NCBI GenBank assembly: GCA_030427905.1
Contig: JAUICL010000007.1
Coordinates: 1 to 64,000, forward strand
Origin: Bacteroidia bacterium
GTDB taxonomy: Bacteria; Bacteroidota; Bacteroidia; Flavobacteriales_D; Cryomorphaceae
DNA: 64,000 bases
Direction of reading: 5' to 3'
Position numbers and translations under genes: made by a program. Position 1 is the stretch's first letter. The number at the start of each line of letters is the position of its first letter. Below the pieces are notes generated by a model. It ran no database searches, was not told the origin of the DNA, and saw only the letters and a list, made by a program, of their open reading frames with translations. Below, in pieces: positions 1-64,000 of this stretch.

Positions 1-24
1 ATACTTCGAAGCTTCCGAGAAGGG

Positions 25-183
25 GTCAGCTCGAGTGCCCGAATCCCTTCGGGGTGTATCGAGAAGTTTTCACAGCTGAAAAGAAGTAGTTAACCGACCA
101 CTTGACAATTCACTAAATTGAGTAAAACATGTCACTTCGAGTGTTTTATCGGAGGAACGAGGATAAAATGTATCGAGAAGTTT
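25..183 (+). repeat. two copies of a hairpin repeat (family A)
   Basis: Two similar elements lie at about 25-70 and 131-183. Each begins with a TCGAGTG-type arm, has a short self-complementary core, and ends in TATCGAGAAGTTT. In the first copy the core is CCCGAA-tccc-TTCGGG; in the second it is TTTTATC...GATAAAA. The flanks are alike but the core stems differ, as expected for elements kept as hairpins. A related copy in the opposite orientation lies near 52391-52441. No gene is supported in 1-221. Confidence 0.55.
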
Positions 184-221
184 ATGCAGAAAAAAGCCCA
201 TACATTTCTAGGCTGGTTTTT

Positions 222-3128
222 CTACTTAAGCGCTTCAAACAACACCTGCGCCGGATGAATAGCCTGCGCTTCCACCCCATCCTTTATCTGATGACGACAG
301 CTCGTTCCCGATGCCACAATCGTCCTTCCCGGATACTTCCGAATAAAAGGAAATAACACCTGCTCCCCTATTTGATTGCTCAACTCAAACTTGTCTTTCT
401 CATAGCCAAAGCTTCCCGCCATCCCACAACAACCCGAGGGTATAGCCACAGCCTTGTAGTTTTTAGGAAAGTTGAGAATCAGTTTGCTGAACTTGATATG
501 CGACTCTGCCTTTTGGTGGCAGTGCAAGTGAATTGCGATCTCTTTGGGTGCATCGGTGAATAGATCGACGCTTAGCTTTTTGCGTTCAATCAGACCGGCC
601 ACGTACTCTTCAAAGGTCAAGACCAATTGGCTCGCTCTTTCTGCCAAGGCTTTCATCTCTTTCCCCACCAAACGCGGAGCATCGTCCCTAAACCCCAAAA
701 TAGCCGATGGCTCCACCCCAACAATGGGGAGTTTAGCATCGATGTACGTTTCGAGTTGTGTCAAGGTCTTTCCCATCTCATTTCGCGCTAAGGGCAAAAG
801 CGATTTCGAAATGGCCGCCCTTCCGGAAACCCCGTACATCACCTTAAAATTTAGGCCCACCTTCTCGAAAAACCTGGCGGCCCATACGGCCACCTCGCTA
901 TCTTGAAATTCGGTGAATTCATCCACGAGAAAAACAAAGTCTATCCCTTCCTTCTTGTTTGTGTACTTCGAAATGGCCTTGGTAGCTCGGGTTCTTGAGA
1001 GTGGCGGAATCGTGCGCTTTTCTGCGATACCGTAACGCTCCTTCACTTTGCTCAAAACCCCATTTTGATTCATGAGTGAGTTGACCACCTTCCTGAATGG
1101 CCATGCACGCAGAGCCTGCAGATGGAAGGTCCCAAAAAACACTTGCGATTTGGTGTACCCATGTCGCTTGTGGTACTGGTACATGGCTTCCGCTTTTAAG
1201 GCAGCCAGATCCACACTACTCGGACACTCGCGCTTGCAAGCCTTGCAGCTCAAACAGAGATCTAAGGCTTCTACCAGCTCTTCAGAGTCGAGCGGGTACG
1301 CTGGATTTAACGGTCGTGTGAGCACTTCGCGAAGTACGTTGGCCCGCCCCCGAGTGCTGTCTTTTTCGTCTTGGGTGGCCTGATAGCTCGGACACATCGT
1401 GGCGCCAAATTGAGCCGGCTTTCTACAATCGGCGGAGCCATTGCAGCGCTCGGCCAATTGCTGCATATTCTCTTCTCCAAAATCTGTGAAAGTCGGGAAC
1501 TTAAAAGCTGGCTGATTCTTCTCATACCTAAAATGCGAATCGAGCGGGGAAGCATCCACGATCTTACCCGGGTTAAACAGCCCGTCGGGATCCCAAATTC
1601 GCTTCACTTCTCGGAATATGTTGTAGAGCTCTTCACCAACCATCGACCTGATCAATTCTCCCCGCACTCTCCCATCGCCGTGCTCTCCGCTTAGCGATCC
1701 GCGATACTTCTTAACCAGCTCAGCCGAGGCTTCAGCTATCCTCCGAAAATCGCATTGCCCTTCAGCCGATTTCAGATCCAAGATAGGCCGTAAATGCAAT
1801 TCACCAGCCCCCGCGTGAGCGTAGTAAATAGCCTCCTGATCGAAGGACTTCATCAAATCGCCGAAAGCTGTGATGTAAGTTGGTAAATCGGTGAGCGCTA
1901 CGGCTGTATCTTCAACAAATGCCACGGGCTTTTTATCGCCCGGAACATTGCTCAAAACACCCAAACCGGCAGCTCGCAAACTCCATACCCTGGCTGTATC
2001 GGTCCCGCGCACTACGGGGCTTGCGTAGGCCGAGGTTCGATCACGCAATAAGGCGAGCGATCGGTCAATTTCGAGATTGAGCTCTTCTTCAGTTTCGCCC
2101 CGTATTTCAATGGCTATGATGGCACCTGGGTCGCCTTCTACAAAAAACCGGTTCTCATTTTGCTCGGGATTCCCCTTTGTTAAATCGAGAATAGCCTTGT
2201 CCATCAATTCGCAGGCATATGGCTCGATGGTCATCACCTCTACCGTGCCAAGCATGGCGGAGTTGATGGAATCAAAATGGGCACAAATCACTGCGATGTG
2301 GGCAGGCGGCAATGGATCGAGCTGAACCGTTACTTGGGTGATCATGCAGAGTGTCCCCTCCGATCCGGCTATCAATTTGGCCAAGGGCAATTGAGAATCT
2401 ACGGTCTCTAGAAGTGAATCGAGAGCATAGCCTGTGTTCCGTCGGTCTATCTCCTTTTTCGGAAACTTGGACTCAATCAGCGCTGGGACTCCATCACGAG
2501 CCATCAGCTGATTCATCTCCATTTGAATGCTTTTTGCCAAAGGCGAAGATTCTTCATCGAGAAGAGCTATTTCACCATTGGCATGGATAAGACAGTGTGC
2601 GCCATCAGCCAGAACGCACTCAATTTCAACGATCTTATCTCGGGTCACTCCGTATTTTATGGATGTCGTCCCCGAAGAATTGTTGGCCACCATCCCACCA
2701 ACAGTACAGCGGTTGGAAGTAGATGTGTTCGGCCCGAAAAACCAACCATCACGAGCCACTTCACTGTTTAAGACATCTCTGATAACACCTGGCTCCACGG
2801 TAGCCAACCCAGCATCCTGGTTCACCGAAATGATTCGGTTCATGAATTTGGACACATCTACTACAAGCCCATTCCCCACGCATTGTCCGGCGAGAGATGT
2901 CCCACCCGATCTCGGAATGAGTGAAATCTCATTCACACGAGCCCATTTCACCACCTGTTGAATGTCTCGTGCCGATCTGGGAAACACCACACCAAGTGGC
3001 AGTTCGCGATAAACCGAAGCATCTGTGGCATAGGCAATCTTGTAGAGTCTCGAGTTTTCAATTTCCCCTTCAATTACCGCTTCTAGCTCAGCCCACGGAA
3101 TCCGACTTTCTTTTGATTGATCTGTCAT
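222..3128 (-). CDS. FAD-binding and 4Fe-4S fusion D-2-hydroxyacid (D-lactate/glycolate type) dehydrogenase
   Basis: A 968-residue GlcD-GlcF/YdiJ-type fusion that would oxidise a D-2-hydroxyacid such as D-lactate or D-2-hydroxyglutarate and pass electrons through Fe-S centres. An FAD-binding PCMH domain covers about residues 45-270, with RSGGTSLAGQ near 73 and PNTSTSNRCTVGGMVANN near 133. The FAD-oxidase C-terminal domain follows, with HAGAGELHLRP and SGEHGDGR at 480-487. A ferredoxin-like part has the Cys series CLSCKACKREC (Cys 625, 628, 631, 635) plus earlier Cys 562, 568 and 579. A CCG domain (SGCCGMAGSFGYEKDKF) sits near the C-terminus. Length fits the fused family. No signal peptide is seen, so it is probably cytoplasmic or peripheral on the membrane. 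The exact substrate cannot be told from sequence. Confidence 0.9.
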   Translation of the reverse strand: MTDQSKESRIPWAELEAVIEGEIENSRLYKIAYATDASVYRELPLGVVFPRSARDIQQVVKWARVNEISLIPRSGGTSLAGQCVGNGLVVDVSKFMNRIISVNQDAGLATVEPGVIRDVLNSEVARDGWFFGPNTSTSNRCTVGGMVANNSSGTTSIKYGVTRDKIVEIECVLADGAHCLIHANGEIALLDEESSPLAKSIQMEMNQLMARDGVPALIESKFPKKEIDRRNTGYALDSLLETVDSQLPLAKLIAGSEGTLCMITQVTVQLDPLPPAHIAVICAHFDSINSAMLGTVEVMTIEPYACELMDKAILDLTKGNPEQNENRFFVEGDPGAIIAIEIRGETEEELNLEIDRSLALLRDRTSAYASPVVRGTDTARVWSLRAAGLGVLSNVPGDKKPVAFVEDTAVALTDLPTYITAFGDLMKSFDQEAIYYAHAGAGELHLRPILDLKSAEGQCDFRRIAEASAELVKKYRGSLSGEHGDGRVRGELIRSMVGEELYNIFREVKRIWDPDGLFNPGKIVDASPLDSHFRYEKNQPAFKFPTFTDFGEENMQQLAERCNGSADCRKPAQFGATMCPSYQATQDEKDSTRGRANVLREVLTRPLNPAYPLDSEELVEALDLCLSCKACKRECPSSVDLAALKAEAMYQYHKRHGYTKSQVFFGTFHLQALRAWPFRKVVNSLMNQNGVLSKVKERYGIAEKRTIPPLSRTRATKAISKYTNKKEGIDFVFLVDEFTEFQDSEVAVWAARFFEKVGLNFKVMYGVSGRAAISKSLLPLARNEMGKTLTQLETYIDAKLPIVGVEPSAILGFRDDAPRLVGKEMKALAERASQLVLTFEEYVAGLIERKKLSVDLFTDAPKEIAIHLHCHQKAESHIKFSKLILNFPKNYKAVAIPSGCCGMAGSFGYEKDKFELSNQIGEQVLFPFIRKYPGRTIVASGTSCRHQIKDGVEAQAIHPAQVLFEALK

Positions 3129-3334
3129 TCATCCCGAAATTAATATTCTCCTCGGTGGAACGATGATGAATCGTGGAAGAAATAGAATCCCTTCTACAGA
3201 ATTGAAGCTTGAAAACAATTCCCCCTAAAAAAATCACAACTAATCACTAGTGATCATAGGCTCCATTCCGATTTGATATCCAGCCACTTAAACCAAGAGC
3301 ATCGATTCTGCTCAGAAAATAACAAATTATAATA

Positions 3335-3365
3335 TTTGATTTATTGACGAAACTCGTCTATATTG
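3335..3365 (+). promoter_or_regulatory. Bacteroidota-type promoter of a gene-less transcript
   Basis: TTTG at 3335-3338, 20 nt, then TATATTGG at 3359-3366. This matches the Bacteroidota -33/-7 pattern (TTTG, 19-21 nt, TAnnTTTG) with one mismatch. No open reading frame follows on this strand; a strong terminator lies about 45 nt past the expected start of transcription. Confidence 0.5.
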
Positions 3366-3371
3366 GAGACG

Positions 3372-3444
3372 CGAATTGGTTCATAGCCCAACGCATACAT
3401 TTCATAGCACACAAAGCCCGGACTCGCTCCGGGCTTTGTGTTTT
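3372..3444 (+). ncRNA. candidate small RNA of about 73 nt
   Basis: The stretch sits between a promoter-like sequence (3335-3365) and a strong intrinsic terminator (3410-3444) and has no coding potential. It contains a small TTGG...CCAA stem (about 3377-3391) and a repeated 10-mer, TTCATAGCnC, at 3380-3389 and 3401-3410. The flanking genes are both on the other strand, so the terminator does not belong to a neighbouring gene reading this way. The 5' end is inferred from the promoter. It matches no RNA family I recognise. Confidence 0.4.
3410..3444 (+). terminator. intrinsic terminator, 13-bp stem
   Basis: CACAAAGCCCGGA (3410-3422), a 5-nt loop, then TCCGGGCTTTGTG (3428-3440), followed by TTTT. 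The T run is on the + strand. It could also help stop leftward reading from the gene ending at 3474, but the T run is absent on that side. Confidence 0.8.
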
Positions 3445-3473
3445 CGGTAAACTCATTAAGGAATATTAAGGAA

Positions 3474-4379
3474 TTAATGAATAATAAGGCGTTCGATTCT
3501 CAAAACCCCATTGTGTTCTGATTGAACGATATAGAACCCTGACGCCAAGTTTCGAACATCAATAATCGGTTCATTTATTTCATTCATACTGATTAATGTG
3601 GCCCCTTTTCCATCCAAAACCCGAATCCGATCGGGGTTGCCCTTGACTCGAACCCAGGTAGTGGCTGGATTCGGATAGAGCCCACCTTCATCTCTAGCAA
3701 CAGATTCGGAAGTGCTAAGCACACAGGATTCATAATCTGGACTCTGATAATCAAAACTCGGTGAATTAAAACAGACAAAATCCAAAGTAAGCCAAGGATC
3801 ACAAACCGATAAATGCCCGAGCGGGACGATGAAGTGATCAATTCCCCCTACTCCCTCTAAAAAGGCTCTGGACTCAGGGTAAATGACCGTAAACATTTCA
3901 AAGCTAATAGGCGTATAATTAAGCTCAGTCTGAATGAGATCATAACCGTCGACACTGATTTGCTCTGTTGATGAAACACTTACACCAAAATCTCCATTAA
4001 TCTCCCATACTGGGTCTACAAGCGTGTATGTCCATGACTGCGACACTTCGTTGCTAACCACATAAGCCAGATAGTACGCACTCAGATCATCAGTTGAGTA
4101 GAACACGGAGTCATTCGATTCATAAAAGTAAAATGGTGGCTGTAAGATGGTGCAACCAAAAGGATTAGTATTCCCCGCTACAACATCTACCTTACTCGCC
4201 AATTGGCCATTGTACTCAACTATTTCTTCCACTTGCAATGAAATCTCTTGAGTGCCCTCTTCGGGTGCTAAAGGATTCGTGTATTGATAGGTCCACATCG
4301 TTCCTAGCTCAAACCAGTTTAATTCCTGTGCATACGTCAGTAAGGGAAGTATCAAGAATAGAATGGTCAGTCTTCTCAT
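3474..4379 (-). CDS. secreted protein with T9SS C-terminal sorting domain
   Basis: A 301-residue exported protein of unknown function. It starts with a clear Sec signal peptide (MRRLTILFLILPLLTYAQ, cleavage after the Ala of YAQ). The last 80 or so residues form a type IX secretion sorting domain: LYPNPATTWVRVKG, a beta-rich stretch, then VRNLASGFYIVQSE and a basic/hydrophobic end RIERLIIH. That predicts transport across the outer membrane and release or attachment at the surface. The body (residues 20-215) is rich in aromatic and acidic residues with scattered Cys and has no domain I recognise. It stands alone between a candidate small RNA and a divergently transcribed lipoprotein. Confidence 0.8.
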   Translation of the reverse strand: MRRLTILFLILPLLTYAQELNWFELGTMWTYQYTNPLAPEEGTQEISLQVEEIVEYNGQLASKVDVVAGNTNPFGCTILQPPFYFYESNDSVFYSTDDLSAYYLAYVVSNEVSQSWTYTLVDPVWEINGDFGVSVSSTEQISVDGYDLIQTELNYTPISFEMFTVIYPESRAFLEGVGGIDHFIVPLGHLSVCDPWLTLDFVCFNSPSFDYQSPDYESCVLSTSESVARDEGGLYPNPATTWVRVKGNPDRIRVLDGKGATLISMNEINEPIIDVRNLASGFYIVQSEHNGVLRIERLIIH

Positions 4380-4568
4380 CGTTGTATGATTTTGGCTTCT
4401 TAAATCTATATAATTTATGGTAGTCGTGCCTCGAAAATTCTTTGACTCATTGAAAACTTAAAATGAGAATTGGTCAAATTTATAAGGTCCATTCTTATCA
4501 AAAAAGAAACCCCTAAGGATTGGAATAATTAGGAAGTAATCCCGATTATTGCAGGCAAAGATCAAGAA

Positions 4569-5186
4569 ATGAAAAGATTGTGGATACTACCGGCCATAGC
4601 GCTTTTGGCCGCATGTGGCTCTGGCGAAAATGCCGATAATAGCGATGCTGCAGCCAAGAAGGAAATCACAGCAGAAATGCTCTGCGATTCGGCGGCAGCC
4701 ATTGTACTCAAAGCAAAATCGGAAGCTGATTTATCTAAATCTGTGGCTTTGTACGATGAAGCCATCGCCAAGGACGAAAATTTGAAGCGAGCTTATATCG
4801 GAAAAGTATCTGCACTGAAATCGATGGATGATAAAGGGCCATTACTTCAGGCGATGAACGACGCACAGCGTTTTTATAAAAACGACCCTTTCTGGACTTT
4901 GCATTTGGGAATGGAAAACGAGCTCCAAGGCAATGAAGAGACTGCTATGGAAAACTACGCTCGAGCGGCGGCTGGTTTCAGCAGTGCCATCGATACCCTG
5001 AGCAATCAGACCATCATAATCCGAAATTCCTACATCATGAATCTGGCACTATCCAACGTGCTGGTCGGAGAAGAATCGGGCAGCACAGCCGTACTTACCG
5101 AAGGAGAGCTCCAAAGTTATAAAACGGCCGAAGAGCAATTCTTAACGATGGATCGCGAAGCTCTCTTAAATTTGCGTAGAAATTAA
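4569..5186 (+). CDS. lipoprotein with TPR-like helices
   Basis: A 205-residue protein with a lipoprotein signal (MKRLWILPAIALLAACGSG; lipobox LAAC with Cys16), so probably anchored in an envelope membrane. After an acidic Ala-rich linker, residues 45-150 are helical and resemble tetratricopeptide units (SVALYDEAIAKDENLKRAYIGKVSAL; FWTLHLGMENELQGNEETAMENYARAA in two parts), suggesting a protein-binding role. The stop is 10 nt before menB, so it may be the first gene of a menB-NlpC/P60 transcript. Its function is not known. Confidence 0.75.
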   Translation: MKRLWILPAIALLAACGSGENADNSDAAAKKEITAEMLCDSAAAIVLKAKSEADLSKSVALYDEAIAKDENLKRAYIGKVSALKSMDDKGPLLQAMNDAQRFYKNDPFWTLHLGMENELQGNEETAMENYARAAAGFSSAIDTLSNQTIIIRNSYIMNLALSNVLVGEESGSTAVLTEGELQSYKTAEEQFLTMDREALLNLRRN

Positions 5187-5196
5187 CCACCCACTT

Positions 5197-6048
5197 ATGC
5201 CTAATCTCCCCAAAGCTGACTGGAAAACGGTCAAAGAATACGAAGACATTACCTATAAAAAGTGCGGCCAAGTAGCACGGATCGCATTCAATAGGCCCGA
5301 GTTACGCAATGCCTTCCGCCCAAAAACGGTAGCCGAACTATTCGAAGCCTTTTTGGATGCTCGAGAAGACACGTCGATTGGTGTTGTTCTATTTTCGGGT
5401 GAAGGCCCTTCTCCAAAAGATGGAAAGTACGCTTTTTGCAGCGGTGGAGACCAAAATGCTCGTGGTCATCAAGGCTACGTGGACGACGACGGCATGCCGC
5501 GACTCAATATTCTGGAAGTGCAACGACTCATCCGCTTTATGCCCAAGGTGGTAATCGCCGTGGTACCGGGATGGGCTGTTGGTGGTGGGCACAGCCTACA
5601 TGTCGTTTGCGATCTGACCCTAGCCAGCAAGGAGCATGCGATTTTTAAGCAAACCGACGCCGACGTTACCAGCTTTGATGGTGGATATGGCTCGGCCTAC
5701 CTGGCCAAAATGGTCGGACAAAAACGCGCTCGTGAAATTTTCTTTCTCGGGAGAAACTATTCAGCTCAAGACGCCTATGAAATGGGTATGGTGAATGCCG
5801 TAGTACCGCACGAAGAATTGGAAGACACGGCTTACCAATGGGCACTTGAAATCTTGGAGAAGTCTCCGCTGTCTATCAAAATGCTGAAGTTTGCCTTCAA
5901 TGCTACCGACGATGGTATGGTAGGCCAACAAGTGTTTGCTGGAGAAGCCACCAGACTCGCCTACATGACCGACGAAGCCAAAGAAGGACGCAACGCATTT
6001 TTAGAGAAGCGAAAGCCCGATTTCAAAGACATTAAATGGATTCCGTAA
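5197..6048 (+). CDS. menB: 1,4-dihydroxy-2-naphthoyl-CoA synthase
   Basis: A 283-residue crotonase-fold enzyme that closes the ring of o-succinylbenzoyl-CoA to give 1,4-dihydroxy-2-naphthoyl-CoA in menaquinone synthesis. Diagnostic stretches are FNRPELRNAFRPKTV near residue 30, the oxyanion-hole region AFCSGGDQNARG near 85, GWAVGGGHSLHVVCDLTLAS near 125, and FDGGYGSAYLAKMVGQKRA near 158. It ends ARNAFLEKRKPDFK-like (EGRNAFLEKRKPDF), typical of MenB. Length is standard. Other men genes are not in the window. Its 3' end overlaps the next gene by 13 nt, suggesting co-translation. Confidence 0.95.
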   Translation: MPNLPKADWKTVKEYEDITYKKCGQVARIAFNRPELRNAFRPKTVAELFEAFLDAREDTSIGVVLFSGEGPSPKDGKYAFCSGGDQNARGHQGYVDDDGMPRLNILEVQRLIRFMPKVVIAVVPGWAVGGGHSLHVVCDLTLASKEHAIFKQTDADVTSFDGGYGSAYLAKMVGQKRAREIFFLGRNYSAQDAYEMGMVNAVVPHEELEDTAYQWALEILEKSPLSIKMLKFAFNATDDGMVGQQVFAGEATRLAYMTDEAKEGRNAFLEKRKPDFKDIKWIP

Positions 6049-6788
6049 GCGTGTACGGCATATCGCATTTTACCGCCATTCCTGGCAGAAAAGAAGCATC
6101 TGACGCATCAGAAATGGTGACTCAGGTTGTTTTCGGGATGCCTTATACGGTGGTAGAAAAGAGCGAAAAATGGGTCCGAATCGTGACTAAAATTGACGCC
6201 TACTCTTGCTGGATTGATCAGAAAATGCACTCGCCAATCTCGGCTGACGATTACAACTCCTTTCTGGAAACCAGTTTTGAAGTACTCAGTGAAGCTGTAT
6301 CCACCATCGTACTCGACGGCAAACATGTACCTATCTCGCTAGGTGCCATGTTGCCGAAATCATACTTACAAAGCGGACGGATAAAAAAGGTTAGCGAAGG
6401 ATCTAACCAACCGCGTTCTGCCGTAGACCAGGCGGTGAAATTGCTCGGTGCTCCTTATTTATGGGGTGGAAAAACGCTGATGGGAATCGACTGTTCTGGT
6501 TTGAGCCAAATGGTGTTCAGATCGCTCGGCACATGGATTCCACGAGATGCATACCAGCAAGCTGAGTTGGGAACGCCTATTGACAATCCCGAAGACTGGA
6601 AGGCGGGTGACCTAGCCTTTTTTCACAACGACAAGGGACGAATCACCCACGTGGGTATCGTGATGGACGATAAGCGGATTATTCACGCCAGCGGCTCAGT
6701 GAGAATTGACAAGCTCGATACCAAGGGAATCTTCAAGGAAGAAGAAGGAAAATACACGCATACGTTCAACTGCGTGCGCCGCTTCTAA
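6036..6788 (+). CDS. NlpC/P60 (C40) cysteine peptidase with N-terminal SH3-like domain
   Basis: A 250-residue putative gamma-D-glutamyl-diamino-acid endopeptidase of the type that trims peptidoglycan peptides. Residues 1-120 contain SH3b-like segments (YGISHFTAIPGRKEASDASE; EKSEKWVRIVT). The C40 catalytic domain has GAPYLWGGKTLMGIDCSGLS with Cys153, then RITHVGIVMDD with His205 and RIIHASG with His217, giving a complete triad. No signal peptide is seen, so it may act on recycled muropeptides in the cytoplasm, as Bacteroidota YkfC-like enzymes do; this last point is inference. The start overlaps menB by 13 nt and the stop shares a CTAA with the convergent gene. Confidence 0.9.
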   Translation: MDSVSVYGISHFTAIPGRKEASDASEMVTQVVFGMPYTVVEKSEKWVRIVTKIDAYSCWIDQKMHSPISADDYNSFLETSFEVLSEAVSTIVLDGKHVPISLGAMLPKSYLQSGRIKKVSEGSNQPRSAVDQAVKLLGAPYLWGGKTLMGIDCSGLSQMVFRSLGTWIPRDAYQQAELGTPIDNPEDWKAGDLAFFHNDKGRITHVGIVMDDKRIIHASGSVRIDKLDTKGIFKEEEGKYTHTFNCVRRF

Positions 6789-9700
6789 TCGTAAACAATC
6801 GTCACATCGCCTGTTTGATCGATGTTCACACCATCGTAGTCGGTGGCACGCATTACGTAGAAATACACCCCTTCGGTGCACCACTCATCCGATTTGAAGT
6901 TCTTTCCATCCCACATCACCTGCTCATTGTTTGACTGAAACACCATACGGCCCCACCTGTTGTACACGGTGATTTCAAAATATTGCGGCTCTTCGATCGA
7001 AAAGAACCAGAAATCATTGGATCCGTCGCCATTGGGCGTGAAGACATTGGGAATGTCGATGGTACAGTCAATGAGCTCAATGTGGAATGAATCGGAAGAA
7101 GGACAACCATTGGCATCTTCCACCGACAAGGTAATCACACCCGACTCGAGCGGAGAATAGATCGAATCATTCGACCCGTCTTGCCAAGTATAAGTGGTAA
7201 AAGATCCCGGTGGATTCACGACGTAGTTCGAGAAGAAACAAAATCCAGTATCGCTCGGGAGCACCACGTGGATGGTCTCGAGCAGATCAATCAGGATGGG
7301 AAGCGTATCGCTCAAGCAGCCGTTCAAATCGGCGTAGCACCAGTACACGCCCTGATCGTCAAGCGATACGGCTGGTACAGTGAGATCGTCTCCTTGCCCT
7401 TGATAATTGTCGGGCCCATTCCAGATATAGTCAGAAACGCCATCGGAATTGAGCACAGTTAGCGCGAAAGTAGATCCTGTGCAAGCCGGAGCATCGGTCG
7501 CCAAAATGGGGTCGTCGGGGAAAGGTTTCGGGCCTAGATCTACGATGCTCAAAGGCCCCGTACAAAACTCATTGGTGTAATACGCATAGAAAGTGGTGTC
7601 GGCGAGGAAATTGGAAATGAAAATATAGCCTGTATCACTGACAATCTCTCCATCCACACCATCTGTAAACCAAAGTTGATTGCCATTGGGCTCTGGTACC
7701 ACAATCACTTGATCTTCGCCTTCGCAAACGAGCTCATACTCAAAAGCAGGAGCCAATGGAACCGGATTGAAAAAGAGATCGATCACATTAGAAGTGATCG
7801 TACAATTATTGGTATCCAAGGCAGTGACCTGAACTGGTCCGGACTGAAAAATGTAAACATCGAAGTCGTCGGGAGCATTCGGGCTCCAGTCGTAATTTGA
7901 GTAGAAAGGCGTGGCTTGAATCAGAATACTATCGCCATCACAAACGGGATCGGTGTTAGGCTGCGTTATTTCCAAAGTACTCTCATTCACATCCACCTGA
8001 ATCTCAACGAGTGTGGTGATATCACAGCTTTCTATCTGTGCCGAGTAAATACCCGGTTCACTAATAATCTGAGTAGGGCCTTCACCAGAGAGTGGGGCAA
8101 GCCATTGAACTACGGCATCTCCTGCACTCACTACGCTAATTTCAACGGTCTCGCCTTCGCAAAGAACGGCATTGCTACCTGCGAGGTAAGGGGTTGAGTA
8201 CTCGTCTATTTCCACCGTATTGGAAACCAATCCACACCCTTCATAAAACTCAAGCTCGAGGTAGTATTCACCGCCATCAAACACATAAACCTGATTGGTA
8301 TCTGTGGCAAAAACTCCATTGGGACCAATCCAGGAAAGGGTTCCACCCTGATGTTGAGCTATGAGCAAAATACTATCATTCGGACAGATCACACCGACCG
8401 GATCGGTATTGATCAAATTTGGCGAGCTCACTTCTTGTACGGTAAGGCTAGCTGTGCTTGTAGAGACGCAGCCTAAGTCGGTGGTATCCGTGGCTACAAC
8501 ACCATATAGCCCTGTGCCAGTTACCAGTACACTGTCGTCGAAGAGTTCGACATATTCGAAACTAATATCGAGTTGCCCTATGTAGTCGAAATGGAGCATA
8601 AAGGTATCTCCAGGACAGATGTACCCTGGACCGGCTAAAGAAATTTCAGTGTCTGGCGCAGGAGCCACTTCAACGTACACCGAATCTTCGATAGTGTATG
8701 TGTAGATGTCATCGAGACAAACATTCTCTTCCGACTCAAGCTCGAGCGTTATGGTGTACCAGCCCGACTCGTTGGTACTAAATCCTACACTATTTGAGTT
8801 ATCGCCAATACTCGCAGGATCATTAATTTCCCAAGACCAAATCCATCCTTGGCTGATTACGTTTCCATCGTAAGCAGGGTCAATGAGAGTCACTCCCGCC
8901 GTGGTCATTTCGCAAAGCAAAAGCGTATCGCTTTCTAACCCGAATTCAAAACTTGGATCCTGAAGCTCCAAGGGAACGTCGTGGTATTCTACCTCAACAA
9001 AATTGCTTTCCTGACACCCAAACTCGTTTTCGACGATAAAACTATACCATCCTTCTTCATCGACCGTGATAGACCCAACATTCCCATCATCTGGTGGTGT
9101 AATGCCCGGTCCTGTCCAATGATAAGTTGTGCCAGGTCCTGGTGTTCCAGTCAGGGTTACTTCTTCTCCAGGGCAAAGGTATACCGTCATAGGAACCAGC
9201 GCCTGATCGTTGATGCCCACATTATCGCTGATTAAAGGCTCATCGGGTGTTGGGTGCACATCCACATCTGCTGTTGCCGTACCCGAGTAACATCCGTCGC
9301 TACTGATCCAAGTAGCTGTGATGGTCTGAGCAGAGTTTACATTAAAATGCCCACTACCTGGTGGAGACCAAGACACGCCAAAATCAAAGCCCACTTGCGA
9401 ACCGTTGATCACCTGATTAACAGCTTGCACTGAGTATGGAGCACAACCGATAAGCTCTTCCGTACAGGTTTCGTTCATTACGCCCGTGTAATCGATACAA
9501 GTCTCAGGAATATCACGATCGCATCCAGAACCATATCTCTGGTAAATATCCATGGGCTCCCGATCATCGGTTAAGACTTTCACAGCAAAACCGTTCTCAC
9601 CGTTTTCACCATTAATACCCGTATAGACGCCATAATTGGGATCACCACAATAAGTCAGACCAAAATTAGGTGCATTCGGTATCGGATTGGCACCGGTCAC

Positions 9701-11017
9701 CGCTGAAGTCATGGAAGGTAGAACCAAGTAAGAACTGAACGTACCCGCCACCACATCGACACCATCGCTCATGATGGCAACACCATTGGCGAGCTCTTCC
9801 CCGCTCGATCCAAAGTTTCGCGCCCAATTGAAGCCCCCGTTTCCCGTCATGTGCAATACGTATGCGTCTCGCCCACCGAGAGAATTGAAAATCCCTTCAC
9901 CGTAGTTTTCGCTAACCGACTCAAAGGTACAGCGATACCATCCCGCTATGGCGATATCGCTCCCACTCACTTGGATACCCCTGGATGAAACGCCCGAAGA
10001 GCTCCCTTCCGTACTTCCCCAGCTATATCCACCAGATGTGGAGTAAGAGACTACGAAAATGGAATTGTCGTATGCGCTATTAAGCGATTGATCGGAGCTT
10101 CCACCTAGAAAGGTAATCTGGCTACCCATATCACCTGTGATATAGACTGAACTACCCGCCAGGTCTATCCCGCCGGCTACCGTTTGATCACTTCCACCAG
10201 CCCAACGAAACCATTCTTCATTTCCACTCGAGCTGTATTTGATCAGGAAGAGCGCATTCAAGATGGTGTTTGAATAAGGTGCTCCAAAAACCACATCTCC
10301 ATTCATCTGCCCCACTACATAGGCATTTCCTTGACCATCGGCAGCGATACCTACCCCCCAGTCATTTGAGCCACCACCACCCGACTTGGCCCAGACTTCG
10401 TTACCATTTGAATCGTACTTGGCGGTAAAGGCATCGTTTCCACCTTCAGAATTGACGGTAAAAGCTCCAAAACTCCCTTCGCCAGAAAACTGCCCCGTTA
10501 TAAACACATTGCCACTTCCATCCACATCTACTCCTCTGGCCTGATCGGCATCACCACTACTTCCACCAGCCTTGGCCCACAGAGCCTGACCAGATGCGTT
10601 AAACTTGGCTACAAAGGCATCTTGAGATCCACCATTTGACGAAAGAGTCACCCCGTTTCCCAAATTCATGTTACCCTTAAAGAAACCGCATACATAGACA
10701 TTTCCCGCCCCGTCGACCGCTACATCCAGCCCGCGATCTGAGCTGGAAGATCCAAAGCTCACCACCCATTCGGAAGTCCCATTCATAGTGGTCTTGGTGA
10801 GAAAAACATCGGTTAATCCAGAAACAGAGTGGAAGTCGCCATTAATGGTTGCTCCCGTACTAAAATATCCGGTTAGGTAGGTATTTCCACTTCCATCAGA
10901 TGCTATGGCAAGCGTTTCGTCTACGTTTCCACCCATTTGGGTTTGTGCCCAGTAAGTCTGCGAAAGTGCTGTAAAAGGCAAAAGGAAAACAATCAGAAGA
11001 TTGGTCAGTCGTTTCAT
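6785..11017 (-). CDS. giant secreted protein: SBBP beta-propeller, Ig/PKD-like repeats, gliding-motility C-terminal domain
   Basis: About 1410 residues. The ATG at 11017 gives a proper signal peptide (MKRLTNLLIVFLLPFTALSQ); an upstream in-frame start at 11065 would add 16 residues before it and is unlikely. Residues 30-450 hold repeated beta-propeller-type units with the pattern DGxGNxYxxGxF (DGSGNTYLTGYF, DGAGNVYVCGFF, DGSGNVFITGQF). A long Ig/PKD-like region follows with recurring CPGE/CEGE-type Cys motifs (YLCPGEEVTLTG, VLCEGETVEISV). The end is a gliding-motility-associated C-terminal domain: NVFTPNGDGSNDFWFF, ITVYNRWGRMVFQS, WDG, EGVYFYVMRATD. It is therefore a T9SS substrate with a type B-like signal, likely an adhesin. 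It stands alone and converges on the NlpC/P60 gene. Confidence 0.88.
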   Translation of the reverse strand: MKRLTNLLIVFLLPFTALSQTYWAQTQMGGNVDETLAIASDGSGNTYLTGYFSTGATINGDFHSVSGLTDVFLTKTTMNGTSEWVVSFGSSSSDRGLDVAVDGAGNVYVCGFFKGNMNLGNGVTLSSNGGSQDAFVAKFNASGQALWAKAGGSSGDADQARGVDVDGSGNVFITGQFSGEGSFGAFTVNSEGGNDAFTAKYDSNGNEVWAKSGGGGSNDWGVGIAADGQGNAYVVGQMNGDVVFGAPYSNTILNALFLIKYSSSGNEEWFRWAGGSDQTVAGGIDLAGSSVYITGDMGSQITFLGGSSDQSLNSAYDNSIFVVSYSTSGGYSWGSTEGSSSGVSSRGIQVSGSDIAIAGWYRCTFESVSENYGEGIFNSLGGRDAYVLHMTGNGGFNWARNFGSSGEELANGVAIMSDGVDVVAGTFSSYLVLPSMTSAVTGANPIPNAPNFGLTYCGDPNYGVYTGINGENGENGFAVKVLTDDREPMDIYQRYGSGCDRDIPETCIDYTGVMNETCTEELIGCAPYSVQAVNQVINGSQVGFDFGVSWSPPGSGHFNVNSAQTITATWISSDGCYSGTATADVDVHPTPDEPLISDNVGINDQALVPMTVYLCPGEEVTLTGTPGPGTTYHWTGPGITPPDDGNVGSITVDEEGWYSFIVENEFGCQESNFVEVEYHDVPLELQDPSFEFGLESDTLLLCEMTTAGVTLIDPAYDGNVISQGWIWSWEINDPASIGDNSNSVGFSTNESGWYTITLELESEENVCLDDIYTYTIEDSVYVEVAPAPDTEISLAGPGYICPGDTFMLHFDYIGQLDISFEYVELFDDSVLVTGTGLYGVVATDTTDLGCVSTSTASLTVQEVSSPNLINTDPVGVICPNDSILLIAQHQGGTLSWIGPNGVFATDTNQVYVFDGGEYYLELEFYEGCGLVSNTVEIDEYSTPYLAGSNAVLCEGETVEISVVSAGDAVVQWLAPLSGEGPTQIISEPGIYSAQIESCDITTLVEIQVDVNESTLEITQPNTDPVCDGDSILIQATPFYSNYDWSPNAPDDFDVYIFQSGPVQVTALDTNNCTITSNVIDLFFNPVPLAPAFEYELVCEGEDQVIVVPEPNGNQLWFTDGVDGEIVSDTGYIFISNFLADTTFYAYYTNEFCTGPLSIVDLGPKPFPDDPILATDAPACTGSTFALTVLNSDGVSDYIWNGPDNYQGQGDDLTVPAVSLDDQGVYWCYADLNGCLSDTLPILIDLLETIHVVLPSDTGFCFFSNYVVNPPGSFTTYTWQDGSNDSIYSPLESGVITLSVEDANGCPSSDSFHIELIDCTIDIPNVFTPNGDGSNDFWFFSIEEPQYFEITVYNRWGRMVFQSNNEQVMWDGKNFKSDEWCTEGVYFYVMRATDYDGVNIDQTGDVTIVYD

Positions 11018-11144
11018 AATTGGTCTCACACGTTTTAGTGCGACTAAATATAACCAAATGTTCACATGATTCTCACCGTCAAAAAGTCAGTATTATTGAA
11101 AATTCACTGCCATAAATTCAGTCACTGTAGAGATTTGATGACTT

Positions 11145-11177
11145 TTTGAATGTAATTTTTAAAAGGAATTGTCTTTG
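11145..11177 (+). promoter_or_regulatory. likely clpB promoter
   Basis: TTTG at 11145-11148, 21 nt, then TGTCTTTG at 11170-11177, one mismatch from TAnnTTTG. It lies 33 nt before the clpB start. No CIRCE-like inverted repeat was seen, so heat control by HrcA is not supported here. Confidence 0.45.
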
Positions 11178-11209
11178 ATAAGTAGTCTGCAAACGAATAA
11201 ACAAGCCTA

Positions 11210-13822
11210 ATGGATTTACAAAAACTAACGATCAAGTCGCAGCAAGCATTGAGCACAGCTCAGCAGCTAGTGATGAGCCTTGGTCAACAGAATATAGAGA
11301 CTCCCCACTTGATCAAATCAATGATTGAAGTGGACGAGAATGTGGTACCCTACCTTCTGAAAAAGCTAGGGGTAAATGTGAGCAATGTGCTTCGCGCTGT
11401 CGATAGCCAGATTGATTCTTACCCGAAGGTGAGTGGAGGGAATGTGCAATTAAGCCGGCAAGCTCAAACCGCTCTAAACAAAGCCTTCACTTATTTAAAG
11501 CAGTTCAACGATGAGTTCGTTTCGCTCGAGCATATGTTGCTGGCCATTTTGGAAGGTAGCGATTCTGGAGCTTCGATCTTAAAAGATGCCGGAGTTACCA
11601 AAAAAGCCTTAATCGCGGCGATCGAAGAGCTGAGAAATGGCGACAGAGTGACTTCTGCTAGTCAAGAAGACCAATACAACGCACTTTCGAAATACGCGAA
11701 GGATTTGAATGATCTCGCCAGCTCGGGAAAACTTGACCCCGTTATAGGCCGAGACGAAGAGATTCGTCGAGTACTTCAAATTTTGACGCGTAGAACGAAG
11801 AATAACCCCATCTTGATCGGTGAACCCGGAACGGGTAAGACGGCAATAGCAGAAGGTATTGCACACCGAATCGTGGCGGGTGATGTCCCAGAAAACCTAC
11901 AAGACAAGCGCGTATACAGCCTCGACATGGCAGCGCTTATTGCTGGAGCCAAGTACAAGGGCGAATTTGAAGAGCGACTCAAAGCCGTAGTTAAGGAAGT
12001 AACATCGGCAGATGGTGATATTATCTTATTTATAGATGAGATTCACACCCTAGTTGGTGCTGGTGGTGGCGAAGGAGCCATGGATGCGGCCAACATTCTC
12101 AAGCCCGCATTGGCTCGTGGAGAACTCCGTGCTGTGGGTGCCACTACGCTCAACGAGTACCAGAAGTATTTTGAAAAAGATAAAGCTCTGGAAAGAAGAT
12201 TCCAGAAGGTCATGGTGAACGAGCCCGATCGCGAATCGGCCATCTCCATCCTACGTGGTATCAAAGAAAAATACGAAGCACACCACAAAGTGCGTATCAA
12301 GGATTCGGCAATCATCTCAGCTGTAGAATTGAGCCAGCGTTATATCACCGATCGGTTCTTGCCAGACAAGGCCATTGACCTGATTGACGAAGCTGCATCT
12401 AAGCTGCGCATGGAGATCAATTCGAAGCCCGAAGAGCTTGATGAGCTCGAGCGAAAAATCATGCAGCTCGAGATTGAACGTGAGGCCATAAAGCGCGAAA
12501 AAGACCAGGAAAAACTCAAAGAACTCGGCGAAGAAATCGCGAATCTCAGTGAAGACCGCGACAGTATGCGGGCAAAATGGGAATCAGAGCGCGAGTTGGT
12601 TAACCAGATCCAAAAGGAGAAGGAAAATCTTGAGAACCTGAAATTCGAAGCCGAAAAAGCCGAAAGAGAAGGCGATTACGGAAAAGTAGCCGAGATACGC
12701 TATGGTAAGCGAAAAGAGTCTGAAGAGCGAATAGTGGAGCTACAAAACGAGCTGAAGGATAAGCAGAAAGCTTCAATGTTGATCAAAGAAGAAGTGGATG
12801 AAGAAGAAATAGCTGATGTGGTTAGCCGCTGGACGGGAATTCCGGTTAGGAAAATGATGGAAAGCGAAGTGGAGAAGCTCCTAAAACTCGAAGACGAACT
12901 GCACAAACGCGTGGTTGGTCAGGAAGAAGCTGTGACCGCCGTAGCCGATGCCGTGCGTCGATCGAGAGCAGGGCTCCAGGATGAGCGTAAACCTATCGGA
13001 TCTTTCATCTTTTTGGGGACTACTGGAGTCGGTAAAACCGAACTAGCCAAAGCATTGAGCGAGTATCTCTTTAATGACGAACGCGCTATGACGCGAATCG
13101 ATATGAGCGAATATCAGGAAAGACATAGTGTGAGTCGTCTCGTGGGAGCCCCTCCGGGATATGTAGGATACGATGAAGGCGGCCAGTTGACTGAAGCTGT
13201 GCGTCGCAAACCGTACTCTGTGGTTCTTCTCGATGAAATTGAGAAGGCTCACCCCGATGTCTTCAACACATTGCTACAAGTGCTCGATGATGGGCATTTG
13301 ACCGACAATAAAGGTCGAAATGTAAACTTTAAGAATACGATCATCATCATGACTTCAAACCTTGGTTCGGAGATTATCCAGGCAAACTATGAAGAAGATT
13401 CGGCAACCGATGTTTTCCAGAGAACCAAAGCTGAAGTTTTTGCTCTCTTGAAGAAAACATTGCGACCGGAGTTTTTGAATCGGGTGGATGAAACGATCAT
13501 GTTCAAACCACTGAATCGCAAGGCAATAGAATCAATTGTGAAAATTCACTTGAACGCCTTGTCGGAGAAACTCGCACCGAGGGGAATTGAGCTAACCGCT
13601 TCAAAAGAAGCTATGGCCTACCTTTCGGACAAGGGTTACGAACCGCAGTTTGGTGCAAGGCCAGTGAAGCGCCTGATACAGAAGGAAGTGCTCAATGCCT
13701 TGAGTAAGGCACTCCTGGCGGGAGAAGTCGGTAACGACCAACCCGTGGTTCTGGATGTTTTCGATGGAAAATTCGTCTTTCGGAAGCCGATCGAAGAAGA
13801 AATGAACGATTTGATCGCGTAA
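11210..13822 (+). CDS. clpB: ATP-dependent disaggregase ClpB
   Basis: An 870-residue Hsp100 chaperone that threads aggregated proteins through a hexameric pore with DnaK. The Clp N-terminal domain covers about 1-145. The first AAA module has Walker A GEPGTGKT at 204-211 and Walker [16 protein letters not shown]. The coiled-coil middle domain, about 400-530, is rich in Glu and Lys and marks it as ClpB rather than ClpA or ClpC. The second AAA module has [19 protein letters not shown] and the pore/sensor regions [20 protein letters not shown] and [11 protein letters not shown]. Length is normal. It has its own promoter and a strong terminator. Confidence 0.97.
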
Positions 13823-13828
13823 TATTTT

Positions 13829-13863
13829 AAAGCCGCCCCGTGAAATCTCGGGGCGGCTTTTTT
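13829..13863 (+). terminator. clpB intrinsic terminator
   Basis: An 11-bp GC-rich stem, AAGCCGCCCCG / CGGGGCGGCTT (13830-13840 and 13849-13859), followed by a T run. It starts 7 nt after the clpB stop. Confidence 0.9.
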
Positions 13864-13877
13864 CATACCTTACATTT

Positions 13878-14375
13878 ATGAAAACGCTTTTCCTAAACAG
13901 ACATGCCAAGTCGAGCTGGGATCATGCCGGCTTGCGAGATTTCGACAGGCCGTTGAATGATCGTGGGATGCGAGATGCCCCACTCATGGCCGAACGATTG
14001 GCCGACCGGGGTGAACAGGTAGACGCCATACTGTCGAGCACTGCCAATCGAGCTTTGACCACGGCTATGTTCTTTAAGGAGAAGCTCTCTCCTACGGTGA
14101 GCATGGATACCACCGACGACATATATGGAGCTGGGGTTCGCACGCTTCTGACAGTTGTCAGTGGTGTGGATGATCAAATTGACAACCTAATCATGTTTGG
14201 GCACAATCCGGGCTTCACCGACTTTGCAAACTACCTGACTGGTTCTGATATCTACAACATTCCCACTTGCGGAATTGTCAAGATCAGATTCGACATCAAC
14301 TCCTGGGGCGAAATCTCTGGCGGAACGGGAGACTTAGTCTATTTTGACTACCCGAAAAACGAAAACTCGATATAA
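13878..14375 (+). CDS. SixA-like histidine phosphatase
   Basis: A 165-residue histidine phosphatase superfamily protein. The catalytic RHA motif is at the N-terminus (MKTLFLNRHAKSSW; His9), followed by DRPLNDRGMRDAPLMAERL. A second catalytic His is in MFGHNPGFTDFANYL near residue 112. The short single-domain form and the RHAKS motif match SixA-type phosphohistidine phosphatases, which remove phosphate from His-phosphorylated proteins; the true substrate here is unknown. It lies between two terminators, so it is a single-gene unit with possible read-through from clpB. Confidence 0.85.
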   Translation: MKTLFLNRHAKSSWDHAGLRDFDRPLNDRGMRDAPLMAERLADRGEQVDAILSSTANRALTTAMFFKEKLSPTVSMDTTDDIYGAGVRTLLTVVSGVDDQIDNLIMFGHNPGFTDFANYLTGSDIYNIPTCGIVKIRFDINSWGEISGGTGDLVYFDYPKNENSI

Positions 14376-14376
14376 A

Positions 14377-14401
14377 AAAAGAAGGCTCAAGGCCTTCTTT
14401 T
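14377..14401. terminator. bidirectional terminator between convergent genes
   Basis: AAAAGAAGGC (14377-14386), a 5-nt loop and GCCTTCTTTT (14392-14401). With A and T runs on both sides it can serve the phosphatase gene to the left and ilvE to the right. Confidence 0.8.
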
Positions 14402-14415
14402 CGGTTTCAATTTTC

Positions 14416-15483
14416 CTAGTTGAGTTTGATCATCCAATTGAGACTATCTTCAATTCGGAATTTCTTTAAGTCGATAAAGTAGTTGGAAAGCTTCTTCGAG
14501 AACTCGCGCTCTTCTACTTCAGGCAACACATACTCTTGATCTCCATCGGCGATTGAAGCGATCTGAGCAATTGTTGCTGCAGTTCCACAACCAAACGCAT
14601 CTTTCAGCCTTCCTTCTTTTGCAGCATCGGTTATCTCTTGAACCGAGACTTTTCGCTCCTCGACCTTCATACCCCAAGAACGAGCCAATTCGAGAACGCT
14701 TGAGCGAGTAATCCCATCGAGAATGGTATCGCTGAGGGCTGGCGTAATCAATGTGTCATCGATCAAAAACATCACATTCATCGTTCCGCTTTCTTCGATG
14801 TACGAATGCGTTTGGGCATCGGTCCACAGAAGCTGATCATAGCCCTGCTGGTTTGCCAATCGCGCTGGGTAAAGCGACCCTGCATAATTTCCTGCCGCTT
14901 TTGCTGCACCGGTTCCACCGTGAGCTGCACGCGTGTAATTCCTTTCTATTTTAACCTTCACCGGCTTCGTGTAGTACGCATTTACCGGAGCGGTAAAAAT
15001 CAAAAAGCGATACGTATCACTAGCTTTTACACCAATATATTCATCAGTGGCAAAGAGTACAGGGCGGATGTAAAGCGACCCCATTTCTGATGTAGGAATC
15101 CATCCTTGATCAAGGCGAACAAGTTCTTTGAGCCCTTCTAATACCAACTCGGTAGGAAGCTCGGGCATGCACATGCGCACAGCCGACTTATTCATACGGT
15201 CTATATTTCGGTCAGGTCTGAACAGGCCAAAATCACCGTTTTCATTTTTAAAGGCCTTCAAGCCTTCAAAAATGCTCTGGCCGTAGTGTATTACAGACGA
15301 AGCAGGCGACATGCTCAAATTTTGGTACGGGAGAATAGATGGCTTTTGCCATTTACCGTCCTTAAAGTCCATTACAAGCATGTGGTCTGAAAAAGTTCGA
15401 CCGAACACAAGGCTCTCAAAATCTAATTGGGGCAACCTACTCTCGTTGGTTGGCTGGATATTTATAGTTTCAGTTTGAATCAT
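14416..15483 (-). CDS. ilvE: branched-chain amino acid aminotransferase
   Basis: A 355-residue fold-type IV PLP enzyme that interconverts Leu, Ile and Val with their 2-oxo acids using 2-oxoglutarate/glutamate. It is of the longer, eukaryote-like BCAT2 branch: ASSVIHYGQSIFEGLKAF near 60-77, RPDRNIDRMNKSAVRMCMP, SLYIRPVLFATD. The Schiff-base lysine is Lys195 in GAAKAAGNYAGSL, and EESGTMNVMFL and FGCGTAATI also match. Length is normal. It is transcribed alone, away from recQ. Confidence 0.95.
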   Translation of the reverse strand: MIQTETINIQPTNESRLPQLDFESLVFGRTFSDHMLVMDFKDGKWQKPSILPYQNLSMSPASSVIHYGQSIFEGLKAFKNENGDFGLFRPDRNIDRMNKSAVRMCMPELPTELVLEGLKELVRLDQGWIPTSEMGSLYIRPVLFATDEYIGVKASDTYRFLIFTAPVNAYYTKPVKVKIERNYTRAAHGGTGAAKAAGNYAGSLYPARLANQQGYDQLLWTDAQTHSYIEESGTMNVMFLIDDTLITPALSDTILDGITRSSVLELARSWGMKVEERKVSVQEITDAAKEGRLKDAFGCGTAATIAQIASIADGDQEYVLPEVEEREFSKKLSNYFIDLKKFRIEDSLNWMIKLN

Positions 15484-15660
15484 TCCTTCTTAAAATCGGC
15501 ACAAAAATAGCCATTTTCACACCCCACTCAAAGCCGTTTAACACATTCAAGCCTAGGTGTCTACTTAACACTAAAATGCTATAATACTGGTTGTCGAGTA
15601 ATTACAACGCTTATCTAAAACAATTGTTCACACATCTCACCAAGGCAAATTGTTGTTAAT

Positions 15661-17595
15661 TTGTCTTCTCGTCTATCAGAAGTGGAAAAGAACCTTGAAG
15701 GAATATTAAAGCAGTATTGGGGTCACCAGTCTTTTCGCCCCCTTCAGGAAACCATTATTCAGTCAGTACTTGACGGAAAAGACACCATAGCCCTTCTTCC
15801 AACGGGAGGTGGTAAGTCTATCTGCTTCCAAGTTCCTACCATGGCCATGGATGGCGTGTGCCTGGTAGTCTCACCCCTTATTGCTCTGATGGAAGATCAA
15901 GTAAAAGGCTTGCGCAAAAGGGGCATTTCTGCATTGGCTATCAATAGCGGGATGAGCAAAACCGAGATCGATGTAGCCCTAGACAATGCAGTATACGGCG
16001 ACATCAAGTTTCTCTACCTTTCACCTGAAAGGTTGCTAACTGATATCTTAAAAGCGCGGGTAGCCAAGATGAAAATCTGCTTACTCGCTATCGATGAAGC
16101 TCACTGCATCAGCGAATGGGGTCATGATTTTAGGCCAGCCTATCGTCGGATTTCAGAGTTTAAAGAGCTTCTTCCTTCCGTCCCCACTATCGCCCTTACT
16201 GCTACAGCCACCCCACCTGTTGTGGCTGATATTGGCGACATGCTCGGCATGACCGAACCAGCGGTTTTCCAAAAGAGCTTTACACGGCAAAACTTGACCT
16301 ATGTGGTGCAAGAAGAAGAAAACAAGCTTCAACGGCTACTCAAGTTAATCCAGTACTCAAACGGCTCGGGAATGTTGTACGTACAAACCCGAAGAGACAC
16401 CATCACCAAAGCCAAGGAGCTTCGCGCTGCGGGTGTTTCTGCAGTAGCTTACCACGGTGGGATGGCATACAAAGATCGGGTTGAAGCCCAAGACTTGTGG
16501 ATACGCGGGCGCGCTCAAGTCATGGTGGCCACAAATGCATTCGGAATGGGGATCGACAAGCCCGACGTGCGTTTCGTCGCGCATATCGGAATCCCCCTGT
16601 CTATCGAAGCCTATTTTCAGGAAGCGGGAAGAGCGGGAAGGGATGGCCAAAAGGCCTACGCAGTGCTATTTTCATCGTCAGCTGATCTGAGCGACCTAGA
16701 GCGAAAAGGTGCCGAACTAGTTCCCGACAACGAGACAATTACTCAAACTTACAGAGCGCTTACCAATCACTTTCAATTGGCCATGGGCAGCTCAATGGAT
16801 CAGCCAAAGCCATTTGACATCAGCGCTTTCAGCTCAAAATATGGCCTGAACGCAGGCAGGGTGTACAAGTCTTTGAAAGTGCTCGAGAAAGAAGAAATCA
16901 TCTATCTTTCGGAGTCGTTTTTCAGCCCTTCCAAAATACAAGTCCTGGCTGGTAGTAAGGATTTATACAGCTTTGAAGTGGCGCATCCCAAGTATGAGAA
17001 ATTGATACATTTCATACTCCGATCGTATGATGGGGTGTTTGACCAGTTGGTTAGGATCAATGAGAATAATATTGGAGCCAAGCTCAATGCTTCGGCAAGC
17101 GCTGTAAAAGAGCAGCTGAGAGCGCTGGAGCAGTTTAGACTGATCAGGTATCAGGAGTCAAGTGACCTGCCTTTTATCAGTTTTCCAAATGACCGTCCTG
17201 GGGTGTCAGACCTAAAGCTCGACCAAGGTCATCTCAAGGCATACCGCCAACTCCAAGAATCTAAAGTGCGCGCAATCCGCGAGTACGTTGAAAACGATGT
17301 GGTGTGCCGCAGCGTGCAGCTTGTTGAGTACTTCGGTGAGAAAGATGCGCTGCCATGCGGCAAATGCGATGTGTGTATCGCTTACAAGGGAAAGCAAAAT
17401 AACCAGGAAACGCTCGATCGCATGAACAATCTCATTCGAGAAGAAGTCGGTCCGTATGGCATTCATCTACACCAACTCAGTATTCTGAAAACCAAGCCTA
17501 CTCAAGAAGTGCTCTATACCGTGCGCTGGATGATCGACGATGGGACATTGACTATGGACGATTTGCAATTCATTCGACTTACGGATGGTCAATGA
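15661..17595 (+). CDS. recQ: ATP-dependent DNA helicase RecQ (short form)
   Basis: A 644-residue superfamily 2 DNA helicase that unwinds DNA 3'-5' in repair and recombination. Motifs: FRPLQETIIQSVLDGKD (motif 0), LLPTGGGKSICFQVP (I), AIDEAHCISEWGHDFRPAY (II and aromatic loop), ALTATATPPV (III), VAYHGGMAYKDR, VATNAFGMGIDKPDVR (V) and FQEAGRAGRDG (VI). The Zn-binding subdomain carries CRSVQLVEYFGEKDALPCGKCDVC-type Cys (read as two parts), followed by a winged helix. I see no clear HRDC domain, so it is the shorter Bacteroidota type. The start is TTG: there is no ATG before the essential motif 0. Confidence 0.93.
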   Translation: MSSRLSEVEKNLEGILKQYWGHQSFRPLQETIIQSVLDGKDTIALLPTGGGKSICFQVPTMAMDGVCLVVSPLIALMEDQVKGLRKRGISALAINSGMSKTEIDVALDNAVYGDIKFLYLSPERLLTDILKARVAKMKICLLAIDEAHCISEWGHDFRPAYRRISEFKELLPSVPTIALTATATPPVVADIGDMLGMTEPAVFQKSFTRQNLTYVVQEEENKLQRLLKLIQYSNGSGMLYVQTRRDTITKAKELRAAGVSAVAYHGGMAYKDRVEAQDLWIRGRAQVMVATNAFGMGIDKPDVRFVAHIGIPLSIEAYFQEAGRAGRDGQKAYAVLFSSSADLSDLERKGAELVPDNETITQTYRALTNHFQLAMGSSMDQPKPFDISAFSSKYGLNAGRVYKSLKVLEKEEIIYLSESFFSPSKIQVLAGSKDLYSFEVAHPKYEKLIHFILRSYDGVFDQLVRINENNIGAKLNASASAVKEQLRALEQFRLIRYQESSDLPFISFPNDRPGVSDLKLDQGHLKAYRQLQESKVRAIREYVENDVVCRSVQLVEYFGEKDALPCGKCDVCIAYKGKQNNQETLDRMNNLIREEVGPYGIHLHQLSILKTKPTQEVLYTVRWMIDDGTLTMDDLQFIRLTDGQ

Positions 17596-17605
17596 TGCCT
17601 TTTCT

Positions 17606-17613
17606 TACCTTTG
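17606..17613 (+). promoter_or_regulatory. -7 element before the RlmI-like gene
   Basis: TACCTTTG, a full match to TAnnTTTG, 18 nt before the chosen ATG. No good -33 element is visible, since the recQ 3' end occupies that position. Confidence 0.35.
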
Positions 17614-17631
17614 TTCCCGCAAAAATCAGAC

Positions 17632-18801
17632 ATGGCCTACCCCAGCATCAAAATTAAACCAAAGCGTATAGAGAGCCTTTCGCGCAGGCACCCATGGATA
17701 TTTTCCGGAGCGCTTCATTCGCCTTCTCAAGAAATGGAAGATGGAGATGTGGTAGAAGTGGTTGGGCCAGGCAAAAAAGTCCTGGCTACCGGTCACTATA
17801 GCAATGGAAGCATCGCCGTTCGCGTATTGGCTTTCGGGCAGGTGCAAGTAGATGGCGCATTCTATAAGGATCGTCTTCAAAACGCACTTGAGCTTCGTCG
17901 AAGGCTCGAATTGGTTGATTCTGCCGAAACCAACGGATTCCGCTTAGTACATGGTGAAGGTGATCAACTGCCGGGACTGGTTATCGACATATACAAGGAT
18001 GTGGCCGTGATTCAGGCGCATAGTCACGGTATGCAGCGAGATGCTGTGTTTATTGAAGATGCTTTGCGGGAAGTTTTCGATGGAAAGTTGAGACAGGTTG
18101 TTTTGAAGTCGGCGGAGAATGCCAACGAGCGAAGTGAATTTGATGGAGAAAGCACCGTTGATATACTGGAAAACGGACATGCATTCAGGGTAAATTACCA
18201 CACGGGGCAGAAAACAGGGTTCTTTCTAGATCAGCGCGACAACCGCGAATTGCTCGGGAAGTTCGCCAAAGGAAAACGTATCCTGAACGCATTCTCATAT
18301 AGCGGTGGTTTTTCCGTTTATGCGCTTAAAGCTGGAGCCGAAGAAGTTCACTCCCTCGACAGTTCACAGAAAGCCATCGACTTGGTAGAAGAGAACATTC
18401 AATTGAACGGACTTTCAACCGACAATCACAAATGTATTACCGCAGATGCCCTTGGGTATTTGCACAGCGATGAAGCAAGAGAAGCCAACTACGACATCGT
18501 GGTTTTAGACCCGCCCGCTTTCGCCAAGCATCGATCGGCGCGCCACAGAGCCATTCAGGCCTACAAGCGTATAAACCGAGATGCTTTCAAATTGCTAAAA
18601 CCGGGTGGCATCTTATTCACGTTTAGTTGCTCTCAGGTAGTCACTCCCGATTTGTTTTACAATACAGTAGCTGCTGCAAGTATTGAAGCAGGACGCCACA
18701 TCCGCGTATTGCACCAAATGAGCCAACCGGCAGACCATCCAGTAAGCATTTTCCACCCCGAAGGTTCTTATTTGAAAGGGCTGGTTTTATCAATCGACTA
18801 A
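17632..18801 (+). CDS. class I rRNA large-subunit methyltransferase, RlmI/PUA type
   Basis: 389 residues from the ATG at 17632; a TTG seven codons upstream is in frame but lies on the promoter-like sequence. A PUA domain occupies residues 1-75 (KPKRIESLSRRHPWIFSGAL). The middle domain has FRLVHGEGDQLPGLVIDIY. The SAM-binding Rossmann domain has QKTGFFLDQRDNRELL, ILNAFSYSGGFSVYALKAGA and VVLDPPAFAKH, and ends with a C-S pair (FTFSCSQ). This is the 23S rRNA m5C1962 methyltransferase layout. It is followed 10 nt later by fmt, giving a small translation-related unit. Confidence 0.9.
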   Translation: MAYPSIKIKPKRIESLSRRHPWIFSGALHSPSQEMEDGDVVEVVGPGKKVLATGHYSNGSIAVRVLAFGQVQVDGAFYKDRLQNALELRRRLELVDSAETNGFRLVHGEGDQLPGLVIDIYKDVAVIQAHSHGMQRDAVFIEDALREVFDGKLRQVVLKSAENANERSEFDGESTVDILENGHAFRVNYHTGQKTGFFLDQRDNRELLGKFAKGKRILNAFSYSGGFSVYALKAGAEEVHSLDSSQKAIDLVEENIQLNGLSTDNHKCITADALGYLHSDEAREANYDIVVLDPPAFAKHRSARHRAIQAYKRINRDAFKLLKPGGILFTFSCSQVVTPDLFYNTVAAASIEAGRHIRVLHQMSQPADHPVSIFHPEGSYLKGLVLSID

Positions 18802-18811
18802 AAGAGATCAG

Positions 18812-19759
18812 ATGAAAATCGTTTTTATGGGGACGCCAGACTTTGCCGTTCCATCCCTTCAAAAACTAGCTCAACATCACGAAGTAGTAGGAGTTATCAC
18901 CGCTCCCGATAAGCCTGCAGGCAGAGGGAAGAAGCTACGTGGCTCTGCAGTAAAAACCGCTGCAGAAGACTTAGGGCTCCAGATTTTACAACCAACCAAT
19001 CTGAAAGATCCTGACTTTGTCGAATCACTCCGAGAGCTTGGAGCCGAATTGTTTGTGGTATTGGCATTCCGGATGCTGCCTGAAGTGGTTTGGGCCATGC
19101 CGAGCAAAGGTACCATCAATCTCCACGCTTCTCTCCTACCTATGTATCGCGGTGCAGCACCTATAAACCGTGCCATTATGAATGGAGAAACAGAAAGCGG
19201 GCTTTCGACTTTCTTCATCGAGAAAGAAATAGACACAGGACATGTCATTGACCAAGTAAGGATGTCCATAGGCCCAGACGAAACAGCCGGTGAGCTACAC
19301 GACCGCATGATGGAAGCTGGTGCCGAACTTTTGTTGGACACTGTAAATGCGATAGAGCGCGGTGAAGCAAAAGGTAAGCCGCAAGCAGAATTTGGCGAAT
19401 CAGAATTGAAGGAAGCTCCGAAGATCTTTAAGGATGATTGCCGAATCGATTGGAACTCAGATTCCCAATCTGTCCACAACCACGTCAGAGGGCTCTCTCC
19501 ATATCCTGCCGCTTGGACTGAAGCTGAAAACCTGGATTCGAAAGCTGGTAATACATTTAAGGTGCTTTCTGGCAAACCAATTGACGAATCAGATTTATCT
19601 CCAGGTGAGATCAGGATTGATGATGCACGTTGGTTTGTGGGTTGTGCACATGGGGCTTATGAAATTTTCGAGATTCAAGCTCCTGGCAAAAAACGCATGT
19701 CCGTTCCCGATTTTCTACGCGGATTTCGCCCAGAGAATGGATTCAAATTCAGCGTCTAG
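18812..19759 (+). CDS. fmt: methionyl-tRNA formyltransferase
   Basis: A 315-residue enzyme that formylates initiator Met-tRNA with 10-formyl-THF. The Rossmann formyltransferase domain has MKIVFMGTPDFAVPSL, and the catalytic Asn103, His105 (INLHASLLPMYRGAAPI) and Asp141 (EKEIDTGHVI). The C-terminal OB-like domain binds tRNA (VRGLSPYPAAWTE). Length is normal. Peptide deformylase, its usual neighbour in many bacteria, is not next to it; a divergent exported homologue lies at 59.4 kb. Confidence 0.96.
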   Translation: MKIVFMGTPDFAVPSLQKLAQHHEVVGVITAPDKPAGRGKKLRGSAVKTAAEDLGLQILQPTNLKDPDFVESLRELGAELFVVLAFRMLPEVVWAMPSKGTINLHASLLPMYRGAAPINRAIMNGETESGLSTFFIEKEIDTGHVIDQVRMSIGPDETAGELHDRMMEAGAELLLDTVNAIERGEAKGKPQAEFGESELKEAPKIFKDDCRIDWNSDSQSVHNHVRGLSPYPAAWTEAENLDSKAGNTFKVLSGKPIDESDLSPGEIRIDDARWFVGCAHGAYEIFEIQAPGKKRMSVPDFLRGFRPENGFKFSV

Positions 19760-20059
19760 TACGCTTTTTCTACTTGAACTTCAGCGAAATTCGACGAAAT
19801 CAAGGGCCAATTGGGAAAGAATCGCCCTTGATTGGCTCCCAAAAGAGCCAAATACCAGGGTGAAAACCGGCTAAAATCAGGGTGAAAATCACGGAAAGTC
19901 GCGTCAAATGGGCGTTTTAGGCCGCCACTTATTAACAATCACCCATTTTTATTAACAAAACACCCCGGAATGCCCGTCTTTGCTTGGCTCGGACGGTTAT
20001 TCGTGTAAATTTGCTCTTGTTCAACGATCTTTTTGTTTAACCTAAATACTTTATCTAAA
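19760..20059 (+). other. 300-nt intergenic leader of the HU gene
   Basis: No gene. The first half is not recognisable. Two TTATTAACA words (19929-19937 and 19949-19957) lie about 30-75 nt upstream of the HU promoter; CACTTATTAACA also occurs upstream of parE (45732-45743). The promoter is at 19984-20013, leaving a leader of about 40 nt. Confidence 0.4.
19984..20013 (+). promoter_or_regulatory. HU gene promoter
   Basis: TTG at 19984-19986, exactly 19 nt, then TAAATTTG at 20006-20013. This is a full match to the Bacteroidota consensus and one of the two best promoters in the window. Confidence 0.75.
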
Positions 20060-20329
20060 ATGAACAAAGCAGAATTGGTAGAAGCGATGGCTTCTGATGC
20101 AGGCTTGTCAAAAGCTGACGCTAAAAAAGCACTAGATGCATTCATTAACACTACAACTGGTGCACTTAAGAAAGGAGACCGTGTTGCTCTAGTAGGATTC
20201 GGATCTTTCTCAGTTAGCACGCGTGCAGCTCGTAAAGGTCGTAACCCACAAACTGGTAAAGAAATCAACATCAAAGCCAAAAACGTGGTTAAGTTTAAAG
20301 CTGGAGCTGACTTGCAAGCTAAGGTTTAA
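20060..20329 (+). CDS. hup: HU family DNA-binding protein
   Basis: An 89-residue histone-like protein that bends and packages DNA. The ATG at 20060 gives the conserved start [20 protein letters not shown]; the upstream in-frame start at 20033 would overlap the leader. The DNA-binding beta-arm region [21 protein letters not shown] and the final [14 protein letters not shown] are typical. It has its own promoter and terminator, as expected for a highly expressed gene. Confidence 0.95.
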
Positions 20330-20353
20330 GAATATTTTAGTTATTCAATTAAG

Positions 20354-20385
20354 AAGTCTCTCCACAAATGTGGAGAGACTTTTTT
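20354..20385 (+). terminator. HU gene terminator
   Basis: AAGTCTCTCCACA and TGTGGAGAGACTT form a 12-13-bp stem (20354-20366 and 20369-20381), followed by T20380-20385. The ATG of the next gene starts just after it. Confidence 0.9.
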
Positions 20386-20391
20386 GTTTCC

Positions 20392-21054
20392 ATGAACGCC
20401 GAACTACTCCAATACCTTCGCTCCCATCTCACGGAATCGAGACGAGCGCTTTTTGATGAGCTCATCCAAAATCGCACACGACATGTCGTGGTGGCTCTTG
20501 AAGATTTGTATCAGCCGCACAATGCGAGCGCTGTAATGCGTTCTTGCGATTGCTTTGGGATACAGGATGTTCACATCATCGAGAATCGAAATCCCTGGGA
20601 GTATCGTCCCGAAGTGGAGCGCGGCAGCTCCAAGTGGCTCCATCTCCATCGGCACAACCAAAGTGCTAACAATTCGAGAGAATGCCTTGGCGAGCTTAGA
20701 AAGAAAGGATACAAGATAGTTGGTACGAGTCCGCACACCGACTTAACCATTGATGAGCTACCCCTCGATAAGCCTTTTGCCCTGGTGTTTGGTACCGAAA
20801 AGAAGGGAATATCGGATATCGTAAAGGCGGAATCTGACTACATCGTGAAAATTCCCATGTATGGTTTTACTGAGAGTTTCAATATTTCGGTGGCAGCTGC
20901 CATCTGCTTTCACAGCATCCGTAGCCGCTTGCAGCACTCGGAAATAAACTGGCGTTTGAGCGAAGCAGATCAACACGAAATAATGATGTACTGGTGTGAA
21001 AAGTCCTTAAAACACTACACATATTACCTAGAGACCTTCCTGCAGAAACCCTGA
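20392..21054 (+). CDS. SpoU-family tRNA/rRNA 2'-O-methyltransferase (TrmH-like)
   Basis: 220 residues from the ATG at 20392 (an in-frame start at 20368 lies inside the terminator). All three SPOUT motifs are present: VALEDLYQPHNASAVMRSCD with the catalytic Arg, ALVFGTEKKGIS, and IPMYGFTESFNISVAAAICF. The C-terminal extension WRLSEADQHEIMMYWC and the N-terminal ESRRALFDELIQNRTRHV match TrmH, which methylates G18 of tRNA. Substrate assignment is by similarity only. Confidence 0.88.
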   Translation: MNAELLQYLRSHLTESRRALFDELIQNRTRHVVVALEDLYQPHNASAVMRSCDCFGIQDVHIIENRNPWEYRPEVERGSSKWLHLHRHNQSANNSRECLGELRKKGYKIVGTSPHTDLTIDELPLDKPFALVFGTEKKGISDIVKAESDYIVKIPMYGFTESFNISVAAAICFHSIRSRLQHSEINWRLSEADQHEIMMYWCEKSLKHYTYYLETFLQKP

Positions 21055-21104
21055 GGTCATATCTTTTTCATACCTTAGAAGCTTAACCAAAAATTCAAAA
21101 GGAT

Positions 21105-21413
21105 ATGGGAAAAGGAGACCGTAAGACGAAAAGAGGAAAGAGATTTATGAGCTCTTATGGAAAGAAACGTCAGAAGAAATCGGGTGATGGAGCATTCGCA
21201 GTAGCGTCACCACCCAAAAAGGAAGAAACTAAAAAAGCACCTGCCAAGAAGGCTGCAGATAAGGAGACGACAACGAAAAAGACTACGGCCAAGAAGACTA
21301 CAGCAGCTAAGAAAACGACGGCGGCAAAAACAACCGCCAAAAAAACTGCTGAAAAGAAACCTGCCACTAAAAAGACAACGGCCAAAAAAGCCGCTGAGAA
21401 AAAAGAAGAATAG
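21105..21413 (+). CDS. ribosomal protein THX with a long Lys/Ala/Thr-rich tail
   Basis: 102 residues. The first 27 or so (MGKGDRKTKRGKRFMSSYGK, then KRQKKSG) match 30S protein THX (bTHX), a small basic peptide bound at the head of the small subunit. THX is usually only some 25-50 residues. Here it continues for about 70 residues of AAKKTT/PAKKA-type repeats (TTKKTTAKKTTAAKKTTAAK) like histone H1 or AlgP tails, ending AEKKEE. The tail would be disordered and strongly basic. It is followed by a hairpin terminator. Confidence 0.75.
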   Translation: MGKGDRKTKRGKRFMSSYGKKRQKKSGDGAFAVASPPKKEETKKAPAKKAADKETTTKKTTAKKTTAAKKTTAAKTTAKKTAEKKPATKKTTAKKAAEKKEE

Positions 21414-21435
21414 CATTATTCAATTCAGATTCCGA

Positions 21436-21468
21436 AAAGCCTTCCAATTAAGTTTGGGAGGCTTTATT
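21436..21468 (+). terminator. THX terminator
   Basis: AAAGCCTTCCAA (21436-21447) pairs imperfectly with TTTGGGAGGCTTT (21453-21465), followed by ATTATTATT rather than a pure T run. Confidence 0.6.
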
Positions 21469-21667
21469 ATTATCTTGATGGTTAACTGTGGTGCCGAAAT
21501 AAAGAAGTGAAAAACGAAAAGTGATCAGTGAGAAATCGATTCGTTCTGCCCTTCGTCTCTCAGTCGCACAGAAACTCACTAAAGTGAATTTCAATACATG
21601 ATAATGGGTCTCATCTACCAGAAGCTTTAGGGCTTACCAAACTTTTCGTTTTTCGCTTCTAGCTTTT

Positions 21668-21716
21668 CACTACCCATCAAAGTGCAGCGGTGATCCCGAA
21701 GCCATTTCGGGGCTAC
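21668..21716 (-). repeat. family-B 49-nt hairpin repeat, diverged copy
   Basis: Read on the minus strand it starts GTAGCCCCGAAATGGCTTCG and ends GATGGGTAGTG, the same 49-nt length and order as the four close copies at 45796, 45909, 46064 and 56053. The stem changes from CCCGAT/ATCGGG to CCCGAA/TTCGGG, so pairing is kept. Confidence 0.65.
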
Positions 21717-21745
21717 TCAACATTCTTTGTTCCGAAAACAAATAC

Positions 21746-23056
21746 CTACTTCTTAAACCGAAGCCAGATTCCCTTTCGTTCTATTTCCCGGTAGGCTTCC
21801 AAAAGTGAGTTGAGTGAATTGATCTTTTCAGTATCGGGGTAATCACAGGCACGTAGCAAATCCATAGCCGCTCGTTCCACCCGCAAATTGGGATGGGCAT
21901 TGTCTCTCACAAAATGGACAAACTTCAGAATCATAAACGCATTGAACCAATTGTAAAAACGCTTGGTGAAGGAATTTATATTGGAGCTATTTCGCTTGAT
22001 TTCTTCAATGCGCTCGTCAAAAAAGTAGGCGCTTAAGAAGTCGATTAGTACATAGGGTATTTGCCCACCTTGCTTTACGAGCTCGGCCGGCTTGAGATAG
22101 TACTCGGGAATGTTCTGAAAAAACTGATGCAAATACCTGAAGGCAGAGATATGGTATGTGTACATCCCCTTTTGGGTGTCCTTGAGGTAATCGCCCACGG
22201 CCTTTCCAGTTCCAAAAGGCACTCGATCTGAAGGCCGAGGGGATGGAAACACGCATGTGGTTTGTAGCTCAGTAAATCCACCCAGGCTGATAATCTTGTG
22301 AAGGAAATAAAAGTCTTCGCCAGCTTGTCTCCTATTCATACCGCCTTGCTTCTGGTAAGCTTTAGAACGAACCGCCATGCTCGATCCTACGGTATGAAAG
22401 GCATTTGGGTAACCGGTAGCTCTTAAAGCTTGATTGTAGTACCGCAAATGCAACTCGTAATAGGCAATTCCCAAGTAAGTATGCGGTTCGAACTGGGTGC
22501 CAAAAAGTGGATGGGCAAAGCGAATGGAACATCCCGGAGTTTTCGGGTGATGCTTGAAATGGTTTTCCAGTTCTACGAGATAGTTTGGACTACACTGACT
22601 ATCAGCATCGAAGCAGGCTATCACACCATCATCATTTCCAGCGCGTTCCAAACGACTCACCGCTTCATCCATCCCTATTTTTCGAGCCAAGCCCACGCCA
22701 GCGTGCTTCTTGGGAAGCTCGTTTTCGGCGAGCCCATAAAGCTTAAACTTGGGTTCATTTTGTTGTGACCATTTCGCTATGGTTTGGATAGAATCTCGAT
22801 TTCGTTCGATAATTTCCTTTCCAGCTTTTTCAGAAGCGTTCACCACCACAATCACTTCTACACTACACTCAGGGCGTGTACAGGAATTTAAAGATGCAAG
22901 CGCGTGCTCAACGTGGGGTTCGTTATGGCAGGGTATCACCACCACAATGCCCAAATCGGGCTGTGGGTTTTCGGGAATTAGGCTGCCCCTAAGGCTATAT
23001 TTGGCTAGATATCGATTCAAATCAGGGCGATAATCGAACTTTTGTCCAATTTCCAT
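21746..23056 (-). CDS. family 2 glycosyltransferase
   Basis: A 436-residue GT-A glycosyltransferase. GIVVVIPCHNEPHVEHALAS near residue 38 is the nucleotide-sugar binding start, and VIACFDADSQCSPNYLVELE near 145 carries the metal-binding DxD-like Asp-Ala-Asp. AVRSKAYQKQGGMNRRQAGED resembles the acceptor loop with the catalytic acidic residue. No membrane segments are seen. Donor and acceptor cannot be assigned. It overlaps pdxH by 35 nt and is read after it, which suggests co-transcription although the functions look unrelated. Confidence 0.85.
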   Translation of the reverse strand: MEIGQKFDYRPDLNRYLAKYSLRGSLIPENPQPDLGIVVVIPCHNEPHVEHALASLNSCTRPECSVEVIVVVNASEKAGKEIIERNRDSIQTIAKWSQQNEPKFKLYGLAENELPKKHAGVGLARKIGMDEAVSRLERAGNDDGVIACFDADSQCSPNYLVELENHFKHHPKTPGCSIRFAHPLFGTQFEPHTYLGIAYYELHLRYYNQALRATGYPNAFHTVGSSMAVRSKAYQKQGGMNRRQAGEDFYFLHKIISLGGFTELQTTCVFPSPRPSDRVPFGTGKAVGDYLKDTQKGMYTYHISAFRYLHQFFQNIPEYYLKPAELVKQGGQIPYVLIDFLSAYFFDERIEEIKRNSSNINSFTKRFYNWFNAFMILKFVHFVRDNAHPNLRVERAAMDLLRACDYPDTEKINSLNSLLEAYREIERKGIWLRFKK

Positions 23057-23675
23057 CCGACAGGCTATACCTGATGCGGTCGTGCAGACGGCTTGGCTGC
23101 CCTTGCCAAAACTCGATGTGATCGGGCTTTAAGACGTACCCACCCCAAAACTCAGGTCGTGGAACATCTATTCCTTCGAATTTAAGACGGTATTCTTCCA
23201 CTAATTGATTGAGATGGGCCCGATCTCTGATCACTTCTGATTGCGCACTGGCCCAGGCTCCCAGTTGACTCTCACGCGGCCTGCTGTTAAAGTAGGCATC
23301 CGATCTGGCTGAATCCAATTTTTCGACTCTTCCAGAAAACCGGACTTGCCGCATAAGTTCATTCCAGAAGAAGTTTCCTGAAAAGTAGGGATTGGCGTCA
23401 ATTTCACGGCCCTTGTGGCTCTTGTAGTTGGTGAAGCAAACCAACCCATCAGGACTGATATCGCGCATGTAGAGAATCCGGTTTGAAGGACGCCCATCGG
23501 GTGTAGCCGTGGCAAAGGTAAAGGCGTATGGCTCAGCCACCTTCATTGCTAGCGCTTCTTCAAACCACGCTTCAAAGAGCTCGAACGGACTTTCAGGAAG
23601 CAGGCTTTCTACCAATTCGTTTCCCGAAAAATCTCTCCGATTAGATTGAACAAACTCGCGGATTTCATCCTTCAT
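23022..23675 (-). CDS. pdxH: pyridoxamine/pyridoxine 5'-phosphate oxidase
   Basis: A 217-residue FMN flavoprotein that makes pyridoxal 5'-phosphate from PNP or PMP. Conserved stretches are PYAFTFATATPDGRPSNRIL, YKSHKGREIDANPYFSGNFF, RQVRFSGRVEKLD, SQLGAWAS near 133, PEFWGGYVLKPDHIEFWQG and the C-terminal substrate motif RLHDR, ending VRLSP. Length is normal. The start ATG at 23675 follows a 150-nt gap to the divergent miaE. Confidence 0.96.
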   Translation of the reverse strand: MKDEIREFVQSNRRDFSGNELVESLLPESPFELFEAWFEEALAMKVAEPYAFTFATATPDGRPSNRILYMRDISPDGLVCFTNYKSHKGREIDANPYFSGNFFWNELMRQVRFSGRVEKLDSARSDAYFNSRPRESQLGAWASAQSEVIRDRAHLNQLVEEYRLKFEGIDVPRPEFWGGYVLKPDHIEFWQGQPSRLHDRIRYSLSDGNWTKVRLSP

Positions 23676-23806
23676 AACTCGGCTTTTTCATTGGATCAAA
23701 ATTAGGCAAACCGTTTATATAATGGCTGGATTCCGTCTCAATCAAAAGAAGCTAAGACTACATATTGATTTGAGCGCCCCATCTTTCCCGAGACAAAGAA
23801 TTCCAA

Positions 23807-23814
23807 TAGATTTG
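23807..23814 (+). promoter_or_regulatory. -7 element of miaE
   Basis: TAGATTTG matches TAnnTTTG, 14 nt before the TTG start. The -33 side is weak. Confidence 0.35.
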
Positions 23815-23828
23815 TAAAAAACAGCACT

Positions 23829-24413
23829 TTGAAACTCTCTCTTGATCTCACCTATCAAACGCCGCCCGAATGGGCGAATCAGGCACTCGACCGCTTCGAT
23901 GAATTTCTCCAAGACCATGCCGATTGCGAGCGCAAGGCTTCGTCAATGGCCATGAGTTTTGTAGCCAAATGCCCCGATAAAGTGGAGATCATACCTGAGT
24001 TAATCGAAACGGCGCTGGAAGAGCTAGAGCACTTTCAAATGGTGTATAAATTGATGGAAGACCGCGGAATACGCCTACCCGATCGGATGCCCAAGGACGT
24101 GTATGTCGATGAACTCATTAAGCATTGTCGTTCTTCTGTAGAAGAGCGATTGATGGATCGCATGTTGCTGGCTTCCATACTCGAATGCCGTGGTGCTGAG
24201 CGATTTAAGCTAATAGCCGATGCAGCAACAGATCCCGACATCAAAAAATTCTACAAAACCCTCTGGACATCGGAGGCGAAGCACGGGCACATTTTTGTTA
24301 AGTTTGCTTTGAACTACTGGTCGGAAAGCGAAGTGTACGCGCGCCTGAATGAGCTCAACGAAATTGAAGGTCAAATCTGCGCGAGACTTCCCTGGCGACC
24401 CGCCCTACACTAG
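23829..24413 (+). CDS. miaE: tRNA-(ms2io6A)-hydroxylase
   Basis: A 194-residue ferritin-like di-iron enzyme that hydroxylates the isoprenyl side chain of ms2i6A37 in tRNA. The iron ligands appear as DHADCERKASSMAM near 30, ETALEELEHFQMVY (ExxH) near 65, ASILECRGAERFKL near 115, and WTSEAKHGHIFVKFAL (ExxxH-type) near 150. Length fits. The start is TTG (MKLSLDLTYQTPPEWA); no better start exists and a -7 element sits just upstream. The next gene begins 4 nt after its stop. Confidence 0.92.
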   Translation: MKLSLDLTYQTPPEWANQALDRFDEFLQDHADCERKASSMAMSFVAKCPDKVEIIPELIETALEELEHFQMVYKLMEDRGIRLPDRMPKDVYVDELIKHCRSSVEERLMDRMLLASILECRGAERFKLIADAATDPDIKKFYKTLWTSEAKHGHIFVKFALNYWSESEVYARLNELNEIEGQICARLPWRPALH

Positions 24414-24417
24414 CGAT

Positions 24418-24999
24418 GTGGAGAAATTTGAATTGAACCCTGAAAATAAGCTCTTACCCGGAAACGGTAAACTCCTCGTGGCGGAGCCGTTTATGCAGGA
24501 TCCTTACTTTGAGCGGACTGTCGTTTTTCTTTGCCGTCATGATAGCGATGGAAGTATGGGATTCATACTCAACAAGTTCGTAGATATCGATCTCGAAGAT
24601 CTAATCGAAAACATGCCAAGCATCGGTCACCGAATCGGCATGGGTGGCCCGGTTCAAAACACGCATATTTACTTTCTTCACAACCTTCCTGAGTACCTAG
24701 ACGATTCCTTTCAAGTGGGTTATGGAGTGTACATTGGTGGTGATTTTGTGAAGCTTATCGAAGGAATTAAAAACCACGAAGTAGATCTATCAAAAGTGCG
24801 CTTCTTCGTCGGGTACAGTGGCTGGGACGAGAATCAGCTCGACAGCGAGCTCGACGCCCAATCGTGGTACATAGCCGATGTGGATGACCTTCCCATTTTC
24901 GATTCGCATTGCAAGGACCTTTGGTCGATGACTCTCAAAAAGATGGGGGGAGAATACGCTAATCTGGTCAATTTTCCGAAGGATCCGAATCTCAACTAA
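24418..24999 (+). CDS. YqgE/AlgH family protein
   Basis: 193 residues from a GTG at 24418, right after the miaE stop. That start gives the family's usual beginning (FELNPENKLLPGNGKLLVAE). An in-frame ATG at 24349 would overlap miaE by 65 nt and add an untypical 23-residue head. Family marks: DPYFERTVVFLCRHD, GSMGFILNKFV, GMGGPVQNTHIYFLHN, RFFVGYSGWDENQLDSEL and QSWYIADVDD. The biochemical role of this family is not settled. The 3' end overlaps the convergent gene by 8 nt. Confidence 0.9.
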   Translation: MEKFELNPENKLLPGNGKLLVAEPFMQDPYFERTVVFLCRHDSDGSMGFILNKFVDIDLEDLIENMPSIGHRIGMGGPVQNTHIYFLHNLPEYLDDSFQVGYGVYIGGDFVKLIEGIKNHEVDLSKVRFFVGYSGWDENQLDSELDAQSWYIADVDDLPIFDSHCKDLWSMTLKKMGGEYANLVNFPKDPNLN

Positions 25000-25834
25000 G
25001 CACAGCTGTCTCTTGATTGATGTGGTCCAAAATCTGACCACTCATCTTGTGGAAATAACGCTTGGAACTAAAGCCACCCACCCACTTTATTCCAGCAATG
25101 GCGTTGGTGAGAAATACTTCTTCTGATTGCAGAATAAAATCAGGAGTGAGTTCAGCTTCAAAAATGGGAATACCCATATCTACCGCAGCATTGAGTACCA
25201 ATAACCGCGAAGTACCACTCACACACCCCGACTTTACACCCGGAGTATAGAGCTTATTGTCCTTGACAACAAAAATATTGCTCGACGTAGCTTCAATGAT
25301 ATGCCCAGACTCATTGATGATCAGGGCGTCGTCCACATTCATCTTTTGCGCCCACTGGGCCGCCAGAATAGAAGTGGAGTTTCCCATGTACTTGAACGCT
25401 GAAAATCGGTCTTTTCGCTTGGGGTAGGCATTGCAAACGGCTACCACCAGGCCTTTGTCATTCAGCAAAAACTTATTGATATGGTGCCCTCGTGCTTCGG
25501 CTATAAAGCCCAGCTTATTGGAAGTAGACGAATAACCGCCCGTTCCTTCGCGAAAAAAAGTGATTCGAACGCGACCGCCCGCCCCAATTTGGTTGGCTTT
25601 CAGAAGTTGCTCAATGGAGCGCAACATGGATGCCTCGCTGTACACCGGGTGGAAATCCATATTCATGGCATCGGCGCAGGCTTTGATACGCTGGTAGTGC
25701 GACGGCCAATTAAAGACCTTTCCATCAATGGCTCTGATGGTTTCAAAAAAACCATCTCCCAATCGGAAAGCTCTGTTTTTCAAGAAAAAATCAGATCCAA
25801 TCTCGTCTGTAAGGTTTCCGTTTAAGCTGATCAT
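24992..25834 (-). CDS. class IV aminotransferase (PabC/BCAT-like)
   Basis: A 280-residue fold-type IV PLP enzyme. The start MISLNGNL, FRLGDGFFETIRAIDG near 24-39 and RIKACADAMNMDF resemble 4-amino-4-deoxychorismate lyase (PabC), which makes p-aminobenzoate for folate. The Schiff-base lysine is probably in SAFKYMGNSTSILAAQWA. INESGHIIEATSSNIFVVKD and SGCVSGTSRLLVL are the PLP-phosphate loop and active-site loop. D-amino-acid aminotransferase is an alternative. It lies alone, downstream of the rhomboid operon. Confidence 0.82.
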   Translation of the reverse strand: MISLNGNLTDEIGSDFFLKNRAFRLGDGFFETIRAIDGKVFNWPSHYQRIKACADAMNMDFHPVYSEASMLRSIEQLLKANQIGAGGRVRITFFREGTGGYSSTSNKLGFIAEARGHHINKFLLNDKGLVVAVCNAYPKRKDRFSAFKYMGNSTSILAAQWAQKMNVDDALIINESGHIIEATSSNIFVVKDNKLYTPGVKSGCVSGTSRLLVLNAAVDMGIPIFEAELTPDFILQSEEVFLTNAIAGIKWVGGFSSKRYFHKMSGQILDHINQETAVLS

Positions 25835-25882
25835 TTAGCAATTCTTAGGCGCGTATATGCGAAGCCAAAGTTAGGCTTATCC

Positions 25883-26560
25883 CTAGATATACTGGCCGAT
25901 AAATCCAGCAATTTGTTCTACAAAACGCGTACCTAGACTAGGCTCCAAAACCAACATGAGCACCACCCCATAAATTCCACCGAGCAAGTGAGCGTCGTGA
26001 GCTATACCCGTCCCGCCACGTTTCGACATATAGTACTCATAATAAAGGTAGAAGGCTCCAAAGATAAATCCGGGAATGCCAATTGGGATAAAGAGCAAGT
26101 ATAAATCGACTGTAGGAAGGATGAGAATAAAGACCATAACCACGGCCGAAACTGCACCCGAAGCTCCAAGAGAATTGTACCCTGGGTTATCCTTGTTTTT
26201 TTGAAGAGCAGGAATGACCGAAAACAGAATTCCCCCAAGATAGATCAGAACGTAGATCAAATACCCCTTCGAAGTGCCCCAAAACTCAAAATCTGGCAAT
26301 ACGGAGTTAAAATAATCTTCACGGGTGAGCACGAGCTCTATAACCTGTCCAAAGCTGTAGAGCACGAACATATTGAAGAATAGATGGACGAAATCACCAT
26401 GGATAAAGGCGTGAGTTATGAGCCTGTAGTACTGCTTTCGGTGGATAACCTGGTAGGGATTGAGCAGCATTTTCGACCATAGTTCTCTGTTGTTGAACGC
26501 CAACAGGGAAACGATGACCGTAAGGCCAATTACGATCGTATTCAAACTTAAATCAATCAT
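25883..26560 (-). CDS. rhomboid family intramembrane serine protease
   Basis: A 225-residue membrane protein with about six helices. It has YYRLITHAFIHGDFVHLFFNMF with the conserved HxxxN loop near 55-64, the catalytic Ser135 in GASGAVSAV, and the catalytic His191 in AHDAHLLGGIYG. The cleaved substrate is not known. Its ATG overlaps the stop of the upstream lipoprotein gene by 1 nt (TGATG-type junction), so the two are probably translated together. Confidence 0.93.
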   Translation of the reverse strand: MIDLSLNTIVIGLTVIVSLLAFNNRELWSKMLLNPYQVIHRKQYYRLITHAFIHGDFVHLFFNMFVLYSFGQVIELVLTREDYFNSVLPDFEFWGTSKGYLIYVLIYLGGILFSVIPALQKNKDNPGYNSLGASGAVSAVVMVFILILPTVDLYLLFIPIGIPGFIFGAFYLYYEYYMSKRGGTGIAHDAHLLGGIYGVVLMLVLEPSLGTRFVEQIAGFIGQYI

Positions 26561-27006
26561 CAGCTGGTATGGTCATGGATTATCTTCCAGCCTTCAGATG
26601 TCTTCTTCCAAACTAGGGAGAAGTAACCGCCGGGAGCATCGTTCTCACGGTAAAGCGTCCATTTACCTACCAGCAAGGCACTGCCTGAATCGAGGCTCTT
26701 AAAGTCAAGGAAATCAAACTCCAACTCCCCCATCGACTCTCGGTTCGGATAAGACTTCTTGTATCGACTGAGAAGCGTGCTATGACCTTTCACCAGGCCT
26801 TTCGACGTCACAAAATTAATGTCTTCAGACTCTAAATAGAAGGACATAAAGCCGTCAATATCGCCCTGGTTCCAAGCATCTTGCTGCTCGCGCATGGCAT
26901 GCTTTATCTCTTCCTCTGCTATCTGCCCTTTTATGCCCGTTTCACAGGCCGAAAAAACCAACGTAGTGAGTAGGAAAACTCCAATAAGTTTTAGTTTAAA
27001 TTTCAT
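26560..27006 (-). CDS. lipoprotein with NTF2/SnoaL-like (DUF4440-type) fold
   Basis: A 148-residue protein with signal and lipobox (MKFKLKLIGVFLLTTLVFSAC, Cys21, then ETG). The mature part reads as an NTF2-like single domain: EEIKHAMREQQDAWNQGDID, GFMSFYLESEDINFVTSKGLVKG, and the final GGYFSLVWKKTSEGWKII, as in calcium/calmodulin kinase II association or DUF4440 proteins. It may bind a small ligand; nothing further can be said. Its start overlaps the exonuclease/GIY-YIG gene by 11 nt and its stop overlaps the rhomboid start. Confidence 0.82.
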   Translation of the reverse strand: MKFKLKLIGVFLLTTLVFSACETGIKGQIAEEEIKHAMREQQDAWNQGDIDGFMSFYLESEDINFVTSKGLVKGHSTLLSRYKKSYPNRESMGELEFDFLDFKSLDSGSALLVGKWTLYRENDAPGGYFSLVWKKTSEGWKIIHDHTS

Positions 27007-28324
27007 ATTCCCTTATCTGTTCATCTTGTATCATTCGTTCCAATATAGCTCTAACCATCGGACTATCGGGGGCTTTGATGGTAACTTTTTCAATCAAATC
27101 CTGATTGATGTCTGACTCATTTTCCAACTTTCCATACCCCCAATACCTTCCGTTTACCACAGCAGCAAAATGAAACAGCCCTTCATCAGACTGAGTACCA
27201 AGAACGTAGCTCCGTTTCATCTCATTGTACTGGTGGTGAATAAACAACTCAATCGATTCTTCTTCCGATCTGGAATCCAAATCCATCTGAAAATCGGTAT
27301 AAAAACCACCCCTACTCAAATCAATTCCCCATTCAATCAGGGCCATCTTCAACCACTCCTTTGCACGTTGTACCGAAACAAACCATCCGAGGGCATCGCT
27401 TCTGAAATTGGACTTGGTAACCGCAAAGCGCGTTTTTCCAGCCCTGTTTATATAAGGTACTACGGCAAAACTCTCCCCACGCGATTTCTGAGCGCGGTTG
27501 TACTTTGGCCAGCGCCGCTTAATCTCCGCATCTTCTACCAAAAAGGCTTCGTATTCATTAATCGTTTCCTGAAACCCGATCCGAGCTACGTCTTTTTGAA
27601 ACATCTGTTTCTTTCGGGTGGCTCCCGAACTAGTGAAGTGGCTCAACACCCGTTTTCGCAGGTTTTTGGCTTTTCCCACATAGATCATTCGCTCCGACTC
27701 ATCGTAGAAATAGTATACCCCAGTAGTCTCTGGAATCGCTTCTACCATCTCTCTGGGCACCTTGGGCGGCAATATTGTTGTGCGATTATTTCCTTTCAGC
27801 AGTTCTTCAAGCACCCCATCGCGATCCATGGACTTCATCTTCTCAAACGCCAAGGCCAGTGCCATCGCATCACCATGCGCACGGTGCACGCTCTCATTTG
27901 ATATGTCGAGATGGTTGATAACCGTGCCCAGCCTATGGTTTGGAAGATTTGGAAAGAGCTTTCGCGCATAGCGCATGGTGCAAAACCGCTTGGCTACGAG
28001 CTTTAACCCACGCTTTTCGAAAGCGGCTTTCAGAAACTGATAGTCAAAATTGACATTGTGAGCCACGAAGATTCGGCCTTCCAAAACGCGCTCCAATTCA
28101 CCCAAAACATCTTCGAAACTAGGTGCACCTTCCACCAGTGAATTATTGATACCGGTCAGTCCCGAAATCTGAGATGGAATTTGGCGATTAGGATTGATCA
28201 AAGAATGAAAAACCTGCCGCAAACCACCATCATCTACGTGCACCACTGCCACTTCGGTGATGTCGTGATCTTGGTGATACAAGCCCGTGGTTTCTATGTC
28301 TACTACAGCAAATTTGAGCGCCAT
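26996..28324 (-). CDS. DEDDh exonuclease fused to a GIY-YIG nuclease domain
   Basis: 442 residues. Residues 1-165 are a DnaQ-type 3'-5' exonuclease: VVDIETTG (Asp9, Glu11), FVAHNVNFDYQFL and the HRAHGDAMALA ending that supplies the last His and Asp. Residues about 200-280 are a UvrC-type GIY-YIG domain: TGVYYFYDESERMIYVGKAK, then NLRKRVLSHF. The C-terminal 160 residues are less clear. The same pairing (polymerase III epsilon-like plus Cho/UvrC-like) is known from Bacteroidota and actinobacteria and suggests a repair nuclease that nicks and then resects. The rest of the operon (lipoprotein, rhomboid) does not hint at the job. Confidence 0.88.
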   Translation of the reverse strand: MALKFAVVDIETTGLYHQDHDITEVAVVHVDDGGLRQVFHSLINPNRQIPSQISGLTGINNSLVEGAPSFEDVLGELERVLEGRIFVAHNVNFDYQFLKAAFEKRGLKLVAKRFCTMRYARKLFPNLPNHRLGTVINHLDISNESVHRAHGDAMALALAFEKMKSMDRDGVLEELLKGNNRTTILPPKVPREMVEAIPETTGVYYFYDESERMIYVGKAKNLRKRVLSHFTSSGATRKKQMFQKDVARIGFQETINEYEAFLVEDAEIKRRWPKYNRAQKSRGESFAVVPYINRAGKTRFAVTKSNFRSDALGWFVSVQRAKEWLKMALIEWGIDLSRGGFYTDFQMDLDSRSEEESIELFIHHQYNEMKRSYVLGTQSDEGLFHFAAVVNGRYWGYGKLENESDINQDLIEKVTIKAPDSPMVRAILERMIQDEQIREYEI

Positions 28325-28381
28325 AAGCGAATAGCAATAAACATAGAAAAACTAAGTGCAAACTTTCGTGAAACGAGTCAT

Positions 28382-28411
28382 AAAAAAAGAGAATCCCGTG
28401 GGATTCTCTTC
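28382..28411 (-). terminator. tRNA-Met terminator
   Basis: AAGAGAATCC (28387-28396) pairs with GGATTCTCTT (28401-28410); on the minus strand the stem is followed by seven T. It begins 6 nt past the tRNA 3' end. Confidence 0.85.
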
Positions 28412-28416
28412 TGAAA

Positions 28417-28493
28417 TGGTAGCGAGACCGAGATTCGAACTCGGGACCTCATGAGTATGAATCATGCGCTCTAGCCAACTGAGCTATCTCGCC
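28417..28493 (-). tRNA. tRNA-Met (CAT)
   Basis: A 77-nt cloverleaf on the minus strand, from GGCGAGATAGCTCAGTTGG to CTCGCTACCA, with CCA encoded. The anticodon arm is CATGA-TTCATAC-TCATG, anticodon CAT. The T arm is CCGAG-TTCGAAT-CTCGG. The acceptor stem has a G1-U72 pair, so it is not an initiator tRNA (which has an unpaired C1-A72). I read it as elongator Met; tRNA-Ile2 with lysidine has the same anticodon and is a less likely alternative. Confidence 0.93.
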
Positions 28494-28508
28494 ATTGAAA
28501 TGCGGGCG

Positions 28509-28538
28509 CAAATATAAACATTGTTTGTCATTGCACAA
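28509..28538 (-). promoter_or_regulatory. tRNA-Met promoter
   Basis: On the minus strand: TTG, exactly 19 nt, then TATATTTG. This is a full match to the Bacteroidota consensus, ending 15 nt before the tRNA. Confidence 0.75.
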
Positions 28539-28630
28539 TTATTTTTAGATCTGTTTCCTAATCAATTCGAATAAGGTAGCATTTAGCATAGATTATCACT
28601 TTATTTTAATCGACGAATCAGAAGTTTCAA

Positions 28631-28638
28631 TAAATTTG
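28631..28638 (+). promoter_or_regulatory. -7 element of the START-like gene
   Basis: TAAATTTG, a full match to TAnnTTTG. It leaves a leader of about 70 nt before the chosen ATG at 28714. Confidence 0.35.
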
Positions 28639-28713
28639 CGGCCGGCAAATATGATACGTTATTATTCATATATTGTCTCACACAGATTTCAAATATCGAA
28701 AGCTTCAAAGCGC

Positions 28714-29097
28714 ATGGCAGACCGTAAAAAAATTGAGATAGAGTACCTTTTGAAGACATCCCCAAAGATTTTGTACAATATGATCAGCACGCCGAGTGGC
28801 TTGTCGGAGTGGTTTGCGGATGACGTGAATATCAGAGGAGAAATTCTCACATTTATTTGGGATGGCTCAGAAGAGAAAGCGCGGATTCTCACCAAGTCAA
28901 AAGACCAGTACGTGAAGTACCAATGGGATTATGACGAAGGCGAAGACATGTACTTTGAATTTAGAATCAAGATTGACGCGATAACCCGTGAAGTAGGGCT
29001 CTATATCACTGACTTTGTGGATGAAGACGATGAAGATAGCGCTCGAAGCCTTTGGGAAAGCCAGCTGGAAGATTTGCGCCGCGTGCTTGGTGCCTAA
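28714..29097 (+). CDS. START-like / SRPBCC domain protein
   Basis: 127 residues from the ATG at 28714 (an in-frame upstream start at 28636 lies almost on the -7 element). The start MADRKKIEIEYLLKTSPKIL, then PSGLSEWFADDVNI and FVDEDDEDSARSLWESQLED are typical of the short AHSA1/START-like proteins conserved in Bacteroidota. The fold makes a hydrophobic pocket; the ligand is unknown. It sits directly upstream of the LptF/G-type permease, an arrangement I recall as common in this phylum but cannot check here. Confidence 0.85.
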   Translation: MADRKKIEIEYLLKTSPKILYNMISTPSGLSEWFADDVNIRGEILTFIWDGSEEKARILTKSKDQYVKYQWDYDEGEDMYFEFRIKIDAITREVGLYITDFVDEDDEDSARSLWESQLEDLRRVLGA

Positions 29098-29161
29098 GCG
29101 ATCCTTATCTTTGAACAAGGAAAGGCACGATTTTAGCTAAGGTCGGCGGAAAAAAGGTGGA

Positions 29162-30574
29162 TTGAAAAAGCTCCATTTATTAGTCATCAAGTCGTATTTA
29201 GGTCCGTTTATTCTGACCTTCTTTATTGTCATGTTCATCCTTTTGATGCAATTCATCTGGAAGTACATCGATGATTTCATGGGAAAAGGCCTTGATTTTA
29301 TGGTCATTGCCGAGCTCATGGTCTACGCCTCGGCCAACTTGGTGAGCTTGGCCCTCCCACTCGCCGTATTGCTGAGTAGTATTATGACATTCGGGTCTCT
29401 GGCTGAGCACTACGAGCTAGTAGCCATGAAATCGAGTGGATTGAGCCTGCTGCGGATCATGTTTCCGCTCATCGTGTTTATCCTTCTCTTATCGGGTGGA
29501 GCGTTTTACTTCAACAATAACCTGTCCCCCAGAGCCAATCTCAAGTTCAAATCCCTTCTTTGGGACGTGACCCATACCAAGCCTAGTTTGGAGCTCACCG
29601 AAGGTGTGTTTTACAACGGAATAGACGGGTATAGCATACGAGTAAGCGAAAAAGATGAAGATACTCAGGTACTGAACGACCTACTGATATACCGTCACGA
29701 TGATAAATCGCCGGGAAACAAAACAGTAATTCGGGCTAAGCTCGGCGTGATGGGCAAATCGGCTGATGGTCGCTACCTGACAATCAAGTTAAAGGACGGC
29801 GTTAGCTACGACGAACTCGGAAAACCACGAGAATACGATTACCCGCACATCAAAAGTCGGTTTGACGAAGACCTAATTCTCATGGACCTATCGGGGTTTG
29901 ACATGCAGCGAACCGATGAAGATCTTTGGAAAAACCACATGAAAATGCTCTCGATGGGACAGTTACAAGTGGCCATCGATTCGCTTGAAGAGCAAAGGAC
30001 GAAGCGCAAGACAGACTACGTCAATTACATTGATCAATACGTGTCGTACAGCGACACCCTCGCTCCCGCTGAAGTAGATTCTATCGTCGCCTTCGAAGAA
30101 CTCTCGATACTGGAGAAAAGGAGAGTTATAAACGTGGCTATAAACGTGACGCGGAATTCGAAGAACTACATGAATCGCACGAATAATGAGATGGAGAACC
30201 GCGAGGAATACATCGATAAGCACCGGATTGAGTGGCACCGGAAGCTCACGCTCTCCTTCGCTTGTATTATTCTCTTTTTTATCGGTGCGCCACTCGGAGC
30301 GATTATCAAAAAAGGTGGACTCGGACTTCCGGTCATTTTCTCGGTGATCTTCTTTCTCGTATTTCACATCACTTCCATATCGGGAGAAAAAATGGTGGAG
30401 TCGGGTGTCTTGAGTCCCTTCGCTGGGATGTGGCTGAGTTCTATGGTATTGCTACCTATCGCCATTTTCCTGACGTATAAAGCTGCGTTAGATGCTGCAT
30501 TATTCGATCGTGACACATACATTCGTGTTCTGAATAAAGTGAAAACCGTTTTTTCAAGAACTGAAAGAAATTGA
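29162..30574 (+). CDS. LptF/LptG family permease (lipopolysaccharide export)
   Basis: A 470-residue YjgP/YjgQ protein, the membrane part of the LptBFG transporter that lifts LPS from the inner membrane. N-terminal helices include SYLGPFILTFFIVMFILLMQ and ASANLVSLALPLAVLLSSIM, then FGSLAEHYELVAMKSSGLSL. A periplasmic jellyroll region follows (about 110-350) and three further helices end the protein (KLTLSFACIILFFIGAPLGA). The start is TTG at 29162 and fits the family N-terminus. Which of LptF or LptG it is cannot be settled. The next gene starts on its stop codon (TTGA). Confidence 0.9.
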   Translation: MKKLHLLVIKSYLGPFILTFFIVMFILLMQFIWKYIDDFMGKGLDFMVIAELMVYASANLVSLALPLAVLLSSIMTFGSLAEHYELVAMKSSGLSLLRIMFPLIVFILLLSGGAFYFNNNLSPRANLKFKSLLWDVTHTKPSLELTEGVFYNGIDGYSIRVSEKDEDTQVLNDLLIYRHDDKSPGNKTVIRAKLGVMGKSADGRYLTIKLKDGVSYDELGKPREYDYPHIKSRFDEDLILMDLSGFDMQRTDEDLWKNHMKMLSMGQLQVAIDSLEEQRTKRKTDYVNYIDQYVSYSDTLAPAEVDSIVAFEELSILEKRRVINVAINVTRNSKNYMNRTNNEMENREEYIDKHRIEWHRKLTLSFACIILFFIGAPLGAIIKKGGLGLPVIFSVIFFLVFHITSISGEKMVESGVLSPFAGMWLSSMVLLPIAIFLTYKAALDAALFDRDTYIRVLNKVKTVFSRTERN

Positions 30575-31770
30575 AAGTCCTTCAACTCTGTCATAAACCA
30601 CCCTTCCCTATTAAAGATGGGGGATGTCTAGCCATAAACCAGATATCGCAAGCCATCATGGCCGAGGGCAATGAATTGGGAGTACTTTCGATTGTCACGC
30701 CCAAGCATCCCTATGAGTCTGAATCTTTTCCAGCAGGCTATCTGGATCAAACCAATTTCGAGGCGATTTTTGTCGACACGAATCTAAAAGCGGTTGACGC
30801 CTTTTCGAATCTGATCAGCCAAGATGCCTACCACGTGAGCCGTTTTTTCTCGCCTGATGTGGATATGGCCATCAGAAGAAGGCTGACAAATGAGCAATTT
30901 GATCTGATACTCTGCGAGAGCATTTACGTTACACCGTACATTGCTACGATCAGAAAGTACACCGAGTCGCCTATTGTCTTGCGCTCGCACAATTTGGAGT
31001 TCTCTATTTGGCACCGCCTGACCAAGTCGAGAAAAGCTGGATTGAAGAAGGCCTACCTGAAGATATTGACCAGGCAGCTGAAGGAATACGAAATCGATAT
31101 TCTGGACAAAATCGACGCCCTGGTTTCGATCAATCCAGACGAGTTGAAGCACTATCGCCGTTTGGGTTATCAAGGCCCTGCGCTTACCATACCCTTTGGG
31201 ATAAAAGCCGAAGAGTACAGTCCAAACCACGTGAATCGGGAGCCGAAATCGGTATTTCACCTAGGTAGTATGGATTGGATACCAAACCAGGAAGGTATCA
31301 AATGGTTTTTGGATGAAGTTTGGCCCAAGGTGATTCAGAAGGAGCCAGACTTAATACTCTACTTAGCAGGAAGAAGTATGCCCGAAGACTTGGCAAATAC
31401 AGAACAGCAAGGTGTCGAAGTAGTAGGTGAAGTGGAAAGCGCCCGCGCATTTATGCGATCCAAATCGATCATGATCATTCCCCTTCTTAGCGGTGGCGGT
31501 ATGCGGGTAAAAATGATTGAAGCCCTTGCGCTTGAGAAGTGCGTGGTCTCGACCACCATGGGTGCTAACGGTGTACAGGTCAGAGATGGAAAAACCGCGC
31601 TAATTGCCAATAGCCCCGGCGATTTTGCAAAGGCAATACTCAAAGCCGTTGGCAATGCCCAATTGGTAGATGAGCTGGGAAGTGCAGGTAGAAAACTCGT
31701 ATTGGATTCATACAATAGTGAAGTTCTCGCACAGAGACTCCACAAATTCATGAAAGAGCTGGCAAGATGA
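30571..31770 (+). CDS. family 4-type glycosyltransferase (first of a pair)
   Basis: A 399-residue GT-B glycosyltransferase. The N-terminal half begins MKVLQLCHKPPFPIKDGGCL, the Gly-rich acceptor-side loop. The donor half has VFHLGSMDWIPNQEGIKWFL, YLAGRSMPEDLA, and IIPLLSGGGMRVKMIEALAL with the conserved acidic residue, then DGKTALIANSPGDFAKAI. The TTG start overlaps the stop of the LptF/G gene. It forms a tight row LptF/G - GT - GT, pointing to LPS or exopolysaccharide synthesis and export. Sugar specificity is unknown. Confidence 0.88.
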   Translation: MKVLQLCHKPPFPIKDGGCLAINQISQAIMAEGNELGVLSIVTPKHPYESESFPAGYLDQTNFEAIFVDTNLKAVDAFSNLISQDAYHVSRFFSPDVDMAIRRRLTNEQFDLILCESIYVTPYIATIRKYTESPIVLRSHNLEFSIWHRLTKSRKAGLKKAYLKILTRQLKEYEIDILDKIDALVSINPDELKHYRRLGYQGPALTIPFGIKAEEYSPNHVNREPKSVFHLGSMDWIPNQEGIKWFLDEVWPKVIQKEPDLILYLAGRSMPEDLANTEQQGVEVVGEVESARAFMRSKSIMIIPLLSGGGMRVKMIEALALEKCVVSTTMGANGVQVRDGKTALIANSPGDFAKAILKAVGNAQLVDELGSAGRKLVLDSYNSEVLAQRLHKFMKELAR

Positions 31771-32930
31771 AGTTGGTGGTCATCTTAAGTCGGGTCCCCT
31801 ATCCACTCGAAAAAGGTGATAAGCTCCGCGCTTTTCATCAACTCAAGGAGCTTTCGAAGCGGCACGAAATTGTGCTCTGCTGCCTAAACGATGGGAAGAA
31901 GCCATCGCCCGAAACCCTGGAAGTCCTGCGCTCGATTGCCAGCGAAACCCACATATTTCAGCTCAACAAGATTCGAATATTCGCCAATCTCCTTTTTGGA
32001 TTGCTGTCGTCCAAGCCGTTTCAGGTACTTTACTTCTATCAAAGGAAGGCGCATAAACAGATTGCATCCATTATAGAGCAAGCCAATCCCGATCGGATTT
32101 TTTGCCAGCTTATTCGCACGGCGGAGTACGCCAAAAATGAGCACGATTACTACAAAATACTCGACTACCAAGACGCTTTCTCGAAAGGTGTAGACCGGAG
32201 AGAAAAGAAGGCAAAATGGCCTTGGCGAGAGATTTTCGCCATGGAGCGAAAAAGACTGATTGCCTACGAGAATATCATCTTTGAATACTTCGAGGCAAAA
32301 GTGATTATCTCCGAAGAAGACCGAAGATTCATCTATCATCCGGAGCGGAAGGATATTAAAATCGTGACAAACGGAATTGATACCGAGTTTTTCGCTAAGC
32401 GTGGAAAAGAACCGGCCTACGATTTGGTCTTCACAGGAAATATGAGCTACCCGCCCAACATTGAAACGGCGGAGTTTATCGTCAACCAAGTATTGCCAGC
32501 GCTCAAAAAACAGCGTCCCGGCATCTCCGTTTTGCTCTCGGGATCGACACCGCACAAGCGGGTGCAAGCCCTAGACGCCATTGAAGGGGTTACCGTTTCG
32601 GGGTGGGTCGATGACATCAGGGATTCCTACGAGTCGGCTCGCGTGTTCTTCGCCCCTATGCAGATCGGAACCGGACTGCAAAACAAACTGTTGGAAGCTA
32701 TGTCGCTTCAAATTCCTGCAGTCACATCCGAACTAGCCAACAAATCTCTGAAGGGAAAAGATGGTGAAAACATCCTGATTCGAAACTCGGTAGAAGGGTA
32801 TGTTGAAGCCATAGAAAGCCTGCTCCAAAATCCGGAAATGGCCACTAAAATTGGCACGAAAGGCCGCGAGTACGTTGAGAAGAACTTCTCTTGGAAACAG
32901 TCGGTAGACGTCCTCGAATCCACATTTTAG
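31767..32930 (+). CDS. family 4-type glycosyltransferase (second of a pair)
   Basis: A 387-residue GT-B protein with the same layout as the gene before it: [20 protein letters not shown] and [10 protein letters not shown] at the N-terminus; [56 protein letters not shown] in the donor half. The N-terminal part ([13 protein letters not shown]) resembles the sugar transferases of exosortase/PEP-CTERM clusters, but no such cluster is here. The 4-nt ATGA overlap with its neighbour indicates co-translation. The two may add successive sugars to one acceptor (inference). Confidence 0.86.
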
Positions 32931-32958
32931 AATCGCAGCATCAGTCGGGGATTTTGGG

Positions 32959-32966
32959 TATCTTTG
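32959..32966 (+). promoter_or_regulatory. -7 element of ribBA
   Basis: TATCTTTG matches TAnnTTTG, 17 nt before the ATG at 32983. No FMN riboswitch can fit in the 52 nt between genes. Confidence 0.4.
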
Positions 32967-32982
32967 CACCACAATTTTGAAC

Positions 32983-34203
32983 ATGGCAAAAGAGGAAATC
33001 CTATTGGATAGTATCGAGTCTGCAATCGAAGAAATCAAGGCCGGAAAAGTCGTGATTGTTGTAGATGATGAAGATCGAGAGAATGAAGGAGATTTTGTAG
33101 CAGCAGCGCGATCTGTGACTCCAGAAATGATCAACTTTATGGCCACTCATGGCCGCGGGCTTATCTGTGCACCGCTTATCGAAAGCCGTTGCGAAGAACT
33201 CGATTTAGGACTGATGGTTCAGTCTAATTCGGCCGCCTATGAAACCCCGTTTACCGTATCGGTTGACCTGATTGGTCACGGATGTACCACGGGTATTTCG
33301 GCGAGCGACCGTGCTAAGACCGTAAAGGCTCTCATCGATCCAGACATCAAGCCTTCGGAACTCGGAAAACCTGGACACATCTTCCCGCTAAAAGCTAAAA
33401 GTGGCGGGGTACTCAGGAGATCTGGACACACCGAAGCTGCCATAGACCTTGCCCGATTAGCTGGTTTTGAACCCGCCGGAGTGATCGTAGAGATCATGAA
33501 CGAGGATGGTACGATGGCTCGTTTGCCAGAATTGAAGAAAATCGCTGAGAAGTTTGATCTCAAACTGATCAGCATCAAGGATTTGATCACCTACCGACTC
33601 AAACACGAGTCGCTGATCTCTAAGGATATCGTCGTGGAGATGCCAACTTCTGAAGGCGATTTTGAACTTCACCTTTTCAACCAAAACACCAACGACCAGA
33701 AGCACATTGCCCTGGTAAAGGGAACTTGGGAACCCGATGAAGCCGTGATGGTTCGGGTACACAGCAGCTGTTTGACTGGTGATGTGTTTGGCTCCTGCCG
33801 ATGCGATTGTGGACCACAACTCCACACCGCCATGGATATGATCGAAAAAGAAGGAAAAGGTGTGATCTTGTACATGAACCAAGAAGGGCGCGGGATTGGC
33901 TTGCTCAACAAGCTAAAAGCCTACAAACTTCAGGAGCAAGGATTTGATACCGTCGAAGCCAATCTGAAGCTCGGTTTTAAGGATGACGAGCGCGACTACG
34001 GTATTGGGGCGCAAATGTTGAGAAACTTGGGCGTAACCAAAATGAAACTTCTCACCAACAATCCGAAAAAGCGTGCCGGTCTGATTGGTTATGGTCTTGA
34101 AATCACTGAGATTCTACCAATTGAGATTACAGCTAACAAGCACAATAAGAAGTATTTGCAAACCAAGAGAGACAAGCTAGGTCACCAGATCAAGGTTGAC
34201 TAA
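32983..34203 (+). CDS. ribBA: bifunctional 3,4-dihydroxy-2-butanone 4-phosphate synthase / GTP cyclohydrolase II
   Basis: 406 residues from the ATG at 32983; a TTG two codons earlier is also in frame. The first half makes 3,4-dihydroxy-2-butanone 4-phosphate from ribulose 5-phosphate: [50 protein letters not shown]. The second half opens GTP to the first riboflavin intermediate: [20 protein letters not shown] (three Zn-ligand Cys) and [20 protein letters not shown], plus [12 protein letters not shown]. Both halves look active. The stop shares CTAA with tamB. Confidence 0.96.
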
Positions 34204-37200
34204 AGATTCTCTTCTTTCTTATCGGCCTTGCGCTTTTCTTTCTCCGCTTTTTTCACTTCGTCGCGGGTGAATAGCTCTTTGACTTCATCGAAGAACTCGT
34301 CGAGAGTGTCGAAGTCTTCTTGGTAGACCAGTCCTACCCCTTGGGTATAAATCGAGCTTGAAGTCGAGAACACTTCGTAGGGATTTGTCTCATTGAATAC
34401 TTTGAGTCTAATCTTTCCTTCTTCGGTAATGGAGTATTCTACGAGAAAGTCTCCAAGAATACCGCTTTGCCCCTGGGAATACTGGGCTTCAGTGCTGGAT
34501 GTAACACCAAAATTACCGCTTACATAAAGCCGCTCGTTGAAGAGCTGTGTACTCAATGCCACTGCTATTTCCTGATTTGAGATTTGATCACCCGGGCGGT
34601 AATTCACACCAATATCAAACTCATTGCTGATTTCAGAAAGCCAACTACTGATTTGAGTACTCACAAAATCGCTGGTGGTGGTTGAACCAAATCCCCCCAC
34701 ACCGGTCACCGTCACAGACGACTGCTCTTCTTGAGCTTGGTCAATGGGTAAAAATCGGTTGAGAATGAGAAGAGAAAACACCTGCTGATTGAGCTGTTGA
34801 GTGGTATTGACCACACTTGCGAGCTGCGAACGCTCTGTTTCGGTAGCTTGGGGTAACTCAATGTCAAAATTGATCAAGGGATTCATCAGCTTCTCCTGAA
34901 GATTCAGAACGACATTCACATTCTCGCGCCCACGATACTGATCCCTATTTTCGATCATTATGGGATAGAGCGATGTCCGCACCTTGTATGATGCCGACAA
35001 ATCTATATCGGCCTGATATGGATCGCCATACCAACCAATTACACCACCTTTTCGAAGCTCAAACTGCTTATTGACCAGGTTTTTGAGCGTAAATAGGTAA
35101 TCGCCTTCTTCGATTTCGTAACGTCCAAACATCAGAAACTCGCCAGTAGGGTCTATTTCCAAGGTAATTCGACCACTCCCCTGTCCGCGAATGATATCGC
35201 CGGTTTGCTCATCAAATATGATTTGAATTTCGGCATCTGGAGTCGCATCGACATTGAGATGCATTTGCACACCCTGGAGATCTATTTCCCGCTCTTCGAC
35301 CTGAGTTGAATCTGGATTGACGAAATAGACAAAGTTCTCCATGGTCACATCGCTCGACTCATCTAAGGGAAGTTTGATACTCGTACCCTTCTCTGTGGTC
35401 GCATCGATGTTGATTTCCAAGAGTTCATCATAACCACCAAACTGGATGGTTCCCGTACCGAAGGCCGTACCGAAATAAGTAGAGTTATCAGCTCTTGTAG
35501 TGTTCAGCAGAAGAAAGTCTTCGGCATCGACGTTGATATCGTACGTCCAATTCTTGAAGCCATCGTGAAAGGCCGAGGCCACCACGAATCCTTCCTGTCC
35601 TAGTTCATCGTAAATAGGTTTGTAGTCAATCCCAAACCACCCATCTTCTACCCTAACCTGATCAGAGAAGGTGAAGTGGGTATTGAGGTAATCAACTTTA
35701 AATCGCGCCCGATCAAAATCGATGTATCCTTCCAGAGTCGGAGAAGACACCTGACCCGAAACGTAAATCTCACCATGAGCAAAGCCGCTGTACGATGTGA
35801 CTTCAGGAATTTTAAATGCATTGAGCAGATCAAGATTTAAGGAATCGAGCTTGAGCTTCCCGAAAAGCTGGTTTTCCGACTGAAACTGATACGAGCCATC
35901 GAATAGAGCGATATCTACCCCTTTTCGGTTTAAGTTAGCCAGTAGGGCCACTTGATTTTCATCTCCAAAATACCGGCTACTCGCTTTGAGATTTCCAAAG
36001 TCTGTATCATCTAGCCTTAGATCGTTGACTTCGAGCTCTGCAAATACCTTTCGCTCATTGTAGGCATCTGCCAACGTTCCCGACACATGGACCGTTCCTG
36101 ATGGATGGAGATCAAAAAAACCGAGAGAATCTATCGATGCCAAATCAAAATCCATCAACTTAAAACTTAATTCATCGGCCGGGTTTTCACTAATTAAGCC
36201 GCTCAACTCCAACACCTGCTCCCCGTTTCGCACAGAAATACCCTCGATAAAGAGCTGGGTGCTATCGACCTGCACAATACTTTGGTTTTCAATTTCCCAA
36301 GCTCTACCTTCTATGGCCACTTGACTCGGTTTGAGCCTAAAGTCGAAATGACTCGACCCCGCATCCGTTATTTCTCCCGAAATCTCTCCGCTCGACGACA
36401 AGTCAGAATTGTACCAGGCCAGATCTAAATCAACTGAATCAACTTTTCCCTCTGCTTCGAAGCGAAAGTTTTCGAATCGGAAGTTATCCTTCACAATCTC
36501 CTTAGAGCTGATGTGTGCATCTATTGAGCTATCGGCCAAAGCGATATCCAAGACGACACCTTCGGCTCGAGCGCCATTAAACTCAAACAAATTAGAGCGC
36601 AAGAACACACCGAAAGAGTTCTGATTGGAGTTAAACTCACCATAAGCTGTTGTTCCCGGAGCGATATAGAGCTGATCTACAAGCATTCCCGACAGTGAAT
36701 TGCTCTTTTTGTAGTTCATACTAAACTCAAAATCAGAGCCAGATGGCACGGGGACTGAATCGACAAGAGAAGAAAAAACGAGTCCTGATAGCCCTTTAAA
36801 ATCGCGGATGAGCACTTCTAGATCAAAGGCGCCTGTCATGTTGAAGTCGGCAATATCGCTGAGTAGCGAAATCTTCCTATTGCTCGTATCACCCGCAGCC
36901 GTGAGCTTGAGATTGGTCAACGCCAGTACAGAATCGCCAATACAAACGTAAGTATCGCTTGCTTCAAGCTTTCCACTGATGTCATTGAGCTTGACCCCTC
37001 TCGAATTAAGGGCAAGACTGGTAGAAACGGAGACTTCTTGACGGAGATCGATCCAGTTCAACGCCGATGCATCAAGGTTGTACACATCCGCACGAAAGTC
37101 AAGGATTGGTTCGCTCGAACTAAAGTCTACAATACCTGTGAAATCGAGGTTAACATTCGGATCTCTTGACACAACGTTTCCGGTAAATTTCTGCGGAGCC

Positions 37201-38612
37201 AGCGTTCCATCAACCATAAAGTCGCGGTAGTGGTAGCCTCGGTATGTCAAGTGGGAAATCTGCCCGTCGATAATGGCTTCTTCAAATCGATCGGTAGCCA
37301 CGGCATTCACATGAGCATTTCCGCTGACGCGCTCCAGACCTGCAACTCCTGTATAGTCGCCAATATCAAAATTGGCTGTTTGAACACTTCCGGTAAAACG
37401 GGAAGTGGTCGCTGCTGAATCCGTGGCTACTTTCACATCAACGCTCAGCACCCCTTGTCTGGTTTGGAGATCTCCGTATGCTACAAAATCGCTGGAGAAC
37501 CCCGTGAACGCCCCGCGGAAGTAGAGGTCGCCACCCTTTTCTAGGTATTGTAATTTCTTTTCACCCACCGCCCCTATCGCATCAAAGGCTTGAATGGCGG
37601 CTTCAACATCTTCCTTGTTCGTTCGGAAATTTGAAACTCTAAAATCGAGAAAGGCATTTTCAATATCGCTCATCCCACTAATATCAAAACTCCCTGAAAG
37701 CCTGGTAGACTCGAGCATTTCAAGCTCCACCTGTCTACCCTTTAGCTCTTCAATCGACCCACGAACCTTTCCCGAAAGGCGCAAGGTAAGCGGATTATTG
37801 TGTAGGGCGCTAGCAAACTGACCGATATCGGCAAAGGCGATTTCACTTTCGCCAAGATCGGCTCGCCATGTTACGGAGTCGGTAAAATGCCGGTAATCGT
37901 TCCAGGAATTATGCGTCAGATCAATGTCACCAACAATCAAGGTTTGGGGCGTGATTAGCTGAAGATCGGTGGTATATATCCCCTTTTGATCAATCTTGGT
38001 ACGTGCCCTGAAATTGTTGAGCTGCATCCCCGATCGATCGCGTACCGACAAGGCTTCGATGTGGCAAGTAAGCGAATCGGAATCTAGCCTGAACTCCGAA
38101 ATATGAGATGAGATTCCAGACAACTCCAGGCGGCCAAAATCTATCCCTTTGTCCTTTTCAAGTGTGTACGGATTAGTGTATGAAAACGTGCAACTACTTA
38201 AGGTAACCTGATCTGACTTAAAGAATTGGCCGGAAGCAAACAAGGCATTAAACCCACCAATCCCATCAATTTTATCACCCTGATTATCAAATACATTAAA
38301 CCCCGCATTTGTCAATCCACTTGAATCGATAACTGCAAGGTAGAAATGTGCATGATTTAGCGTGATCTCCGAAAAACGGTATTCGCTAAGTCGCGGAATA
38401 ATTCGCTTTGATTTGACATCAAACTCTTCGACATAGAGCAGGGTATCGCCCAGTTGATCGTAAGCGATAAAACCCTTGAGTGAGAGGGTGTTTAAAAAGT
38501 CAACTTCGAGCCTTTCTATATCGATTTCGAGTCCATACTTGGCCGTCATTCGATTGGCCACATACTTCCCGAGTCGGGTTTGGACATATGCCGAGTTGAG
38601 CACAAGTGCCAC
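34200..38612 (-). CDS. tamB: TamB-like translocation/assembly module (DUF490)
   Basis: At least 1470 residues of AsmA/TamB type: a long beta-taco protein that spans the periplasm and helps lipid transport or outer-membrane protein insertion. It has repetitive beta-strands throughout, [20 protein letters not shown] early, and the DUF490 C-terminus: [74 protein letters not shown]. 38612 is a GTG inside the membrane anchor: codons upstream in the same frame encode RKLKKIALYLLILLLLLGGA, so translation must start further up, probably at about 38675-38702, where no ATG, GTG or TTG exists. The end is Lys/Glu-rich. Confidence 0.9.
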
Positions 38613-38720
38613 AGCACCCCCTAGCAGGAGAAGAAGTATCAGGAGATACAGCGCTATTTTCTTGAGCTTCCTTATAACTTTAAACTTATTTTTGCCGAAA
38701 ATACGGAAGATACCCGGAGA

Positions 38721-39746
38721 TTGAATTCAACCGAAGACATAATCATTTTAGCTATCGAATCGTCGTGTGATGATACCGCAGCGGCCGTGATGAAAAACGA
38801 CAAAGTTCTTGCCAATATTGTCGCGGGGCAAGATGTGCACAGGGCCTATGGCGGCGTGGTTCCAGAACTGGCTTCACGCGCTCACCAGAAGCATATCGTA
38901 CCCGTGGTGCATCAAGCGCTCAAGGCGGCCCAAGTGGAGCCTTCGGAACTAAATGCGATAGCCTATACCAAAGGTCCTGGTTTGCTCGGTTCATTGCTGG
39001 TTGGAGCGAGCTTTGCCAAATCGATGGCGCAGAGCCTGGGCATTCCCGCGCTACCCATTCACCACATGAAGGCCCATATTCTGGCACATTTTATTGGTGA
39101 CTTACCATCTAAACCCAAGTTCCCCTTTCTATGTCTCACAGTTTCGGGAGGGCATACTCAGATCGTCATTGTGAAAGACCCTTACACCTTCGATGTGGTG
39201 GGTGAAACGCTAGATGATGCGGCTGGCGAAGCTTTCGATAAAGCCGCAAAGATTCTAGGTCTTCCCTATCCTGGTGGACCGCTGATCGACATGTATGCCG
39301 CGGAAGGAGACTCGAAGAAGTTCAAATTCACCAAGCCGAAAGTGGATGGGTACAATTTCAGCTTTAGTGGCTTGAAAACGAATTTTAGGAATCTGGTAGA
39401 GCGCGAGCGCCGCCGAAACCCTGCGTTTATTCAGGAAAACTTAAAAGACCTTTGTGCTTCTCTTCAAGCCACAATCATCGAAATGCTGATGGAACAAGTG
39501 AAGCGGGTGGCCGTGGAATACAAGATCACTGAAGTAGCCCTCGCCGGGGGAGTCTCCGCCAATAGTGGTTTAAGAGTACGTCTGGAAAAAGAAGCCTTGT
39601 TTTTGGGCTGGAAGGCCCACATCCCACCATTCGAGTACTGCACCGACAACGCCGGCATGATCGGAATTACGGGGTATTACGAATACATCGCCGAACACAA
39701 AGGAAAACTGGATGATGCCGCTACGGCAAGGTGGAGGATAGAGTGA
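38721..39746 (+). CDS. tsaD: tRNA N6-threonylcarbamoyladenosine transferase subunit TsaD
   Basis: A 341-residue ASKHA-fold protein that adds threonylcarbamoyl to A37 of ANN-decoding tRNAs with TsaB and TsaE. It has IIILAIESSCDDTAAAVMKN, GGVVPELASRAHQKHIVPV with the metal His, LPIHHMKAHILAH, CLTVSGGHTQIVIVKD, GEAFDKAAKILGLPYPGGP, and VALAGGVSANSGLR near 265. Length is normal. The TTG start (38721) gives the expected N-terminus. Divergent from tamB with almost no spacer. Confidence 0.96.
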   Translation: MNSTEDIIILAIESSCDDTAAAVMKNDKVLANIVAGQDVHRAYGGVVPELASRAHQKHIVPVVHQALKAAQVEPSELNAIAYTKGPGLLGSLLVGASFAKSMAQSLGIPALPIHHMKAHILAHFIGDLPSKPKFPFLCLTVSGGHTQIVIVKDPYTFDVVGETLDDAAGEAFDKAAKILGLPYPGGPLIDMYAAEGDSKKFKFTKPKVDGYNFSFSGLKTNFRNLVERERRRNPAFIQENLKDLCASLQATIIEMLMEQVKRVAVEYKITEVALAGGVSANSGLRVRLEKEALFLGWKAHIPPFEYCTDNAGMIGITGYYEYIAEHKGKLDDAATARWRIE

Positions 39747-39750
39747 GAAT

Positions 39751-40129
39751 GAGAGCTCCGCCTACGTTTAAACTTCGGCGGATAAAAGAGTGAGAATGAG
39801 TGTGAGAGCGCGGCAGAGTGAGAATCAGAGCAAGAGCGAAGAGAGTGAGATGAGCCGCAGGCGAACGACGAAGGTGTCCTGACAACGACGCAGGGAGCTG
39901 AAGTACTGACAACGACGAAGGAGTTCGTCAGTATTCGTCAGTATTCGTTAGCAAATCAGAGTGAGAGCTCCGCCTACGTTAAAACTTCGGCGGATAAAAG
40001 AGTGAGAATCAGAGCGAGAATGAGAGCGAGAGCGAAGAGCAAGAGCGAAGAGCAAGAGCATACAGCAACAGGATAGAGCAACAGGATAGAGCAACAAGGA
40101 GAAGCATACAGCAACAGCCAGAAGAATGA
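39751..40129. repeat. repeat-rich spacer (family C) after tsaD
   Basis: The 401-nt gap 39747-40147 has no gene. A 47-nt sequence beginning GAGAGCTCCGCCTACGTT and ending GATAAAAGAGTGAGAAT occurs at 39751-39797 and again at 39963-40009, with one difference. Its core CCGCC...GTTTAAAC...GGCGG is an imperfect palindrome. The rest is built from short words: GAGAGCGAAGAGCAAGAGC, TATTCGTCAG twice, CAACAGGATAGAG twice, CTGACAACGACG twice. Confidence 0.7.
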
Positions 40130-40147
40130 GCTCTTCAATAATGGATC

Positions 40148-40996
40148 TTAACTTGTTTCTAGTAACCCAAGTGCTTCTTCAACGCAGGCGGAAAAGGCAG
40201 TAGGCATTTGTTTCTTCCGCCACGGATGTACAGCCCCAAAGGTATGCCCAATCCCGGCCGTTGGGAACAATTCCGCTTGTGGATTCCAGGCGCTAAGTCG
40301 TTCGGCGTTTTCAAAGGTCACAGCTTCATCGGCAGTGCCGTGGGCGATCAACCAAGGGACTTTAATAGAGCGAGCAGCTCGTTCGATATTCAGTTCATCT
40401 TTGTGATCGATGTAATCCTGATAATACGCGTACTTGTGCGGCATCATCTGCTTGGTGCGCTTGTTTTCGACATAGGTCACCCCTTCTCGTTTCCAGGCTT
40501 CTAAATCAAACTTAAACCGCTCTCCAAAGTCGGCTACTGCGGCAAGGGTGATCAAATGTGATACTTTAGGGTCGCGAGCGGCGTGGATGATTGAGATACC
40601 CCCACCACGACTGTGGCCGATTAGAGCGAATCTATCCCACTTCAAACGCTCTCCTTTCACTTCGATACCATCGACAGTAATCATCCGCGAAATTGCTTCT
40701 AAATCAATCAATTCTTTGGAATACGTGTTTTCACTAAACGCTTCGAGATCGGGAAAGTCGATCGGGTCTTCTACCGTTCCGCCGTTGTAGGAGAAATTGA
40801 ATTTCAGAAAATTGAATCCGTTCTCAGCAAAGGCTCTCGCCATCAAGTCCCATGCGCCCCAGTCTTTGTACCCCTTATAGCCGTGGGCGAAGACTACCAA
40901 TGGAGCATTTTCTTCTTGATCAGTCAAGAACAAATCAAAGGGAGATTGCCTTTCACCGGCTCCACGATATACTAAATTGCGGTATACTTCCACCAT
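40148..40996 (-). CDS. alpha/beta hydrolase (dienelactone-hydrolase-like)
   Basis: A 282-residue single-domain serine hydrolase. It has APLVVFAHGYKGYKDWGAWD with the oxyanion region, the nucleophile elbow in ALIGHSRGGGISIIHA (GHSRGG) near 150, an acidic residue in WLIAHGTADEAVTFENAERL, and the catalytic His in ELFPTAGIGHTFGAVHPW. No signal peptide, so probably cytoplasmic. The substrate is unknown. It lies 3 nt after parC on the same strand and may simply be read through from it. Confidence 0.85.
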   Translation of the reverse strand: MVEVYRNLVYRGAGERQSPFDLFLTDQEENAPLVVFAHGYKGYKDWGAWDLMARAFAENGFNFLKFNFSYNGGTVEDPIDFPDLEAFSENTYSKELIDLEAISRMITVDGIEVKGERLKWDRFALIGHSRGGGISIIHAARDPKVSHLITLAAVADFGERFKFDLEAWKREGVTYVENKRTKQMMPHKYAYYQDYIDHKDELNIERAARSIKVPWLIAHGTADEAVTFENAERLSAWNPQAELFPTAGIGHTFGAVHPWRKKQMPTAFSACVEEALGLLETS

Positions 40997-40999
40997 TCC

Positions 41000-43774
41000 C
41001 TAAAACAAGCTCCCTTGGCCAGACTCGTCAATCGGTGGCTCATCTCCACCCTTCTTCGGTTCTGACTTCTTAGCGGCAGGTTTCTTCGGCTTTGGCTCGG
41101 GTTTTGGCTCGGGCTCTATCGACAGTTCGATTTCCTCCGACTTCTCATCTGGCACACCGGCCGGCTTCTCATCCACTGTAGGCTCGGTACCTTCGGAATC
41201 TGCTTGTGTTTCATCGACTACTTCGTCAATCTCTTCTGGCTCATCCACATCTTCCACTTCAGGCTCTTCAATCTCAGGCTCTATTCTATCCATTGCCTTC
41301 ACTTTGTAAGCCGTCAAGCGATTACCCATCGCAGTAACTCCCTTCACCGAAATAAACTCAGCGATATCGATTTCTTCGTCTTCGCGGTCGTTGCTTCGCT
41401 TATCGAATTGAAGAATCACTTTGGGCTCTGGATGAGTTGTAGCATACTCCAGCGCCGACTTCTCGTGCTCAGTGATGAATGTAACGGGCTTCTGAGAAAC
41501 TTCAGCCTTGAAACGCTTCACGTTGAACTGCTCTTTCTCTCCTTCCCAGTACACAGCAGAGATTGGTTTCTCCGGATCATACTTCTCGACTAAAACCAAA
41601 TCTTCGTCGAAACGCGTAGCCAGATCAAACCCAGTAGTTCGGTAATATCCACCCTGGTAGATAGCGAGAATTTTATCTTCTCCTTTGAAGGACCCGAGAT
41701 AGGTTCCCCGCCCATCGGCGTTCAATCGCTGCACCACATCATCAAACCATATTTGCCTAGGAGCAAGCGTACTAGAACCTTTTTCCTTAAGCTCAACTTT
41801 ACTAACAATGTGTTTTGAGAGAATATTCCCTTTGGCCGCCCTACCCTTAATTGCCAGGTCAGCAAAATCGTAATCAAACTTGAGCTTTTTCAGATTTGGG
41901 CGCGGACGAAGTTTAACATGAACCACTTCGGCTTCACCATTCGGATTGGCACTGAAGTACAAAACCTTTGAGCCTTTGTTTCCAGCCGTCACTGGATACT
42001 CCTTGTCGCGGGTAATGCTATTCACGGCAAAGCGCTTGATCATCGCAGCACCTTTGGCGCCATCATGGTAAATCAAGTTGTAAATGGTGCGCTTGTCGCC
42101 CTTTTTCCAGACGCCTGCATGGATGATATCCTTCCCGACAAACTTCTTGTTATCGATTTTGGTAACCACCATCGTTCCGTCTTGTCTGAACACGATGATA
42201 TCGTCGATATCAGAACAATCGCAGATGTACTCATCCTTGCGAAGCCCATAGCCCACAAAGCCTTCTTCACGGTTTACGTAGAGCTTTTTGTTAGCCACCA
42301 CGACTTTGGTCGCCTCAATGGTATCAAAGGTTTTGATCTCCGTCTTACGCTCTCTTCCTTCCCCGTACTTCTTCTTGATGTTCTTGAAATACTCGATAGC
42401 AAAGTCGATGATATTGTCGATGTTGTGCTGCACTTCAGCCAGCTCATCTTCAATGCTTTTCAGCAATTCATCGGCCTTAAAGCTATCAAACTTGGAGATC
42501 CGTTTAATCTTGATTTCCGTAAGGCGAACCACATCTTCTTCTGTCACTTCGCGCTTCAAATGCTTCACATGCGGCTCCAATCCCTTGAAGATATTCGCCA
42601 TCACTTCTTCCCAAGTCTCCGCTTCTTCAATGTCGCGGTAGATGCGGTTCTCAATGAAGATTTTCTCGAGGGAAGAGAAGTGCCATTTTTCATTTAGCTC
42701 ATTCCTGCGAATTTCGAGCTCGAGCTTCAACAAGCCAACAGTCTGATCTGTGGAGAGTTTGAGCATTTCATTCACACTCAAAAACTTAGGCTTGTCATTC
42801 TCGATCACACAGGCATTTGGAGATATGCTCACTTCACAATCTGTGAATGCGTAGAGCGCATCTATCGACTTATCTGGCGAAAGCCCGGCTGGTAAATGCA
42901 CCAGGATTTCGGCCTTGTCAGAAGTATTGTCTTCGATCTTGCGAATCTTTATCTTCCCTTTGTCGTTGGCCTTTACCACACTATCGATAAGCGATGTAGT
43001 CGTGGTTCCATGGGGAATCTCGTCGATTACCAAGGTCTTGTTATCGAGTTGTCTGATTTTGGCTCTTAAACGCACCTTTCCACCGCGCAGACCTTCGTTG
43101 TAGTGAGTAAAGTCAGCCATACCCCCATTCGGGAAATCGGGAAGGATATTGGGCTTTTTGCCTCGGAGAATTCCGATGGATGCGTCGATTAGTTCATTGA
43201 AGTTGTGCGGAAGCATCTTACACGCCAATCCAACGGCGATCCCTTCAGCACCTTGAGCGAGTAGAAGGGGAAACTTAACAGGCAGGAAAACGGGTTCCTT
43301 GTTTCGTCCGTCGTAGGACACACCCCAATCGGTAGTTTTGGGGTTGAAGACCACATCCAGCGCAAATTTCGAGAGTCTAGCCTCGATGTAACGCGGCGCT
43401 GCAGCCCCATCGCCCGTAAGGGTGTTACCCCAGTTACCCTGCATGTCGATGAGCAGGTCTTTCTGCCCAAGCTGAACCAAGGCATCGCCAATGGAAGCGT
43501 CACCGTGTGGGTGGTACTTCATGGTATGCCCGATGATGTTGGCCACCTTATTGTAGCGCCCATCATCCAAATCTTTCATGGAGTGCAGTATCCGACGCTG
43601 AACAGGCTTAAACCCATCTTCCAACGCTGGAACCGCACGCTCCAAAATAACGTATGACGCGTAGTCGAGAAACCAGTTTTCGTACAATCCAGAAACCGGT
43701 ATCACCTTCTCATCAACGCCACTATTCTCGCTATTTTCTCCTTCGCCTATTGGCTCTTCGTTTTCTTCTGACAT
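41000..43774 (-). CDS. parC: DNA topoisomerase IV subunit A
   Basis: A 924-residue type IIA topoisomerase A subunit that breaks and rejoins DNA to decatenate chromosomes. ASYVILERAVPALEDGFKPV and HTMKYHPHGDASIGDALVQL are the start of the breakage domain, and the catalytic tyrosine is Tyr129 in GAAAPRYIEARL. The C-terminal part is beta-pinwheel-like, and the last 100 residues are a low-complexity acidic then Pro/Lys-rich tail (SIEPEPKPEPKPKKPAAKK) ending GQGSLF. Bacteroidota usually annotate this pair as ParC/ParE; gyrase is distinguished by the missing GyrA box, but that is by eye. Confidence 0.92.
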   Translation of the reverse strand: MSEENEEPIGEGENSENSGVDEKVIPVSGLYENWFLDYASYVILERAVPALEDGFKPVQRRILHSMKDLDDGRYNKVANIIGHTMKYHPHGDASIGDALVQLGQKDLLIDMQGNWGNTLTGDGAAAPRYIEARLSKFALDVVFNPKTTDWGVSYDGRNKEPVFLPVKFPLLLAQGAEGIAVGLACKMLPHNFNELIDASIGILRGKKPNILPDFPNGGMADFTHYNEGLRGGKVRLRAKIRQLDNKTLVIDEIPHGTTTTSLIDSVVKANDKGKIKIRKIEDNTSDKAEILVHLPAGLSPDKSIDALYAFTDCEVSISPNACVIENDKPKFLSVNEMLKLSTDQTVGLLKLELEIRRNELNEKWHFSSLEKIFIENRIYRDIEEAETWEEVMANIFKGLEPHVKHLKREVTEEDVVRLTEIKIKRISKFDSFKADELLKSIEDELAEVQHNIDNIIDFAIEYFKNIKKKYGEGRERKTEIKTFDTIEATKVVVANKKLYVNREEGFVGYGLRKDEYICDCSDIDDIIVFRQDGTMVVTKIDNKKFVGKDIIHAGVWKKGDKRTIYNLIYHDGAKGAAMIKRFAVNSITRDKEYPVTAGNKGSKVLYFSANPNGEAEVVHVKLRPRPNLKKLKFDYDFADLAIKGRAAKGNILSKHIVSKVELKEKGSSTLAPRQIWFDDVVQRLNADGRGTYLGSFKGEDKILAIYQGGYYRTTGFDLATRFDEDLVLVEKYDPEKPISAVYWEGEKEQFNVKRFKAEVSQKPVTFITEHEKSALEYATTHPEPKVILQFDKRSNDREDEEIDIAEFISVKGVTAMGNRLTAYKVKAMDRIEPEIEEPEVEDVDEPEEIDEVVDETQADSEGTEPTVDEKPAGVPDEKSEEIELSIEPEPKPEPKPKKPAAKKSEPKKGGDEPPIDESGQGSLF

Positions 43775-43786
43775 AGAAATCTTTTC

Positions 43787-45652
43787 TTAAACTACTTCTT
43801 TAGCTTCTTCTGCTAAATCTCTCTCCACCCGAAGATTACCAATAATAAACTCTTGTCGCTCAGGGGTATTCTTGCCCATGTAAAACTTGAGCAAGTCGCT
43901 GATAGTAGAGTCTTTGGAAATCACAACTGGCTCGAGTCGTATGTCGTCGCCGATGAAATTCTTGAACTCATCAGGAGAGATCTCACCTAGCCCCTTAAAT
44001 CGGGTAATCTCGGGGTTCTTACCAAGCTCTTCAATCGCTTCGATTCGTTCCTGATCTGAGTAGCAATACTTGGTCACCTTCTTGTTTCGCACTCTAAACA
44101 AAGGCGTTTGGAGAATGTAGAGGTGATTGTTTCTGATCAAGTCTGGGAAAAACTGCAGGAAGAAAGTCATCAAGAGCAAGCGAATGTGCATTCCATCCAC
44201 GTCGGCGTCGGTAGCGATTATCACTTTATTGTACCGCAGACCTTCCAGCCCTTCTTCGATGTTGAGCGCGGCCTGAATCAGGTTGAACTCTTCGTTTTCG
44301 TATACAATCTTCTTCGTTAGTCCGAAGCTGTTCAGCGGCTTCCCTTTCAATGAGAATACAGCTTGCGTATTTACATCGCGCGACTTGGTGATCGAGCCCG
44401 ATGCCGAATCTCCCTCGGTGATGAAGATCACGGTCTCGTTAGCTCTATCGTTGTTTCGGGTGTCGTTGTAATGCACACGGCAGTCCCGTAGCTTTTTGTT
44501 GTGGAGATTGGCCTTCTTAGCTCTTTCACGCGCCAACTTTCTAATACCAGCCAGGTCCTTGCGCTCCTTCTCGTTCGACTTGATCTTCTTCTCGATCGCC
44601 TCGGCTACAGCCGGATTCTTGTGAAGGTAGTTGTCGAGCTTCTCCTTGAGAAAGTCTGAGATAAAGGCTCGCATGCTCTTTCCACCTGGCTCAATCTCTG
44701 TTGAACCCAGCTTGGTCTTGGTCTGAGACTCGAAAACCGGCTCAATAACTTTGACGCTCACCGCAGCAATTACCGCCGAACGAATATCAGTTGGTTCGTA
44801 GTTCTTACCGTAAAACTCCTTAACCACACGGGCAAAAGCCTCGCGGAAAGCTCCTTGGTGGGTTCCACCTTGGGTGGTGTGCTGTCCGTTTACGAAGGAG
44901 TAGTACTCTTCACCATAGGAATTGGTGTGGGTGAATGCCACTTCGATATCGTCGCCTTGAAGGTGGACGATTGGGTAAAGTGGATCGTCTGATATTTTCT
45001 CTTCGAGCAGGTCTTTCAGCCCGTTCTTGGAGTGAAAACGCTCGCCATTAAACCAAATGCTCAGACCGGTATTCAGGTAGCAGTAGTTCCAGAGCATGCG
45101 CTCGATGAACTCTGACTTGAACTTGTAGTTCTTAAAAACCGTATTGTCGGGTTTGAAGTATACCAGCGTTCCATTGCGCTCTTCGGTCGATGGGATCTCT
45201 TCTTCAGAGATCAATTCACCACGCTCAAAGATGGCTTTCTTCCCTACTCCTTCTCGGAATGCGGAAATCTCGAAATAGTCTGAAAGGGCGTTAACGGCTT
45301 TGGTACCGACCCCATTCAACCCGACCGATTTCTTAAATGCTTTGCTATCGTACTTGGCTCCGGTGTTGATCTTGCTAACGACATCGACGAGCTTACCGAG
45401 CGGCACTCCACGTCCGAAATCGCGAATGGTAACGCCACCATCCTTGACCTTCACTTCAATTTTCTTCCCGTACCCCATGACATACTCATCGATGGAATTG
45501 TCGAGTACTTCCTTGATCAGGATGTAGACTCCATCATCGTATGCATTTCCATTTCCTAATTTTCCGATATACATCCCGGGACGGAGCCTGATGTGCTCTT
45601 TCCAGTCTAGGGACCGTATATTATCCTCATTGTAAGTTACTGCCTCTGCCAT
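43787..45652 (-). CDS. parE: DNA topoisomerase IV subunit B
   Basis: A 621-residue ATPase subunit. The GHKL domain has [29 protein letters not shown] with the catalytic Glu-Asn, [11 protein letters not shown], and [14 protein letters not shown]. The Toprim domain has [29 protein letters not shown] and [20 protein letters not shown] with the metal Asp residues. It is upstream of parC by 12 nt, one operon. Upstream lies a spacer of 1.3 kb full of repeats. Confidence 0.95.
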
Positions 45653-45795
45653 TCAAAAAGATAGGAAGCCCGCGACCGCAGGCCATTATTCAACCGTCTA
45701 AAATAATTGAAATTGCTCGTCTATCCCGCCCCACTTATTAACATTCATGGGGTTTTTTCCACGGGTTTATGGGGATTCAGGTGGTTTTTAAGTGG

Positions 45796-46112
45796 GTAGC
45801 CCCGATAGGGATCGGGATCTCCGCTGCGCTACGATTGGGTAGTGGGTAGTGAGTATTGGGTATTGAGTAGTGGGTATAGGGTATTGGGTATGGAGTATTG
45901 GGTAGTGGGTAGCCCCGATAGGGATCGGGGTCTCCGCTGCGCTACGATTGGGTAGTGGGTAGTGAGTAGTGGGTATTGAGTAGTGGGTATTGAGTAGTGG
46001 GTAGTGAGTATTGGGTATTGAGTAGTGGGTATAGGGTATTGGGTATGGAGTATTGGGTAGTGGGTAGCCCCGATAGGGATCGGGGTCTCCGCTGCGCTAC
46101 GATTGGGTAGTG
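45796..46112 (+). repeat. three family-B 49-nt hairpin repeats with GGGTA-word spacers
   Basis: Copies at 45796-45844, 45909-45957 and 46064-46112. Each reads GTAGCCCCGATAGGGATCGG, then GGTCTCCGCTGCGCTACGAT and TGGGTAGTG (copy 1 has one A for G). CCCCGAT-aggg-ATCGGGG is a perfect 7-bp stem, and the outer GTAGC/GCTAC can close it. Between copies (45845-45908, 45958-46063, 46113-46138) stand strings of 5-6-nt words such as GGGTAGTGAGTATTGGGTAT. Confidence 0.85.
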
Positions 46113-46277
46113 GGTAGTGGGTATTGAGTATTGGGTAGTCTGCGAAGAACCAAACTGACCCGAAACTGCGGGATAGAGCGCATTCATTTGGCTCCCAACT
46201 TAAGTGCCGAAATTCAATTCACTGAAGTACTTATAGGACGAGTAGAATGAATGGATTAAGAGACAACGTAGTCAGCG

Positions 46278-46888
46278 AACCAAACTTTTCGCTGTTCATT
46301 TTTCGATTTTCACTCCTAAGTACTCAACGCATCTTTGTACTTAATTCTTGATTCTTAATACAGTCCACTGAACAAATAGGCTTTAACCCTAAATTTGAGT
46401 ACTAAGTTCAATGTATTAAGACTGTTACTTACCCATTTCTAGCGTTGGACTTCCTATTTTGGACATGTAAACTTTTAGCTCTGAATCCAGCTCTTTGCTT
46501 GTACTTAGTTGGTATTTAGTTGGTACTTAGTTGCCCCTTAGTTGCTACCTCGTTAGTTTGGAGTCTTAGACGTGTTAAGATTACCCATAGGTCGTCCCTA
46601 ACGGGACTGATGACCGTGAAAACATGGTTAATCCTGAAAATTCACAAGCCCTGAAAGGGCGCAAGATTCTAGCATTCGGTGAAGCCGGATGCGAAGGCAG
46701 GATCTAAGGTGAAGCCCTGTAAGGGCGAGAACAAACGTATGGACAATGAATAATTGAAAATTGACAACTGCGGAGCAGTCGTCAACATCAATCAAGGAAT
46801 TCGAACCAAATTTTCACTGTTCATTTTTCGTTTTTCACTCCAAAGGACTCAACGCATCTTTGTACTTAGTACTTAATACTTAGTACAA
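46278..46888 (+). repeat. two family-D repeats
   Basis: About 85 nt at 46278-46362 and 46803-46888 share ACCAAA, then TGTTCATTTTTCG, TTTTCACTCC, ACTCAACGCATCTTTGTACT and a run of CTTAATACTTAG-type words. A third, partial copy is at about 21636-21671. Bacteroidota-like -7 words (CATCTTTG) occur inside, but no gene follows either. Confidence 0.6.
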
Positions 46889-46971
46889 TCACAAAATACA
46901 ATTCGATGAAAAAACAGACCTTACCCCAGTTTTAACTCTACCAAGGACTCAAGACCAATTACCAAAGACCA

Positions 46972-48069
46972 TCACACATTAAATCGGAAGTGCATAATGT
47001 CGCCGTCTTCTACGACATACTCCTTCCCTTCTACTCCGAGTTTACCGGCGTCTTTTACAGCAGCTTCAGAGCCTAGGCTTACGTAATCGTTGTACTTGAT
47101 GACTTCGGCGCGGATAAACCCTTTCTCGAAGTCGGTGTGGATTACTCCGGCAGCCTGAGGAGCTGTAAACCCGTTCTTGATGGTCCAGGCTCGCACTTCT
47201 TTGACTCCGGCTGTGAAGTAGGTTTTGAGTTGGAGAAGCTTGTACGCGTGCTTGATCAATCGGCTTACACCCGATTCTTCCAATCCGAGATCAGAAAGGA
47301 ATTCCTGGCGCTCTTCGTAGGTTTCTAGCTCGGCGATGTCGGCTTCGATAGCGGCACCGATTAAGAGCACTTCAGCGTTTTCATCAGCAACAGATGCTTT
47401 TAGTGCTTCAACATGCGCGTTTCCAGATACCACCGACTCTTCATCGACATTACAAACGTAAAGCACTGGCTTAGCCGTCAAGAGCTGAAGCTCCTTAGCC
47501 AAAGGCGCTTCGGCTTCTGAAAGCTCTACGGTTCTGGCTGACTTTCCAGATTCCAAAGCATCTTTATATCGGGTTAAAAGCTCAACGCTTTTCGCAGCAC
47601 TCTTATCCCCTGATTTCGCAGTCTTCTTGGCTGCATCTAGGCGCTTATCAACCGTCTCCAGATCTTTCAACTGAAGTTCGATATCGATGATCTCCTTATC
47701 TCTAACCGGATCAACACTTCCATCAACGTGGGTCACGTTATCGTCGTCGAAACAGCGGAGTACGTGAATTATCGCATCGGTTTCGCGGATGTTTCCAAGG
47801 AATTTATTCCCAAGACCTTCACCCTTACTCGCTCCTTTTACAAGACCTGCGATATCGACAATCTCGATGGTGGTAGGCACGAGCCGTTCGGGCTTTACCA
47901 AATCGCTTAGCTTATTCAAACGTTCATCTGGAACGGTGATGGTTCCCACGTTTGGTTCAATCGTACAGAACGGAAAGTTTGCCGATTGCGCCTTCGCATT
48001 CGAAAGGCAGTTGAATAGAGTGGACTTACCAACATTTGGAAGCCCTACGATACCACATTTTAAGGCCAT
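46972..48069 (-). CDS. ychF: redox-regulated ATPase YchF
   Basis: A 365-residue Obg-family P-loop protein that prefers ATP. The ATG at 48069 gives the standard start MALKCGIVGLPNVGKSTLF; the in-frame extension to 48135 is not conserved-looking. It has NFPFCTIEPNVGTITVPDER (switch region), VDIAGLVKGASKGEGLGNKF (G3), AKPVLYVCNVDEESV (G4), and the TGS C-terminal domain QLKTYFTAGVKEVRAWTIKN, GFIRAEVIKYNDYVSLGSEA, ending DGDIMHFRFNV. Length is normal. It stands alone after a large spacer. Confidence 0.95.
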   Translation of the reverse strand: MALKCGIVGLPNVGKSTLFNCLSNAKAQSANFPFCTIEPNVGTITVPDERLNKLSDLVKPERLVPTTIEIVDIAGLVKGASKGEGLGNKFLGNIRETDAIIHVLRCFDDDNVTHVDGSVDPVRDKEIIDIELQLKDLETVDKRLDAAKKTAKSGDKSAAKSVELLTRYKDALESGKSARTVELSEAEAPLAKELQLLTAKPVLYVCNVDEESVVSGNAHVEALKASVADENAEVLLIGAAIEADIAELETYEERQEFLSDLGLEESGVSRLIKHAYKLLQLKTYFTAGVKEVRAWTIKNGFTAPQAAGVIHTDFEKGFIRAEVIKYNDYVSLGSEAAVKDAGKLGVEGKEYVVEDGDIMHFRFNV

Positions 48070-48203
48070 GTTCTCAATTTGAGCGCAAAGGTAGCAAGTT
48101 CTTGCAATGAAACATCGCCTAAAACCGTTTTGCAATTGTGAAAAAGTCGGGGCTGATATGGATAAGTAAATCTTTTTTTATGGCCCGATTATTGGCCTTT
48201 TTA

Positions 48204-48211
48204 TACTTTTG
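48204..48211 (+). promoter_or_regulatory. -7 element of the transketolase-vWA unit
   Basis: TACTTTTG matches TAnnTTTG. It lies 27 nt before the ATG at 48239. The -33 side is only T-rich. Confidence 0.4.
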
Positions 48212-48238
48212 CAGCGCATTCTTTCGAAAATTCCACAC

Positions 48239-49084
48239 ATGACAGATATCAGCAAATTAAAGGATCTCACTACTCAGGTGAGAAGAGACATTGTTCGTAT
48301 GGTACACGCCGTAAACTCAGGCCACCCAGGTGGTAGTTTGGGCTGTGCTGAGTTTTTTGTTGCCCTCTACAACGAGGTCATGGATTACGATGCCGACACC
48401 TTTAATATGGATGGAAAAGGGGAAGATCTATTCTTCCTATCAAATGGTCACATCTCCCCAGTTTGGTACAGCGTTTTGGCGAGAGCCGGATTCTTCCCAA
48501 TCGATGAGTTGAACACGTTCAGAAAACTGGACAGTCGTCTTCAAGGACACCCAACTACTCACGAAGGACTTCCTGGTGTGCGTGTAGCTTCGGGTTCGCT
48601 TGGACAAGGGCTTTCGGTAGCTGTAGGAGCTGCGGAAACAAAGAAGCTAAACGGCGACGACAAATTGGTTTTCAGCCTACACGGCGATGGTGAGCTTCAG
48701 GAAGGTCAGATATGGGAAGCGGCTATGTACGCTGCTGCCAACAAGGTTGACAATATTATCTCGACTATTGACTACAACGGTCGCCAGATCGATGGAGACC
48801 TGAGCGATGTTCTCGATCTCGGAAACCTACGCGCCAAGTGGGAAGCATTTGGTTGGGACGTTTTGGAAATGAACGGAAACGACATGGAAGACGTTTTAAG
48901 AGGATTGGCTGATGCCAAGTCGAGAACGGGGAAAGGAAAGCCGGTGATGATCATCATGGCCACGGAAATGGGTAATGGTGTTGACTTTATGATGGGGTCG
49001 CACAAATGGCACGGTGTTGCACCAAACGATGAGCAGCTTGCCGATGCCCTTTCTCAAAACGCTGAAACTCTCGGAGACTATTAA
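48239..49084 (+). CDS. transketolase, N-terminal (TPP-binding) subunit
   Basis: 281 residues from the ATG at 48239. It holds the thiamine-diphosphate half of transketolase, an enzyme of the non-oxidative pentose phosphate pathway: AVNSGHPGGSLGCAEFFVAL, LSNGHISPVWYSVLARAGFF, GSLGQGLSVAVGAA, and the TPP motif HGDGELQEGQIWEAAMYAAA. A two-gene transketolase is normal in many bacteria, so this is not a broken gene. The matching C-terminal half is 1.4 kb downstream, after a vWA gene; all three are 5-6 nt apart. Confidence 0.95.
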   Translation: MTDISKLKDLTTQVRRDIVRMVHAVNSGHPGGSLGCAEFFVALYNEVMDYDADTFNMDGKGEDLFFLSNGHISPVWYSVLARAGFFPIDELNTFRKLDSRLQGHPTTHEGLPGVRVASGSLGQGLSVAVGAAETKKLNGDDKLVFSLHGDGELQEGQIWEAAMYAAANKVDNIISTIDYNGRQIDGDLSDVLDLGNLRAKWEAFGWDVLEMNGNDMEDVLRGLADAKSRTGKGKPVMIIMATEMGNGVDFMMGSHKWHGVAPNDEQLADALSQNAETLGDY

Positions 49085-49090
49085 TCTGCA

Positions 49091-50461
49091 TTGAATCAGA
49101 TTCGAATATATCTCATTTTTTGTCTGAGCTTCTTGATCAGCGGGGTTTCCCTTGGTCAGGAGAGTGATGAAATGACGCGCCTGCTCTTTGTGTTTGACGC
49201 GAGTAACAGCATGAACGCCGATTGGCAGAGCGATAAGAAGATTACCATCGCTCGTAAGCTGCTGAGCGAGTCGATCAAGGAGCTGGATGGAAATCCGAAT
49301 GTGGAGCTAGGCCTTCGCGTTTACGGACACCAGGTAGCTATTGAGCCGGGCAAGCAAGACTGCGACGATACCCGACTGGAAGTTTCCTTCCGAGCCAATA
49401 ACGGAGCCTTGATCCAGAAAACGCTGAATCGAATCACGCCGAAGGGTACCACCCCTATCGCACGTAGTTTGGAGAAAGCCGCTGGAGATTTTCCCGATTG
49501 CGACAACTGCCGCAACATTATCATTCTCATTACGGATGGAATAGAAGCTTGCGATGGCGACCCTTGTGCCGTGTCTCGAGCTTTGCAGCAAAAAGGCGTA
49601 ATCCTGAAGCCGTTTGTAATTGGTGTGGGACTTGATGATGAATTTAAAGACACCTTCAATTGCGTTGGAAATTACTTCGACGCAACCAATGAAGAGACCT
49701 TTGAGAATATTCTCAATATCGTCATCACCCAGGCCCTGAACAATACCACCGCGCAGGTGAATCTCCTCGACGATTTTGGCAAACCGAACGAGACCAATGT
49801 GACGGTCAATATTTTCGACCAGCACTCCGAGCAATTGGAGCTTGGCTTTGTTCACACCCTGAATCACAAAGGGAACCCCGATACGATAAGCCTTGACCCT
49901 TCGCGCACCTACCGCGTGGAAGCGCACACCATTCCGACGCTGGAGTTGGAAAATGTGAACATCACCGCTGGAACCCATAATATCATTGCGCTGGATGCCG
50001 GACAGGGCGATTTGGAGCTGAAGATAGATGGGCAGCTCGGCGAAGATGTTGCGGTGATATTGCGAAAAGCCGGCGACCTGAACACGGCTCATATTATGGA
50101 GTCGAATGTAAAGGAGCGCGTGCTGACCGATACATACGACATGGAAGTGCTATCGACCCCGCGGACCTACATCAACGGTGTGGTGGTCAATCAAAATAAA
50201 ACAACCACAGTGACCATTCCGGAGCCGGGAGCGCTCAATGTTTCGCTCTCTGCGCCAGGCTATGGATCCATCGCTTTGGTAAGAGGCGACGCACTGGAGT
50301 GGGTTGTGAATCTTTCGGATTTTGAGCTCAACCAACAGTTCAAACTCCAGCCGGGTAGCTACAAGCTTACCTACCGATCTAAGAAAAGTAAAGAAGTTAT
50401 TTATACCATCGAACGAGAATTTACAATTAGTTCTGGTTCATCAACAAACCTGAAATTATAA
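49091..50461 (+). CDS. exported von Willebrand A domain protein
   Basis: 456 residues starting at a TTG. N-terminal signal peptide (RIYLIFCLSFLISGVSLGQ). The vWA domain covers about 28-220: LLFVFDASNSMNADW supplies the MIDAS DxSxS (Asp36, Ser38, Ser40), KGTTPIARSLEKAA the metal Thr, and NIIILITDGIEACDGDPC the last Asp. Two Ig/carboxypeptidase-regulatory-like beta domains follow (TAQVNLLDDFGKPNETNVTV; PGALNVSLSAPGYG). No C-terminal sorting signal or anchor is obvious, so it is probably periplasmic. It sits between the two transketolase genes with gaps of 6 and 5 nt, which implies one transcript. Function unknown. Confidence 0.82.
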   Translation: MNQIRIYLIFCLSFLISGVSLGQESDEMTRLLFVFDASNSMNADWQSDKKITIARKLLSESIKELDGNPNVELGLRVYGHQVAIEPGKQDCDDTRLEVSFRANNGALIQKTLNRITPKGTTPIARSLEKAAGDFPDCDNCRNIIILITDGIEACDGDPCAVSRALQQKGVILKPFVIGVGLDDEFKDTFNCVGNYFDATNEETFENILNIVITQALNNTTAQVNLLDDFGKPNETNVTVNIFDQHSEQLELGFVHTLNHKGNPDTISLDPSRTYRVEAHTIPTLELENVNITAGTHNIIALDAGQGDLELKIDGQLGEDVAVILRKAGDLNTAHIMESNVKERVLTDTYDMEVLSTPRTYINGVVVNQNKTTTVTIPEPGALNVSLSAPGYGSIALVRGDALEWVVNLSDFELNQQFKLQPGSYKLTYRSKKSKEVIYTIEREFTISSGSSTNLKL

Positions 50462-50466
50462 GTAGG

Positions 50467-51420
50467 ATGGAAAATTTCACCGTTCAAAACACGAAAGACA
50501 CCCGTAGCGGATTTGGAGAAGGACTCCTTGAGCTCGGTCGCAAGAACCCCAATGTTGTAGCCCTCTGTGCCGACTTAACTGGGTCTTTAAAGATGAATGC
50601 TTTTGAAGATGAGTTTCCAGAGCGCTTCTTTCAGACAGGTATTGGTGAAGCTAATATGATGGGACTTGCTGCCGGTATGACTATTGGTGGGAAAATCCCA
50701 TTCACAGGAACCTTTGCCAATTTCTCGACAGGACGCGTTTACGATCAGATCAGACAGTCGATTGCCTACTCGGGTAAGAACGTGAAGATTTGTGCTTCGC
50801 ACGCCGGATTGACACTTGGAGAAGACGGTGCGACTCACCAGATTCTCGAAGACATCGGTATGATGAAAATGCTTCCGGGCATGACAGTGATCAATCCATG
50901 CGACTTTAACCAAACCAAGGCCGCTACCATTGCCATCGCCGATCACGAAGGGCCGGTTTACCTGCGTTTTGGAAGACCGAAGGTGGAAAATTTCACTCCC
51001 GTAGATCAAAAATTTGAGATCGGGAAAGCGCTACACCTGATTACAGGTACCGATGTAAGTATCTTTGCCACAGGACATTTGGTTTGGAAATCGATTGAAG
51101 CGGCACGTGCCCTTGCTGAAAAAGGTATCTCTGCTGAAGTGATCAATATCCACACGATTAAACCTTTGGATGCCGAAGCAGTCATAAAGTCTGCACAGAA
51201 AACGGGATGTGTCGTTACTGCTGAAGAGCACATGATGAATGGTGGACTCGGCGACAGCGTTGCTCAGGTACTCGCCAGAAACTGCCCAACTCCACTCGAA
51301 ATGGTAGCCGTAAACGACACCTTTGGAGAGAGCGGTACGCCAGCTGAGTTGATGACCAAGTACGGCATCGACACGGCAGACGTGATTGCAGCCGCTGAGC
51401 GCGCTGTGGCTCGTAAGTAA
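50467..51420 (+). CDS. transketolase, C-terminal subunit
   Basis: A 317-residue protein with the pyrimidine-binding and C-terminal domains: DTRSGFGEGLLELGRKNPNV, RFFQTGIGEANMMGLAAGMT (catalytic Glu), SIAYSGKNVKICASHAGLTL, GEDGATHQILEDIG, and VVTAEEHMMNGGLGDSVAQV. Together with the 48239 gene it makes a full transketolase. It follows the vWA gene by 5 nt. Confidence 0.95.
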   Translation: MENFTVQNTKDTRSGFGEGLLELGRKNPNVVALCADLTGSLKMNAFEDEFPERFFQTGIGEANMMGLAAGMTIGGKIPFTGTFANFSTGRVYDQIRQSIAYSGKNVKICASHAGLTLGEDGATHQILEDIGMMKMLPGMTVINPCDFNQTKAATIAIADHEGPVYLRFGRPKVENFTPVDQKFEIGKALHLITGTDVSIFATGHLVWKSIEAARALAEKGISAEVINIHTIKPLDAEAVIKSAQKTGCVVTAEEHMMNGGLGDSVAQVLARNCPTPLEMVAVNDTFGESGTPAELMTKYGIDTADVIAAAERAVARK

Positions 51421-51447
51421 GGACAAGCACCCCGGATAATTAACTGC

Positions 51448-51978
51448 ATGCAAGAAGACCGGGATCTGATTATAAAACTGCGTGATGCAAAAACGCGCGA
51501 CAAGGCTTTTGGTGAGCTTATTCAGGCTTACCAAGAGCCTTTGTATTTTCACATCAGGCGTATGGTGGGAAATCACCAGGGCGCCGACGATGTGCTTCAA
51601 AACACCTTTGTAAAAGTCTGGCGACACCTCGACAGTTTTAAAGGCGATTCGAAGCTATACACCTGGATGTATCGGATTGCATCAAACGAGGCTCTAAACC
51701 ACATTCAAAAGGCCAACCGAGGGAAGACCACTACCCTAGAAGACTACCACCACCCGAGTACAGCACATCAGGAGCGCGATTCAGGAGAAATTCAAGAAAA
51801 GCTCGAAGCTGCGCTTGCCACCCTACCCCCAAAGCAAAAGCAAGTTTTCGACTTGAAGTATTTTGAAGATATGAAGTACGAAGATATCGCTGAGATCACG
51901 GGCACTTCGGTGGGTGCACTAAAGGCATCGTACTTTCACGCGGTTAAAAAAATTGAAGGGTTTTTGAAGGGGGACTAG
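51448..51978 (+). CDS. ECF sigma factor
   Basis: A 176-residue RNA polymerase sigma-70 of the extracytoplasmic-function class. Region 2: AFGELIQAYQEPLYFHIRRM, GADDVLQNTFVKVWRHLDSF, LYTWMYRIASNEALNHIQKA. Region 4: ALATLPPKQKQVFDLKYFED, MKYEDIAEITGTSVGALKAS, the helix-turn-helix that reads the -35 element. It begins 27 nt after the transketolase C-subunit, so may be read through from it. The likely anti-sigma and sensor genes come only after a 587-nt spacer. Confidence 0.93.
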   Translation: MQEDRDLIIKLRDAKTRDKAFGELIQAYQEPLYFHIRRMVGNHQGADDVLQNTFVKVWRHLDSFKGDSKLYTWMYRIASNEALNHIQKANRGKTTTLEDYHHPSTAHQERDSGEIQEKLEAALATLPPKQKQVFDLKYFEDMKYEDIAEITGTSVGALKASYFHAVKKIEGFLKGD

Positions 51979-52565
51979 CACGTTCCAAGTGCAGCGCTTG
52001 AAAATCCGAAATTCTCCGGGCAATTAATGTTGCAGCTCTTTTTAACAGTTGATGTAACAGATAAAAGCTAATTTGACATTAAAAATGAATCTCTTATTTT
52101 CCTTTTGTCATGATACAAAAGGAACAAAAAATCTTGGCTGTAATTTTATTTCTTGAAACTCTTGAAAACACTACAGCACCTTACCCAAACTCGCGAACGG
52201 TATTAGCGAAAGCAGAGCTTCCGATACCTGAGCTCAGACATGGGTGCGGTGGACTTCCGTTTATTTCTGAGTTTCTAAGAGAATAAAATTAAGGCCGGGA
52301 TTTGGCTCACGACTTCATTTAAAAATTGTCAGATTTCTGCTCTGCAAGCTGTGAGCCAATTGGTCCAAAAGCCAAAACATTAAATATCGACGGTTCTCGA
52401 TACGATTCACTCCTAAGGTCGTAAATCACTCGAACTGACCACTTCTAGAAACTACAAGCATGAAGGATTCCAACTTCTTGTGAGCTCGGATAAATCAGGA
52501 GAATCTTAAAAGAAAGTATAAAGTGCAATTAAACCTTTTCCCTTTCAACCAATCTATACTAGCAG
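51979..52565. other. 587-nt repeat-bearing spacer in the sigma-factor locus
   Basis: No gene. It holds a palindrome CCTTTTGT-catgat-ACAAAAGG (52101-52122) followed by GGAACAAAAAATCTTGGCTG, a 9-bp inverted repeat TTGGCTCAC/GTGAGCCAA (52303-52311 and 52352-52360), and an inverted family-A element (52391-52441). The palindrome and what follows it resemble intergenic repeats I recall from Bacteroidota genomes. Confidence 0.65.
52391..52441 (-). repeat. family-A hairpin repeat, third copy
   Basis: On the minus strand it starts TTCGAGTGATTTACGACC, has a short turn, and ends GAATCGTATCGAGAACCG. The outer TCGAGTG and TATCGAGAA arms match the copies at 25-70 and 131-183; the stem sequence differs. 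Confidence 0.5.
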
Positions 52566-53036
52566 ATGGACAAAAAGAAACGTAGCGAAGATGAATTTCT
52601 CGAAGAGCTGGCGCCCAAGCTTTTTGAGAAGCGCATCGAAGTGAAGCCAAAAGCTCCTGAAGGATATTTCACCAATCTCGAAGGGCAGATCAGATCGAAA
52701 ATCGAATCTGAGCCAGCTGCTCCCAAAGGAAAAGTGATATCACTGATCAACTTCAAGAATTTGGCGGTGGCGGCTTCAGTGGCCGTTTTGCTCGCCCTTG
52801 TCCCCTACTTCTTTTTTAATCAGCCCGACCAGAACACAGACTTGGTGGCAGAGGCCACAACGCTCGAAGATGAAGATCTCGATGAGTACATCGACGAAGC
52901 GAGTATTTTGGAGTGGGCTGCTGAAGAAGATATGGACATGGAATGGGGAAGCGAATTGGACGAAGACGCCGTTTTGGCCTATCTAATCGATGTGAATATC
53001 GAAGAGGAATTAATTATTGAAGAAACCGAAATTTAA
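52566..53036 (+). CDS. single-pass membrane protein, candidate anti-sigma factor
   Basis: 156 residues. A charged N-terminal cytoplasmic part (MDKKKRSEDEFLEELAPKLF; PEGYFTNLEGQIRSKIESE), one transmembrane helix (LAVAASVAVLLALVPYFFF near 80-98), and a very acidic C-terminal region (EWAAEEDMDMEWGSELDEDA). This size and topology, next to a Spy-like protein and downstream of an ECF sigma gene, fit an anti-sigma factor, but no known anti-sigma domain is seen. A 6-nt gap precedes the next gene. Confidence 0.6.
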   Translation: MDKKKRSEDEFLEELAPKLFEKRIEVKPKAPEGYFTNLEGQIRSKIESEPAAPKGKVISLINFKNLAVAASVAVLLALVPYFFFNQPDQNTDLVAEATTLEDEDLDEYIDEASILEWAAEEDMDMEWGSELDEDAVLAYLIDVNIEEELIIEETEI

Positions 53037-53042
53037 AAAGAC

Positions 53043-53567
53043 ATGAAGAAGCTCATTTTAATTGCACTAGTTGGTCTGATGGGGCACACAGCCTTTGCTC
53101 AGTCAGAAAGAAGAATGGAGAGAGACGAAAAGCGAAAGGAAATTGAAGCGCAGCGCGTGGCGTATATCACCACTCAACTCGACTTGACCACTGAAGAGTC
53201 TCAGGCCTTTTGGCCGGTCTATAACGACTACGAAAAGGCTTTGGACGAGCACCGCAAAGCTGGGAAGGAAAACTTCAATCCGAGAAAAGACGATATCACA
53301 ACGCTTTCCGATTCGGAGATTGATGCCATGATGAAAAATAAGTTTGAGCATCAGCGCGAGAAGATTGAAATTGAAGAAACGTATTTCGAAAAATTCAAGG
53401 GTGTGCTCTCCATGCAGAAAGTGGCCGCCTTCTACAAAGCCGATCAAGACTTTCGAAAGGAGTTGTTGAAAAAGCTCAAGCAAGATCGAAGAAGTGATCA
53501 GGGCATGAACCGCAGGGGGCCTGAGCGAACTGGCTTTCAATCCAAAGAAGACAAGCTTAGTAAGTAA
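53043..53567 (+). CDS. periplasmic Spy/CpxP-like protein
   Basis: 174 residues with a signal peptide (MKKLILIALVGLMGHTAFAQ). The mature protein is highly helical and charged: AYITTQLDLTTEESQAFWPV, YNDYEKALDEHRKAG, FKGVLSMQKVAAFYKADQDF, with repeated L-T-x-E-E and F-W-P motifs as in Spy/CpxP-type proteins of Bacteroidota sigma-factor loci, where they are thought to sense envelope stress. It is the last gene of the sigma-linked group. Assignment is by resemblance. Confidence 0.7.
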   Translation: MKKLILIALVGLMGHTAFAQSERRMERDEKRKEIEAQRVAYITTQLDLTTEESQAFWPVYNDYEKALDEHRKAGKENFNPRKDDITTLSDSEIDAMMKNKFEHQREKIEIEETYFEKFKGVLSMQKVAAFYKADQDFRKELLKKLKQDRRSDQGMNRRGPERTGFQSKEDKLSK

Positions 53568-53588
53568 GCTAAAATGAAAGATGGATTG

Positions 53589-53596
53589 TAGATTTG
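53589..53596 (+). promoter_or_regulatory. -7 element of the class III aminotransferase
   Basis: TAGATTTG, full match to TAnnTTTG, just before the ATG at 53603; the transcript would have almost no leader. Confidence 0.3.
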
Positions 53597-53602
53597 TCGC
53601 GT

Positions 53603-54793
53603 ATGAATTTGCAATCCGATTTTCTAAAATACCAGGCCCAGACATCTCCGCATCCCCTGTCCATACAGATTGAACGCGCGGAGGGTCCATTTCTCTACGG
53701 GCCAAATGGAGAAACCTATACAGACATGATTTCCGGGATAGCGGTGACCAATATCGGTCACCGTCATCCACGGGTGGTCGAAGCCATCGAAAATCAGTTG
53801 GGCAAGTACATGCACGTGATGCCTTATGGCGAGTTTGTACAGGCACCGCAGGTGGAATTGGCAAAGCGACTAAACGATGTTCTTCCCGATGGATTGGACG
53901 TTTCTTACTTCGTAAACAGCGGCACCGAAGCCAATGAAGCGGCGCTGAAGATGGCCAAGCGATACACGGGGCGTTCCAAGATTGTTTCTTGTCTCAAGTC
54001 GTACCACGGCGGCACACATGGGTCACTATCGGTATCGGGAAACGAAAAGAAGAAGTACGCCTTCAGACCCCTCCTACCCGAAGTGTATTTTATGGCTTTT
54101 AATGCCATCGACCAGCTCGAACTCATCGACGAGAACACGGCTTGTGTGATCATCGAGACGGTGCAGGGAGATGCCGGGGTTCGGATTCCAGAACTGGCTT
54201 ATATGTTGGCTTTGAGAAAGAAGTGCTCGGAGACCGGCGCCTTGCTCATCATGGATGAAATCCAAACGGGTTTTGGTCGCACGGGAAAACTCTTCGCTTT
54301 CGAGCATTTTGGAATTGTTCCAGACATTCTCACCATTGCCAAGAGCATGGCTGGCGGAATGGCCATGGGTGCCTTTGTGAGCAGCGCCGAGATTATGGCC
54401 TGTTTGAAATCCGACCCGATACTCGGCCACATCACCACCTTTGGGGGACATCCCATTTGCTGTGCGGCGGCAATCGCCAACTTGGATGTGATCACTGAAG
54501 AAGGCCTGATCGTAAAGGTAGCTCGAAAGGGAAAGCTGCTTGAAGAAACGATCAACCATCCCGCTGTCGTTGAAATCAGAAGGATTGGGCTGATGCTCGC
54601 CGTCGAGTTTGATGCGGCGGAGAAGGTCTATCAAATCGTCGACAAATGCATCGAGCGTGGGGTGATCACCTTTTACTTCCTCTCCTGCCCCGAGAGTTTC
54701 CGGCTAGCTCCACCGCTCAATATGAGCGATGAAGACCTTGTGAAAGCTGGTCAGATCATCCGCCAGGCAATTGACGAAATCTACGCTGCTTAG
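53603..54793 (+). CDS. class III pyridoxal-phosphate aminotransferase
   Basis: 396 residues from the ATG at 53603 (a TTG three codons upstream lies on the promoter-like word). It has YTDMISGIAVTNIGHRHPRV, SYFVNSGTEANEAALKMAKR, SCLKSYHGGTHGSLSVSGNE, LIMDEIQTGFGRTGKLFAFE with the PLP Asp, PDILTIAKSMAGGMAMGAFV with Schiff-base Lys, and TTFGGHPICCAAAIANLDV. The family includes acetylornithine, ornithine and 4-aminobutyrate aminotransferases; the substrate cannot be fixed. Stop codon shares TTAG with the convergent gene. Confidence 0.88.
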   Translation: MNLQSDFLKYQAQTSPHPLSIQIERAEGPFLYGPNGETYTDMISGIAVTNIGHRHPRVVEAIENQLGKYMHVMPYGEFVQAPQVELAKRLNDVLPDGLDVSYFVNSGTEANEAALKMAKRYTGRSKIVSCLKSYHGGTHGSLSVSGNEKKKYAFRPLLPEVYFMAFNAIDQLELIDENTACVIIETVQGDAGVRIPELAYMLALRKKCSETGALLIMDEIQTGFGRTGKLFAFEHFGIVPDILTIAKSMAGGMAMGAFVSSAEIMACLKSDPILGHITTFGGHPICCAAAIANLDVITEEGLIVKVARKGKLLEETINHPAVVEIRRIGLMLAVEFDAAEKVYQIVDKCIERGVITFYFLSCPESFRLAPPLNMSDEDLVKAGQIIRQAIDEIYAA

Positions 54794-55170
54794 TAATTCC
54801 CAATCGATAAGCGCACGAGGGTACAGCTCTCCGTAGTTTCGATTCCTTTCATGTGAAGCTCCGTTTCCCATTCTAGGTTTTCCGTTCCGGGGTTAAAGAT
54901 CACTCGTTTTGGATTTAAGGAAAGGATGTAGTCCTTCCACGCGTCCAAGTGTCTTGGGCCCACGTATAGCGTCACAGTATCCACATCATCGATGGCTGGC
55001 CGGTCGGTATGTATCTCTACATCGGCCACGGTTCCCGGTCGGAGGCCAACCGCCACCACGGGGTGTCCCTTTTGGCGCAGGGCATTGATCGCTCTGTAGG
55101 CGTACCGTTCCGGGTTTGGGCTAGCACCGATTACCACGGTCTTTTTGAGTTCTGGCTTATTTTCTTCCAA
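54790..55170 (-). CDS. CoA-binding (YccU-like) protein
   Basis: A 126-residue Rossmann-fold protein of the CoA_binding_2 family: VVIGASPNPERYAYRAINAL, GHPVVAVGLRPGTVADVEI, TVTLYVGPRHLDAWKDYILS, RVIFNPGTENLEWETELHMK. The full fold is present without ligase domains. The cellular role of this family is unclear. It is transcribed on its own and converges on the aminotransferase. Confidence 0.85.
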   Translation of the reverse strand: MEENKPELKKTVVIGASPNPERYAYRAINALRQKGHPVVAVGLRPGTVADVEIHTDRPAIDDVDTVTLYVGPRHLDAWKDYILSLNPKRVIFNPGTENLEWETELHMKGIETTESCTLVRLSIGNY

Positions 55171-55224
55171 TTTCAGTCTGTTTTAACTACAAAGTTAATT
55201 CAGATCGATGGATAAATTGGTCGG

Positions 55225-55467
55225 CTAGGCTACAGGGTCGTAGGAGAAAGAGCTCTCTGGAACGATGAATTTTCCTTCCGGCGTTTTGATCATCAGGTAA
55301 AACTCCTTGCACAAGAAATTGATGCGGTGACGGAACTTGCTGTCAGTCAAGTGGCACTCCCAGGCGTGCAAGGCAAGTTGCTTGAGAGCTCTCCAGGAGT
55401 GCGTGTTGAGTCCTTGTGGTCGGGCGAAAGAGTTGATGTATCGGCTGGCGTCTGCTAAATTGTTCAT
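55225..55467 (-). CDS. hypothetical protein, 80 residues, twin-leader gene 2
   Basis: The ATG at 55467 starts MNNLADASRYINSFARPQGL; the reading frame stays open upstream to 55644 but passes through the leader described below. The protein is basic and aromatic (SWRALKQLALHAWECHLTDS; KFRHRINFLCKEFYLMIKTP), with no recognised domain, signal or membrane segment. Its 58-nt upstream sequence is nearly the same as that of the next gene, arguing for shared control. I can give no function. Confidence 0.6.
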   Translation of the reverse strand: MNNLADASRYINSFARPQGLNTHSWRALKQLALHAWECHLTDSKFRHRINFLCKEFYLMIKTPEGKFIVPESSFSYDPVA

Positions 55468-55507
55468 GGCTTTTGTTTTTGTTTGATTCAAAGGTCTTGG
55501 CTGGGTT

Positions 55508-55525
55508 CGTAATCTATTTACGTTG
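55508..55525 (-). promoter_or_regulatory. CGTAAT box of twin-leader gene 2
   Basis: On the + strand CGTAATCTATTTACGTTG, 17 of 18 identical to the box at 56002-56019. CGTAA...TTACG forms an inverted repeat, as in operators. It lies 40 nt before the start codon. Confidence 0.6.
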
Positions 55526-55546
55526 CAAATAATTCCTGACAATGAA

Positions 55547-55960
55547 TCAGTTACCAGGCTCCCACTCGAAGAAGTAGAGCGTCGATTCTTCGTCTTTTGG
55601 CTCGGTGATAAATCGCTTGAGCCGGGTTTTGATTTGGATGTCACGGATGGTCAGGTGGTGGCCTATCAACTCGTTCATGTTGTAGTTGTGGCTGCGCGGC
55701 TTGGGAATCAGCGTATCGGCTATGGCTTCGGCTACAGCGATGCGCTCCGATACTTCCCCAACGCTCATGATGAGCTGATTCATTTGCTCGTAGTTGACGG
55801 CCAGCGCAAACTCAACCGGCATTCCGCCCTGGCGGTCGCGGCAGATAAGGAAGATGGGCGGGTACCCCTTTACTTCCGGGTTGATCACAAGTTTTGTGAT
55901 TCTCAATCGATCGAAGCGGTACTCACGATCTTCAAACAGCGATTTTCCTAAGTCTATCAT
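55547..55960 (-). CDS. hypothetical protein, 137 residues, twin-leader gene 1
   Basis: MIDLGKSLFEDREYRFDRLR, then RITKLVINPEVKGYPPIFLI, MPVEFALAVNYEQMNQLIMS, HNYNMNELIGHHLTIRDIQI and the end TLYFFEWEPGN. Looks like a compact soluble alpha/beta protein with no signal peptide and no motif I recognise. Its upstream leader closely matches that of the following gene on the same strand, although the proteins are not alike. Confidence 0.65.
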   Translation of the reverse strand: MIDLGKSLFEDREYRFDRLRITKLVINPEVKGYPPIFLICRDRQGGMPVEFALAVNYEQMNQLIMSVGEVSERIAVAEAIADTLIPKPRSHNYNMNELIGHHLTIRDIQIKTRLKRFITEPKDEESTLYFFEWEPGN

Positions 55961-56001
55961 GGTGTTTTTCTTTTGTTTGAGACTAAGGTCGAAGGGGAAG
56001 A

Positions 56002-56019
56002 CGTAATGTATTTACGTTG
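56002..56019 (-). promoter_or_regulatory. CGTAAT box of twin-leader gene 1
   Basis: On the + strand CGTAATGTATTTACGTTG, 41 nt before the start codon at 55960. Between box and start both leaders share TTTTGTTTGA and AAGGTC at the same places. Confidence 0.6.
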
Positions 56020-56052
56020 TGGGATTTGGGGGTAGTGAGTAGTGAGTATTGG

Positions 56053-56129
56053 GTAGCCCCGATAGGGATCGGGGTCTCCGCTGCGCTACGATTGGGTAGT
56101 GGGTAGCCCTGAGAGCCTTCGGGGTCTCC
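56053..56129 (+). repeat. family-B repeat, full copy plus truncated copy
   Basis: 56053-56101 is identical in pattern to the copies at 45909 and 46064. Directly after it, 56103-56129 reads GTAGCCCTGAGAGCCTTCGG then GGTCTCC: the stem is CCCTGA/TTCGGG with a G-U pair, and the second half is lost. Confidence 0.75.
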
Positions 56130-56913
56130 TGTCGGACGCCACAGGCTTGCCGTCGGCGCGGCACTTTGTTACGATCAGAAGGCAGGTGACATCAGGTTTA
56201 GGGTTAAGTCTGTTTTTCCATGGGATTGTACTAAGAACAAAGTATTAAGTACTAGGATGCTTGTGGTTTCAGTCAGTGAAAGACGGGTTAGATTTCCTGT
56301 GTTGAGGTTGACCGTTGCTCCGTATTTCCGCCTGAGGCGGAGCTGCGGTATTCCTTCTAAAATCGCCAATCGGTGTTCCTTGTACTGACGCTCCTTGCAG
56401 TCGGTCACCACTGCTTCGCAGTTCTGAAATCGAAACGGGCTTAGCAATAAAAAAGGCACCACAAAGGGCAAAAAGTTCGCAGAGTTGCACAGAGATTCTC
56501 TGTGTTCTTTGAGTGCTCTGTGGTGAGAGAAAGTTATGGTAGCCAGTCAGGAAGTGGCTTCGGAGTTTCCGTAGTGCCTCGATTGGGGGCGAGTAGCGAA
56601 AAGTGAAAAATTGGCTCACTGGCATCGTCTCACTGTCCCTTCACATGTGTAGCTCCAGCGCGCGGAAAGCTTCGGTAAAACGAATCTGGCGGATCTGCAG
56701 TTTTGGACGTTCTGCCCACCAAACAAGACAGTTGGTTAAGATTTTAATTCGGGAATCGCGCCGTGAATACCGAGCAATCAGAGCAATCTGAGAGCTCCCA
56801 CCTTGTCGCAACCGAAAAAAATTCGTTTATTGAAAGGTTGAGAGTTGGCAATGGGACCGTTCCATACCCTGATTCGAGACGCTTACAAACCAATTAACCA
56901 ATCCATAAAAGTG

Positions 56914-59259
56914 ATGAGACGGCTTACCCAAAAACAGGCTCGACGATTTTTTAATGTGGCTTTATTTGCCCTAGTCTTTACGTCAGCTAGAGCCCAATAC
57001 TGTGAACCTTCAGGAGGAGGTAATACAACCGATGATTGGTTGGCTGGCGTACAGTTTTCAAACATCGATCATACCAGTGGATCTACAGTCTATTCTGATT
57101 TTACCGACATAATAGGAACGGTTGAGCTGGGAAATTCTTATGAGTTTACTGGCACCATCGGTAATAATGCTGATTGGGATCAGTACTTAACTGTGTATAT
57201 CGATTTCAACCAAGACGAAGTCTTCGACGAGCTCACTGAGCGATTTGACCTTGGAACCTGCAATTTTAATGGTTGTACTATTTCAGGTGACATCACTATC
57301 CCTGAAGAGGCCGTACCTGGAGCAACAAGGATGCGGGTGGTCGAAAATTACAATGCGTATACTACCAACGCTTGTGAGCAAAGCTCATATTCTGAAGTAG
57401 AAGACTACACCATTTTCGTAGCTGGCGACTGCACCCCTCCCATTTTCACTTTTGAAATCACTCAAGACTGCGAAACAAACTCCTTTGACGTGGAAGCTTC
57501 GCTGAGCGATTTTGGTGGGAATTCTAATGTCACCATCCACCTTCACCGATCTGACATTGGCGATCTGGAATCATTGACACTTACCGACGATATGGTCGGA
57601 CAAGCAATAGATGTCATTTCAAATGTACCATTTGGCGTAACAGTTACGGCAACAGTTGAAAGCGAAGATCCCCAATGCACCATAATAAGAACATGGAACC
57701 CCGAAGTAATTTGTGCTCCAGTTAATAACGAGTGTGAGAGTGCAATTACATTGAGTGGTTGGGAAACTGTTGAGGGCACCACATTGAATGCAACACCGAA
57801 ACCATATGGAGTTAATTTTTGTGGTGGACTTTCGAGTTCTTCTTCTCCTGCAGTATGGTATAAATACACGGTCACCGCATATTCTGGCATCAATGTTAGC
57901 TTATCATCGAGTGATTATAATTCCCGGTTTTATGTTTACGAGGGGATTTGTGGAGACTTAAGTTGTAAGTACAGCTCCAATGGTGAAGCAACCACTTGGC
58001 TTACCTCTGCCGGGTATGAATATTATATCATGGTAACAGGGTCAAGTTCTGGTGAATCCGGAGGGTTCGAACTTAATTTTGAAGTCACAGAATTCCCAGC
58101 TTGCGCCTATCCAACTCTAAATACAACAATGGTGGATGAAAATGGTGAGGCGATCACAGATTGTCTTCAACCAGGAGATACCTACTTTGTTGAAGTTTCC
58201 ATGACACATTGGGAAGATGTATCGTACTACGTTTTAATTGAAAGTCTTAACATTTCGATGGGGAGTAATGAGACTCAGATCTTTGGGCCTTTTGATGCCG
58301 GAATAAATACAGAAATTGATCTGTTTCCACATCCACCATATGCAGAGTTTTGCTCTATTCACGATATCGTCGAAAGCAATATATGCCCTTCTCTTAATGA
58401 TGAGTGTGATGACTCAACACCACTTGAGTGCGGTGATTATGTTTTAGGTCATAATATTGATGCTAGTCCGAGTGTAGGCTGCAATGGCAACTTGCGCCGA
58501 ACGGTTTGGTATTCCTATACGGCTGAAGTCGACGGATCGATATTTCTATCAACCTGCAATCCTGAAACGAATTTTGATACTGATATCAGCATGTACACAG
58601 GTTCGTGCAACGGTGAGCTGGAGTGTTTTGATGGATGGAGCGGCGATGGTTATAATGATGGAAACTCTGGATGTATCTACCAAGGCTTTGCCTCAGAAGG
58701 TAGTTTTGATGCTGTAGCGGGAGAAACATACTACATCGCGCTAAGTGGCTACTCTTTAGCAGAATCTGGAGAATTCGGATTATCTCTCACATGTCTCGGA
58801 TCAGCCACAGTCGAAGGAAGTCTTGTGTGGGATGCCGCTTGTGGTGAAAAAACCATGAATGTGGACTTTTACACTCAAGGCACTGATGAAATCTCCAGTT
58901 CATATACAACAACGGTCAGCACAGATGGAGCATTCTACATTCCAAATGTTGATGTAGGCAGCTTCGATGTGGTCATCAAAGTGGATGGATACCTAGCTGT
59001 GCTATCTGAAAATTTCGAAGTGTCGGAAGGGCCCAATTTTATCCCACTACCCGAAATGACAGCTGGGGATATCAACGGAGACAATGCCGTAAACATTCTC
59101 GATGTATCCTTTTTGAATGCGGCTTTCGGAACCACAACTGAAGCGGCCAATTACAACCCTGACGCTGATATTAACTGCGATGGTGCCATTAACATTCAGG
59201 ACGTTTCCACCATAAATGCAGGTTTTGGGCAGACGGGTGCTTATCCGACTTCTTTCTAG
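56914..59259 (+). CDS. secreted GEVED-domain protein with C-terminal dockerin-like repeats
   Basis: 781 residues from the ATG at 56914 (MRRLTQKQARRFFNVALFAL, signal ending TSARAQ). An in-frame TTG at 56845 would put 23 extra residues before the signal and is unlikely. Residues about 30-170 are a GEVED domain (QYLTVYIDFNQDEVFDELTE; SSYSEVEDYTIFVAGD). Then come repeated beta domains with NDECDDSTPLECG / NNECESAITLSG starts and VWYKYTVTAYSG / VWYSYTAEVDG, as in PPC-like domains. The end has two Ca-binding dockerin-like repeats, GDINGDNAVNILDVSFLNAA and DADINCDGAINIQDVSTINA. No T9SS sorting tail follows. Surface or secreted enzyme-free scaffold is the best guess. Confidence 0.82.
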   Translation: MRRLTQKQARRFFNVALFALVFTSARAQYCEPSGGGNTTDDWLAGVQFSNIDHTSGSTVYSDFTDIIGTVELGNSYEFTGTIGNNADWDQYLTVYIDFNQDEVFDELTERFDLGTCNFNGCTISGDITIPEEAVPGATRMRVVENYNAYTTNACEQSSYSEVEDYTIFVAGDCTPPIFTFEITQDCETNSFDVEASLSDFGGNSNVTIHLHRSDIGDLESLTLTDDMVGQAIDVISNVPFGVTVTATVESEDPQCTIIRTWNPEVICAPVNNECESAITLSGWETVEGTTLNATPKPYGVNFCGGLSSSSSPAVWYKYTVTAYSGINVSLSSSDYNSRFYVYEGICGDLSCKYSSNGEATTWLTSAGYEYYIMVTGSSSGESGGFELNFEVTEFPACAYPTLNTTMVDENGEAITDCLQPGDTYFVEVSMTHWEDVSYYVLIESLNISMGSNETQIFGPFDAGINTEIDLFPHPPYAEFCSIHDIVESNICPSLNDECDDSTPLECGDYVLGHNIDASPSVGCNGNLRRTVWYSYTAEVDGSIFLSTCNPETNFDTDISMYTGSCNGELECFDGWSGDGYNDGNSGCIYQGFASEGSFDAVAGETYYIALSGYSLAESGEFGLSLTCLGSATVEGSLVWDAACGEKTMNVDFYTQGTDEISSSYTTTVSTDGAFYIPNVDVGSFDVVIKVDGYLAVLSENFEVSEGPNFIPLPEMTAGDINGDNAVNILDVSFLNAAFGTTTEAANYNPDADINCDGAINIQDVSTINAGFGQTGAYPTSF

Positions 59260-59266
59260 GGAGAAA

Positions 59267-59288
59267 CTATAATGAAGAGTCATTATAG
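59267..59288 (+). terminator. weak hairpin after the GEVED gene
   Basis: CTATAATGA-agag-TCATTATAG, a perfect 9-bp stem, 8 nt after the stop, followed by CTTTGTGTTTC. It is AT-rich, so a weak terminator or mRNA 3' end at best. Confidence 0.4.
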
Positions 59289-59420
59289 CTTTGTGTTTCA
59301 AAGTGCATTTTGGGCATTCGCATTTTCGGTTTTTGCAGAATTTGCCAGCTTCAAACACTAAAACGTATTATCGAAATTGCTTTCTTATTTTGCCCTGTCA
59401 AAACAAATGGAACAGATCGA

Positions 59421-60155
59421 ATGAATCGACAATTTTTAATGCTCTTGATACTCGTGACTGGTGCTCTCTTTCAATCCTGCTCTCCCCCTGCATCACTGAC
59501 GTTGGATATCCCAGAACAAGAGTTTCAGGTGGTTCAGCATATCCACCCCGATAGCACAGGTCGCGATCAGAATGCGCTCTACCAAAGTCCCAGGGCGATA
59601 CGTGAGAAGGAATTTGGAACGCCAGAGCTTAAAACTTTCGTGGATAGCATGTACGCCGTGATGCTCCGAACGGCGGGTGTGGGAATTGCCGCCAATCAGC
59701 TCGGAAAGCGCTTGCAGATTTTCATCATTGAAGCCAAAATCGATAACCCGCGGTATCAGGTTTTAGGGCCTGTCGAAAAGCAGGTATTTATCAATCCGAT
59801 TATCACCGATGTTTCTGAAAAGCGGAAAAACTTCTGGCACGGATGCTTAAGCGCCAAAGGCGAAAAGCGAGGCAATGTGGCGACTTTTGAGTGGATCGAA
59901 TACGAATGTCAAAATCCATCTGGAGAAATCGTCAAAGGGAGACTAGATGGTTTTGCGGCTGTCATTTTCCAGCACGAGTATCGGCACTTGATGAAAGGAA
60001 CTTATCTGGACCATGCCACGCACTTGGAGTCGCGAGAAGAGCTAGACCAAAAAATAGATTCCGGTGAGCTCCCCTTTTTTGATTACGCCAACGACTCCCT
60101 ACCCCTACTTATCGATGGCTACCAACTCGGCGTAAAGCTTGAAGACTACCCGTAG
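59421..60155 (+). CDS. lipoprotein homologue of peptide deformylase
   Basis: 244 residues from the ATG at 59421. A lipoprotein signal (MNRQFLMLLILVTGALFQSC, Cys20) precedes a peptide-deformylase domain. Motif 1 is AGVGIAANQLG (Gly86-Gln93), motif 2 is WHGCLS (Cys142; family EGCLS with His in place of Glu), motif 3 is FQHEYRHLMKG (His185, Glu186, His189; family HExDH with Arg in place of Asp). The metal ligands and general-base Glu are all kept. Deformylase normally works on nascent chains in the cytosol, so an exported, lipid-anchored form must have another substrate. An in-frame start at 59310 would lack the signal position. Confidence 0.82.
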   Translation: MNRQFLMLLILVTGALFQSCSPPASLTLDIPEQEFQVVQHIHPDSTGRDQNALYQSPRAIREKEFGTPELKTFVDSMYAVMLRTAGVGIAANQLGKRLQIFIIEAKIDNPRYQVLGPVEKQVFINPIITDVSEKRKNFWHGCLSAKGEKRGNVATFEWIEYECQNPSGEIVKGRLDGFAAVIFQHEYRHLMKGTYLDHATHLESREELDQKIDSGELPFFDYANDSLPLLIDGYQLGVKLEDYP

Positions 60156-60199
60156 CATTTTGGGCAGCGGTATGCTGAGCCCTCTGTTCGGCCCTGTAA

Positions 60200-60228
60200 T
60201 TTTTCGCATATTTGGGACGGACTGGTGG
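60200..60228 (+). repeat. 29-nt word shared with 63336-63364
   Basis: TTTTTCGCATATTTG followed by GGACGGACTGGTGG, with 26 of 29 positions the same at 63336. CATATTTG is close to TAnnTTTG, so these may be promoter remnants; both are upstream of genes reading to the right. Confidence 0.45.
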
Positions 60229-60345
60229 AGTGAAGGGGTGACTTAAATTAGCGACGAAGATTAATGCCAGTTTCAATATTTGAATTGAGTGTTGGAAAAG
60301 CACGCTAGATTTCATTTAGAAAAACGTTTACATAAAACAAAGGCT

Positions 60346-61497
60346 ATGAACAAATTGCTAACGCTTGTTTTACTACTCGCATTGTTTTCGTGCAAAGAAG
60401 AAAGCAAAACCCTTCAAGAGCCTAAAACAGTGGAAGTGGAAATCAATCGAACGATTGAAACTTTTATGATCCTGCGGTCTATTGCTGAGAAAGATCCACT
60501 GTTTCAATACCGCGATTCTACCTACTTAGGAAAACCGATCATGGTGGAAGCCAGAAGAGCGTTTGCAGATTACAAGAATCATCCTGCTGTGGAAGCAACA
60601 CAAGAGCTGCTCAGCTCTACAAGCAGTACTGGTGATTTGATCTTACAGGGTCTACTTTACTTCGAAGAATTGCCTTCAACAGCCCAAAAATTCGAGATTG
60701 ATTCTGACTACTGGAGTGCGCGAACTGATTCACTAGCCAATTACGTGGAGACCATTAGCCAGTTTTACCAGAAAGCAAATGTGGAAGCGTTCGTTCAGGA
60801 GAATCAAGAATTTTACGACCAGGCTATTGCCGAAGCGAAATCCTATCTATCCCCCGCTCTCATCCCAACAATGGAAGGCTATTTCGGGATTGAAAACCAT
60901 GGATATCGGATGATCCTGATCCCCAACTCGCCATTCGGAATGGGCTTTGGAGCGAAAGTAAATTCAGAAGAAGGGGAGATTTTCTACCAAATCATTTCAC
61001 CCGCCAATGAAATAGAATGGAATGAGAATTCGGTGTATTCTACTTATGGATTTTCTGGCGAAGGAGCCAAGGAATACTACCGAGATATGGTGGTACACGA
61101 GTTTTGCCATCCATTTGTAACGCCTTATATCGAGACTAAAGAACTCAAAGCCGAAATTGCCAAAACAGACACCTTGTTTGTTGCACAGCTCGATTCGATC
61201 ATGTCTCAACAAGGCTATAGCACTTGGTGGGCATTTGTAAATGAACACCTCGTGAGACTTGGAGAAATCAGAGTTGCGAATGCTATGGGTATTGAAGACA
61301 TCGATGAGATGAGAAGATTCAATATTGAAGAGAATGGCTTTGTGCTCCTACCCGATGCCGAAGAGCTGGTGCTTCAGTACGAAAACAATAGAGACACCTA
61401 CCCCACTTTTCGAGAATTTCTGCCCGTATTGATCGAGCAACTCGAAACGTTTGATAGACAAGTGATAGATCAGAGGCTACAGCCTATAAACAACTGA
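60346..61497 (+). CDS. lipoprotein with HEFCH metallopeptidase-like motif (DUF4932-like)
   Basis: 383 residues from the ATG at 60346 (MNKLLTLVLLLALFSC; lipobox with Cys16). An upstream in-frame start at 60289 would precede the signal. The mature protein is helical; DMVVHEFCHPFVTPY contains HExxH-like HEFCH (251-255), the Zn-binding signature of metallopeptidases. FGMGFGAKVNSEEGEIFYQI and WWAFVNEHLVRLGEIRVANA also look like the DUF4932 family. Substrate unknown. It follows the deformylase-like lipoprotein, and both are exported metallo-hydrolase candidates. Confidence 0.72.
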   Translation: MNKLLTLVLLLALFSCKEESKTLQEPKTVEVEINRTIETFMILRSIAEKDPLFQYRDSTYLGKPIMVEARRAFADYKNHPAVEATQELLSSTSSTGDLILQGLLYFEELPSTAQKFEIDSDYWSARTDSLANYVETISQFYQKANVEAFVQENQEFYDQAIAEAKSYLSPALIPTMEGYFGIENHGYRMILIPNSPFGMGFGAKVNSEEGEIFYQIISPANEIEWNENSVYSTYGFSGEGAKEYYRDMVVHEFCHPFVTPYIETKELKAEIAKTDTLFVAQLDSIMSQQGYSTWWAFVNEHLVRLGEIRVANAMGIEDIDEMRRFNIEENGFVLLPDAEELVLQYENNRDTYPTFREFLPVLIEQLETFDRQVIDQRLQPINN

Positions 61498-61509
61498 TCT
61501 TAAAGCGTC

Positions 61510-63174
61510 CTACTGAATCTTCCAAATATCATTGACTGGCAAGGCTCCATCTTTACCCATCATAATGTAGAGGGTATTGTTAAACACCACCGTACTATGG
61601 CTCTCTCTGGGGCCGTATGGATCCTGAATATCAAGTGCTTGCCATTCACCGGTCCAACCGTCAAGTACCCAAATCTCATCCGAATCACCTCCTTTATCTC
61701 CACCGGTCAAATAAATATCCCCATTGAAAGCTGTGCATTGGTGATTCATTATCGGATCAGGAACAACTTCTGGCTCTTCGACCCAATTCATTCCATCAAC
61801 GCTTGTCCAAACATCATTCAGTCTTTGCCCACCAGCAACCCCTCCTATGATGTACATCACATCATCGAGCACGACCACTTGGTGATCTCGTCGCGCAGGA
61901 AAGCTGTGGTCACTCACTTCTGTCCAGGTAATTCCAAAGTCATACGAAACCCAGACATCGTTATTGACAAGGCCGCCAGAGCTTCCGCCTATTAGGTATA
62001 AATTCCCTTCGAATTCCACCACCTGATGGCCTTGAACCGGACCGTAATGGGTCCCTTCCGAAACAGAGCCTTCCCAGGGCAGCTGTTCCCATGACACCCC
62101 ATCAGCACTGGTTTGAATCGTGTTGCGCTCGCCATTGAATACGTATAGTAGGCCCGCATACGACAGCACTTGCGACTCTGAACTCGGGTGTGGAGCATTC
62201 AAATCGAAGACATCGTGTGCGCGGACTTGCGTCCAGTTAGTTCCATCGGAAGTTTTCCAGACATCATTCCAATCGCCACCATCACCGTTATCCAGCACAA
62301 ATCCACCGATCACGTAGAGCTCTCCGTTGTGAACCACAGACTGATGTCCAAACCTTCCAGTCGACTGGAACGGTGCATTCTCCGTTACCAAGGTCAAATT
62401 GCCTTGAGATGGTTCTGCCATCGTTGTGAAGAAGTACAAAGAATCTGACCACCGGTAGGCTCCTTTCGAGTCATATGCAAGCACTTCCCAGATATAATCT
62501 GTATCGTAATTCAAACTTATGGGCGTCGTAGACAGGTTTGGGTTCATACTCGAAATCAAGCCCGAGCCTCCGGACAAGTAGTCTTCAAGGTATACGTCGT
62601 AAAACACAGGGTCTCCATCGGGATCTACGGCCTGCTCCCAAGTCAATTGGGGTGAGAGTGGCACATCCGTAGCACCATTCATTGGGCTAAAGAGATTAAA
62701 TGGAGCTGGAGGATTGTTGCCTGTTCCATTCTCAGCCGTGATAAAAGAAAATACATTGGTGCTCTTTGTGCTACCACCTTCTTCGTTAAAGGCCACGACG
62801 CGCCACGTGTATTCAGTGCCTTGATCCAAAGCATCGGTCATGGCGTAGTAATTCGTCGAAATATTCTCTTCGAGCACGGTAGATGGCTCCGTCTCGCCAG
62901 CACTCGTCAAATCGCCCGTTTTATCCAGCAGCACCTGATAAGTTATGCTTCCCCCGTTTGGGTCGGTCGATGCCGTCCACGACAGGTATGGTGAGAACAC
63001 CACATCGGTGGCATTATCGCTGATAAAGATCAAATTAAAACTCGTGGGCTGCGCGGTCTCTTGGGTTTGTTCATCGTCCTTGTCTTCATCGCAAGATTGA
63101 AGAAAAGCAACGGGAGCTAATAGCAGAACACAAAAAAGGATTCTAGTCCAAGAAGGAAGTAGCGAAGATTTCAT
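61510..63174 (-). CDS. lipoprotein with fibronectin III-like and kelch domains
   Basis: 554 residues. Signal and lipobox FLQSC (Cys28) after MKSSLLPSWTRILFCVLLLA. Two FN3-like domains span about 45-255 (FSPYLSWTASTDPNGGSITY, TEYTWRVVAFNEEGG; LSPQLTWEQAVDPDGDPVFY). Then five or so kelch units form a beta-propeller with the hydrophobic-Gly-Gly signature: ELYVIGGFVLDNGD, NLYLIGGSSGGLVNND, VMYIIGGVAGGQRLND, DIYLTGGDKGGD, TLYIMMGKDGALPVND. Likely a surface-exposed binding protein. Converges on the DUF4932-like gene with a gap of 12 nt. Confidence 0.85.
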   Translation of the reverse strand: MKSSLLPSWTRILFCVLLLAPVAFLQSCDEDKDDEQTQETAQPTSFNLIFISDNATDVVFSPYLSWTASTDPNGGSITYQVLLDKTGDLTSAGETEPSTVLEENISTNYYAMTDALDQGTEYTWRVVAFNEEGGSTKSTNVFSFITAENGTGNNPPAPFNLFSPMNGATDVPLSPQLTWEQAVDPDGDPVFYDVYLEDYLSGGSGLISSMNPNLSTTPISLNYDTDYIWEVLAYDSKGAYRWSDSLYFFTTMAEPSQGNLTLVTENAPFQSTGRFGHQSVVHNGELYVIGGFVLDNGDGGDWNDVWKTSDGTNWTQVRAHDVFDLNAPHPSSESQVLSYAGLLYVFNGERNTIQTSADGVSWEQLPWEGSVSEGTHYGPVQGHQVVEFEGNLYLIGGSSGGLVNNDVWVSYDFGITWTEVSDHSFPARRDHQVVVLDDVMYIIGGVAGGQRLNDVWTSVDGMNWVEEPEVVPDPIMNHQCTAFNGDIYLTGGDKGGDSDEIWVLDGWTGEWQALDIQDPYGPRESHSTVVFNNTLYIMMGKDGALPVNDIWKIQ

Positions 63175-63483
63175 GACACGAAGTGTAGGTTATGGCTTTC
63201 AATGTAGTGAAATACAACGAATAAGGAACTTATCTAGTGAAAGTAGTTCGAGACGCAAATGACTATGGGAGAACATAGCTATAGATTCATCGGACTCCAA
63301 GAAAACTGCGCCTGAAGCTTTATAAGCCACCCTTTTTTTTCGCATATTTGAGAAGGACTGGTGGCGATGAGTGGTGAGCTGTTGCGATGGTCTCATATGG
63401 TCCATTGTTCGGCGCTCAAAAGTTATATATCTCCAAGCATCGAATTATATTAGAAATAGTAATTTCGATCTACAGCCTATCTG
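63175..63483. other. 309-nt spacer before the Fic gene
   Basis: No gene. It carries the 29-nt word (63336-63364) shared with 60200, and CATTGTTCGG at about 63401, echoing CTGTTCGG at about 60184. Otherwise nothing is recognised. Confidence 0.45.
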
Positions 63484-64000
63484 ATGAGAGTTACTGAGAA
63501 AAAATGCCTTTCAAAATTCATAGAGACTATTGATGGTGATATTGATCAATTATTGATTCAAAACGCAGACCGTCAAAGGGATATAAATCTCGATTTCAGG
63601 GTAAAAACCTCGGCTGTTTACTCTGCCAATATTGAGGGGAACTCCGTAGATATCAATTCATTTCTGAATTCAGAAGTTTCGAAAGACGCATTTAAACCTC
63701 GTAAAGAGATCGATGAAATATCTGATCTGGTGAAAGCCTATGAGTTTGCTATCGAGAATGATTTAAGCGAGAAGAATCTACTTGAAGCTCATCGCATTTT
63801 ATCGGGTACCATCCTGATAAAAGGAAAAAGGGGCAAGCACAGAACTGACCGCATGGGCGTCTATGACAATTCAGGGCTCGTATATCTCGCTGTGGAGCCA
63901 GAAAATGTGAATCGAGAAACGTCGGTCTTATTCGAAGACATCCATCAACTTTTGGAGGAAGAACTCCAAATCAACGAGATCTTCTACCACGCTTCGTTGA
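63484..64000 (+). CDS. Fic-domain protein, N-terminal part (cut by window edge)
   Basis: 172 codons remain open to the last base. It starts MRVTEKKCLSKFIETIDGDI. SAVYSANIEGNSVDINSFL contains the autoinhibitory motif [S/T]xxxE[G/N] of class II Fic proteins (Ser47, Glu51, Gly52), in which the Glu blocks ATP. Then comes KHRTDRMGVYDNSGLVYLAV, the flap region, and EELQINEIFYHASL, where the Fic core begins; the HxFx(D/E)GN(G/K)R motif must lie beyond the edge. Fic enzymes attach AMP or similar groups to target proteins. Whether it is part of a toxin-antitoxin pair or a host-type regulator cannot be seen. Confidence 0.82.
   Translation, partial: MRVTEKKCLSKFIETIDGDIDQLLIQNADRQRDINLDFRVKTSAVYSANIEGNSVDINSFLNSEVSKDAFKPRKEIDEISDLVKAYEFAIENDLSEKNLLEAHRILSGTILIKGKRGKHRTDRMGVYDNSGLVYLAVEPENVNRETSVLFEDIHQLLEEELQINEIFYHASL

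Follow-up and report, generated by a model that had tools for sequence, protein, structure and literature searches.

Many bacterial genomes carry palindromic repeats without a known mover, and several described systems come close to the repeat considered here, which is referred to as family B. The tabulated REPs beside enterobacterial RAYTs contain AAGCGnAGCGC with n varying (Nunvar et al., 2010, PMC2817692, Table 1), and single-stranded DNA is the known substrate of TnpA-REP (PMC8266576). The CGTC-tagged REPs have 8-9-bp stems, 4-5-nt loops and a CCA tail in their published description, in which no dedicated transposase was found for them (Di Nocera, De Gregorio and Rocco, 2013, PMC3733652). 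GNA loops, where N is any base, closed by at least two G-C pairs are reported to give extraordinarily stable DNA mini-hairpins, GCGAAGC having a Tm of 78 C (PMC4686876). Intergenic 7-nt repeats are described in Xanthomonas and Nostoc (PMC4692102) and, as TAACTGA, in Beggiatoaceae (PMC4679880). Family B is present in a window of 64,000 nt (contig JAUICL010000007.1, hereafter C7) from a Bacteroidia genome of 3.81 Mb in 13 contigs (GCA_030427905.1). It is a two-part module located between genes, in which a Watson-Crick stem is directly followed by a tail of the form TCTNCGCTNCGCTNCGA, and it is nested in arrays of 7-nt words; tails of the same form stand behind other stems, both in this genome and in other phyla. 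We favour, at a probability of about 0.52, the reading that family B is a small non-autonomous REP-like palindrome which would act as folded single-stranded DNA and would have grown locally by tandem duplication, no dedicated transposase having been found.

The four window copies are all on the plus strand (Table 1) and share the reading GTAGCCCCGATAGGGATCGGG(G/A)TCTCCGCTGCGCTACGATTGGGTAGTGGGTAG in a setting of GGGTA-type heptads. Their core is a CCCCGAT-AGGG-ATCGGGG hairpin followed by the tail TCTCCGCTGCGCTACGA, embedded in arrays of TTGGGTA-like heptads. The first-pass annotation had described a 49-nt hairpin repeat with a perfect 7-bp stem and a 4-nt loop in each of three copies, alternating with GGGTA-type word arrays, and a fourth copy farther on. 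The shared reading was recovered at all four places, heptad arrays do lie between the copies and the fourth copy has a perfect stem and a tail. The unit is not 49 nt, as 34-35 nt (CCCC...CTACG) recur independently of the flanks and the remaining letters are heptad words, and the perfect stem holds for copies 2 and 3 but not for copy 1, which ends ATCGGGA and so has its outermost pair broken. A supposedly truncated fifth copy at 56103 has a degenerate hairpin with a longer and different 3' part, and is really one of four long-tailed variants, the similar forms being at C1:494, C1:6653 and C13:40572.

The three-copy cluster is flanked by two minus-strand genes, with the start of the ParE/GyrB-like gene on its left and the end of ychF on its right. 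Tandem Repeats Finder resolves 45834-46139 into a 155-nt unit present 2.0 times (96% matches) and 45791-46025 into a 113-nt unit present 2.1 times (92% matches), and the left flanks of copies 2 and 3 are identical over 60 nt; copies 1 to 3 are therefore one site enlarged by tandem duplication and not three independent insertions. Another degenerate word array, built of AGAGCG, AGAGCA and AGAGCAACAGGAT words, is located at 39787-40118 of the window.

Table 1. Family B copies, heptad arrays and flanking genes in the window.
Feature	Position	Strand	Remark
Family B copy 1: GTAG, hairpin CCCCGAT/ATCGGGA, tail TCTCCGCTGCGCTACGA	45796..45834	+	outer pair broken
Heptad array between copies 1 and 2	45834..45911	+	TTGGGTA/GTGGGTA/TTGAGTA words
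Family B copy 2: perfect 7-bp stem, AGGG loop, tail	45909..45947	+	
Heptad array between copies 2 and 3	45948..46066	+	within the 155-nt tandem duplication 45834-46139
Family B copy 3: perfect stem, tail	46064..46102	+	
Heptad words 3' of copy 3	46103..46139	+	
Short heptad array left of copy 4	56031..56055	+	
Family B copy 4: perfect stem, tail	56053..56091	+	
Long-tailed variant: GTAGCCCTGAGAGCCTTCGGGGTCTCC, then GTCGGACGCC...GCCGTCGGCGC, in place of the short tail	56103..56165	+	end approximate
Type IIA topoisomerase B subunit (ParE/GyrB-like), left neighbour	43787..45652	-	score far above chance but short of the curated ParE and GyrB cut-offs
YchF, right neighbour	46972..48135	-	TIGR00092 492.7 bits, cut-off 279.2; start codon uncertain

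Across the genome, the 18-nt hairpin has nine exact matches and four more places at 1-3 mismatches, including the window copy at 45800, against two places at ≤3 mismatches for the reversed sequence. Counting the hairpin matches together with two places of the variant CCCCGAAATGGCTTCGGGG and the copy at 56103, the genome has 13 copies, which are spread over nine places, lie on contigs C1, C4, C7 and C13 and use both strands. This is few beside the typical REPs that are said to exceed 100 copies often (PMC2817692). The earlier suggestion of a REP-like element stands in the broad sense of the term, as a short palindrome with multiple intergenic copies on both strands; GTAG adjoins the palindrome in 10 of the 13 copies, and ACAG or GGAA in the other three. 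An outer GTAGC/GCTAC stem, proposed along with it, is not a feature of the family: all five pairs form in six of the eight own short-tail copies that were scored, whereas none of the 16 copies from elsewhere forms all five (two reach four), and its GTA is contributed by the last letters of the heptad word. The tail has 11 exact places in the genome, nine with family B stems and two, on C13, behind a TCCGCC...GGCGGA stem. As a copy counter, TCGGGGTCTCC at one mismatch was rejected, its 37 places being near chance (29 in the reversed control), and copies of this string were counted at exact places and at places judged by eye.

The periodicity of the flanks is pronounced. Own flanks reach an identity at lag 7 of 48% (left) and 50% (right), with z of 10.8 and 11.4 against random windows in 12 copies that include the three duplicated window copies, so that z overstates independence, and every other lag stays at z < 3. 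In other genomes (18 copies), lags 7 and 8 are both prominent (z 3.7 to 6.3), with right-hand lag 2 at up to 3.4. The flanking words vary within the own genome (TTGGGTA, TTGATAA/TTGACAA and TTAGGAA). The longest word that the left and right flanks have in common is longer than in shuffles (p ≤ 0.05) in 6/8 own copies, two of the eight being duplicates of each other, and in 8/16 copies elsewhere; inverted sharing at this level is found in 1/8 and 1/16, respectively. GGGTA-type arrays were found at no fewer than 12 places among the matches listed, of 103 matches (reversed control, 0), and family B lies in five of these listed places, with words and hairpin in the same orientation in 5/5. Such arrays or pieces of them are also present at C1:4073, 22038, 24282 and 346346 and at C5:241357, 570323 and 780049, and among the hairpin places found none is within 2 kb of these seven. 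With 3-G runs every 7 nt, (GGGTATT)n could form G-quadruplexes.

On the complement of the strand on which the hairpin is written here, the tail reads T-CGNAG-CGNAG-CGGAG-A, i.e., tandem d(CGNAG); as a single-stranded oligonucleotide, it corresponds to CGTAGCGCAGCGGAG. Its letters were counted in 131 rows from six genomes, anchored on RGTCTCCGCT only and including some chance rows, as the reversed control gives 35. After leave-one-out filtering (n=96 each), the commonest letter accounts for 48% at N1 and 62% at N2, and the six other tail letters are 94-100% fixed. Similarly, in 25 rows of the Desulfobulbaceae genome G069 picked solely by downstream sequence, N1 is C11 A6 G6 T2 and N2 is G19 C3 T2 A1, with the other tail letters at 23-25/25. 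The variation is uneven between genomes, N1 being T in 13/14 rows of the Bosea draft G067 and N2 being C in 27/29 rows of G061. In 18 aligned long G069 copies, which were picked with the pattern so that their fixed letters are partly a matter of choice, N1 carries 1.71 bits and N2 1.28 bits, and the other columns from -10 to +27 carry at most 0.5 bits. Columns farther out in this element are also variable, up to 1.75 bits, and relaxed constraint, not hypermutation, thus suffices.

At the level of its letters, the tail conforms to GC-GNA-GC with N free, and a variable N between fixed neighbours is as expected for the known GNA-loop DNA mini-hairpin. The enterobacterial AAGCGnAGCGC repeats belong to a family whose single-stranded mode of action is known, and they provide an independent example. 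Folding by nearest-neighbour DNA parameters assigns the isolated tail 0 to -0.4 kcal/mol, i.e., no stability, and the tail fold is consequently a hypothesis drawn from sequence and not a computed result; the folding program appears not to score the non-canonical pairs on which this fold rests. The whole 45-mer as DNA folds only 1.4-1.5 s.d. better than shuffles.

From this arrangement we infer a folded form, an enzyme and a transposition step. The middle tail unit would close as a stable GNA-loop mini-hairpin (GC-GNA-GC), on which the outer units would stack via sheared G-A pairs. Outer pentads can stack in this manner, as in human TGGAA repeats. Mini-hairpin and sheared G-A stacking together would leave N free and require C, G, A and G to stay. 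The resulting double hairpin would be exposed at the replication fork, where it may be recognised and copied by a trans-acting HUH/Y1 enzyme of the RAYT/IS200 kind or by fork template switching, and heptads and hairpin would then be duplicated together in tandem, which raises the local copy number, as at 45834-46139. This reading is favoured by the dispersal of the copies over four contigs and both strands, by the recurrence of the tail form in other phyla, by the free N between fixed letters, by the 7-nt period of the flanks, by the shared orientation of heptads and hairpin and by the mixed orientation to genes. Against this reading, neither a transposition event nor an empty site was seen and no enzyme is linked to the repeat; the poor computed folding of the tail and of the 45-mer, the uneven variation of N and the sparseness of relatives in the phylum also count against it, and duplication alone explains the three window copies.

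Look-alikes are present in unrelated bacteria. For the pattern TCGGGGTCTCCGCTNCGCTNCG, 257 Gb of sequence with equal base frequencies should yield about 0.5 chance matches; the search gave 42 stretches, distributed over 19 titled genomes. Several phyla are represented, the sources including planctomycetes, Acidobacteriia, Methylomirabilis, Zixibacteria, an FCB-group bacterium, Desulfobulbaceae, Bosea and others. At ≤2 mismatches, 17 of the 19 genomes were searched and contain 2-58 places each, the own genome containing 9, and the reversed control gives 0 in 18/18 genomes. Many of the 42 stretches have CCCCGA or a similar arm just upstream together with local word arrays, some do not, and 16 distinct copies passed a strict stem-plus-flank filter. 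Random boundaries and loss of the stem in relatives, which the first-pass annotation had set against its own reading, were not seen in the copies compared elsewhere; stem, same-form tail and boundaries are kept in copies that were found through the tail, so that they are not an independent test. By eye, the inner stem ends covary (CCCT/AGGG, CCCC/GGGG and TCCC/GGGA). In two Acidobacteria-type genomes, ten rows chosen by eye for a visible outer stem have 94.6% of cells paired and 16 cells changed on both sides, against 0 or 1 doubly changed cells in slid controls; 17/500 shuffles reach the number of pairs with double changes and 189/500 the number of pair types. An outer stem is thereby supported as real in those two genomes, with the reservation that the rows were selected for it; the flanks of family B are direct and not inverted.

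Within the own phylum, the pattern is rare: in its strict full form it has no exact match in 394 other genomes, 2-mismatch matches are present in 1/59 relatives, and the tail alone is present in 20/295 other genomes, with 30 matches (6 in the control) of which several look unrelated by context. The Desulfobulbaceae genome G069 contains a dispersed element of ~190 nt with inverted ends (TTGATGGCGTCGTAAAAA ... TTTTTACGAGTTCATCAA) and the CTNCG tail in its middle, which looks like a miniature inverted-repeat element. In five genomes of one genus in the same class, the tail form is enclosed in a similar motif (like CCCGCTTTCGGCTTTATC ... GGATACCGCCTCAATCGGGGCTA), and all three N are variable. Plasmid and phage collections gave no match to the 49-nt query, a weak test for so short a query, and on this weak test a phage or plasmid origin was set aside; IMG/VR has one matching stretch.

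An ordinary GTAG-tagged REP, moved in trans by the RAYT encoded on contig C5 or by a lost one, would have the same general layout of GTAG and perfect palindrome, and the Pseudomonas mendocina REP GTAGCCCGGATGCAATCCGGG is close to it (PMC2817692, Table 1). A PF01797 search of the genome identified two Y1 genes, of which the one on C5 (190 aa) is a true RAYT (NF047646 96.8 bits, cut-off 80) and the one on C3 an IS200-type transposase (NF033573 60.4, cut-off 55). The GTAG beside most own copies and the presence of this RAYT both speak for such a REP, as does GGAGACC, which precedes the family B stem on the other strand and is common to one C5 palindrome, reading GGGAGACC, others there being GGGAGGCC and GGAAGACC. 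However, the RAYT has palindromes of its own: GCAGCATTGCAAATGCTGC (≤3 mismatches) occupies 8 places over ~3 kb (C5:152032-154857) in a textbook REPtron layout, and neither a family B hairpin (≤2 mismatches) nor a tail (≤1) is present in the 20 kb fetched around either Y1 gene. The same palindrome has nine further places elsewhere in the genome at ≤2 mismatches, and the IS200-type gene at C3:167786 has several GCGACCCCTTCAGGGTCG-type hairpins on each side. The tag is also ACAG or GGAA where the flanking word is not GGGTA, so that GTAG looks like the heptad's own end, and it is found in 1/16 copies from other genomes. Among 17 other tail genomes, nine have Y1 matches at 28 places, and eight have none at E ≤ 0.001 (drafts, so that absence is weak), one of these being 5.7 Mb with 25 tail places; several of the Y1-bearing genomes carry GTAG- or GGAG-tagged palindromes of their own. 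Tails flank 0/28 Y1 places on both sides, some loci being cut by contig ends, and 2/28 on one side only, both in a genome with 58 tail places. A RAYT flanked by family B was thus found neither in the own genome nor in the 17 others, and the RAYT link suggested by the first-pass annotation fails as membership on account of the separate REPs at C5, the 20 kb free of family B and the missing two-sided tails. Mobilisation in trans is possible, and the ordinary REP as a whole is rather unlikely.

The hairpin could also be a passive by-product, one word of a heptad array that spreads through slippage, tandem duplication and gene conversion, the hairpin itself not being copied by any dedicated process. 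This accounts for the window cluster, which is a tandem duplication, for the heptad-like words adjoining the own copies and for the left word that recurs right of the tail in the copies counted above (6/8 and 8/16, p ≤ 0.05). Slippage of one array does not, however, explain why the same module is found among different words within the own genome and in other phyla, and elsewhere the tail stands without heptads, in the 190-nt inverted-end element or within outer stems, which makes the by-product quite unlikely. Least probable, and judged very unlikely, is the structured RNA site suggested in the first-pass annotation, taken here as a regulatory site such as a terminator or an mRNA-processing or stability hairpin, although the intergenic hairpin is strong, one copy (on C4) follows the stop codon of a Fur-family gene by about 8 nt and a glycosyltransferase gene has a pair of copies downstream of it. 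Orientation to nearby genes is mixed with no common direction: the C4 copy, C1:383/494 and C13:40572, whose nearest gene has a weak family match only, are sense to the nearest gene, the ParE-YchF spacer (to both neighbours) and C1:196780 are antisense, C1:16121 and C13:35394 lie between divergent genes, and C1:6653 and C7:56053 are assigned to none of these three classes. By eye, the hairpin continues into TCTCCGC or TCTCCCATC without the T-run expected of an intrinsic terminator, Rfam gives nothing in the window at a gathering score besides a tRNA, and the 45-mer folds as RNA only 1.4-1.6 s.d. better than shuffles, the tail having no structure beyond shuffles on either strand. Replication-strand bias was discarded as support. 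GC-skew signs are mixed in the own genome; over 42 loci, skew of the TCTCC strand is >0.02 in 26 and < -0.02 in 12 (sign test p 0.034, loci of the same genome not being independent).

The preferred reading of a folded, REP-like palindrome can be extended, tentatively and with the odds against it, to an unnamed cross-phylum class of tailed palindromes for which d(CGNAG)n tails would be a single-stranded-DNA signature. Family B, the tail of the Desulfobulbaceae element and some long loops of CGTC-type REPs would belong to it, forming with strand-locked 7- or 8-nt arrays one composite system spread by a GNA-mini-hairpin-recognising enzyme other than a dedicated RAYT of a neighbouring gene. One free letter in five with the rest nearly fixed is a legible indication that selection acts on a folded single strand of DNA and not on RNA, and a GNA-tail search pattern links repeats that are filed separately. 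Among the titles and abstract openings listed for mini-hairpins in bacterial repeats, sheared-pair REPs and heptamer repeats in the open-access literature, none describes a GNA tail, which is not proof of absence; the exact string TCGGGGTCTCCGCT has no match in that literature, and six strings led, among the matches listed, to a human-virus paper.

Among the known systems, the CGTC-tagged REPs resemble family B in being short palindromes with an unpaired end motif, in several phyla including Bacteroidetes, and, in the published account, in lacking a flanking transposase gene and in occurring at times inside other repeats (Di Nocera, De Gregorio and Rocco, 2013, PMC3733652). In family B, the absence of an associated transposase holds for Y1 transposases, the class searched. 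Family B differs in its CTNCG-unit tail, in its heptad arrays and in the absence of a CGTC end and of an 8-9-bp stem, since own copies start with GTAG, ACAG or GGAA, the short-tail copies end with CGAT and the stem is at most 7 bp. The two meet in the Bosea draft, where the same tail form is located in an apparent CGTC-type repeat and continues to GGAATGACG in 13 rows. The GTAG-tagged REPs of RAYTs share the GTAG beside a similarly laid-out palindrome and, in the enterobacterial examples tabulated, GCGnAGC loops with n varying (Nunvar et al., 2010, PMC2817692), but no flanked RAYT was found for family B in the genomes searched, its GTAG is lost outside GGGTA contexts and its tail is on the side opposite GTAG. 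The d(GCGNAGC) mini-hairpins of Hirao, Yoshizawa and co-workers, as presented in PMC4686876, have the same CGNAG core with N free and the rest fixed; they are described there as synthetic or in vitro structures, whereas the tail here is a repeated genomic one known from sequence. The heptameric repeats of Xanthomonas, Nostoc and Beggiatoaceae are likewise intergenic and 7 nt long, whereas the words of family B arrays, compared with those descriptions (PMC4692102; PMC4679880), vary both among the units of an array and among genomes, and a tailed hairpin is enclosed by them. The aspects that appear new are the GNA-pentad tail, its cross-phylum occurrence and the nesting in arrays of 7- or 8-nt words.
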